Virus record (IMG/VR): IMGVR_UViG_3300020171_000469 | Location: 1-25,526 of that record | Source of the DNA: a virus | DNA: 25,526 nt | Direction: 5' to 3' (one strand) | Shown here: in pieces, positions 1 to 25,526 of the stretch | How the letters are laid out: every line of letters begins with the position of its first letter | Numbering within the stretch: position 1 is the first letter of the stretch | Position numbers and translations under genes: made by a program | Notes under the pieces: model-generated | Databases searched by the model: none | What the model was told of the DNA's origin: nothing | The model's input: the letters and a program-made list of their open reading frames with translations, nothing else

Positions 1-162
1 ATAGTTCTACTGTTGTTCTGTATATTTTCCATTATCTTTTGGGACTTATCGGGTAAACTATCCACAGAAGGAGGTGTGGCAGTAATAATTCTAGCCTTTC
101 TCTTCTTTTTTGCGACAATCTTTTATATAAGGTGGTGGCTAAATACCTTTCTTGGTGATTAA
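1..162 (+). CDS. C-terminal part of a small membrane protein (cut by window edge)
   Basis: Frame 1 is open from the first base to a TAA at 160-162, giving 53 visible residues. Two strongly hydrophobic stretches are seen (about residues 1-14 and 27-43 of the visible part), separated by a short polar loop, and the end is Trp/Arg-rich (IRWWLNTFLGD). This looks like a two-helix membrane protein. The start lies upstream of the window. The family is not recognised. The gene runs in the same direction as the GAPDH-like gene 46 bases downstream and may share its transcript. A holin-like or small inner-membrane role is possible but has no direct support. Confidence 0.5.
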   Translation: MVLLLFCIFSIIFWDLSGKLSTEGGVAVIILAFLFFFATIFYIRWWLNTFLGD

Positions 163-207
163 CATTTTGGGAGATGAAAAAGTGGACAAGGTAGCATTGG
201 AGGTGAA

Positions 208-1140
208 ATGAGAGTAGCAATCAACGGTTTTGGGAGGATAGGACGCTTGGTTGCACGCCAACTGAACAACGTTGTTGCAATCAATGACATTATGGACGTG
301 CCGACCAGGGAATATCTCTATAAACATGATTCTATCCAGGGGAGACATGAAGGGACTCTGGATGGAATACTACAGCTAAGAGTTCCCGAAATAGAGGATT
401 TGCCCTGGTTGAACCTTGATATTGACCTTGTTATCGAGGCTACGGGCAAATATACTGGTAAGGACAAAATCCTATGGCATATTACGGGGAGTGCTAAAAG
501 GGTGTTGATAACTTGCCCAATGCCTGACGCTGATATTACGCTGTTTATGGGTGTGAATGAACTGAAATATGTACCATCAAAACATTACATCATATCTGCG
601 GGTTCTTGCACTGCCAACTGTGTAGCCCCTGTTCTGGATGGCCTGGATAGAACCTTCGGAGTAGAAAGTGCCTATCTTGTCAATCTCAATGCCGTAACCC
701 CGAACCAGACTTTGGTTGATTCGCCGCACCCTGACCACCGAAGAGGCCGTAATGCACTTCTCAATATCATTCCCACACAATGTACCGCCGTTCCATGCCT
801 GAAGCAAGTATTCTCGTTTCCTATAGATGGCATGGCCTTTCGTGTGCCGGTAGCCTGTGGCTCGGTATGCCACATCACAGCGGAATTGAAACAAGATACC
901 AGTAAGCAGGAAGTAAACGATGCTTTAGCCGCAATGTCAACTCCAATCCTGGGATATTCCGAAGAAGAGTTGGTAAGCTCCGATATAGTGGGGGATACCC
1001 ACAGTTGCATCGTGGATGGCCTCTGTACACAGGTAGACGGCAAGAGAGCACATATCGTGGCGTGGTATGACAATGAAATGGGTTTTGCGGCTAGAGTGGC
1101 AGATTTAGTCAGATATATAGGAAAGGAGGTTAAAAGTTGA
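208..1140 (+). CDS. GAPDH / erythrose-4-phosphate dehydrogenase-like protein with altered catalytic residue
   Basis: A 310-residue member of the GapA/Epd family, shorter than the usual 330-340. The N-terminus has the NAD-binding motif INGFGRIGRLVARQL. The active-site segment is SAGSCTANCVAP, with the nucleophile Cys134. DGMAFRVP carries the substrate-binding Arg, and the C-terminus has WYDNEMGFAARVADL. The start is ATG behind GGAGGTGAA. The catalytic His of the family (27 residues after Cys in E. coli/Bacillus numbering, C149-H176) falls exactly on Asn161 (LNAVTPNQ). The STG phosphate-loop triplet after NIIP is replaced by QCT; Epd proteins also lack STG there, and the C-terminal HSCIVDG segment also recalls Epd. 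The family oxidises glyceraldehyde-3-phosphate or erythrose-4-phosphate with NAD(P). Given the His to Asn change, this copy may be slow, altered in substrate, or non-catalytic. Family membership is certain; substrate is not. Confidence 0.9.
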   Translation: MRVAINGFGRIGRLVARQLNNVVAINDIMDVPTREYLYKHDSIQGRHEGTLDGILQLRVPEIEDLPWLNLDIDLVIEATGKYTGKDKILWHITGSAKRVLITCPMPDADITLFMGVNELKYVPSKHYIISAGSCTANCVAPVLDGLDRTFGVESAYLVNLNAVTPNQTLVDSPHPDHRRGRNALLNIIPTQCTAVPCLKQVFSFPIDGMAFRVPVACGSVCHITAELKQDTSKQEVNDALAAMSTPILGYSEEELVSSDIVGDTHSCIVDGLCTQVDGKRAHIVAWYDNEMGFAARVADLVRYIGKEVKS

Positions 1141-1175
1141 AAGTTGGGGAAACAATAGAGTGGAGACCTATTTGA
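1124..1175 (+). other. Strong ribosome binding site with a 12-codon TTG mini-ORF
   Basis: AGGAGGT at 1124-1130 lies inside the end of the GAPDH-like gene, 6 bases before a TTG at 1137. From that TTG only 12 codons are open (MKVGETIEWRPI, stop TGA at 1173-1175). The same opening, TTG-AAA-GT, is used by the ThDP gene at 1465. The mini-ORF overlaps the start of the next gene in another frame. It could be a leader peptide, or the true start of the 102-residue protein if one base is wrong or a -1 frameshift occurs near 1170. Confidence 0.35.
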
Positions 1176-1468
1176 AAGTTGCAGAAAAGTTTGAAATACA
1201 GTTGAAATGGAACTGGACTCTTGATGAAAGACCAATTTTCCCTATTATCCACGTTTTCCTTGAACCACCTGGAACAATTCTTCTCTTTACTATTTTTCCC
1301 GATGCTATGTTTATAAGGAGTAACAAGGATATGTCCAGTGTTATAAAAAAGCTAATGCAGAAAATGGATTCGTGGGAAACAGAGCGTGACTCAGCATGCC
1401 GAGTAACCAAAATCTATGGTTATCTGGACTTAATAAAAGTTGGTAATAAAAAGGGGGCTAAACGTTGA
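1160..1468 (+). CDS. Hypothetical 102-residue protein
   Basis: Open from a GTG at 1160 to a stop at 1466-1468, overlapping the TTG start of the ThDP gene by 4 bases, which suggests translational coupling. No family is recognised. It has a hydrophobic central beta-like part (IIHVFLEPPGTILLFTIFP) and a charged helical C-terminus ending in KKGAKR. No signal peptide or clear membrane helix is evident. The upstream Shine-Dalgarno for the GTG is weak (GGGGA); TTG at 1172 is an alternative start. A much stronger ribosome binding site belongs to a TTG at 1137 in a different frame, so the real N-terminus is uncertain. Placement between two metabolic genes hints at an accessory role, which is speculation. 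Confidence 0.55.
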   Translation: METYLKVAEKFEIQLKWNWTLDERPIFPIIHVFLEPPGTILLFTIFPDAMFIRSNKDMSSVIKKLMQKMDSWETERDSACRVTKIYGYLDLIKVGNKKGAKR

Positions 1469-3261
1469 AAGTAGCTGACTATGTCATTCAATCACTCGGT
1501 GACTATGGTATCAAGGACATCTTCGTTGTCTATGGTGGGGCTAACGGCGACCTTATAGATGCCTTTACCAGAGTCAAGAACACCCGTTATATCTGCACCA
1601 TGCACGAGCAGGCGGGGAGCTTTGCTGCCGAGTGCTATGCAAAGGTCACAGGCAAGCCAGCGGTTGCCATAGCCACCAGCGGCCCTGGTGGACACAACTT
1701 TGTGACTGGCATTGCCAACTGCTACTATGATTCAACACCATGCCTTTTTATCACTGGACAGATACACTCGAAGTTTCTTAGACCAGACCCCAGTATCAGG
1801 CAGGTGGGTTTTCAGGAAACAGATATAGTCAGCATAGTCAAACCCATCACCAAGTATGCCAAGATGGTCACAGCCCCACTTGACATCAAGTATGAACTGG
1901 AGAAGGCGTTACACATAGCGCAGAGTGGCAGACCTGGGCCTGTCCTTCTGGATTTACCAGTAGATGTCCAGAAGGCAGAAGTTGAGGTTGATACTCTTGT
2001 TGGGTATGAACCTGTTAGTAGTGCCTATGACATGGTCAAGGTAGGACAACAAATTAACCAGTTCTTCGATGATTTATATGGATGTAAACGTCCTGTCATA
2101 CTTGTAGGTGGTGGAGTGAGAACCGCTAATGCCGTAGACTCTATAAAACGTTTCGCTACGCTTCTCTCAATTCCTTGTTTTCCCACGTGGAATGCCCTTG
2201 ACATCATAACTTCCGACCTGAAGTATTATGGAGGTCGAGTAGGCACTTATGGGGGCCCTGGCCGGAACTTCGCCATACAGAACTGCGACCTACTTCTGGC
2301 GATTGGGAGTCGCATATCGGGGAGAATCACTGGTGGGAACCTCAAATCATTTGCCCGCGCTGCCAAGAAGTATGTCGTAGATGTGGATGAGACTTTATTG
2401 GATAGGAAACTTCAACAAGTCCCCTTTGATGTCAATATCCACTGTGATGCTAAGGCCTTTCTATCTATGATTTTGAAGCGTTATTCACCTTATCCTGTCT
2501 TCAGTGACTGGGTTAAGCAGGTTATGGTTTGGCGGGACAAGTATGACCCTGTGCTACCTGAGCTCGAAGAGCAAAAGGAGTTTGTTCATCCCTATGTCTT
2601 TATGAAGATTCTGTCAGAAGAACTGGAACATAAGGACATCATAGTTGCCGATTGTGGTGGGAACCTCGTGGTTGCCAGTCAAGCCTTTGAAACAAAGATG
2701 GGGCAACGATTCATTACCAGCAATGGCAACTCCCCGATGGGATTTTCCTTTGCCGGTGCGATGGGGGCATGGTTTGCCGCGCCGGACAGGAACGTAGTGT
2801 GCCTGATAGGTGACGGTGGTTTCAACATGAACATACAGGAACTCCAGACCTATAAAAACTATGGAGTCAAGGTCAAGACCTTCATAATGAACAACCATAT
2901 CTACGGAATCACCAAAGCCTTCCAGGAGACGAACTTCCAGGGTAGGGCAGAGGCCTGCGGCCCCAAAGGTTATAGCCCACCTGACTTTGTAAAGGTAGCT
3001 CAGGCTTATGGGATTAGAACTGTCACCATGAGCAATAACGCTGAAATCAGGGAGAAGATAAGAGAGGTTATGGCCTACGATGAAGCGGTAGTTTGTGATG
3101 TCAACATGCACGAATACCATACTTATGACCCTCGAATCTTTGGCTGGAACACGCCTATCGAGGACATGTTTCCATATTTGTCGCGGGAGGAGTTCAGGAA
3201 AAACATGATAATCGAGCCGGTTGGTGACTGGGAACACCCTGTTTATCCTGATATTCATTAA
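1465..3261 (+). CDS. Thiamine diphosphate-dependent enzyme, acetolactate synthase (IlvB)-like
   Basis: A 598-residue protein with the full three-domain layout of the acetolactate synthase/pyruvate oxidase family. The N-terminal Pyr domain has the catalytic Glu48 in MHEQAGSFAAECYAK and a SGPGGHNF segment. The middle domain has VILVGGGVRTANA. The C-terminal ThDP domain has GDGG (Asp450) and the paired Asn476-Asn477 in FIMNNHIYG, the 26-residue spacing expected for the Mg-ThDP motif. It has the residues needed to be active. The family decarboxylates pyruvate-like 2-oxoacids and may transfer the two-carbon unit. The long C-terminal extension (YDPRIFGWNTPIEDMFPYL) resembles, from memory, copies found in surface-polysaccharide clusters, such as those making branched sugars, rather than valine/isoleucine synthases. 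Start TTG has AGGGGG seven bases upstream. No regulatory small subunit is adjacent. Substrate is unassigned. Confidence 0.9.
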   Translation: MKVADYVIQSLGDYGIKDIFVVYGGANGDLIDAFTRVKNTRYICTMHEQAGSFAAECYAKVTGKPAVAIATSGPGGHNFVTGIANCYYDSTPCLFITGQIHSKFLRPDPSIRQVGFQETDIVSIVKPITKYAKMVTAPLDIKYELEKALHIAQSGRPGPVLLDLPVDVQKAEVEVDTLVGYEPVSSAYDMVKVGQQINQFFDDLYGCKRPVILVGGGVRTANAVDSIKRFATLLSIPCFPTWNALDIITSDLKYYGGRVGTYGGPGRNFAIQNCDLLLAIGSRISGRITGGNLKSFARAAKKYVVDVDETLLDRKLQQVPFDVNIHCDAKAFLSMILKRYSPYPVFSDWVKQVMVWRDKYDPVLPELEEQKEFVHPYVFMKILSEELEHKDIIVADCGGNLVVASQAFETKMGQRFITSNGNSPMGFSFAGAMGAWFAAPDRNVVCLIGDGGFNMNIQELQTYKNYGVKVKTFIMNNHIYGITKAFQETNFQGRAEACGPKGYSPPDFVKVAQAYGIRTVTMSNNAEIREKIREVMAYDEAVVCDVNMHEYHTYDPRIFGWNTPIEDMFPYLSREEFRKNMIIEPVGDWEHPVYPDIH

Positions 3262-3272
3262 GGGAAGGCGAA

Positions 3273-3458
3273 ATGTTGCTACTTGCAGCACCTACAAATG
3301 GGATTTATTATAACCTTAGACATTTTCGATATGAGTTCTTTTTCTTGAACAAGAGAATGGGATGGGTAAGTGATTACTTTGTTCGTGATTTGGAATCCAA
3401 AAATATAGACTGGGAAAAGTTAATGTGGGACAGACTATTCCCTAAGCGATTAGGTTAA
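3273..3458 (+). CDS. Hypothetical 61-residue protein
   Basis: ATG at 3273 is preceded by GGGAAGG at good spacing, 11 bases after the ThDP gene stop. The product is rich in aromatic and basic residues (YYNLRHFRYEFFFLNKRMGW) and has no membrane helix or metal-binding motif. No family recognised. The reading frame, the ribosome binding site and the tight packing make it a probable real gene; a role cannot be given. Confidence 0.5.
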   Translation: MLLLAAPTNGIYYNLRHFRYEFFFLNKRMGWVSDYFVRDLESKNIDWEKLMWDRLFPKRLG

Positions 3459-3480
3459 AAGCTAGAGGGAAAAGACTTTA

Positions 3481-3684
3481 GTGGCAGAATATGATATAAT
3501 TGTAGAGTTAAGATGTCCACAATGTAATAAAAAGCTGGGAGAAAACCTAAAGGGACATATTGAGATTGTCTGCCCCCGTTGTAAGGGGTATGTTAAATTC
3601 CAAACAGAGCTACTTGATAGCCGACCAAAAGGGTCGGCTTTCTTGTTAAAGGGGGCACATGAAGCCAGCAAAAATAACGATTGA
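3481..3684 (+). CDS. com: Com-like zinc ribbon protein
   Basis: A 67-residue protein with a four-cysteine zinc ribbon: Cys12 and Cys15 in RCPQCNKKL, Cys31 and Cys34 in IEIVCPRCKGYVKF. This matches the phage Mu Com type (Zn_ribbon_Com). In Mu, Com binds a hairpin in mRNA and switches on translation of the DNA-modification gene mom. No mom gene is seen in the window. The start is GTG with only a weak upstream purine stretch. The 3' end runs over a perfect hairpin (3619-3639) and overlaps the portal start by 26 bases, so the last roughly 20 residues may not be conserved. A regulatory RNA-binding role is inferred from the family. Confidence 0.75.
   Translation: MAEYDIIVELRCPQCNKKLGENLKGHIEIVCPRCKGYVKFQTELLDSRPKGSAFLLKGAHEASKNND
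3492..3500 (+). promoter_or_regulatory. Possible extended -10 promoter element
   Basis: TGATATAAT is an exact extended -10 (TGn-TATAAT), and the same nine bases recur at the better-supported promoter at 14180-14188. The -35 position here (around 3471-3477) is a poor match, and the element lies inside the com reading frame, where it encodes ordinary residues. A transcript from it would run about 130 bases to the hairpin at 3619. Weakly supported. Confidence 0.25.
3619..3647 (+). terminator. Hairpin/intrinsic terminator candidate before the portal gene
   Basis: AGCCGACC (3619-3626) pairs perfectly with GGTCGGCT (3632-3639) around an AAAAG loop, followed by a T-rich stretch (TTTCTTGTT). This is the form of a Rho-independent terminator, with an interrupted T run that suggests partial read-through. 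It ends about a dozen bases before the portal start, and lies within the com 3' end. It could alternatively be an RNA element controlling portal translation. Confidence 0.6.
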
Positions 3685-5488
3685 GGAAATCAAGGAACTC
3701 CAGCAGAAATGTGAAACATTCTACGAACCCTTATGGAAATGTTTTGAGGACGACGAGAAGTATTTTGAACTCGACTTCAAATCCCTGCTCAATCTTCCAA
3801 AGGAATTCCAGACTGAGGGTATAACACTACCTACAGCAAGAGATGTGGTTGACACTTATGTTGACCACGTTGACTTGAACAATGCACGGGTGACTGTAAC
3901 GCAGCAGGGTAATACTCAGGCTGATTTTGAACGGCAGCAACTAATGAGGAAGTTCTTCCTGGGCATGATATACCGCACCAATGTGGAATCAGACATTTCA
4001 CCGTGGCGTGTGGCAGGTAAACATCACGGGCTGCACGGAATGGGAGTGTTCAAGACCGTCTATGATGCCGATAGATGGCCTGATAAGCCAGAGCAAGGCG
4101 AAAAGGTATCCGACAGTGAGTATGCCGAAAGGCTAGACCAGTGGCGGTATGAAAAGGGTAATAGTTTACCCATTGTCATACAAGCTGTCAATCCCCATTG
4201 CATAATGCCCGATCCTTCTTACGGGGGCAGGCAATTCGTAATCGAAAAACACCCCAGACTCTTACTTGACATCAGGGAACGGTATCCTAATTGGTCTAAT
4301 CCAAAGGGGAGAAAGATAGCGGAAAACGTTGAGTTTGTATCCTACTGGGATGCAAAGTATCGTTGCGATATGGCTGATGGTGAACCTCTTCTGAAAGTCA
4401 AAGGTGGTGTGGCGCAACATAGTTATGGTTTCATTCCATATACCATCATTGATGCTGGGCTGGGGAACCTTTCTTATGATAATAAACCCGAAATGAGGTA
4501 TGTCGGCATTCTCAGATATATTAAAGACCTACTTATAGCAGAAAGTAGGGATTTCTCAATCGCTGATATAATTCTGGCAAGAGTATCATGGGGAGGCGGT
4601 TTCCTTGAAGGCGACAAGGCTAAGGAGGTAACCGAACTAAGTCAGAAGTTTGGGGAATACACTCCACTACCCGTAGGTGTCAAGGTAATTCAGAACAATC
4701 AGCAAATTCCTCCTGAGATGTTGAACCGGCATCTAGCGCGAACTTCCGACTATATTGCTGCTCATGCTGCTCCCAGGTCAGTTAGAGGACTAAGTGAAGA
4801 AGGTGTGCGTTCTGGTGCAGACCGCAGATTGGTAATTAGTGAAGCAGCGGCACGGTATAGATATTCGACAGAGGCATTTCGATATGGGACAGCTCAGGTG
4901 TTAATCAAGTGTGCAAGACTCTTCAAAAATGTCATCCCTGGGGACATACAGGTGTGGGCTAAGACTCCTACAGACGAATTCGATGTCGAGATAAAGAAGG
5001 ACAAACTGAAAGAACCTTTTACCTGCTATGTCGAATTTGCCCCGATTTCAGAGGAAGACGAGTATCGACGGCATGATGACATGGAGAGGTTGCTGGCGCA
5101 AGGGGTAGTTACGCCAAAGTGGGCTAGGAGTCAGATGAGTAATGTAGACCCGATAGCAATGGACTTGGATGAAGAAATACAAAAATTGAAGAACGACCCG
5201 ATGTTACAGGGGCTTGTCTCACAGTATGCTGCGGGCAAACTGGCGGCAGCCATCTCCAAGAGGACAGGTGGAGAAGCAATACCTGGACTTGCTCAAGGGG
5301 CTACTCCTGTGGCACCCCCACAACCAGGACAACCAGAAGCTGGTAGGCAGTTAATTGCGCCTATTCCTCAGAAGGCACAACCAGGGACAGCAGAGGACAT
5401 ACAAAACAAGATGAAGCAAATGAGAAGCCAGACTTCCATGTCACCGACTCAAGGTAGAGGTGTTAACGCAGGAGGTAATAAACCATAA
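3659..5488 (+). CDS. Portal protein
   Basis: A 609-residue protein assigned as the portal (head-tail connector), the twelve-part ring at the capsid vertex through which DNA is packaged and ejected. Support comes from size, the soluble helical/beta composition, the mid-protein segment VNPHCIMPDPSYGG typical of portal wing/stem regions, long helices around residues 275-430, and a flexible Gln/Pro-rich tail (about 535-609) as in many portals. Position before an HNH gene and upstream of scaffold and capsid agrees. The ATG has GGGGG about five bases upstream. The stop overlaps the next start by one base (TAATG). No terminase is seen in the window; it would be expected nearby. The assignment rests on pattern and context rather than a catalytic motif. 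Confidence 0.8.
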   Translation: MKPAKITIEEIKELQQKCETFYEPLWKCFEDDEKYFELDFKSLLNLPKEFQTEGITLPTARDVVDTYVDHVDLNNARVTVTQQGNTQADFERQQLMRKFFLGMIYRTNVESDISPWRVAGKHHGLHGMGVFKTVYDADRWPDKPEQGEKVSDSEYAERLDQWRYEKGNSLPIVIQAVNPHCIMPDPSYGGRQFVIEKHPRLLLDIRERYPNWSNPKGRKIAENVEFVSYWDAKYRCDMADGEPLLKVKGGVAQHSYGFIPYTIIDAGLGNLSYDNKPEMRYVGILRYIKDLLIAESRDFSIADIILARVSWGGGFLEGDKAKEVTELSQKFGEYTPLPVGVKVIQNNQQIPPEMLNRHLARTSDYIAAHAAPRSVRGLSEEGVRSGADRRLVISEAAARYRYSTEAFRYGTAQVLIKCARLFKNVIPGDIQVWAKTPTDEFDVEIKKDKLKEPFTCYVEFAPISEEDEYRRHDDMERLLAQGVVTPKWARSQMSNVDPIAMDLDEEIQKLKNDPMLQGLVSQYAAGKLAAAISKRTGGEAIPGLAQGATPVAPPQPGQPEAGRQLIAPIPQKAQPGTAEDIQNKMKQMRSQTSMSPTQGRGVNAGGNKP

Positions 5489-6006
5489 TGCCTAATATTG
5501 GTGATACGATAACTGGTAGACATATTGGGAAACGTAATAAAGACAGTTATATCTGGTTAGCATGTGGGGAATGTGGTGAAACACGATGGGTGAAAAAAAG
5601 ATATGATGAGGGATTGCCAAAGGTATGTCAAAAATGTTCTTCACATATTGGTAAAGAGCAAATTATTCGGAAGGGCTACATACGTGTCTATTTACGAAAA
5701 GATGATTTTTTTAGGCCGATGGCTAATCGTAAAGGACAGAAAATGGGGGGATATGTCTTAGAACATCGCTTGGTTATGGCAAAATACTTAGGGAGAAACT
5801 TACAACCTTGGGAACTTGTTCATCATAGGAATGGGGACAAGAAAGACAACCGGATTGAAAACCTAGCACTCATCAATGACTTAGGTCACAAACAATTAAC
5901 TACACTTGAAAGTAAGATTGATAAACAAACAGAACTAATAGAAGAATTGCGGAAGGAAATCAAACTGCTTCAATGGCAACTTAAAGAAGTAGGTATAAGC
6001 CCATGA
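5488..6006 (+). CDS. HNH endonuclease with N-terminal zinc ribbon
   Basis: A 172-residue protein. A zinc ribbon is formed by Cys26, Cys29, Cys47 and Cys50 (CGEC and CQKC). The HNH core follows: EHRLVMAKYLGR (His93), then LVHHRNGDKKDNRIENL with His112, His113, Asn121 and Asn125, the standard arrangement of phage HNH nucleases that bind one metal ion and cut DNA. The C-terminus (about 133-165) is a charged coiled coil. The start overlaps the portal stop by one base and its stop overlaps the next ATG (ATGA), so it is fully integrated in the operon. It may be a homing-type nuclease or a helper of packaging, as HNH proteins near terminase/portal genes sometimes are. The nuclease family is clear; the role is not. 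Confidence 0.88.
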   Translation: MPNIGDTITGRHIGKRNKDSYIWLACGECGETRWVKKRYDEGLPKVCQKCSSHIGKEQIIRKGYIRVYLRKDDFFRPMANRKGQKMGGYVLEHRLVMAKYLGRNLQPWELVHHRNGDKKDNRIENLALINDLGHKQLTTLESKIDKQTELIEELRKEIKLLQWQLKEVGISP

Positions 6007-6266
6007 AAGAGACTACTCTAACACGGGCAATAAATGAGGTAATAGAACTCAAATTGAAGGCTGTAGACCTCTTTATTGAGGAGGTCATTGAACCGCTTGG
6101 GGAACTCGGGAATCCTGAACAACTTATAGGTAAAAAATACGAGGACTGGACAAGCAATGACCTGCAACTTTTGGGGCAGGTTTATGGCAAAGAGCCAAAC
6201 GCCTTGAGTAAATTGATATTTACAAAAGAATTTGAAAAGGTGAAAGCACTGGAGTCGGAGGTGTAA
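6003..6266 (+). CDS. Hypothetical small acidic helical protein
   Basis: An 87-residue, mostly helical acidic protein; the ATG overlaps the HNH stop in ATGA, so translation is probably coupled. No cysteines, signal or membrane segment. No family recognised. Position between portal-linked genes and the large virion proteins suggests a small structural or assembly factor, which is inference. Confidence 0.65.
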   Translation: MKETTLTRAINEVIELKLKAVDLFIEEVIEPLGELGNPEQLIGKKYEDWTSNDLQLLGQVYGKEPNALSKLIFTKEFEKVKALESEV

Positions 6267-6267
6267 T

Positions 6268-8382
6268 ATGCCGGCAGATACGATATTGTTAAGAAATAGG
6301 CTTACGGGGCAGTTGTCTCAAATTCCCACTGAAAATGGAGTTGCTGATGCTTTCCTGGCTGGCGATTGGGAACTTGCAGAACCACCACCAACGTCAGCCC
6401 CTGCTGGTGGAGACATACCCCTATGGACAGGACAAACTGCTGGTGGAGGCACAGCACCCCCAGTGGCACAGACCGCAGCACCAGGTGGGCTCTATGGCCC
6501 AGGAGGTCTTGCAAACACACAGATAGTTTCAACGGGTTACTCGCCAGCAAATCAATTCGATGAAATGTTTAACCCCCGAGGGCAGGACTATATAGGGATG
6601 ACATACCAGCAATACCTTGCTCAGTATTTTCCTAGTTGGGGTCAATCGCCTCCTGGTGGTAGTACGACTGGTGGTGGAACGACTGGTGGTGGGACGACAG
6701 GAACTACCATGCCTGATGACGAAGCCAATGTTAGGCAATGGACATCAGTATATGGTCGCCAACGGGGGCAACCCGGGTATGAGCGCGCAGTAGCAATGGC
6801 ACTTGCAGTAATGCGGGGTCAAAGGCAACCACCTACGAATGAAGAAATTGCGGCATTGGCAGTTGAACCTACGATACCAACACCCACACCTACTCCTACA
6901 CCCACGCCAACGCCTACGCCTGGGCCTACACCCACACCTACTCCTACGCCTACTCCTCCACCGACGCCTACACCTACGCCAGGGCCTACGATACCGCCTA
7001 CGATACCACCTACTGGTGGTAGAACGACTGGCACAGCCGCCCAGTGGATAACCCGTTATGCTTCTGCAAGAACAGTTGCGGAGCTGAACGCGGTATTCAC
7101 TGAACTACGTAATTTGATGAACCAGAACCCAGCATACTTAGATGAAGCTGCCTATGCACAGGTAGATGCAGCTTATAGAACCCACTATACCCGTGTGAAT
7201 GTTGCTGCACCAACGACTGGTGGGGGTACTACAGGTGGTGGGACAGGTGGGGGCGCAGGCGGCGGCGCAGGTGGTGGAACAGTTATTGGGTCAGATATTA
7301 CCATTGGTGGCATTCACTACAGGATAGTAGAGATAAATGGTAGAAGATTTTTAGCACAAGTGATGGACGATGGGAATCTTCAACCATCTGACCAGTGGTT
7401 AAATCTAGGGGCTAGTCCTGAACCAACTGTCGGTAGTTTGTACAATAGCTATGCTGAGGCTCTAGCAGCCGCGGGCACAACGGGTTATACTCCAACGCAG
7501 TTGACATCTGGCGCTTGGGCTTTGGAACCACCACCTGCTTCAGCCACTATGCCCGCTGGATTATGGGGGACTTATGAAGAAGCGAATGCAGCCGCGCCCA
7601 CAGGTTATGTGCCACAGCAACTAGCCAATGGCTATTGGGGCTTAACAACAGCACCAGCAGGGCAAACGTCTTATCCTACTCCTACGGGGGCAGCTCCTAC
7701 AGACACTTATGGTAGGACAGCTACTTGGGATACTGATAATGCGGAATGGAGATACCCGCCTGATTGGGGAAGAGACCCTGCAACACAGGCAGGGGGATAT
7801 ATTTCACCTGCCGAGCAAGCTGCAATAAACGCTCAAACGGCAACTTTGGCTTGGCAACGAGAACAGGCGACTACTCAGGCAGGGCAATGGCAGCAAAACT
7901 TTACCTTACTGCAACAGCAAGCAACCGCAACACAGAACTTAGGTCAAGCTCAACTTGCAGTTGAGCAGGAACGACTGGCGGGGGAACAGCGACAAGCCGC
8001 CACGGCAACACAGCAGACACAGCAGAACTATCTAGCTCAACTTATGGCTCAACCTATGAGTTGGCTACAGTATTCAATGGCTGCAAAAGAAACTCCGGCA
8101 GTCCAACCCTGGATGAAACCTTTGATGCCGCAGGAGTATAAAGAACTTCAACCTGGGGCAGCAATGCCTGGTTGGAGTACAGAACAACCATTGGCTACAC
8201 AGTTGCCAACACTCACCACACCAGCAACACAATATCTTGCTCGTATGAACCCGACATCACGGCAACAATACCTCGGATACCAGCAAATGAAGACTGGAGC
8301 GACACCAGATGACACGGCTTTCTGGCTGAATAATCTAGCTCCACCCGGTAGTCCATACAGCAAACTTACTTATGCGAGGTAG
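6268..8382 (+). CDS. Large low-complexity Pro/Thr/Gly-rich virion-associated protein
   Basis: A 704-residue protein begun by ATG with GGAGGTG upstream. In order: an N-terminal part with GDWELAEPPPTSAPAG (about 31-46); Gly/Thr linkers near residues 130-150; a Thr-Pro dipeptide tract (about 201-250); a short structured part; another Gly-rich linker (about 315-342); two related modules of roughly 35 residues (about 390-425 and 431-465) that share the pattern Y..A.AA..GY.P.QL..G.W.L; then a Gln/Ala-rich long helix (about 515-600) and a C-terminal domain. The N-terminal stretch resembles the end of the modules, giving three related copies. Such composition suggests a flexible virion or ejected protein. 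Neighbours are portal-side genes and the 1132-residue protein. No family recognised; a structural role is inferred from context. Confidence 0.6.
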   Translation: MPADTILLRNRLTGQLSQIPTENGVADAFLAGDWELAEPPPTSAPAGGDIPLWTGQTAGGGTAPPVAQTAAPGGLYGPGGLANTQIVSTGYSPANQFDEMFNPRGQDYIGMTYQQYLAQYFPSWGQSPPGGSTTGGGTTGGGTTGTTMPDDEANVRQWTSVYGRQRGQPGYERAVAMALAVMRGQRQPPTNEEIAALAVEPTIPTPTPTPTPTPTPTPGPTPTPTPTPTPPPTPTPTPGPTIPPTIPPTGGRTTGTAAQWITRYASARTVAELNAVFTELRNLMNQNPAYLDEAAYAQVDAAYRTHYTRVNVAAPTTGGGTTGGGTGGGAGGGAGGGTVIGSDITIGGIHYRIVEINGRRFLAQVMDDGNLQPSDQWLNLGASPEPTVGSLYNSYAEALAAAGTTGYTPTQLTSGAWALEPPPASATMPAGLWGTYEEANAAAPTGYVPQQLANGYWGLTTAPAGQTSYPTPTGAAPTDTYGRTATWDTDNAEWRYPPDWGRDPATQAGGYISPAEQAAINAQTATLAWQREQATTQAGQWQQNFTLLQQQATATQNLGQAQLAVEQERLAGEQRQAATATQQTQQNYLAQLMAQPMSWLQYSMAAKETPAVQPWMKPLMPQEYKELQPGAAMPGWSTEQPLATQLPTLTTPATQYLARMNPTSRQQYLGYQQMKTGATPDDTAFWLNNLAPPGSPYSKLTYAR
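6871..7014 (+). repeat. Thr-Pro coding repeat tract
   Basis: A run of alternating ACN-CCN codons, broken a few times by Gly-Pro, Pro-Pro and Ile-Pro. Third positions vary (A, T, G, C), so the repeat is kept at protein level and is not a simple DNA microsatellite. It forms an extended polyproline-like linker in the 704-residue protein. Confidence 0.85.
7435..7665 (+). repeat. Two tandem approx. 35-residue protein modules
   Basis: Two in-frame segments encode similar modules, one beginning SLYNSYAEALAAAG and the next GLWGTYEEANAAAPTG. Both continue with GY.P.QL and a G.W.L ending followed by a Pro/Ala-rich spacer. A partial third copy occurs at the protein N-terminus (GDWELAEPPPTSAPAG, near 6360-6410). 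The divergence indicates old internal duplication. Confidence 0.6.
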
Positions 8383-8385
8383 TGA

Positions 8386-11300
8386 ATGCCTGACGACTTA
8401 GTGGACATCATCAGAAGGTTAAGTCCCGAATCGCTGAGACTATATAAGCAGCGATTACCTCAGACCCTCAGAGAAATGAGTCCACAGGACAGAACAAGTG
8501 TCCTCACTAAACTGAAATCCATACCTGGTTTTGAGGATATAACGGGCGTTCGACCGCCACAACCTATCCGCTCTTTGGGGCAGATGAATGAGGCAAGGAT
8601 GTGGCAGGGGCAGAAACCCTTCATGCCGCAACCACCGAGCGTGAACATTGCAGCAAACCCACCGCCTAGTGGGGTGAACATACCACAGTTTGTCAAGCAG
8701 ATACCTCGACCAGAGATGGCTTATCATCCAACAACGGCGGCGATCTGGAATCCTGAAGCGGCGGCTCGGGTTCAACCTAACCCTGAAATCTGGCAACCAG
8801 TAAGACCAGGTTATACGGCGGTGAACAAGTTAGGTGCTGGCATTGGGGAGAGTCCAGTAGGACAACTACCGATAAAGGCTTTAGCGGCGGCAATGGAAGC
8901 TGTGATGAAAGTACCTGGTCTGGCACAAACACTCGCAGACATTGAGAAGAAGTCCCCGGGGTTGATTGAGGCCGGCATGAATGTGCCCTTCATGGCACCG
9001 ACAGGGCTTGGGGCAGCCGTCCAGCAAGGTGCTATGTTAGCTAAACCTGCTTTGAGGCTTGCAGTCCCGAAGGTAGCGCAGCCGTTGAAGGAACTGGCGG
9101 CGAGCGAGGCGGGGTTTGCGAAGTTGCCTAAGAAAGTGCCGCCACAAGGAGCAGGCAAGGAAGTAACAGCGCAGGCCAAGCCTACAGTATCCGCAACTGC
9201 GCCTATGCCACAAGGGGAGACCCAGAAGTTTACCGAAGCTGAACTTTGGGCAGAAGGTGCAAGAAAGGCTAATGCTGCTAGGGCTGCTGCAAGGGCACGA
9301 GTTAAGCCTGTAGAGGCCGTAGCGCCTGCGGTAGAGGCAAAGGCGGCTGTTACTCCCCAGTCCGTGCAAGCGCCAGTGGCCGAACCCGTGACAGTGCCGA
9401 AGGTTGCTGGGGTTCCACCAACGCAGCCACCTACTGGTGCAATACCAGGCAAAGGATTTAACTTACCTGAAGACCCACAAGCAAAAATGCTGAAATTGAT
9501 TAGAGAATTCAAAGGGAAGCCTGCAAAAGTCGAGGAATTGAGACATATCGAACGGCAACGGCGGATAGCTCCTGCTGCCGCTATGATAGAAAAGAGAAGA
9601 GGTGAAGAAGCTCTCAATGCAGCATTAGGACAACTCAAAGGTGAAATGCCTAAAGGAATATTTTCTCCAATCGAAGGTCAGTTTAATCAGGTTGAAAAGG
9701 ACATCCTTTTCAACCAAATATGGGATAGCGCCTTAAGCCCTTACGACAAAATAGCAACGGGAAGAGCACTTAGGGAAAAGGTATTCAAAGGTATTCTACC
9801 AGCAAATAAAGAGTTGATTTTGCTAGAAAAAGTTTATGGCCCACGTTTAATCATCGAACTCTTGGCAAAACGTCCATTTCTTACAAAGGCAACAGAGGAA
9901 GTTGTGGGCGCTTTGAACCTACCCCGTGCCATACAGACATCCTATGACCTCGGTGGCACTTTGAGACAGTCTGTAGTATTAGCAGCGAGACATCCCCAAA
10001 AAGTGCCAGGATGGATAGGGACAACTACCCGGTCTATTTTTGATGGGAAATACGCAGACGACATTATGCGATCCATAGAGACTTCACCCAATATAGAAAA
10101 GATAACACAAGATATGGGGGTAGAATTTACATCCTGGCAAGGCGTTGCTACTAGATTGGCTCAAAGAGAAGAGGCGTTTATGAGCCGTTTTGTCAATATG
10201 ATTCCTGGAGTGAAACATTCAGCGAGAGGTTTCACAGTGGGGCTCAATAAGATTCGGTTCGATTCAGCCAACTACTTTATTACCCGATATGGAAACAAAC
10301 TAAGTGCCAACGATCTCAAAGCACTTGGGAGACAGATAAACATCTTTTCTGGTAGAGCGCCGATGCCTGCGATTGCGGAATTGGCACCGGCACTAAACAC
10401 TATCTTCTATTCCCTAAGATTGCAAATATCCCGTGTTTTGACTCCCACAACTGTCTTTTCCTCCTCAAGAATAGCTCAGAAGGAGGCAGCGAGGGCTTTG
10501 GTTCAATTTGTTGGTGGAGTATCTACTATTGTTGCCTTAGCTAAACTAGCAGGTGCAGAGGCGGAACTTGACCCAAGGTCTACGGACTTTGGCAAAATCA
10601 AAGTAGGCAATACGCGCATTGACCCTTGGGGTGGGTTCCAGCAATATGGGGTGTTTGTTACCAGACTTCTAACTGAGGAACGGAAAACTGCTGCTGGGAA
10701 TATCATTGCTGCGCCACGACCAGAAACTATAGAGCGGTTTTGGACTGGGAAGGAAGCGCCATTTGCAGGATTTGTTACAGATGTCATACGAGGACAGACA
10801 ATGTTAGGTGAGGAGATGACGGTCTCTACTAGGAACGCTTTACAGCAAGCCTATAATCGCATGGCCCCTATGTTCGCCTCTGATGTTATTGATGCTGCAC
10901 TTGCCGATGGTCTTATTGGGATACCATTGTCGGCACCAGGGGCTGTAGGGGTAGGTGTCCAGACTTACCCAGTTATAGACCCACTGAAAGTTCTAGGCAA
11001 GAAATACTTCCCTAACAAACCGCAGGGAGAGGAGTTTTCACCGGCAGAAGTAGCCAAGATAAAACAAACACCCGAATGGGAGAATTACGTTAAAGAAGGT
11101 AAACTGCCAGAGACACCATACTGGAAAGGAATAGTCTCTGGGGCAGGCATGGCAAAAGAACAGAAAGTCACAGAAGAAAGAAATCTGAAGGATTACAAAG
11201 ACCAGTTGGCAAGAGATGAGATGGTTACAACTGGCAAGATTTCAATGAAACAGTGGAGGGATGGAGTAAGAGAGGCCGAAATCCGCAGAGCAGAACGACG

Positions 11301-11784
11301 GTTGATAACAGAACGTGAATTGGATTATAAAGTCAGAAACCCCAAGACTCCTGAAGATAAAGCTTTATCTGATTATTATAACCTAGTGAAGCAGTTTGAG
11401 GGGCCAGTGTTCGACTTCGAGGGGTATTCGGAAGCGAGGGATAGTTATATGGCCTCATTATCACCCCAGTTAGCCGGTTATCTTGAGGAGAATCTTAACC
11501 CCCGGGCGACACCTTTAGTCCAAGAACTAAAGGATGCCCAAAAGGTTTTACGCCCCTACTGGCGGATAGGGGATGAAGAGTGGGCAAAACATCCAGGTCT
11601 GAAACAGGAAAACCAACGTCTTGTTATAAAGTCCCAGGGAGATAGTCGAAAGGAAAGGCAGTTGATATATGCCTCACCTTATGCGACAAAGATTCTACAA
11701 GCGCGCGACAAGATAGCGAGCAGGAAGAAGCAGATGCTTTATCTATATCCTAAAATCAAGGAAGCACTAAAGAAGTTTTATTAG
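8386..11784 (+). CDS. Large candidate internal virion / polyvalent protein
   Basis: A 1132-residue protein starting 4 bases after the previous stop. The first 350 residues are Ala/Pro-rich and largely disordered, with predicted amphipathic helices (about 155-200). Residues about 365-690 look helical and folded. A hydrophobic stretch (ALVQFVGGVSTIVALAKLAG, about 703-722) follows SPR-like segments (NTIFYSLRLQISRVLTP) and precedes DPWGGFQQYGVFVTRLL. This combination is, from memory, typical of large phage polyvalent/internal virion proteins thought to be ejected with DNA and to cross the host envelope. The C-terminal 250 residues are charged helices. No lytic transglycosylase motif was found. 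The role is inferred from size, composition and place between portal and scaffold genes. Confidence 0.6.
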   Translation: MPDDLVDIIRRLSPESLRLYKQRLPQTLREMSPQDRTSVLTKLKSIPGFEDITGVRPPQPIRSLGQMNEARMWQGQKPFMPQPPSVNIAANPPPSGVNIPQFVKQIPRPEMAYHPTTAAIWNPEAAARVQPNPEIWQPVRPGYTAVNKLGAGIGESPVGQLPIKALAAAMEAVMKVPGLAQTLADIEKKSPGLIEAGMNVPFMAPTGLGAAVQQGAMLAKPALRLAVPKVAQPLKELAASEAGFAKLPKKVPPQGAGKEVTAQAKPTVSATAPMPQGETQKFTEAELWAEGARKANAARAAARARVKPVEAVAPAVEAKAAVTPQSVQAPVAEPVTVPKVAGVPPTQPPTGAIPGKGFNLPEDPQAKMLKLIREFKGKPAKVEELRHIERQRRIAPAAAMIEKRRGEEALNAALGQLKGEMPKGIFSPIEGQFNQVEKDILFNQIWDSALSPYDKIATGRALREKVFKGILPANKELILLEKVYGPRLIIELLAKRPFLTKATEEVVGALNLPRAIQTSYDLGGTLRQSVVLAARHPQKVPGWIGTTTRSIFDGKYADDIMRSIETSPNIEKITQDMGVEFTSWQGVATRLAQREEAFMSRFVNMIPGVKHSARGFTVGLNKIRFDSANYFITRYGNKLSANDLKALGRQINIFSGRAPMPAIAELAPALNTIFYSLRLQISRVLTPTTVFSSSRIAQKEAARALVQFVGGVSTIVALAKLAGAEAELDPRSTDFGKIKVGNTRIDPWGGFQQYGVFVTRLLTEERKTAAGNIIAAPRPETIERFWTGKEAPFAGFVTDVIRGQTMLGEEMTVSTRNALQQAYNRMAPMFASDVIDAALADGLIGIPLSAPGAVGVGVQTYPVIDPLKVLGKKYFPNKPQGEEFSPAEVAKIKQTPEWENYVKEGKLPETPYWKGIVSGAGMAKEQKVTEERNLKDYKDQLARDEMVTTGKISMKQWRDGVREAEIRRAERRLITERELDYKVRNPKTPEDKALSDYYNLVKQFEGPVFDFEGYSEARDSYMASLSPQLAGYLEENLNPRATPLVQELKDAQKVLRPYWRIGDEEWAKHPGLKQENQRLVIKSQGDSRKERQLIYASPYATKILQARDKIASRKKQMLYLYPKIKEALKKFY

Positions 11785-11793
11785 GAGGGCAGT

Positions 11794-11931
11794 ATGCCAC
11801 TTACACCTAAAGGCAAAAAGATTTTGCAAAACATGAAAAAGGAATATGGGGCAAAGAAAGGCAAAGAGGTTTTTTTTGCCAGCCAAAATAAGGGTATAGT
11901 CAAAGGAACTCATAAAGGGAAGAAGAAGTAA
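11794..11931 (+). CDS. Small basic 45-residue phage protein
   Basis: ATG at 11794 has GGAGG seven bases upstream and opens 45 codons to TAA at 11929-11931. It begins MPLTPKGKKILQNMKKEYG, is highly Lys-rich, and ends KGTHKGKKK. Small proteins that begin like this (MPLT.KGKKI...MKK.YG) are, from memory, frequent in phage structural modules. They are not assigned a certain function; nucleic-acid binding is plausible from charge. Its stop is one base before the start of the first radical SAM gene, an arrangement that also invites comparison with peptide/maturase pairs. There is no cysteine and no obvious leader cleavage site. Confidence 0.75.
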   Translation: MPLTPKGKKILQNMKKEYGAKKGKEVFFASQNKGIVKGTHKGKKK

Positions 11932-11932
11932 G

Positions 11933-13003
11933 ATGGAATGGGCTAACGTATCAAAGTACAATTCTTTCAATTCTTACAAGGGTTTGACATACTATGACCA
12001 CTACCAGAAGATAGGAGCGTGGCTAAAGAATGAAGGGAGATTGCCAGCACCGATAGAGGCATCCCTTGACCCCATGAATGCTTGTAATGACATTTGTTAT
12101 TACTGTAATTCCCAGTGTTATCTTCGAGACCATCCTTCCAAGCTACAGCAATGGGACAGGCAGTTCATTGCGGATACGCTTGTGAGGTTAGCAGATTGGG
12201 GAGTCGGGGCTTTCTGCTGGGGTGGTGGTGGTGAATCTCTAATGAATCGAAATATCAGGGGCATGACCAAATTCGGCATAGATTTGGGTATGGAGTGCGC
12301 CATTATCACCAATGGGGCTTTGCTGGATGACGAGTTGATTGACGAACTACTACTCTGTCGCTGGATTGGGATTTCGCTTGATAGTTGTGTGCCACAAGTC
12401 TACGAGGTAGTGCGGGGAAGAGATGATTGTGTAAAAGTCCTGTCCAACATAGCCAAACTGGTGAAAAGGAAGGCAGAGTTAAAGAGCAAAACTGACATCT
12501 GCGCCAAAGTGCTGATATTGCCCGAAACGATTGATACCATAGCCGAAACCTGTCAAGTGGTCAAGCAACTGGGAGTGCAGGACTTCCATGTGCGGCCTGT
12601 AGACCTGGAACGCAACGACTTCAAGGTTGCACAACGATTGAATCTGGACATCCCCAAGATTCAAGGTATCTTTGAAGAATGTCATGCCATGGAGACACCT
12701 ACTTTTCATGTTTACACCGTCACCCACAAGTATAACAATGACTTCCACGTGGAACACAAGTTCAAGAAATGCCTTGCTAGTCCCCTAGTGATGCAGATTT
12801 GCACAGACAAAAAAACCTATCTTTGCGTTGACCATCGCCTAGACCCTCGATTTGAAGTCAAAGGATGGGGAAGTGCTCAACACCGGGAGTTAGTGTTAGG
12901 AGTGAACCCAGACAAAGAGTGCGGGAAATGTACCTGGAGTGAGTATAACCGACAGATGGAAGAATGCGTGACGGAAGATAGGCTTTGTCGGAACTTCCCG
13001 TGA
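11933..13003 (+). CDS. Radical SAM protein with SPASM-like C-terminal cysteine cluster
   Basis: A 356-residue protein. The radical SAM cluster motif CxxxCxxC is Cys51, Cys55, Cys58 (CNDICYYC), and the SAM-binding glycine motif is GGGGES (97-102). The C-terminal third holds seven more cysteines (280, 290, 298, 330, 333, 345, 352), including CGKC. This fits a SPASM or twitch domain holding auxiliary iron-sulfur clusters. SPASM enzymes often modify peptides, proteins or sugars through a 5'-deoxyadenosyl radical. No RiPP-recognition domain is evident in the 50 residues before the first Cys. The ATG is one base after the 45-residue peptide gene, and the 3' end overlaps the next radical SAM gene. 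The substrate is unknown. An active enzyme is likely since all cluster ligands are present. Confidence 0.88.
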   Translation: MEWANVSKYNSFNSYKGLTYYDHYQKIGAWLKNEGRLPAPIEASLDPMNACNDICYYCNSQCYLRDHPSKLQQWDRQFIADTLVRLADWGVGAFCWGGGGESLMNRNIRGMTKFGIDLGMECAIITNGALLDDELIDELLLCRWIGISLDSCVPQVYEVVRGRDDCVKVLSNIAKLVKRKAELKSKTDICAKVLILPETIDTIAETCQVVKQLGVQDFHVRPVDLERNDFKVAQRLNLDIPKIQGIFEECHAMETPTFHVYTVTHKYNNDFHVEHKFKKCLASPLVMQICTDKKTYLCVDHRLDPRFEVKGWGSAQHRELVLGVNPDKECGKCTWSEYNRQMEECVTEDRLCRNFP

Positions 13004-14187
13004 CCCTAATAGTCAACCCCAACAACCGACTTAGGACTAACCTTGCAGCCATAGAACCGCCGTTGTGGTCTGGTCTTACCAGTTCCTACCTACATGCTGA
13101 CATCCTGGATGCCGAAGCCCTGGACTTGACCTTAGACGAAACAGAGCAAAGGATAAGGGAGTTACATCCTGAGTCCGTGATTATCGTGGTCATGGGTAAC
13201 AATCCTTCGGTATCCTCTACCCCCAAGATGCCTGTTGCTGAGGCACTGGCAGAACGTATCGAGGACTTGGACGTGTCCCTGACAGGGATTCACCCGATAG
13301 CAGTAGGCAGTAGGTTCAAGGTTATCAAAACTCCTTTTCACGGTTGTCCTGATATGCCTTTTGACCTGTTGCCGATGGACAGATATAGAGCACACAACTG
13401 GCACTGTTTCGATGGTTCGCCAAGAATGCCTTATGCCTCGGTCTACACCAGTCTGGGATGTCCCTTTGATTGTTACTACTGTCCAATTCATACTCTATAT
13501 AATGGAAGGCGTGTTCGATTCCGACCTGTTGACAATATCTTGAGAGAAATTGATACTCTAGTCACGAAATATAAGGTCAGGAATATCAAGTTCTGGGACG
13601 AACTATTCAGTCTGAAAGAGGACAGGGTAACCGCTATATGTAGTGGTTTGAAGGGATATAAACTCAACATATGGGCATATGCGCGTCTGGACACAATCAC
13701 TGAAAAGATGCTCAAGGCTATGAAAGATGGTGGGATAACCTGGTTAGGCTGTGGGTTTGAAAACATGGACGATGGGAAGGTCACCGCGGGGATAGAGGGT
13801 GTCATAAAGGGGATACGGGATGCGGGCATAAACATAGCCGCCAATTTCATGTTTGGCTTGCCAGAGGATACCCCAAAGAGTGTGAGGGCTACACTGGACT
13901 TTGCCAAGAAACACCTGTTTGAGTATGTGAACTTCTATGTAGCAAGACCTTATCCAGGGTCTCAGTGGTATGCCGACCTGAAGTTAAAGGATGTAGAATG
14001 GGAAGATTTTAACCAGTATGGTAAGAACCGTTTACCCTTCCGTGACATGGCTTTCAAGGAATACTTTACTAATCCAGACTACTTGAGTATGATGGAGTTA
14101 AAATTCGGGGAACAGGGAGTTAATCAGATACACACCATGCTTTCATGGGATGGGCATAATGACAAAGGCGCTAAAAGTGTGATATAA
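12985..14187 (+). CDS. Radical SAM protein of the B12-binding type
   Basis: A protein of 400 residues if begun at TTG 12985 (GGAAG seven bases upstream), or 395 from GTG 13000, which overlaps the previous stop as GTGA; either is credible. The N-terminal 130 residues look like a reduced cobalamin-binding Rossmann domain (NPNNRLRTNLAAIEPPLW, then a hydrophobic IIVVMGNN strand), but no DxHxxG cobalamin-ligand motif is visible. The radical SAM core has Cys159, Cys163 and Cys166 (GCPFDCYYC), a typical IKFWDELFSL strand, GCGFENMDD and MFGLPEDTP. This is the layout of the BchE/methyltransferase-like class. Such enzymes methylate or rearrange unreactive carbons. Pairing with the SPASM-like enzyme suggests a two-step modification. 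The stop codon lies inside the promoter -10 described below. Confidence 0.85.
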   Translation: MSELPVTLIVNPNNRLRTNLAAIEPPLWSGLTSSYLHADILDAEALDLTLDETEQRIRELHPESVIIVVMGNNPSVSSTPKMPVAEALAERIEDLDVSLTGIHPIAVGSRFKVIKTPFHGCPDMPFDLLPMDRYRAHNWHCFDGSPRMPYASVYTSLGCPFDCYYCPIHTLYNGRRVRFRPVDNILREIDTLVTKYKVRNIKFWDELFSLKEDRVTAICSGLKGYKLNIWAYARLDTITEKMLKAMKDGGITWLGCGFENMDDGKVTAGIEGVIKGIRDAGINIAANFMFGLPEDTPKSVRATLDFAKKHLFEYVNFYVARPYPGSQWYADLKLKDVEWEDFNQYGKNRLPFRDMAFKEYFTNPDYLSMMELKFGEQGVNQIHTMLSWDGHNDKGAKSVI

Positions 14188-14188
14188 T
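14159..14188 (+). promoter_or_regulatory. Sigma70-like promoter upstream of scaffold/capsid genes
   Basis: ATGACA (14159-14164, five of six to TTGACA), an 18-base spacer, and TATAAT (14183-14188) preceded by TG at 14180-14181, i.e. an extended -10. A second TATAAT follows at once, as tandem TATAATG TATAATG (14183-14196). The site overlaps the end of the radical SAM gene. It is the best promoter-like match in the window and would drive the scaffold-capsid genes if the following terminator is read through. Confidence 0.65.
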
Positions 14189-14233
14189 GTATAATGTTGT
14201 AGTTTAACAAAAGAATATAAATAGTGCTCAATG

Positions 14234-14275
14234 AAGCCAGGAATGTGCGCTCGAAGCCGTTACCTGGCTTTTTTG
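14234..14275 (+). terminator. Intrinsic terminator in the scaffold leader
   Basis: AAGCCAGG (14234-14241) pairs perfectly with CCTGGCTT (14263-14270) around a 21-base loop, and six T residues follow (14269-14274). It ends about 50 bases upstream of the scaffold start and about 85 bases downstream of the promoter -10. It may end transcripts of the radical SAM genes, or act as an attenuator or the 3' end of a short RNA. Confidence 0.75.
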
Positions 14276-14325
14276 TTATCTGGAGTTATTTCAGAAAGGA
14301 ATGACTTCAACAGAAGGAGGTTTCA

Positions 14326-15006
14326 ATGACAGAGGAGCAAAAAAAGACAGGAGATGTTCTAGAACCCAAAGCACCAGAGGGAACATCTGTAGCGCCACAA
14401 CCCTTGACGGAGGAGCGAATAGCCCAACTCTTTGATGCACGGCTTGAAAAAGTGAACCGAGGATTCCAGAGTACAAAAGATATGGGTCTTGCGGCACTCC
14501 AGAGAGAGACACAGGCGCTTAAAGAAAGTTACGGCTCTCTCTATCAAAGATTCCAGGAATTAGACCCCGAAGCAGCAAGAACGATACAACTAGAGTCAAA
14601 GACGAAAGAGTATGCGGAGCGAGAGAGACTAGAGGGACTGACCAAGTTTGACCAGGACTTCCATGGTAGTCTGAGAGAGTTCATTACGAGTTTAGGATTA
14701 GACCCGGATGATTCAAATATAGACTGGGCGAAGGATAACCCAAATTACCTGGAGAAGCATAAGAAAGTCCTGAGTTCCGTTACCAATCTTCACAAGAAAA
14801 GGCAAGGGGACATGGAAAAGAAGATGACTCAGCAAATCAAGGACACTGAAGCAAAGTTGCGGAAGGACTTGGGGATTGACTCAGTTGACACAGGGGCTGC
14901 GATAGGGACTAATACCAACTTTAAGAAGGCACAGCAAGCCTTCATTGATGACCCAAGTATAGAAAACAGAGACCGATTGGAAGAGGCAAGAAGACAAAGG
15001 AAATAA
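14326..15006 (+). CDS. Capsid scaffolding protein
   Basis: A 226-residue, highly charged, mostly helical protein placed directly before the major capsid gene, as scaffolds usually are. It is rich in Glu, Lys, Gln and Arg with no cysteine. The N-terminus is disordered (about 1-25), the middle forms long coiled-coil helices (about 26-110 and 140-180), and the end is charged (ENRDRLEEARRQRK), like the capsid-binding tails of known scaffolds. The ATG has AGGAGGT seven bases upstream, one of the strongest ribosome binding sites here, in line with high expression. The scaffold directs procapsid assembly and is then lost or cleaved. The call rests on composition, size and neighbour. Confidence 0.78.
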   Translation: MTEEQKKTGDVLEPKAPEGTSVAPQPLTEERIAQLFDARLEKVNRGFQSTKDMGLAALQRETQALKESYGSLYQRFQELDPEAARTIQLESKTKEYAERERLEGLTKFDQDFHGSLREFITSLGLDPDDSNIDWAKDNPNYLEKHKKVLSSVTNLHKKRQGDMEKKMTQQIKDTEAKLRKDLGIDSVDTGAAIGTNTNFKKAQQAFIDDPSIENRDRLEEARRQRK

Positions 15007-15015
15007 GGAGATAAA

Positions 15016-15900
15016 ATGGCTATTACGACAACTACTGTAATGGCCGATACGGTTCCAACGATACTTGAAAAGGCCAGGTTCACAGAACAGTTCATTGCCG
15101 AAATGAGTAGATTGGTGTGGAAGATAACCAAGAAACTCCATGATGGCAAGAATGTGAATATCCCGTATTTTGGAATTGTGACGGCCAAAGCATTGACTGA
15201 GGGTGTTGATAACGCTGTTTCCGAGACTATGAGTGACACCCTGGTTACGATCACCCCCGGTGAGGTCGGATGTAAACTCATCCTGACCGATAAACTTGTC
15301 AGAGACGACAACGAGGACATCAAGGCGGCTGCGGGACGGATTCTGGGCAATGCAATGGAGGTCAAGAAAGACACAGACCTCTTGGCATTGTTCTCGTCTG
15401 CCTCTACTACCCTGGGTGGTGGTGGTGTAGGTACTATGGGGGTTGTGGCTGCTGCCAGAGCTATCCTGAAAGGTTGCCCTGTAAGCTCTGGTGGGCCTGC
15501 GCCTGGTAAACTGGTGTATGTCTTGCATCCCTATGTCTCCCTGGACTATGTGGACATCTTGACACCACTGGGCCCAACAGCAGGTACGACCTCTCAGCAA
15601 CCTGGTGGAGAAATGACGGATGATGTTCTACGGAACTACGGCATTGGCAAGATGTTCGGGATGCCATTGATTGAGGACGGCAATATCACGGCTGCTGCCG
15701 GAACCTGTCATGGTGGCATATTTGCTACTGGCGAAGGTGGGGCGATAATCCTGGCCACGGCAAAGGAATGGGACGTAGAAGCAGAACGAGACGCATCCCT
15801 TCGAGCCACTGAACTCAACATTGTGGGTGAATACGGCGTTGGGTATTACCTGAATACCTGGTGCGTAGACATGAACCAAGATGCTGCGTTGCCTGGTTAA
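15016..15900 (+). CDS. Major capsid protein (HK97-fold type)
   Basis: A 294-residue protein begun by ATG after AAGGAG, 9 bases after the scaffold stop. It opens MAITTTTVMADTVPTILEKA, then VWKITKKLHDGKNVNIPYFG, a helix-rich segment, and a Gly-rich region. The segment KLVYVLHPYVSLDYVDIL and the end (NIVGEYGVGYYLNTWCVDM) match the pattern of many phage N4-gp56-like/HK97-fold capsid proteins. It should form the icosahedral shell. There is no N-terminal delta domain long enough for HK97-like self-scaffolding, in agreement with a separate scaffold gene. The order scaffold, capsid, decoration-like protein supports the call. Confidence 0.85.
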   Translation: MAITTTTVMADTVPTILEKARFTEQFIAEMSRLVWKITKKLHDGKNVNIPYFGIVTAKALTEGVDNAVSETMSDTLVTITPGEVGCKLILTDKLVRDDNEDIKAAAGRILGNAMEVKKDTDLLALFSSASTTLGGGGVGTMGVVAAARAILKGCPVSSGGPAPGKLVYVLHPYVSLDYVDILTPLGPTAGTTSQQPGGEMTDDVLRNYGIGKMFGMPLIEDGNITAAAGTCHGGIFATGEGGAIILATAKEWDVEAERDASLRATELNIVGEYGVGYYLNTWCVDMNQDAALPG

Positions 15901-15915
15901 GGGAAGGAGAAAACA

Positions 15916-16692
15916 ATGAGTTACCCATGTTTGGTATTCGGAAGTTTCGGAGATGAGAAGGCAGCTTCATCCACCAAGATAGGCAGTCTGCCTCTTGGTA
16001 CTAGGATGATGCTGCCTGATGGCCGATTGTTTGCCCATGCCAGAGCATCGGCTACTGCCCTGGTTGCTGGCTACCTGTATCAAGGTGAGGCTGGAGGTAG
16101 TGATAACATCAGGAACATGGCTGTTCAAGCGGCTGCAGCCATCGGGGCGCTCCAGGTCAAGTTGACGTTGGGAGCTACCACTGCTACCACCAAAGACTCG
16201 TTTGCAGATGGCTTCCTGTATGTGAACGATGCTACGGGTGAAGGTCATAACTACAAGATTAAGGGTAATAACGCGGCTGCTGTCAGCACTACGGCTACCT
16301 TTGACTTGTATGAGAATGACGGAATCCTGGTAGCGTTAGAGGCTGGCACATCTGAGGTGGGAATCAGGAAGAGTCCCTTTGACAAAGTCCTGCTCAAGAC
16401 CGCTGACACGGTTCACGTCCACAGCTATGCGGGCGTGGCGACAAGGGCAGTCCTGGCCAACTACTACTGCTGGCTTCAGAGGAAGGGTGAGTGCGCCGTG
16501 TTCGTGGATGGGACATGGCTTCTGGGTGCTGGCTTAGTAGCTTCAACTACCAGTGCTTGTGCGGGTATGTTGACACCAATTCTCGCTAACAGTGCAAACG
16601 CTGAACCGGAACTTATAGAGGTTTTGGGCCGGTGTATCTCGGTGGGTTCAAGCACTGAATACGGGCTGGTCGAACTGATGTTACCGTTCTAA
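15916..16692 (+). CDS. Capsid-associated structural protein (decoration-like)
   Basis: A 258-residue Ala/Gly/Thr-rich, beta-rich protein with GGGAAGGAGAAAACA before the ATG, 15 bases after the capsid stop. Its pattern (LPLGTRMMLPDGRLFAHARA, then GYLYQGEAG, GEGHNYKIKGNN and ANYYCWLQRKGECAVF) is that of a structural protein seen, from memory, directly downstream of the capsid gene in many short-tailed environmental phages. It may decorate the capsid surface. There are no enzyme motifs. The gene is followed by a strong hairpin, and the three genes 14326-16692 look like one highly expressed unit. Confidence 0.65.
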   Translation: MSYPCLVFGSFGDEKAASSTKIGSLPLGTRMMLPDGRLFAHARASATALVAGYLYQGEAGGSDNIRNMAVQAAAAIGALQVKLTLGATTATTKDSFADGFLYVNDATGEGHNYKIKGNNAAAVSTTATFDLYENDGILVALEAGTSEVGIRKSPFDKVLLKTADTVHVHSYAGVATRAVLANYYCWLQRKGECAVFVDGTWLLGAGLVASTTSACAGMLTPILANSANAEPELIEVLGRCISVGSSTEYGLVELMLPF

Positions 16693-16702
16693 AGCGAGCA
16701 AT

Positions 16703-16729
16703 GAGAGGGGGGAGAAATCCCCCCTACTC
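16703..16729 (+). terminator. Strong GNRA-capped hairpin after the capsid genes
   Basis: AGGGGGGA and TCCCCCCT pair as an 8-base stem closed by a GAAA tetraloop (16714-16717). A further GAG/CTC pairing extends it past a one-base bulge. No T run follows, so it is not a classical intrinsic terminator. It may protect the 3' end of the abundant capsid mRNA or be a processing or weak termination site. The glycosyltransferase ribosome binding site lies just downstream. Confidence 0.55.
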
Positions 16730-16753
16730 TAATAAATAGAAGGAGGCTACATT

Positions 16754-17656
16754 TTGGACGAACAGGTGTTACCCATGAGTATGGACACGCAGGAAAAGCT
16801 GATTGACATAGTTGTGCCTACGCATAACCATCTGGAACTAACAATAACCTGTATGCAGAATCTTTACGAACATACCAGGACACCTTTCCATCTCATTGTT
16901 GTAGACGATTCAACGGATGGTTTAACACACCGTTACTTTGCACAACTCAAGAAGGAGAAAAAGAATATCACCTTTATCCATTCCAATACGCCATACAAAA
17001 GTGGCAATCAGTTCTTTAACATTGCTTTTCAGCATACTCAGAGCAAGTTTGTTGCTACGGTAATGAATAGCAACAAAGTAGAACCAGACTGGGAAATTGT
17101 TGCCCTGCATCTCATGGAGAGAGACCCCAAAATTGGAATCATCGGGTTCAAGAATATTTTCCCTGATAGGACAATAGAAAGTGCTGGAATCAGGATCGTC
17201 AAATTCCTACCCACAGATATGGGAAGGGGTCAATGTAGTCACAGATTGTCCAACACCTATGAATGTGATGCAGTCCAATGGGCATTCTGTTTACTACGAA
17301 AAGAGGCCATCCCAGTCTTAGAGGAGGATGTCTACAATGGCTTTCGAGGATGGGATGACATAGATAACTGCCTCGTAATGAGACGAAATGGATGGAACAT
17401 TCTGTATTGTGGCTTAGGCGTGGCCTTCCATGAACCAAGAGCTACCAGAGGGGATAACAGTCAGAAAGCAGCTTTGGAGAATGCTCAGAACAGGGAGATG
17501 TTTTTCAAACGATGGGGTATGTGGGTTGACTTTAAGAAGGACAATCCCCAGGCTCAAGAACTACTTCCCGATTACCCAAAGAGTGCCCCGGTTATGAAAG
17601 CACCAATGCCTAGTGCTACCTCACCTATACCTGAAAGAGTATTGGTGAAAGTGTAA
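16754..17656 (+). CDS. Family 2 glycosyltransferase (GT-A fold)
   Basis: A 300-residue protein begun by TTG, seven bases after a perfect AGGAGG; the first ATG (16775) has no ribosome binding site. The GT2 start motif is DIVVPTHNHLELTITC, with the nucleotide-binding LIVVDDSTDG. The acceptor-side motif GWDDIDNCLVMRRNGW contains the expected catalytic Asp pair, followed by the conserved His in VAFHEPR. The usual LNNDT metal-binding motif reads MNSNK (104-108), with Asn107 where the Asp is expected. It should transfer a sugar from a nucleotide-sugar to an acceptor, perhaps the virion or a host glycan. It has no membrane segment. The C-terminal 50 residues are Pro/Lys-rich. Placed between capsid and tail genes, it may glycosylate a structural protein, an inference. 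Confidence 0.85.
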   Translation: MDEQVLPMSMDTQEKLIDIVVPTHNHLELTITCMQNLYEHTRTPFHLIVVDDSTDGLTHRYFAQLKKEKKNITFIHSNTPYKSGNQFFNIAFQHTQSKFVATVMNSNKVEPDWEIVALHLMERDPKIGIIGFKNIFPDRTIESAGIRIVKFLPTDMGRGQCSHRLSNTYECDAVQWAFCLLRKEAIPVLEEDVYNGFRGWDDIDNCLVMRRNGWNILYCGLGVAFHEPRATRGDNSQKAALENAQNREMFFKRWGMWVDFKKDNPQAQELLPDYPKSAPVMKAPMPSATSPIPERVLVKV

Positions 17657-18084
17657 TGGCTATTGAAGTAACGGAGCAAAAGAAGATAGAACTGGAAGCC
17701 GCCGGTTATGGACTGAATGGGTATATAGGTGGCTTACCCAGAAAGACCTACTATACTCCAGATGGGAGAGTCATCAAGGCTATCCCCAGTGTAAGAGAAT
17801 ATGTCTTGAAGCGAGATGGCAAGGTTATCGAGAAAGGTGTTAGAGATGCTAACCTGGATAAAGGATGGCTGGAGACAAAACCCGCAGTGTTAAAGCCCTA
17901 CTGCAAAGGCTGTGACCGATGGCATGATACCGAGGCAGAGATAGCAGGCTGCATAATGCACACAAAGGCTTTTATAGATTCTGAGGAAGCCAAAGCCAAG
18001 AAGCAAGAGGTTGATGAAATGGACGATCTTAGAACTGAGATAGCTGAATTGAGAGAACTGGTCAAGAAACTGGGGGTGAAGTAG
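17656..18084 (+). CDS. Small zinc-binding coiled-coil protein
   Basis: A 142-residue protein whose ATG overlaps the glycosyltransferase stop (TAATG). Residues 20-60 form a small beta-type domain (GYIGGLPRKTYYTPDGRVI). Cys83, Cys86, His90, Cys99 and His102 make a compact metal-site candidate (C-x2-C-x12-C-x2-H, with a further His inside). Residues about 105-142 are a charged coiled coil ending in a leucine-repeat (ELRELVKKLGVK). No family recognised. Coupling with the glycosyltransferase suggests co-expression; a virion or assembly role is possible. Confidence 0.6.
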   Translation: MAIEVTEQKKIELEAAGYGLNGYIGGLPRKTYYTPDGRVIKAIPSVREYVLKRDGKVIEKGVRDANLDKGWLETKPAVLKPYCKGCDRWHDTEAEIAGCIMHTKAFIDSEEAKAKKQEVDEMDDLRTEIAELRELVKKLGVK

Positions 18085-18345
18085 ATGGGGAAGTTCTTCA
18101 ACGAAAAACTAATGCACCTCCACAAAATCCCCTTGAACCAAACGGGTATGAAAGATAATCCTGTAGAGAAGATGAGGCAAGAGTTCTTAAAGGAGCAACA
18201 TGCCAAGACTATTGATAGCCCGAAGACCGAAGAGGAGGGGATTGCTCCTCTCTATGTCAGGGAGTCGAGCAAATCCGAGCCTGCTGTTCCCACTAGACGG
18301 GGTAGACCGAGGGGAACTGGACGAACTCATAAGAGCAATACTTGA
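18085..18345 (+). CDS. Hypothetical 86-residue protein with AT-hook-like tail
   Basis: Its ATG follows the previous stop with no gap (TAG-ATG). The first 45 residues are amphipathic and charged; the C-terminus is disordered and carries RRGRPRGTGR, which has the GRP core of an AT-hook DNA-binding motif. It overlaps the following ORF by 146 bases in another frame, which is unusual, so either its end or the next gene's start is wrong, or both frames are used. No family recognised. Confidence 0.5.
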   Translation: MGKFFNEKLMHLHKIPLNQTGMKDNPVEKMRQEFLKEQHAKTIDSPKTEEEGIAPLYVRESSKSEPAVPTRRGRPRGTGRTHKSNT

Positions 18346-18553
18346 AAAGGGTGGAGTAACAGACGAGGCTACCGTAAACAAGATAGTCGAGGAAGCGGAG
18401 AAGGATAGCGAAATGAGGATAAAGGTAGCCGAAGCCCGGGCAGAAATGAGACGGCTAATGGCAATCAGAGCAGGCGGTGGCAAGTTAATGAGTGTAGGTT
18501 ATCGCAAGTGGAAGCAGGTTTTTTACCCGGCAGTAATAAAAACTAAGATATAA
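18200..18553 (+). CDS. Hypothetical helical protein (start uncertain)
   Basis: Open from ATG 18200 with AGGAG four bases upstream, to TAA at 18551-18553, 117 residues. The part from about residue 34 on (DRGELDELIRAILEKGG, then charged helices and a basic end YRKWKQVF) looks like a genuine helical protein. The first 33 residues are Arg/Leu-rich and look like out-of-frame translation. TTG 18242 and ATG 18254 are alternative starts, which would shorten the overlap with the previous gene. A frameshift fusion with that gene is also possible. No family recognised. Confidence 0.5.
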   Translation: MPRLLIARRPKRRGLLLSMSGSRANPSLLFPLDGVDRGELDELIRAILEKGGVTDEATVNKIVEEAEKDSEMRIKVAEARAEMRRLMAIRAGGGKLMSVGYRKWKQVFYPAVIKTKI

Positions 18554-18562
18554 GTGAATCAA

Positions 18563-18581
18563 GGTAGCCGCTGCGGCTGCC
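18563..18581 (+). other. Short hairpin in the leader of the tail module
   Basis: GGTAGCCG pairs with CGGCTGCC (one T-G pair) around a CTG loop, in the 51-base gap before the next gene. No T run follows, but the next ribosome binding site (GGGGGA) lies about 10 bases downstream. It may be a processing or translational control site. Confidence 0.4.
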
Positions 18582-18604
18582 AACTCTAAAAGGGGGAAAA
18601 ACAA

Positions 18605-19246
18605 ATGGCAGACATCGGACAAACAGACCAAATCCTAATCACAGGTCGCCTCGCTTACGGGTGGGATGGCACCAACGCCTATCCAGTCCTTGTTGATAGT
18701 GCCAGACATCTCCAAATTGACATCGTTAGTGGAACATTAAACGGAGCATTACCCGCTGGTACTGCTGTTATTGGTGGGGTTATGCCTCCTATTGTAGAGG
18801 TAATCCATCACCCTTTTGGCAAAGGCAGTCTGATCTCAGGCGGAGACCAGACCAGCGCAGGAACTACTACTGCAAGCACCGTCATGGTTGCCGTAGAAGC
18901 CGTAACTATCAATCAGCCAGCGAATTACACACTTTATGAGATAGAGATGGGATTGATGGGGCAAACCAATGCCAGTGCTACTACTGCCGCCACTAAATAC
19001 GCATGGCAAGCTAGTGATGCAGGGACAGCGTGGCAAGCCCTTTGTGCCGACCAGACAGCTTCTACAGCATCAACAGCCTATGTAGATACACTGAACATGA
19101 GTGGTAGATTTGCACCTGCCGGTAGCTTCTTAGGTGCTGGTTCAACCTTCGTGGTAAGAATGGTAATAGAAGCTGCCGATACCACCATTACAGCAGGTGG
19201 GAAGACAAAGGCTTCGAGTTATATCGTTTGTAGATACCGAAGATAG
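18605..19246 (+). CDS. Beta-rich structural protein (tail/virion)
   Basis: A 213-residue Ala/Thr/Gly-rich protein with GGGGGAAAAACAA before the ATG. It is of low charge and beta-rich, with a Tyr/Arg end (SYIVCRYRR), typical of phage virion proteins. No enzyme motif, signal or membrane segment. It starts the adhesion/tail gene group and precedes a LamG-like protein by 8 bases, so it is probably part of the same structure. Tail or head-fibre subunit is possible; the family is not recognised. Confidence 0.55.
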   Translation: MADIGQTDQILITGRLAYGWDGTNAYPVLVDSARHLQIDIVSGTLNGALPAGTAVIGGVMPPIVEVIHHPFGKGSLISGGDQTSAGTTTASTVMVAVEAVTINQPANYTLYEIEMGLMGQTNASATTAATKYAWQASDAGTAWQALCADQTASTASTAYVDTLNMSGRFAPAGSFLGAGSTFVVRMVIEAADTTITAGGKTKASSYIVCRYRR

Positions 19247-19254
19247 GGGGGAAT

Positions 19255-19929
19255 ATGATTACCCCTGCTGATTTGAAGGCAGAGAGATATATCCTGTCAC
19301 CAAGTTGTGCGTTATATCTTCCCCTGTGGAAGCAAGGCGGAGCTTCCCTTGTTTCTAGTGATGCCTATGGGCATACCTGCACTGTTTACGGTGCTCTCTG
19401 GACTCCCCAGGGTAGAAGTTTTGATGGGGATGACTATATTAACATCCCCGCTAGTGCTTCTTTAACTCTAACAACAAAACTTACTTGGGAAGCATGGATG
19501 AACTTAACAGCAAACCCACTAGCGGGACAATATCCTTTTATTATGGGGCATCGTGGTGGGGGAAATCGACCTTGTATGTATATTGTCCCGCTAACATCCA
19601 TTGCCCACATAAATTTAGCGGTAGGAGTGACAGATGTTGATGTAATAATCGGAAATATAGGGCTTGGGAGTTGGAAGCATCTAGTAATGACCTACGATGG
19701 AGACTTGGGGTCAGCCAACATTAAGACCTATCTTGGTGGAGTATTCCAAAATAGTGGAGACCAACCAGGAAGTTTAGCAAACACAAATACGAATCTACAA
19801 CTTGGGGCTGATACTTGGTATGGCAATTACCTAAACGGCCGCATTGGTGAAGTGCTCATTTGCAATCGAGTCTTCAGTGCGGCTGAAATCCAGCACAACT
19901 ATCTGGCAACAAAATGGAGATATGTCTAA
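19255..19929 (+). CDS. LamG / concanavalin-like jelly-roll protein
   Basis: A 224-residue protein with a GGGGGA ribosome binding site before the ATG. Nearly the whole chain matches the LamG-like fold: CALYLPLW at the start, RSFDGDDYINIP, then LTWEAWMNL, GLGSWKHLVMTYDG and the closing LNGRIGEVLICNRVFSAAEI with a terminal NYLATKW. In this fold, beta sheets bind sugars or other ligands, and phages use it in fibres and capsid-surface proteins. It has no catalytic motif. It is followed without gap by the next gene. A role in binding host surface glycans is inferred from the family and position. Confidence 0.85.
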   Translation: MITPADLKAERYILSPSCALYLPLWKQGGASLVSSDAYGHTCTVYGALWTPQGRSFDGDDYINIPASASLTLTTKLTWEAWMNLTANPLAGQYPFIMGHRGGGNRPCMYIVPLTSIAHINLAVGVTDVDVIIGNIGLGSWKHLVMTYDGDLGSANIKTYLGGVFQNSGDQPGSLANTNTNLQLGADTWYGNYLNGRIGEVLICNRVFSAAEIQHNYLATKWRYV

Positions 19930-20154
19930 ATGGCACTTATAAGATTTACTCTTGACCTTGCAATCCCTAAAGTGGTCTACGATGCAATCCCAACGGCAAC
20001 AAAAACCGCTATCCGAGACAAGATAAGGCAACTCAAAGCCCTTGCTGTCAAAATCAACGAAGGTGCAAGCAATGAGGAAATGACTGTAACGGCCAAGTAT
20101 CATATTTGCCACCATGATGAAGGGAAACCTTGTGAGCCGGAACAGGACATCTAA
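19930..20154 (+). CDS. Hypothetical 74-residue protein
   Basis: An ATG immediately after the LamG-like stop opens 74 codons. The N-terminal two thirds are helical (AIPTATKTAIRDKIRQL). The end carries His and Cys residues (YHICHHDEGKPCEPEQDI), a possible metal site. Its stop directly precedes the next ATG, so the four genes are read as one unit. No family recognised. Confidence 0.6.
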   Translation: MALIRFTLDLAIPKVVYDAIPTATKTAIRDKIRQLKALAVKINEGASNEEMTVTAKYHICHHDEGKPCEPEQDI

Positions 20155-21444
20155 ATGAGCACGTCATTACTCAATGTTCTCATAGCTTTGAATAAAGAAA
20201 TAGCAGACGACTGGGCTGGAACTACCACCAGTAGTGGCTCGACAACAAAGACTACCGTTGTTGATACCGCGCTCATGGCAAAGGCTAATGACTGGATAAC
20301 AGACGATTGCTTTGACTTTATCACCTCTGCTGGTAGCACTCAATATGAGGAACGCAAAATCTCCAGTCTGGACAACACAAATGGAACTCTTACGGTTTTA
20401 GCTCATACGGCAACTATAGCTGCCAGTGCAACATATCAGGTTCATAGGTTATTTTCAGCCAGCGCCAAACGCACGGCTTTGATAGACGCAGCCAAACTCT
20501 GTTACCCCTTCATTCATAAGCAGATAAGGGATGAGAGTTTAACTATTGGGAACTGGCTCAGGGATGGCGATTTTGAGTATAACTGGTCTTCGACTGCTGC
20601 TCATACCTACTGGAAGGTTAGCAATACCGCCAATGTGACTATTGAAGAGACCACTACTGCGCCTTACTTCAAACGTGGTGCTACAAGTCTGAAATTAGCG
20701 GGTTCTGCTGGTTATCTCTACCAGAGCAATACTGAAAACTCTGGCCTTATGAACTTGGCAGACAATACGGTGACGGTCACAGCCGAAGTATGGGGGGATA
20801 CTGCCAGTGACTTGAGGGTAGCAATAACCGATGGCGCGGCCACTACCTATTCAAGTTATCATACAGGTGCAAGTGGCTTTGAAAAGTTGACTGTCACGGC
20901 TGACATGGCTACCTATCCTTCTGCGATAAGTGTCAGAGTCTACAGGGCGAGTTCTACCTCTGTGGCCTATGTGGATGACATCAGGCTTTACGGACCCGAC
21001 AGAGCTAAACTCTACATAACCGACCTGGGGCTTAATCTCGATTACCCGATTGAAGTGTTTGAATCCTCGGATGAGAACATAAATCTTGAACCCTGGATAC
21101 CCATACGGGATTACTCTATTGGCTCTGATGGCTATATCTATCTTGAGGAAGGAACAAGAAACTATCGAGTCAGGATAACCGGTAGGAACTATCTTGACTT
21201 CCTAGTCTCCAACGTAGCCTCGACAGCATGGACGGCCACGATTGCATTGAATGAGCCTCAGATAAGAGTTCTTGTGGCTCAGGCAATCTGCTATCTATAT
21301 GAGCAGATGGCACTTCCCAACTTTACTTCGGGGGACAGGCAGGCTTATGCCCAAGCTCTAACTTACTGGCAAGGTAAGTTAGCTGAGAGACAATCACGCT
21401 TCGGAATGAAACTCCCACCTATTAAAACCAGATGGGGTATCTAG
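20155..21444 (+). CDS. Adaptor-like virion protein with an inserted carbohydrate-binding-type domain
   Basis: A 429-residue protein. Residues 1-130 (LIALNKEIADDWAGTTTSSG, ITDDCFDFITSAG, YQVHRLFSAS, then an amphipathic helix) resemble the N-terminal domain of phage neck/adaptor proteins. Residues about 137-280 look like a CBM4/9-type jelly roll: DGDFEYNW, GATSLKLAGSAGYLYQ, and the closing AYVDDIRLYG. Residues 285-429 resume a virion-type fold and end in helices (QIRVLVAQAICYLYEQMALP). Insertion of a lectin-type module into a neck protein would place a glycan-binding surface on the tail junction. The fold assignments are by pattern only. No enzyme motif is seen. Confidence 0.6.
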   Translation: MSTSLLNVLIALNKEIADDWAGTTTSSGSTTKTTVVDTALMAKANDWITDDCFDFITSAGSTQYEERKISSLDNTNGTLTVLAHTATIAASATYQVHRLFSASAKRTALIDAAKLCYPFIHKQIRDESLTIGNWLRDGDFEYNWSSTAAHTYWKVSNTANVTIEETTTAPYFKRGATSLKLAGSAGYLYQSNTENSGLMNLADNTVTVTAEVWGDTASDLRVAITDGAATTYSSYHTGASGFEKLTVTADMATYPSAISVRVYRASSTSVAYVDDIRLYGPDRAKLYITDLGLNLDYPIEVFESSDENINLEPWIPIRDYSIGSDGYIYLEEGTRNYRVRITGRNYLDFLVSNVASTAWTATIALNEPQIRVLVAQAICYLYEQMALPNFTSGDRQAYAQALTYWQGKLAERQSRFGMKLPPIKTRWGI

Positions 21445-22215
21445 GTGGCACTGACAAACCTGATACCCAAACGCAAGGGGCTTATAGGCGATGTGCCGGT
21501 AGTTACTCCGCCTGACTTATTTACCTTTGGCTCAGGGACAAAAGTCATAGAAGCTCTCAAAAATGCCAATGAAGTTCTAAGGGCATTACAGATCTTCAAA
21601 GGTGTCTACTGGTTCAATAATAATTGGCTCCCAGCAGGGATGATAGATAATGGAGTAGTAGATACAGGTCTTGTGGCATGGGCTGACGATTTAGTTATCC
21701 TTTCCACAGGTGCTAACTCAGGTGGAGTTGCCTATGTAAACAAAGCAGCCAGAGCCTTTGTGGAATATGTTTCTATAGAAGTTAAACCTCACTACTTTGG
21801 AGTATGTGTCACCCCGCAAAGTATCACAAAGCAAAATATTCACTTGGTCTGTGGCGTTATATCGGATAAGACCTCGCCAATAAACTCTGGAATACATATA
21901 GGATTTAAGTGTATTGATGGGGTTATATCAGGAACTGTTGGGGATAGTGCTAACGAAGCTACCGTTATATTGGAAACCCTTACTGTTGGTGGGGGAGACC
22001 TAATTCTAGAGTGTATATTCCGTCCAACTGAGGGGTGCGTATTTTATGTAAATCAAGTTTTCAAAGGCCGCATAAGTGCAACTACGGCAGGTTTCCCCAT
22101 AACTAACCCTTCTGTTACTACCATAGGTGGTATGCTTAATGCCTCAATACATAGCACAGAAGCAGCCAACAAGATTCTATATATCTATACCAGCCGCACC
22201 CTAAGAGAGGAATAA
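21445..22215 (+). CDS. Lectin-like (jelly-roll) structural protein
   Basis: A 256-residue protein with a GTG start directly after the previous stop TAG; a weak upstream ribosome binding site suggests re-initiation. The N-terminus (MALTNLIPKRKGLIGDVPVV, then a helix near 30-50) looks like a virion attachment part. Residues about 70-250 are beta-rich with alternating hydrophobic residues (AFVEYVSIEVKPHYFGVCVT, then DLILECIFRPTEGCVFYVNQ), like a concanavalin/SPRY jelly roll. It may be another receptor- or glycan-binding surface protein. No catalytic motif. Confidence 0.55.
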   Translation: MALTNLIPKRKGLIGDVPVVTPPDLFTFGSGTKVIEALKNANEVLRALQIFKGVYWFNNNWLPAGMIDNGVVDTGLVAWADDLVILSTGANSGGVAYVNKAARAFVEYVSIEVKPHYFGVCVTPQSITKQNIHLVCGVISDKTSPINSGIHIGFKCIDGVISGTVGDSANEATVILETLTVGGGDLILECIFRPTEGCVFYVNQVFKGRISATTAGFPITNPSVTTIGGMLNASIHSTEAANKILYIYTSRTLREE

Positions 22216-24051
22216 ATGTCTGTCTCTTCACATGACCATGAACTGAATATCGGCGGCACAATCAAGAGAATTGACCTGGTGAGGGATTCTACTGGCCGGG
22301 CGATGTACACAGTCGTGGAGGAGATACCTCGATACCAGAATCCTTTTGAGTTCACGCAACAGAACTGGATTGGTGGGCATGGGCAAGCGGACTTCGCAGA
22401 TGGTGAGGTTTATTTTGAGGGACAGGCGATAGATACTACCCAAGAGGGCAGAGTCTTCTTGGGGCCACTAAAAACGGAAGTCCTGGATACTGCTAGTTCT
22501 ACTCTTGACTCTGCCCCGGTATGCTTCTGCTGGCTGCCTGCTGCTACCGCTAGATGGCTCTGTGCCACTTCCGGCAAGATATACTGGCTCAATAATAGCG
22601 CGCTATGGCAAGCGGCTACCACCACGGTTGCCAATGTGCTAGACATTAAGGTATTCAACGGGATAGCCTATGCCGCGGTTGCAGGAACCACCAAGTATTA
22701 CTACTCTACTGATGGGAATACCTGGACTCAGACAGACCTCACAGATGGCATAGCTCATGGTTTCCTAGCTGCTCCTAACTCACTAGGCACTGCTACAGTC
22801 TTGTGGAAGTGGAAAAACCCGAATGAATTAAGCAACACTACAGACGGACACACAGTTGCTGGCGGTGGTGTCCAATGGACTAGCCCCGCCTACATTGGGG
22901 ATACCTCAGTCAACATCCAAAACCTATTTCTCCTTAGTGATAACCTTATGATTGGGAAGAAGGATGGATTATATAACTATGACTCCTACGGGGGTGTGCA
23001 TCCCTTATTGTCAGAACTCAAAACCAATCAATCCAGTCAAAACTTCAAATATGTCACCGATTGGCAAGGAGCGAAGTATTTCTCCCTTGTCTCTGGCATG
23101 GGGGAAATTGTTGGCTATAACTCTTATGAACCTATGGGGCCACTTCAATACTGTGAAGACATCGCTAAAGCAGGGTCCTTAGTCGGATTGGCTGCCGATA
23201 AGGATTGGGTTTATGTAGCCGTAGATGAGGGCACTAACACCCACATCTATAAAGGAAGGGAAGTTAGTAAAGGTGGCACTCTCAGATGGCAATGGTGCCC
23301 CTGGGTTTTCTGTGGCACAACCGCCGTTGCGACTATGGCTATTGCCCAACACTCCGACACAGACAGGAGATTGTGGTTTGGCTATGGAACCCATACAGCC
23401 TATGTTGTCCTGAGTGATAATCCAACGGCTGATTCGGCAGCTAGATTTGATACTTCAAATACTAACTGGATTAGGATGTCTTATATTTATGGTACAAACC
23501 GCCAGTGGGATAAACTCTTTCAGAGTATCATCACCGAAACGAAAGGATGCTCCTCTACGCAGACAGTTACCCCAAAGTATAGAGCGAACACAAGTACAGC
23601 CGCTACTACTTTGACCGCAGCGATTATCACTAACGGGACAGTCAAAACATATCTGACCGCTGTGGTTAGTTGCAAGCGGATTCAGTTTCAACTTGACCTC
23701 TATACTACCAATAGCACCCTTACACCTGAAGTAAGTTATTTCAATGCCCGGGGTTTTGAGGAACCAACAGTTGTCCGTGTACATGAGGCCGTCTATGCAG
23801 TAGGAGATACCCCTTCTCGCAGGGTAGATACCCTCAGAACATACCTCAGAGGGGCTAGAAGTTCAACGGCACTGGTCAGGTTTGCCGACCTGCGGTATGG
23901 TGATAGTGTCGCGGATGCCCCTACTCCTGTGACTTATGCCTGGGTGTTTATGCAACCTGGTTATCCCCAAGAGGTTGAGGTCACACGAGAAAAGGGGCGA
24001 GAACCAGAACTAGGAATAAAATGTCGGTGGCAAGAAGTTGACTACACGTAA
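22216..24051 (+). CDS. Propeller-like tail protein (nozzle/hub candidate)
   Basis: A 611-residue protein starting with the previous stop. After an N-terminal arm (about 1-90) it has repeating beta blades with Asp-box-like STDGNTW (164-170), and further blade-like motifs (WVYVAVDEGTNTHIYKG; RLWFGYGTHTAYVVL). The C-terminal 200 residues are beta-rich and end in CRWQEVDYT. T7 gp12-type nozzles of short-tailed phages are built as beta propellers with similar size, and this gene lies after an adaptor-like gene, so nozzle is the best guess. A tail hub or spike is an alternative. No enzyme motif. The gene is immediately followed by the small membrane proteins. Confidence 0.6.
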   Translation: MSVSSHDHELNIGGTIKRIDLVRDSTGRAMYTVVEEIPRYQNPFEFTQQNWIGGHGQADFADGEVYFEGQAIDTTQEGRVFLGPLKTEVLDTASSTLDSAPVCFCWLPAATARWLCATSGKIYWLNNSALWQAATTTVANVLDIKVFNGIAYAAVAGTTKYYYSTDGNTWTQTDLTDGIAHGFLAAPNSLGTATVLWKWKNPNELSNTTDGHTVAGGGVQWTSPAYIGDTSVNIQNLFLLSDNLMIGKKDGLYNYDSYGGVHPLLSELKTNQSSQNFKYVTDWQGAKYFSLVSGMGEIVGYNSYEPMGPLQYCEDIAKAGSLVGLAADKDWVYVAVDEGTNTHIYKGREVSKGGTLRWQWCPWVFCGTTAVATMAIAQHSDTDRRLWFGYGTHTAYVVLSDNPTADSAARFDTSNTNWIRMSYIYGTNRQWDKLFQSIITETKGCSSTQTVTPKYRANTSTAATTLTAAIITNGTVKTYLTAVVSCKRIQFQLDLYTTNSTLTPEVSYFNARGFEEPTVVRVHEAVYAVGDTPSRRVDTLRTYLRGARSSTALVRFADLRYGDSVADAPTPVTYAWVFMQPGYPQEVEVTREKGREPELGIKCRWQEVDYT

Positions 24052-24246
24052 ATGCAGAAATGGCACTGGTTCCCGAAGTTATTGCTTGATAGTATAGTAT
24101 CCTATCCTTTCATTGAACTCAGCCGGTTGATAATATGGTATGGGGATACCTATTGCTGGTTGCCTGGTTTCTGGTTTGAATTATTCTTTATCTGGTTTGG
24201 TTGGATAGTCACGCAAATCTTTATCTGGAAGAAAGAGGTAAGGTAA
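24052..24246 (+). CDS. Small Trp-rich membrane protein
   Basis: A 64-residue protein with its ATG right after the previous stop. It has one strong membrane helix (about 38-58, FWFELFFIWFGWIVTQIFIW) followed by KKEVR, and a weaker hydrophobic stretch near residues 9-28. Seven tryptophans are notable. Position at the end of the structural block fits a holin or lysis accessory, but the family is not recognised. Confidence 0.55.
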   Translation: MQKWHWFPKLLLDSIVSYPFIELSRLIIWYGDTYCWLPGFWFELFFIWFGWIVTQIFIWKKEVR

Positions 24247-24247
24247 A

Positions 24248-24661
24248 ATGAACTTTGCGACAGGCCTTTCCCTTGTTGTCAGTTGCATAACTATTATTAG
24301 TTTCTTTGCCTTTCGGGCCGTTGAATGGGGCAAGATGCAACAGAGACTTGACACTATTGAAGGCACTGGCTGTGGCAAGTTACAGGAGATTGACAAGAAG
24401 GTGGAACGGCTTATAGTCCAGATGGAACCGTTCTGGAATCTCGTTGAAACTAGAATCGCTTCCTCTTTGAAAAGTCCACACACTCCTGAGTATGATATGC
24501 TACTAGACCTCTTGAAAAATTCCATGTCCCGTGAGGAACTTGAGAAATTGAAGACCTACGTTTTAGCTGACTCAGAGGAGGCCACAGTCCACAAGGATTG
24601 CGGTAGGGTATTTGCTACCGCAATGGTACTGTCACGGGTGGAAGCTAGACTAAGGGAGTAA
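24248..24661 (+). CDS. Membrane-anchored coiled-coil protein (holin/spanin-like candidate)
   Basis: A 137-residue protein with GAGGTAAGG upstream of the ATG, one base after the previous stop. An N-terminal hydrophobic helix (about 4-22, LSLVVSCITIISFFAFRA) is followed by long charged coiled coils (about 25-60 and 75-105), ending in EARLRE. One N-terminal membrane anchor with a coiled-coil periplasmic or cytoplasmic domain recalls inner-membrane spanins, and also phage holin-associated proteins. It lies between two other small membrane proteins. Lysis involvement is inferred from the cluster; no endolysin is seen in the window. Confidence 0.55.
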   Translation: MNFATGLSLVVSCITIISFFAFRAVEWGKMQQRLDTIEGTGCGKLQEIDKKVERLIVQMEPFWNLVETRIASSLKSPHTPEYDMLLDLLKNSMSREELEKLKTYVLADSEEATVHKDCGRVFATAMVLSRVEARLRE

Positions 24662-24664
24662 GCA

Positions 24665-24829
24665 ATGAAGTGGATCAGAGCCTCTATAACCTTTATTTTT
24701 GTTCTGGGGATAACTTGGGGCTTTGCCGTTGGCAAGATACAAGCTGAGACTTATCTTGCGATTGCAGCGGTTGCGGTGACCTGGTGGTATAAGTCTAGGG
24801 ACGAGACAAAGGCACTTCCCCCCAAGTAA
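24665..24829 (+). CDS. Two-helix small membrane protein (holin-like)
   Basis: ATG at 24665, three bases after the previous stop, opens 54 codons to TAA at 24827-24829. Two hydrophobic helices (about 6-22, SITFIFVLGITWGFAV; and 27-42, ETYLAIAAVAVTWW) are separated by a short loop and followed by a basic tail (YKSRDETKALPPK). This is the topology of small holins. No strong ribosome binding site; translation may be coupled to the gene before. Confidence 0.5.
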   Translation: MKWIRASITFIFVLGITWGFAVGKIQAETYLAIAAVAVTWWYKSRDETKALPPK

Positions 24830-24831
24830 GG

Positions 24832-25011
24832 GTGAAAGCTACGCCTTGCTCAAGCCAAGCCTTGAAAAAGTCAAGGAAACCTCTACTCCTCAAGATGTGC
24901 CAGCGTATAGGCTGTGGTAGGATTGTGGCGGTTGGGGTAGAGCGGTGCCCCCAGTGCTGGAGCGCGGCGTTCTACAGGTTCGTTGTCCCTGATTTTGTGC
25001 TACAGGTTTAG
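24832..25011 (+). CDS. Tiny zinc ribbon protein
   Basis: Open from GTG 24832 (59 residues) or ATG 24895 (38 residues) to TAG at 25009-25011. The conserved-looking part is CQRIGCGRIVAVGVERCPQC, a four-cysteine zinc ribbon (C-x4-C, C-x2-C), followed by a hydrophobic end. The N-terminal 20 residues from GTG are basic and may not be translated. The stop overlaps the minus-strand gene's stop by three bases, marking the convergent end of the plus-strand block. Similar tiny ribbons are common phage genes without a clear role. Confidence 0.5.
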   Translation: MKATPCSSQALKKSRKPLLLKMCQRIGCGRIVAVGVERCPQCWSAAFYRFVVPDFVLQV

Positions 25012-25526
25012 GCTTGAGACTGCATCCACTTCACATCTGCGTCACGTTGGGCTTGGGCTATTGCAGACTCTCCCCAGTTTTTTGCCTTGAAATGTTCTTT
25101 CCTGTAACCTGCATCCATTTTGCTATTGGCATAATCCGCCTTGACTTGGCTAATTTCTCCATCTGTCAGTATCGGCGGCTCCCCTACGATGCGCCGGTAG
25201 CCAGCATTCTTGACAAGCGCAATGAGTTGAGCTGTTTCCTCGTTGGCTGTGAGTCTGTGGGGATAATTGTTCATCAAGTGGCTTATTATCTTCCCGCTTA
25301 CTTCTTCCTCTGTCATCTTTCTACCTTCCTTCTTTGCTCTACTTTTCCTATGATAGTTTCCCTTTCTACCCTGCAACATCCTATCGGCTTCCTCTCCAAA
25401 GCAATCCACACACAACCCATCCCCCAACACTGCCTCCTTCAGGCACTCACGACATACCCCTTCGCTCTCAGTGACCGCCTCAATGGAGCCACGGCGTTTG
25501 ATGTTCGCCTTTGCTGTCTGGGGGTG
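25008..25526 (-). CDS. Minus-strand zinc-ribbon protein, N-terminus beyond the window
   Basis: The minus-strand frame is open from the right window edge to TAA at 25010-25008, with 172 residues visible. A zinc ribbon is at the visible N-terminal side: CREC and CVDC (C-x2-C-x10-C-x2-C). It is followed by a Lys/Arg-rich linker and a helical acidic/charged part (TEEEVSGKIISHLM). Internal GTG (25433) and TTG (25430) starts exist but would break the ribbon, so the real start lies upstream or outside. It is the only well-supported minus-strand gene here and its end overlaps the plus-strand block. A DNA-binding or regulatory role is possible; the family is not recognised. Confidence 0.6.
   Translation of the reverse strand, partial: HPQTAKANIKRRGSIEAVTESEGVCRECLKEAVLGDGLCVDCFGEEADRMLQGRKGNYHRKSRAKKEGRKMTEEEVSGKIISHLMNNYPHRLTANEETAQLIALVKNAGYRRIVGEPPILTDGEISQVKADYANSKMDAGYRKEHFKAKNWGESAIAQAQRDADVKWMQSQA

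Follow-up and report, generated by a model that had tools for sequence, protein, structure and literature searches.

A phage GAPDH-like protein with asparagine at the position of the catalytic histidine and a putatively remodelled active site

The stretch of DNA analyzed here (the window, 25,526 bases) spans the whole of an IMG/VR record that is classed as linear, a class that often denotes a fragment. It carries a major capsid protein, a portal-like gene, and other structural-type genes, and comprises the following features:

208–1140, plus strand: GAPDH-like protein of 310 amino acids with Pfam domains and a predicted GAPDH fold; the Cys149 equivalent is kept, the His176 equivalent is Asn161
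607–609, plus strand: codon of the nucleophile Cys134 (C149 equivalent), from alignment to solved GAPDHs
688–690, plus strand: codon AAT of Asn161 (H176 equivalent), from alignment
778–786, plus strand: codons of Q191-C192-T193, which replace the phosphate-loop STG, from alignment
871–873, plus strand: codon CAC of His222 (D241 equivalent; Asp/Glu in relatives), a window-specific His, from alignment
1160–1468, plus strand: ORF of 102 amino acids between the GAPDH-like and ThDP genes, with no PHROG match
1465–3261, plus strand: acetolactate-synthase-like ThDP enzyme of 598 amino acids, best solved relative 8rph (JanthE, YerE-like)
3659–5488, plus strand: portal-like protein, named by position and size, with relatives in viral contigs and without a Pfam or PHROG match
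11933–13003, plus strand: radical SAM protein 1, conserved in the related phages L260 (62%) and L018 (41%)
12985–14187, plus strand: radical SAM protein 2, closest among NCBIfam models to B12-type radical SAM enzymes, with conserved counterparts in related phages
15016–15900, plus strand: major capsid protein
16754–17656, plus strand: family 2 glycosyltransferase with relatives in L018 and L260

The GAPDH-like gene, the 102-residue ORF, and the ThDP gene succeed each other on one strand, the latter two overlapping by 4 bases. Together with two small ORFs, this GAPDH–ThDP cassette occupies the place in front of the portal gene; in the viral contigs L010, L255, L257, and L259 the portal gene is closely preceded by a large terminase-like ORF, so labeled from a reading of its motifs (the gap in L255 is about 200 bases). 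On the other side of the portal gene, directly 3′ of it, the window contains an HNH endonuclease gene (5488–6006), which is probably a mobile insertion since in L010, L255, and L257 the portal gene directly precedes the next ORF. A 704-residue ORF (6268–8382) contains long Thr-Pro and Gly-rich repeats, and the portal relatives match its C-terminal part only.

The GAPDH-like ORF starts with ATG, is free of internal stop codons, and keeps its frame across all 310 codons; its G+C content is 0.468, compared with 0.470 for the window. Both Pfam GAPDH domains (PF00044 and PF02800) score above their cut-offs. The scores for the NCBIfam families lie below theirs: 269.8 versus 367.2 bits for the GAPDH-I equivalog (TIGR01534), 225.7 versus 450 bits for the ArsJ-associated GAPDH (NF033735), and 192.3 versus 530.55 bits for Epd (TIGR01532), a family of the same superfamily whose match nonetheless spans the whole length and which uses the same His as GAPDH. 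AlphaFold2, supplied with an alignment of the window protein and 59 of 160 fetched relatives, returned a model with a mean pLDDT of 96.6 and a pTM of 0.93, and a comparison of this model with PDB structures placed GAPDHs on top (2g82: Z 44.5, 1.2 Å over 308 residues).

Cys and His form the catalytic dyad of GAPDH known from textbooks. In the alignment with Thermus GAPDH (1CER), the window protein has Cys opposite Cys, Asn opposite the catalytic His, and QCT opposite the STG/TTG triplet, with no gap in between; this gapless alignment from the Cys to the phosphate loop identifies Asn161 as the equivalent of His176 and QCT as that of STG. It thereby bears out the original prediction, which had noted a retained nucleophile Cys134, an Asn instead of the essential His 27 residues further on, and QCT instead of STG after NIIP: The spacing from C134 to N161 is indeed 27 residues, and NIIP is followed by T and then by Q191-C192-T193. 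The Bacillus-type residue numbers used here (T151, T174, H176, T208, and G209) were set from the alignment and from a numbering that we presume to apply.

With type I phosphorylating GAPDH (GapA), the window protein shares the fold, the NAD motif, Cys149, T150, R195, R231, and WYDNE. Residues kept in the alignment are S133, C134, T135, T164, R178, R179, R181, R212, Y287, N289, and the NAD-site D27, the substrate residues T179, R195, and R231 being represented by T164, R179, and R212. The two differ in that both His176 and D181 are replaced by Asn, T208-G209 by C192-T193, and D241, which is Asp or Glu in the relatives, by His222; moreover, T151 and T174 are changed, and one segment of the NAD domain comprises 23 residues versus 33–39 in genome relatives and is thus about 11 residues shorter. 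The earlier description of the remaining motifs as intact is too strong in view of T151A, T174N, A197C, a lost Pro, G204F, G95S, D181N, the change of D241 to His222, and the shortened NAD segment. The protein is a homologue of GAPDH with the same predicted fold, but since defining features of a functional type I GAPDH, including the score for its equivalog family, were tested and found lacking, it should not be filed as one.

To place these exchanges in the context of the family, we counted conserved columns in 100 representatives drawn from 162 of 168 homologue rows (L108, L109, L110, L106, L149, and L091 were left out). The window protein keeps 47 of the 56 columns that are at least 95% conserved. 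The nine departures, G95S, T136A (T151), T159N (T174), H161N (H176), T192C (T208), G193T (G209), A197C, a missing Pro, and G204F, lie mostly around the active-site pocket, while the nucleophile, the NAD Asp, the S-loop Arg residues, the substrate Arg, and the WYDNE Tyr and Asn are kept. In a leave-one-out count the median number of departures is 0, and only L101 (14) departs as often as the window protein. Such a concentration of change in the pocket is unlike random decay and reads as remodelling; within this one record, the pattern of substitutions makes an isolated sequencing error or random decay less likely.

We further examined the site in 160 relatives, namely the 80 best of 89 from viral contigs and the 80 best of 169 from genomes. 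All of them (80/80 in either set) have His at the H176 site, as do 29 of 29 further genome loci and all 31 loci obtained from an H-form pattern, many of which are on contigs already counted. The phosphate loop is likewise conserved: The T208 site is Thr or Ser in 79/80 viral loci (with one gap) and Thr in 80/80 genome loci, and the G209 site is Gly in 70/80 and 80/80, respectively. When DNA patterns were applied to 297 genomes of one phylum, 280 contained the H-form and 0 the N-form; over viral contigs, the H-form pattern yielded 32 stretches and the N-form pattern two (L011 and L012), neither of which is a GAPDH gene. These patterns are not strictly alike, as the N-form demands Ala after Asn, while the H-form allows Ala or TCN Ser in its viral version and more in its genome version. 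A single-protein query for viral relatives returned none. Because His occupies the site in all other loci examined, we do not regard Asn161 as a product of chance. The Asn form is known from one record only, the nearest relative found is 49% identical to the window protein, and the question raised in the original prediction, whether a phage clade shares the Asn, is answered in the negative for the phage GAPDHs examined (80/80 viral loci with His). Many “phage” records with a GAPDH are short unannotated Listeria, Staphylococcus, or Enterococcus pieces, which are probably host DNA and were excluded as phage evidence. Also excluded was L108 (5851–6828), an apparent viral GAPDH with its nucleophile Cys changed to Asn, which is probably an assembly chimera given a duplicated ORF on the contig and the fusion of the GAPDH part to an N-terminal stretch that looks foreign. 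Our literature search found no paper joining H176N and GAPDH; His176 mutants of GAPDH were reportedly studied in about 1989.

In the tree, the window protein forms a long branch (1.94 versus a median of 0.23) without firm neighbors. The nearest cellular GAPDHs by identity, at most 49%, are of the deltaproteobacterial kind or from Cloacimonadota. The shortened NAD-domain segment (22–26 residues) recurs in 39 of 80 viral loci, namely 37 of marine type, L101, and the truncated L110, whereas it measures 33–39 residues in 80/80 genome loci. A single phage origin of the window protein with these short-segment viral rows is disfavored when their union in one clade is tested (AU p 0.0207, with long branches present and L101 in the group); the trimming may accordingly be parallel. 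The marine-type phage GAPDHs (L042, L047, L068, and others) are phage-borne and trimmed like the window protein, but keep the His, and many have Ala for D32; it is their joint clade with the window protein that the above test disfavors (AU p 0.02). Ala occupies the position of this NAD-type Asp in 43 of 80 viral loci, while the Asp is kept in the window, and the marine-type clade is possibly NADP-dependent. L101 (6001–6981) encodes a very divergent GAPDH-like protein with S-I-C-D-A-N at the nucleophile. Like the window protein it is phage-borne, forms a long branch, is encoded in a sugar-type gene cluster (by eye, aminotransferase-, cupin-, SDR-, sugar transferase-, and aldolase-like ORFs), and has the short NAD segment; unlike the window protein, it keeps both His and Cys, has Asp for T150, and differs in the region past the His and in its neighbors.

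Beyond the protein itself, we turned to the adjacent ThDP gene. Among PDB entries its product matches 8rph best (E 8.8e-96), an acetolactate synthase scoring less well (E 1.9e-83), and its best NCBIfam model is acolac_lg, a biosynthetic acetolactate synthase, at 421 bits versus a cut-off of 538.35. The gene product thus looks YerE-like by its best match among solved structures, with acetolactate synthase as the nearest NCBIfam family; JanthE differs from it in having CDG where the window enzyme has a GDG motif. According to PMC12188165, 8rph is JanthE, a YerE-like enzyme that couples α-keto acids to ketones, and according to PMC12247030, C-branched sugars are made by YerE-like enzymes and also by ThDP enzymes of the α-keto acid dehydrogenase type. 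A relative of the ThDP gene is present in 18 viral loci, six of which also carry a relative of radical SAM gene 2 (L013–L016 at 35%, L018 at 41%, and L023 at 33%); the remaining 12 gave no match to the other window genes tested. L018 additionally carries two glycosyltransferases, radical SAM 1, a cupin, a methyltransferase, and a GHMP kinase that is nearest to the HddA model but below its cut-off. In two phages of the 38% group, L017 (9796–10731) and L023 (9793–10731), the ThDP gene is followed by an ORF that by eye resembles ketopantoate hydroxymethyltransferase (PanB).

A closer phage is L260 (capsid 61%, radical SAM 1 62%), which carries radical SAMs, a glycosyltransferase, a GHMP kinase, a cupin, and a split E1-type ThDP enzyme; within the 18.6 kb read, no YerE-like gene was seen. 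The subunits of the split enzyme (L260 8637–9212 and 9400–10014; also L023 16951–17562) adjoin, in L260, the radical SAM, GHMP kinase, cupin, and glycosyltransferase genes. The split enzyme seems to be an alternative way of filling the role of the YerE-like gene, and the whole looks like one type of module with exchangeable ThDP enzymes. The GAPDH is not a constant partner in this module, as a Gp_dh_C match was found in 0 of 12 related viral records, several of which are fragments. Our searches found no publication joining phage, acetolactate synthase, radical SAM, glycosyltransferase, and auxiliary metabolic; among the matches listed for phage, YerE, and branched sugar, only PMC12247030 contains YerE, and it does so without “phage”.

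From the sequence, the predicted fold, the substitutions, and the neighbors we infer an active protein, and we tentatively favor, at somewhat less than an even chance, an NAD-binding enzyme of GAPDH fold whose rebuilt pocket would serve specialized, non-glycolytic aldehyde or acyl-thioester chemistry in a phage sugar pathway. The retained thiol, NAD site, and substrate Arg argue for chemistry, and the loss of the base and the phosphate loop makes efficient turnover as a phosphorylating GAPDH unlikely. Loss of the base normally costs most of the activity; it need not abolish the chemistry, since the H277N mutant of ASADH keeps 1.0% (PMC3276109, Table 1). In the favored scenario, a phage would have taken up a cellular type I GAPDH and then remodelled it, giving up the general-base His and the phosphate loop but not the catalytic Cys, the substrate Arg, or the NAD site. 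A hemithioacetal or thioester would form on Cys134 and be stabilized by Asn161 without activation by a His, which would result in slow or specialized aldehyde or acyl-thioester chemistry, probably without efficient phosphorolysis, instead of glycolytic turnover. Non-phosphorylating aldehyde dehydrogenases, whose fold is unrelated to that of GAPDH, combine a Cys nucleophile with an Asn that stabilizes the intermediate.

The most likely job of such an enzyme would be one step of a phage-encoded modified-sugar pathway, given that its gene lies just upstream of the one for the YerE-like ThDP carboligase and that the phage also encodes two radical SAM enzymes and a glycosyltransferase; it is this adjacency, on one contig, that suggests the link. 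The suggestion in the original prediction of selection for something other than glycolysis fits the clustering of departures in the pocket, the retention of nucleophile, NAD site, Arg, and fold, and the YerE-like neighbor. Among the options it had offered, an altered dehydrogenase agrees best with our data, and nothing was found to favor the other two, a decoy subunit and a binding protein. A more specific version, in which the phage turned GAPDH into a step of C-branched-sugar synthesis, with a Cys–Asn pair like that of aldehyde dehydrogenases and no phosphorolysis, feeding or finishing the product of the YerE-like carboligase, which the phage glycosyltransferase would then place on a surface glycan, seems quite unlikely when taken as a whole.

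Several other explanations were weighed against the favored non-glycolytic enzyme. That the protein is an ordinary, slower phage GAPDH or Epd, encoded by an auxiliary metabolic gene and oxidizing the usual substrate with Asn tolerated at low flux, is unlikely: The kept fold, nucleophile, NAD site, and substrate Arg, the abundance of GAPDH genes in viral contigs (89 relatives), and the residual activity of the ASADH mutant would agree with it, but His is found in all 80 other viral loci examined (best 80 of 89), the phosphate loop and other pocket residues are altered too, and the GAPDH-I and Epd scores fall below their cut-offs. We consider it improbable that the protein is a pseudoenzyme that binds NAD or joins host GAPDH tetramers and thereby lowers or redirects host activity, or that serves as a binding protein. 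Although the loss of the catalytic His from an otherwise preserved fold with most conserved residues would suit this role, a pure decoy needs neither the nucleophile nor the substrate Arg, and the His at the D241 position and the shorter NAD segment do not speak for mixing with host subunits.

Distinctly improbable, too, is a relocation of the base, with the window-specific His177 or His222, or another residue, serving Cys134 as in ASADH. ASADH belongs to another family but shares a related Cys-based mechanism and, like the window protein, has no His at the GAPDH-His position. Sequence comparison shows His174 to be common in relatives that also carry the catalytic His, while His177 replaces mainly Leu and His222 replaces Asp/Glu. 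An ungapped comparison with the ASADH sequence suggests that S219 corresponds to the ASADH His position, and the DSSP string of the model places H222 three residues past S219 on a strand. By strand parity, H222 would thus be located on the opposite face from R212 and S219, which argues against it as the base; a precedent for relocation is offered by ASADH, which draws its His from a different part of the chain (PMC3276109). A sequencing or assembly error, for example at 688–690 alone, or a decaying gene is just as doubtful, for although there is a single record, no relative above 49% identity was found, one base change separates CAY from AAY, and AAT also occurs two codons upstream (N159, another Thr site in relatives), the frame is intact, 47 of 56 conserved columns are kept with the departures clustered in the pocket, and a single-base error would leave eight further departures unexplained.

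The window protein is a natural member of the GAPDH family whose fold is predicted with confidence and whose dyad site lacks the His. It points to a phage gene group of ThDP carboligases, radical SAM enzymes, and glycosyltransferases that resembles virus-borne pathways for unusual sugars. If the protein is active, it would show another way for the GAPDH fold to work and would be a natural counterpart of the engineered His mutants.

Follow-up and report, generated by a model that had tools for sequence, protein, structure and literature searches.

The window, by which we mean the whole stretch of DNA analysed, is an entire IMG/VR virus record of 25,526 bases and is probably a genome fragment. 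It carries two adjacent radical SAM (rSAM) genes, here termed rSAM-A and rSAM-B, and the following features were considered together with them.

208-1140, + strand: GAPDH-like dehydrogenase, 310 aa, with Gp_dh_N and Gp_dh_C domains; TIGR01534 below cut-off.
1465-3261, + strand: ThDP carboligase, acetolactate-synthase/YerE-like, with TPP_enzyme N, M, and C domains; best PDB match 8rph.
11794-11931, + strand: 45-aa basic protein with a GGAGG motif upstream of its gene; read as a neighbour, not part of the system.
11933-13003, + strand: rSAM-A, 356 aa; Radical_SAM domain (PF04055, 46 bits), Cys conservation, AlphaFold model and PDB fold search.
13000-14187, + strand: rSAM-B; PF04055, 55 bits; AprD4 best by sequence, profile, and fold; B12-binding-like N-terminal domain shortened.
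14227-14278, + strand: terminator-like hairpin, intrinsic, 3' of the rSAM transcript; folding z -2.67 at about 14230-14275.
15016-15900, + strand: major capsid protein (context), PF25209, phrog_267.
16754-17656, + strand: GT2 glycosyltransferase near the capsid gene, PF00535; co-occurs with rSAM genes among capsid relatives.

The gene order given in a preliminary description of this DNA was present in the sequence throughout: the 45-aa open reading frame is separated by one base from rSAM-A, which in turn overlaps rSAM-B. The rSAM-B frame can be read from TTG 12985, in frame with GTG 13000, and we take the latter as the more likely start because the conserved N-terminus (LIVNPNNR) begins right there; the overlap with the rSAM-A stop would then be four bases (GTGA). 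The virion setting was likewise borne out, with a putative scaffold gene and then the major capsid gene following the hairpin. That hairpin agrees with the description of the cassette as bracketed by a terminator, but on the 3' side only. A promoter-like site with an extended -10 (14159-14188, 11/12 matches) directly follows rSAM-B, and the number of such sites around the rSAM locus is at chance level. Promoter-like site and hairpin succeed each other within ~100 bases (14159-14280) and may mark a short RNA or, for the capsid operon, an attenuated leader; an Rfam search of the window gave no match. Elsewhere in the window, positions 3481-3684 encode a 67-aa protein with two CPxC zinc-ribbon motifs that is reminiscent of the Mu Com translational regulator.

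Both rSAM proteins scored above the Pfam Radical_SAM cut-off and have the CX3CX2C motif. The first had been called SPASM-like, and its family does conserve a partial SPASM/twitch-like Cys set of the form CX17C plus CX2C (C280, C298, and C333 at 100%, C330 and C352 at 92%), but the Pfam SPASM profile (PF13186) did not match rSAM-A, and the label is justified in part. When the AlphaFold model of rSAM-A (pLDDT 80.0) was compared with PDB folds, DesII came first, followed by SkfB and BlsE, whereas a profile search against the PDB placed SkfB, a RiPP maturase, on top. Because of this last result, rSAM-A is not diagnostic when taken alone.

With near-identical records counted once, rSAM-A and rSAM-B occur together in nine virus groups, the window included, and in two nanoarchaeal MAGs. 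Every virus group with rSAM-A has rSAM-B at most three genes away (9/9) and also has a ThDP enzyme (9/9). In the eight groups other than the window, the pair shares a short cassette with a ThDP carboligase gene, and seven groups additionally have an HddA-like GHMP kinase, an RfaE-like nucleotidyltransferase, or a cupin or GmhA-like isomerase; kinase, nucleotidyltransferase, and isomerase are absent from the 25.5-kb window record. The ThDP enzyme is of the E1 alpha/beta type at loci L005, L007, L012, L023, and L181, of the acetolactate-synthase type in the window and L010, and of the transketolase type in L013 and L044. At L005, for example, the two halves of an E1-type enzyme precede an rSAM-A 62% identical to that of the window, and after this rSAM-A come genes for a GHMP sugar kinase, a cupin, and the rSAM-B homolog. 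Where genes intervene between rSAM-A and rSAM-B, those that could be assigned encode a GHMP kinase, a cupin, a cytidylyltransferase-like protein, or a GmhA-like SIS isomerase, with the exception of one HNH gene in L044; a 116-aa intervening gene of L012 gave no match. HNH genes were also seen at 5488-6006 of the window (HNH_3, phrog_10730) and at 7370-7837 of L183, where one interrupts the sugar cassette, which suggests homing-type insertions.

The same association was found from the side of rSAM-B. Among 40 viral loci with rSAM-B relatives, a ThDP enzyme was encoded in 31/40, a GHMP kinase in 16/40, and a nucleotidyltransferase in 9/40, while none of the three was found in 80 control loci, which were taken around small-gene relatives with flanks of at most 6 kb and add up to 512 kb. 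The cassette kinase resembles heptose-1- and heptose-7-phosphate kinases, the nucleotidyltransferase resembles RfaE domain II, and one isomerase resembles GmhA. Wider scans recovered further viral records and four archaeal MAG contigs. Two archaeal MAGs have rSAM-A and rSAM-B inside polysaccharide clusters, surrounded by glycosyltransferase genes and further B12-type rSAM genes; one of these clusters (L050) also encodes a polysaccharide flippase and an aminotransferase. Both of these glycan clusters, L050 and L051, are packed with several B12-type rSAM genes around the homologs. rSAM-A was found in 2/194 genomes drawn from the archaeal phylum, both already known, a count that comes from a thinly sampled cell side. 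A modified sugar had been the third of the products offered in the preliminary description, and this recurrent linkage supports it well. We conclude that the rSAM pair very probably performs sugar chemistry.

The ThDP gene of the window lies at its left end, 8.5 kb upstream of the rSAM pair and alone beside the GAPDH-like gene. Its product best matched PDB entry 8rph (325 bits), which we take to be the YerE-like JanthE, and acetolactate synthases (AHAS) came next at 284 bits. Genes for relatives 62% identical to this enzyme are immediately flanked by a B12-rSAM gene on one side and a GHMP kinase gene on the other, and at L132 the ThDP and kinase genes are followed by genes for a DegT aminotransferase and an NAD-epimerase. 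The window enzyme is a probable partner for C-C branching. A 2025 review names three classes of ThDP enzyme that branch sugars at ketones, namely YerE-like enzymes, the two-subunit alphaKADH2, and transketolases (PMC12247030), and these are the three types that replace one another in the viral cassettes. The GAPDH-like gene, for which the patterns used retrieved no relatives in IMG/VR, is by its position a possible, weak candidate for a further accessory gene of the sugar pathway.

A candidate for the transfer of the sugar lies 3' of the capsid gene. This GT2 is 42-54% identical across rSAM-carrying relatives and, among those capsid relatives whose records span 17 kb or more, its family was present in 7/8 rSAM-positive and 0/7 rSAM-negative records (relatedness uncorrected). 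The eighth rSAM-positive record ends soon after the capsid gene, and two of the rSAM-negative records encode another, weaker protein with a GT2 domain. From this distribution, the GT2 is the probable sugar transferase of the system. Since it tracks the rSAM genes, we consider a glycosyltransferase to be tied to the cassette and a virion glycan to be its likeliest product, although for the virion as the actual target we see the chances as evenly poised. The sugar might instead be placed on a host-surface glycan, changing the receptor or excluding superinfection. The cell homologs do lie in polysaccharide clusters, and host glycans could take up an activated sugar produced inside the cell. Nevertheless, wherever a capsid relative has the GT2, the gene lies inside the capsid/tail module, none of the window proteins that were searched was recognisable as a membrane protein for glycan modification, and we regard a host-surface destination as unlikely, if still a serious contender.

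A third, full-length B12-binding rSAM gene stands beside the GT2 gene in several relatives (L005 3948-5534, L183 2259-3845, L181 13621-15204, and L168 12709-14229) and is missing from the window. Separately, window positions 6268-8382 encode a protein of 704 aa containing extended Pro-Thr and Gly-Thr repeats, which is possibly a glycosylation target or a flexible virion linker.

Whether the pair dehydrates or methylates its sugar depends on rSAM-B. This protein had been described as B12-type, which fits its family in that the B12-binding domain PF02310 matched 15/22 rSAM-B relatives, but PF02310 gave no match to the window protein itself. The segment from GxH to YRAHNW measures 39 residues in window rSAM-B vs 68-100 in relatives that keep the region, and the window protein and its nearest viral relatives lack about 30-60 residues of the domain. 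AprD4, a dehydratase that is active without cobalamin, was the best PDB match by sequence, by profile, and, using an AlphaFold model of pLDDT 88.6, by fold. As drawn from sequence comparison and a predicted structure, this likeness shows kinship of fold and is not proof of the diol-dehydration reaction. A scan of viral sequences with window rSAM-B as the single protein found no relatives. The window rSAM-B is divergent, and distances in rSAM-A and rSAM-B are only moderately correlated (Mantel r 0.52 over all, 0.43 for viral sequences only); the exact reaction may for these reasons differ from that of the relatives.

It is in the same sugar cassette that rSAM-B could act as a cobalamin-dependent C-methyltransferase, giving a product that is C-methylated and not dehydrated and branched. 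The domain matches in relatives are consistent with this, the methylases TsrM and MgmA are among the rSAM-B fold matches, and cobalamin-using B12-rSAM sugar methylases exist in GenD1 and GenK (PMC5461906). Against it stand the shortened B12 domain of the window protein and the dehydratase as closest structure by every method, which together weaken a pure methyltransferase reading. On these model- and alignment-based grounds, we favour dehydration over methylation and think the latter rather improbable.

The preliminary description had also allowed for a modified virion protein. This may be so by glycosylation through the linked GT2, but hardly by direct action of the rSAM enzymes on, for example, the capsid protein or a 1132-aa protein. 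The pair does lie between virion genes in the window, in L012, where the cassette occupies the window's interval between a giant gene (homologous by profile) and the scaffold and capsid genes, and in L007, with an unlabelled giant gene on one side and the capsid gene on the other. In L005, L044, and L181, however, the cassette lies among tail genes, and the homologs in cellular glycan clusters have no virion genes around them. Movement of the cassette as a unit fits a metabolic module better than it fits modification of a single protein encoded next to it. On account of its mobile position and its sugar-gene neighbours, we reject direct modification as the main reading, and as any part of the explanation it is highly improbable.

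The headline of the preliminary description had been a peptide substrate with two rSAM modifiers, and this proposal did not survive once the linkage of the small gene was analysed. The protein encoded there, of 45 aa, contains 14 K/R, 2 D/E, and, as had been stated, no Cys, and matched no family in Pfam, PHROGs, or NCBIfam. Similar proteins had correctly been said to occur in phages that have no rSAM genes: at least 458 relatives came out of an IMG/VR profile scan, and family profiles found rSAM-A, rSAM-B, or another cassette gene in 0/80 small-gene loci. In Pelagibacter phage HTVC033P a relative directly follows the large terminase gene, and in phage MW202711 one directly precedes the portal gene, with no annotated rSAM gene nearby in the region shown for either. 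Conversely, the small gene was present in 2/13 virus records with the rSAM pair or a related capsid gene, once directly before the terminase genes and 31 kb from rSAM-A (G007) and once as a 31-residue remnant 12 kb from the pair (G004), and in no other virus examined does it adjoin the pair. On the genomic side, the small gene is thus common in relatives that have no rSAM pair, a finding that the preliminary description had itself named as counting against the peptide proposal, does not travel with it, and by sequence is best regarded as a member of a common small basic phage family, placed upstream by chance. For a RiPP-like system in which this peptide is a precursor modified by a SPASM-like rSAM-A and a B12-type rSAM-B, there speak the one-base gap in a single virus and the SkfB matches of rSAM-A by profile and fold, but the linkage data lead us to reject the precursor role, the genes linked to the pair are sugar genes and not a precursor, and we give the idea almost no weight.

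Returning to the sugar pathway, we set out from gene presence, recurrent linkage, and fold relationships to propose an order of steps, substrates, and a target. A cupin or GmhA-like SIS isomerase, an HddA-like GHMP kinase, and an RfaE-like nucleotidyltransferase would supply an activated sugar, possibly a heptose; in the window virus, these steps would fall to the host or to unsequenced parts of the genome. The AprD4-like rSAM-B, perhaps with a DesII-like rSAM-A, would abstract hydrogen from the sugar, and elimination of water or ammonia would leave a keto-deoxy sugar. The ThDP carboligase, of the YerE/acetolactate-synthase type in the window and of the E1 alpha/beta or transketolase type in relatives, would add a short acyl or ketol branch to the ketone, and the GT2 would move the product to its target, most plausibly the virion, otherwise a host-surface glycan. 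The order is suggested by the chemistry, in that a keto sugar is what YerE-type enzymes require and what AprD4- or DesII-type chemistry produces.

Our confidence falls as this scheme becomes more specific. That the rSAM pair belongs to a phage sugar pathway for a deoxy, probably C-branched sugar, with enzyme roles in outline, we hold to be reasonably likely. The division of labour in which rSAM chemistry makes the keto acceptor and the ThDP enzyme branches it is a tentative assignment, and we are doubtful of the full version, a modular tailed-phage pathway in which rSAM dehydratases provide a keto-deoxy acceptor, interchangeable ThDP enzymes branch it, and the GT2 puts a C-branched, possibly heptose-derived, sugar on the virion. 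The main gap is in the window itself, given its missing kinase, nucleotidyltransferase, and isomerase and the distance of its ThDP gene from the rSAM pair; the SkfB profile match, the closeness of the AHAS and 8rph scores, and the divergence of rSAM-B with only moderately correlated distances also count against the sugar-pathway reading. The open-access literature searched held no description of phage cassettes joining an rSAM pair with sugar genes, and no paper that brings phage and radical SAM together with GHMP kinase or transketolase. If the reading is right, phages would offer sugar-modifying radical enzymes and ThDP carboligases from a new source, and a chemically elaborate coat on the virion or the host surface would be indicated. 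The exchange of three ThDP classes in similar cassettes yields a testable prediction about the product of the radical enzymes.

Several known systems resemble parts of this one. The rSAM/SPASM RiPP systems of SkfB and SuiB likewise combine an rSAM core and auxiliary-cluster cysteines with a small upstream open reading frame, but here no precursor is linked to the pair at other loci, where sugar genes are found instead, and no leader, peptidase, or transporter was recognised. The nucleotide-heptose pathway (GmhA, HddA, and RfaE domain II or HddC) has an isomerase, kinase, and nucleotidyltransferase like those of the relatives; these, however, fall well short of the equivalog cut-offs of NCBIfam, the set is complete in no virus, and the window record has none of its genes. 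AprD4, the radical SAM 1,2-diol dehydratase of apramycin biosynthesis, shares ~20% identity with rSAM-B, whose N-terminal domain is the shorter, and no counterpart of its reductase partner AprD3 was recognised here. DesII, the radical SAM deaminase of TDP-desosamine biosynthesis and closest fold to rSAM-A, acts on a nucleotide sugar to yield a keto-deoxy sugar, converting TDP-4-amino-4,6-dideoxyglucose to TDP-3-keto-4,6-dideoxyglucose (PMC11434129), but is 16-17% identical over the match, and rSAM-A has its own conserved C-terminal Cys set. Finally, the YerE-like, alphaKADH2, and transketolase-type pathways to yersiniose A, erwiniose, and the aldgamycin sugar also place a ThDP carboligase beside nucleotide-sugar genes (PMC12247030). 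Those pathways are bacterial, and what they branch are deoxy keto sugars, CDP-4-keto-3,6-dideoxyglucose for example, whereas the cassettes described here are found in phages and have two rSAM enzymes at the point where the keto-deoxy sugar would be made.
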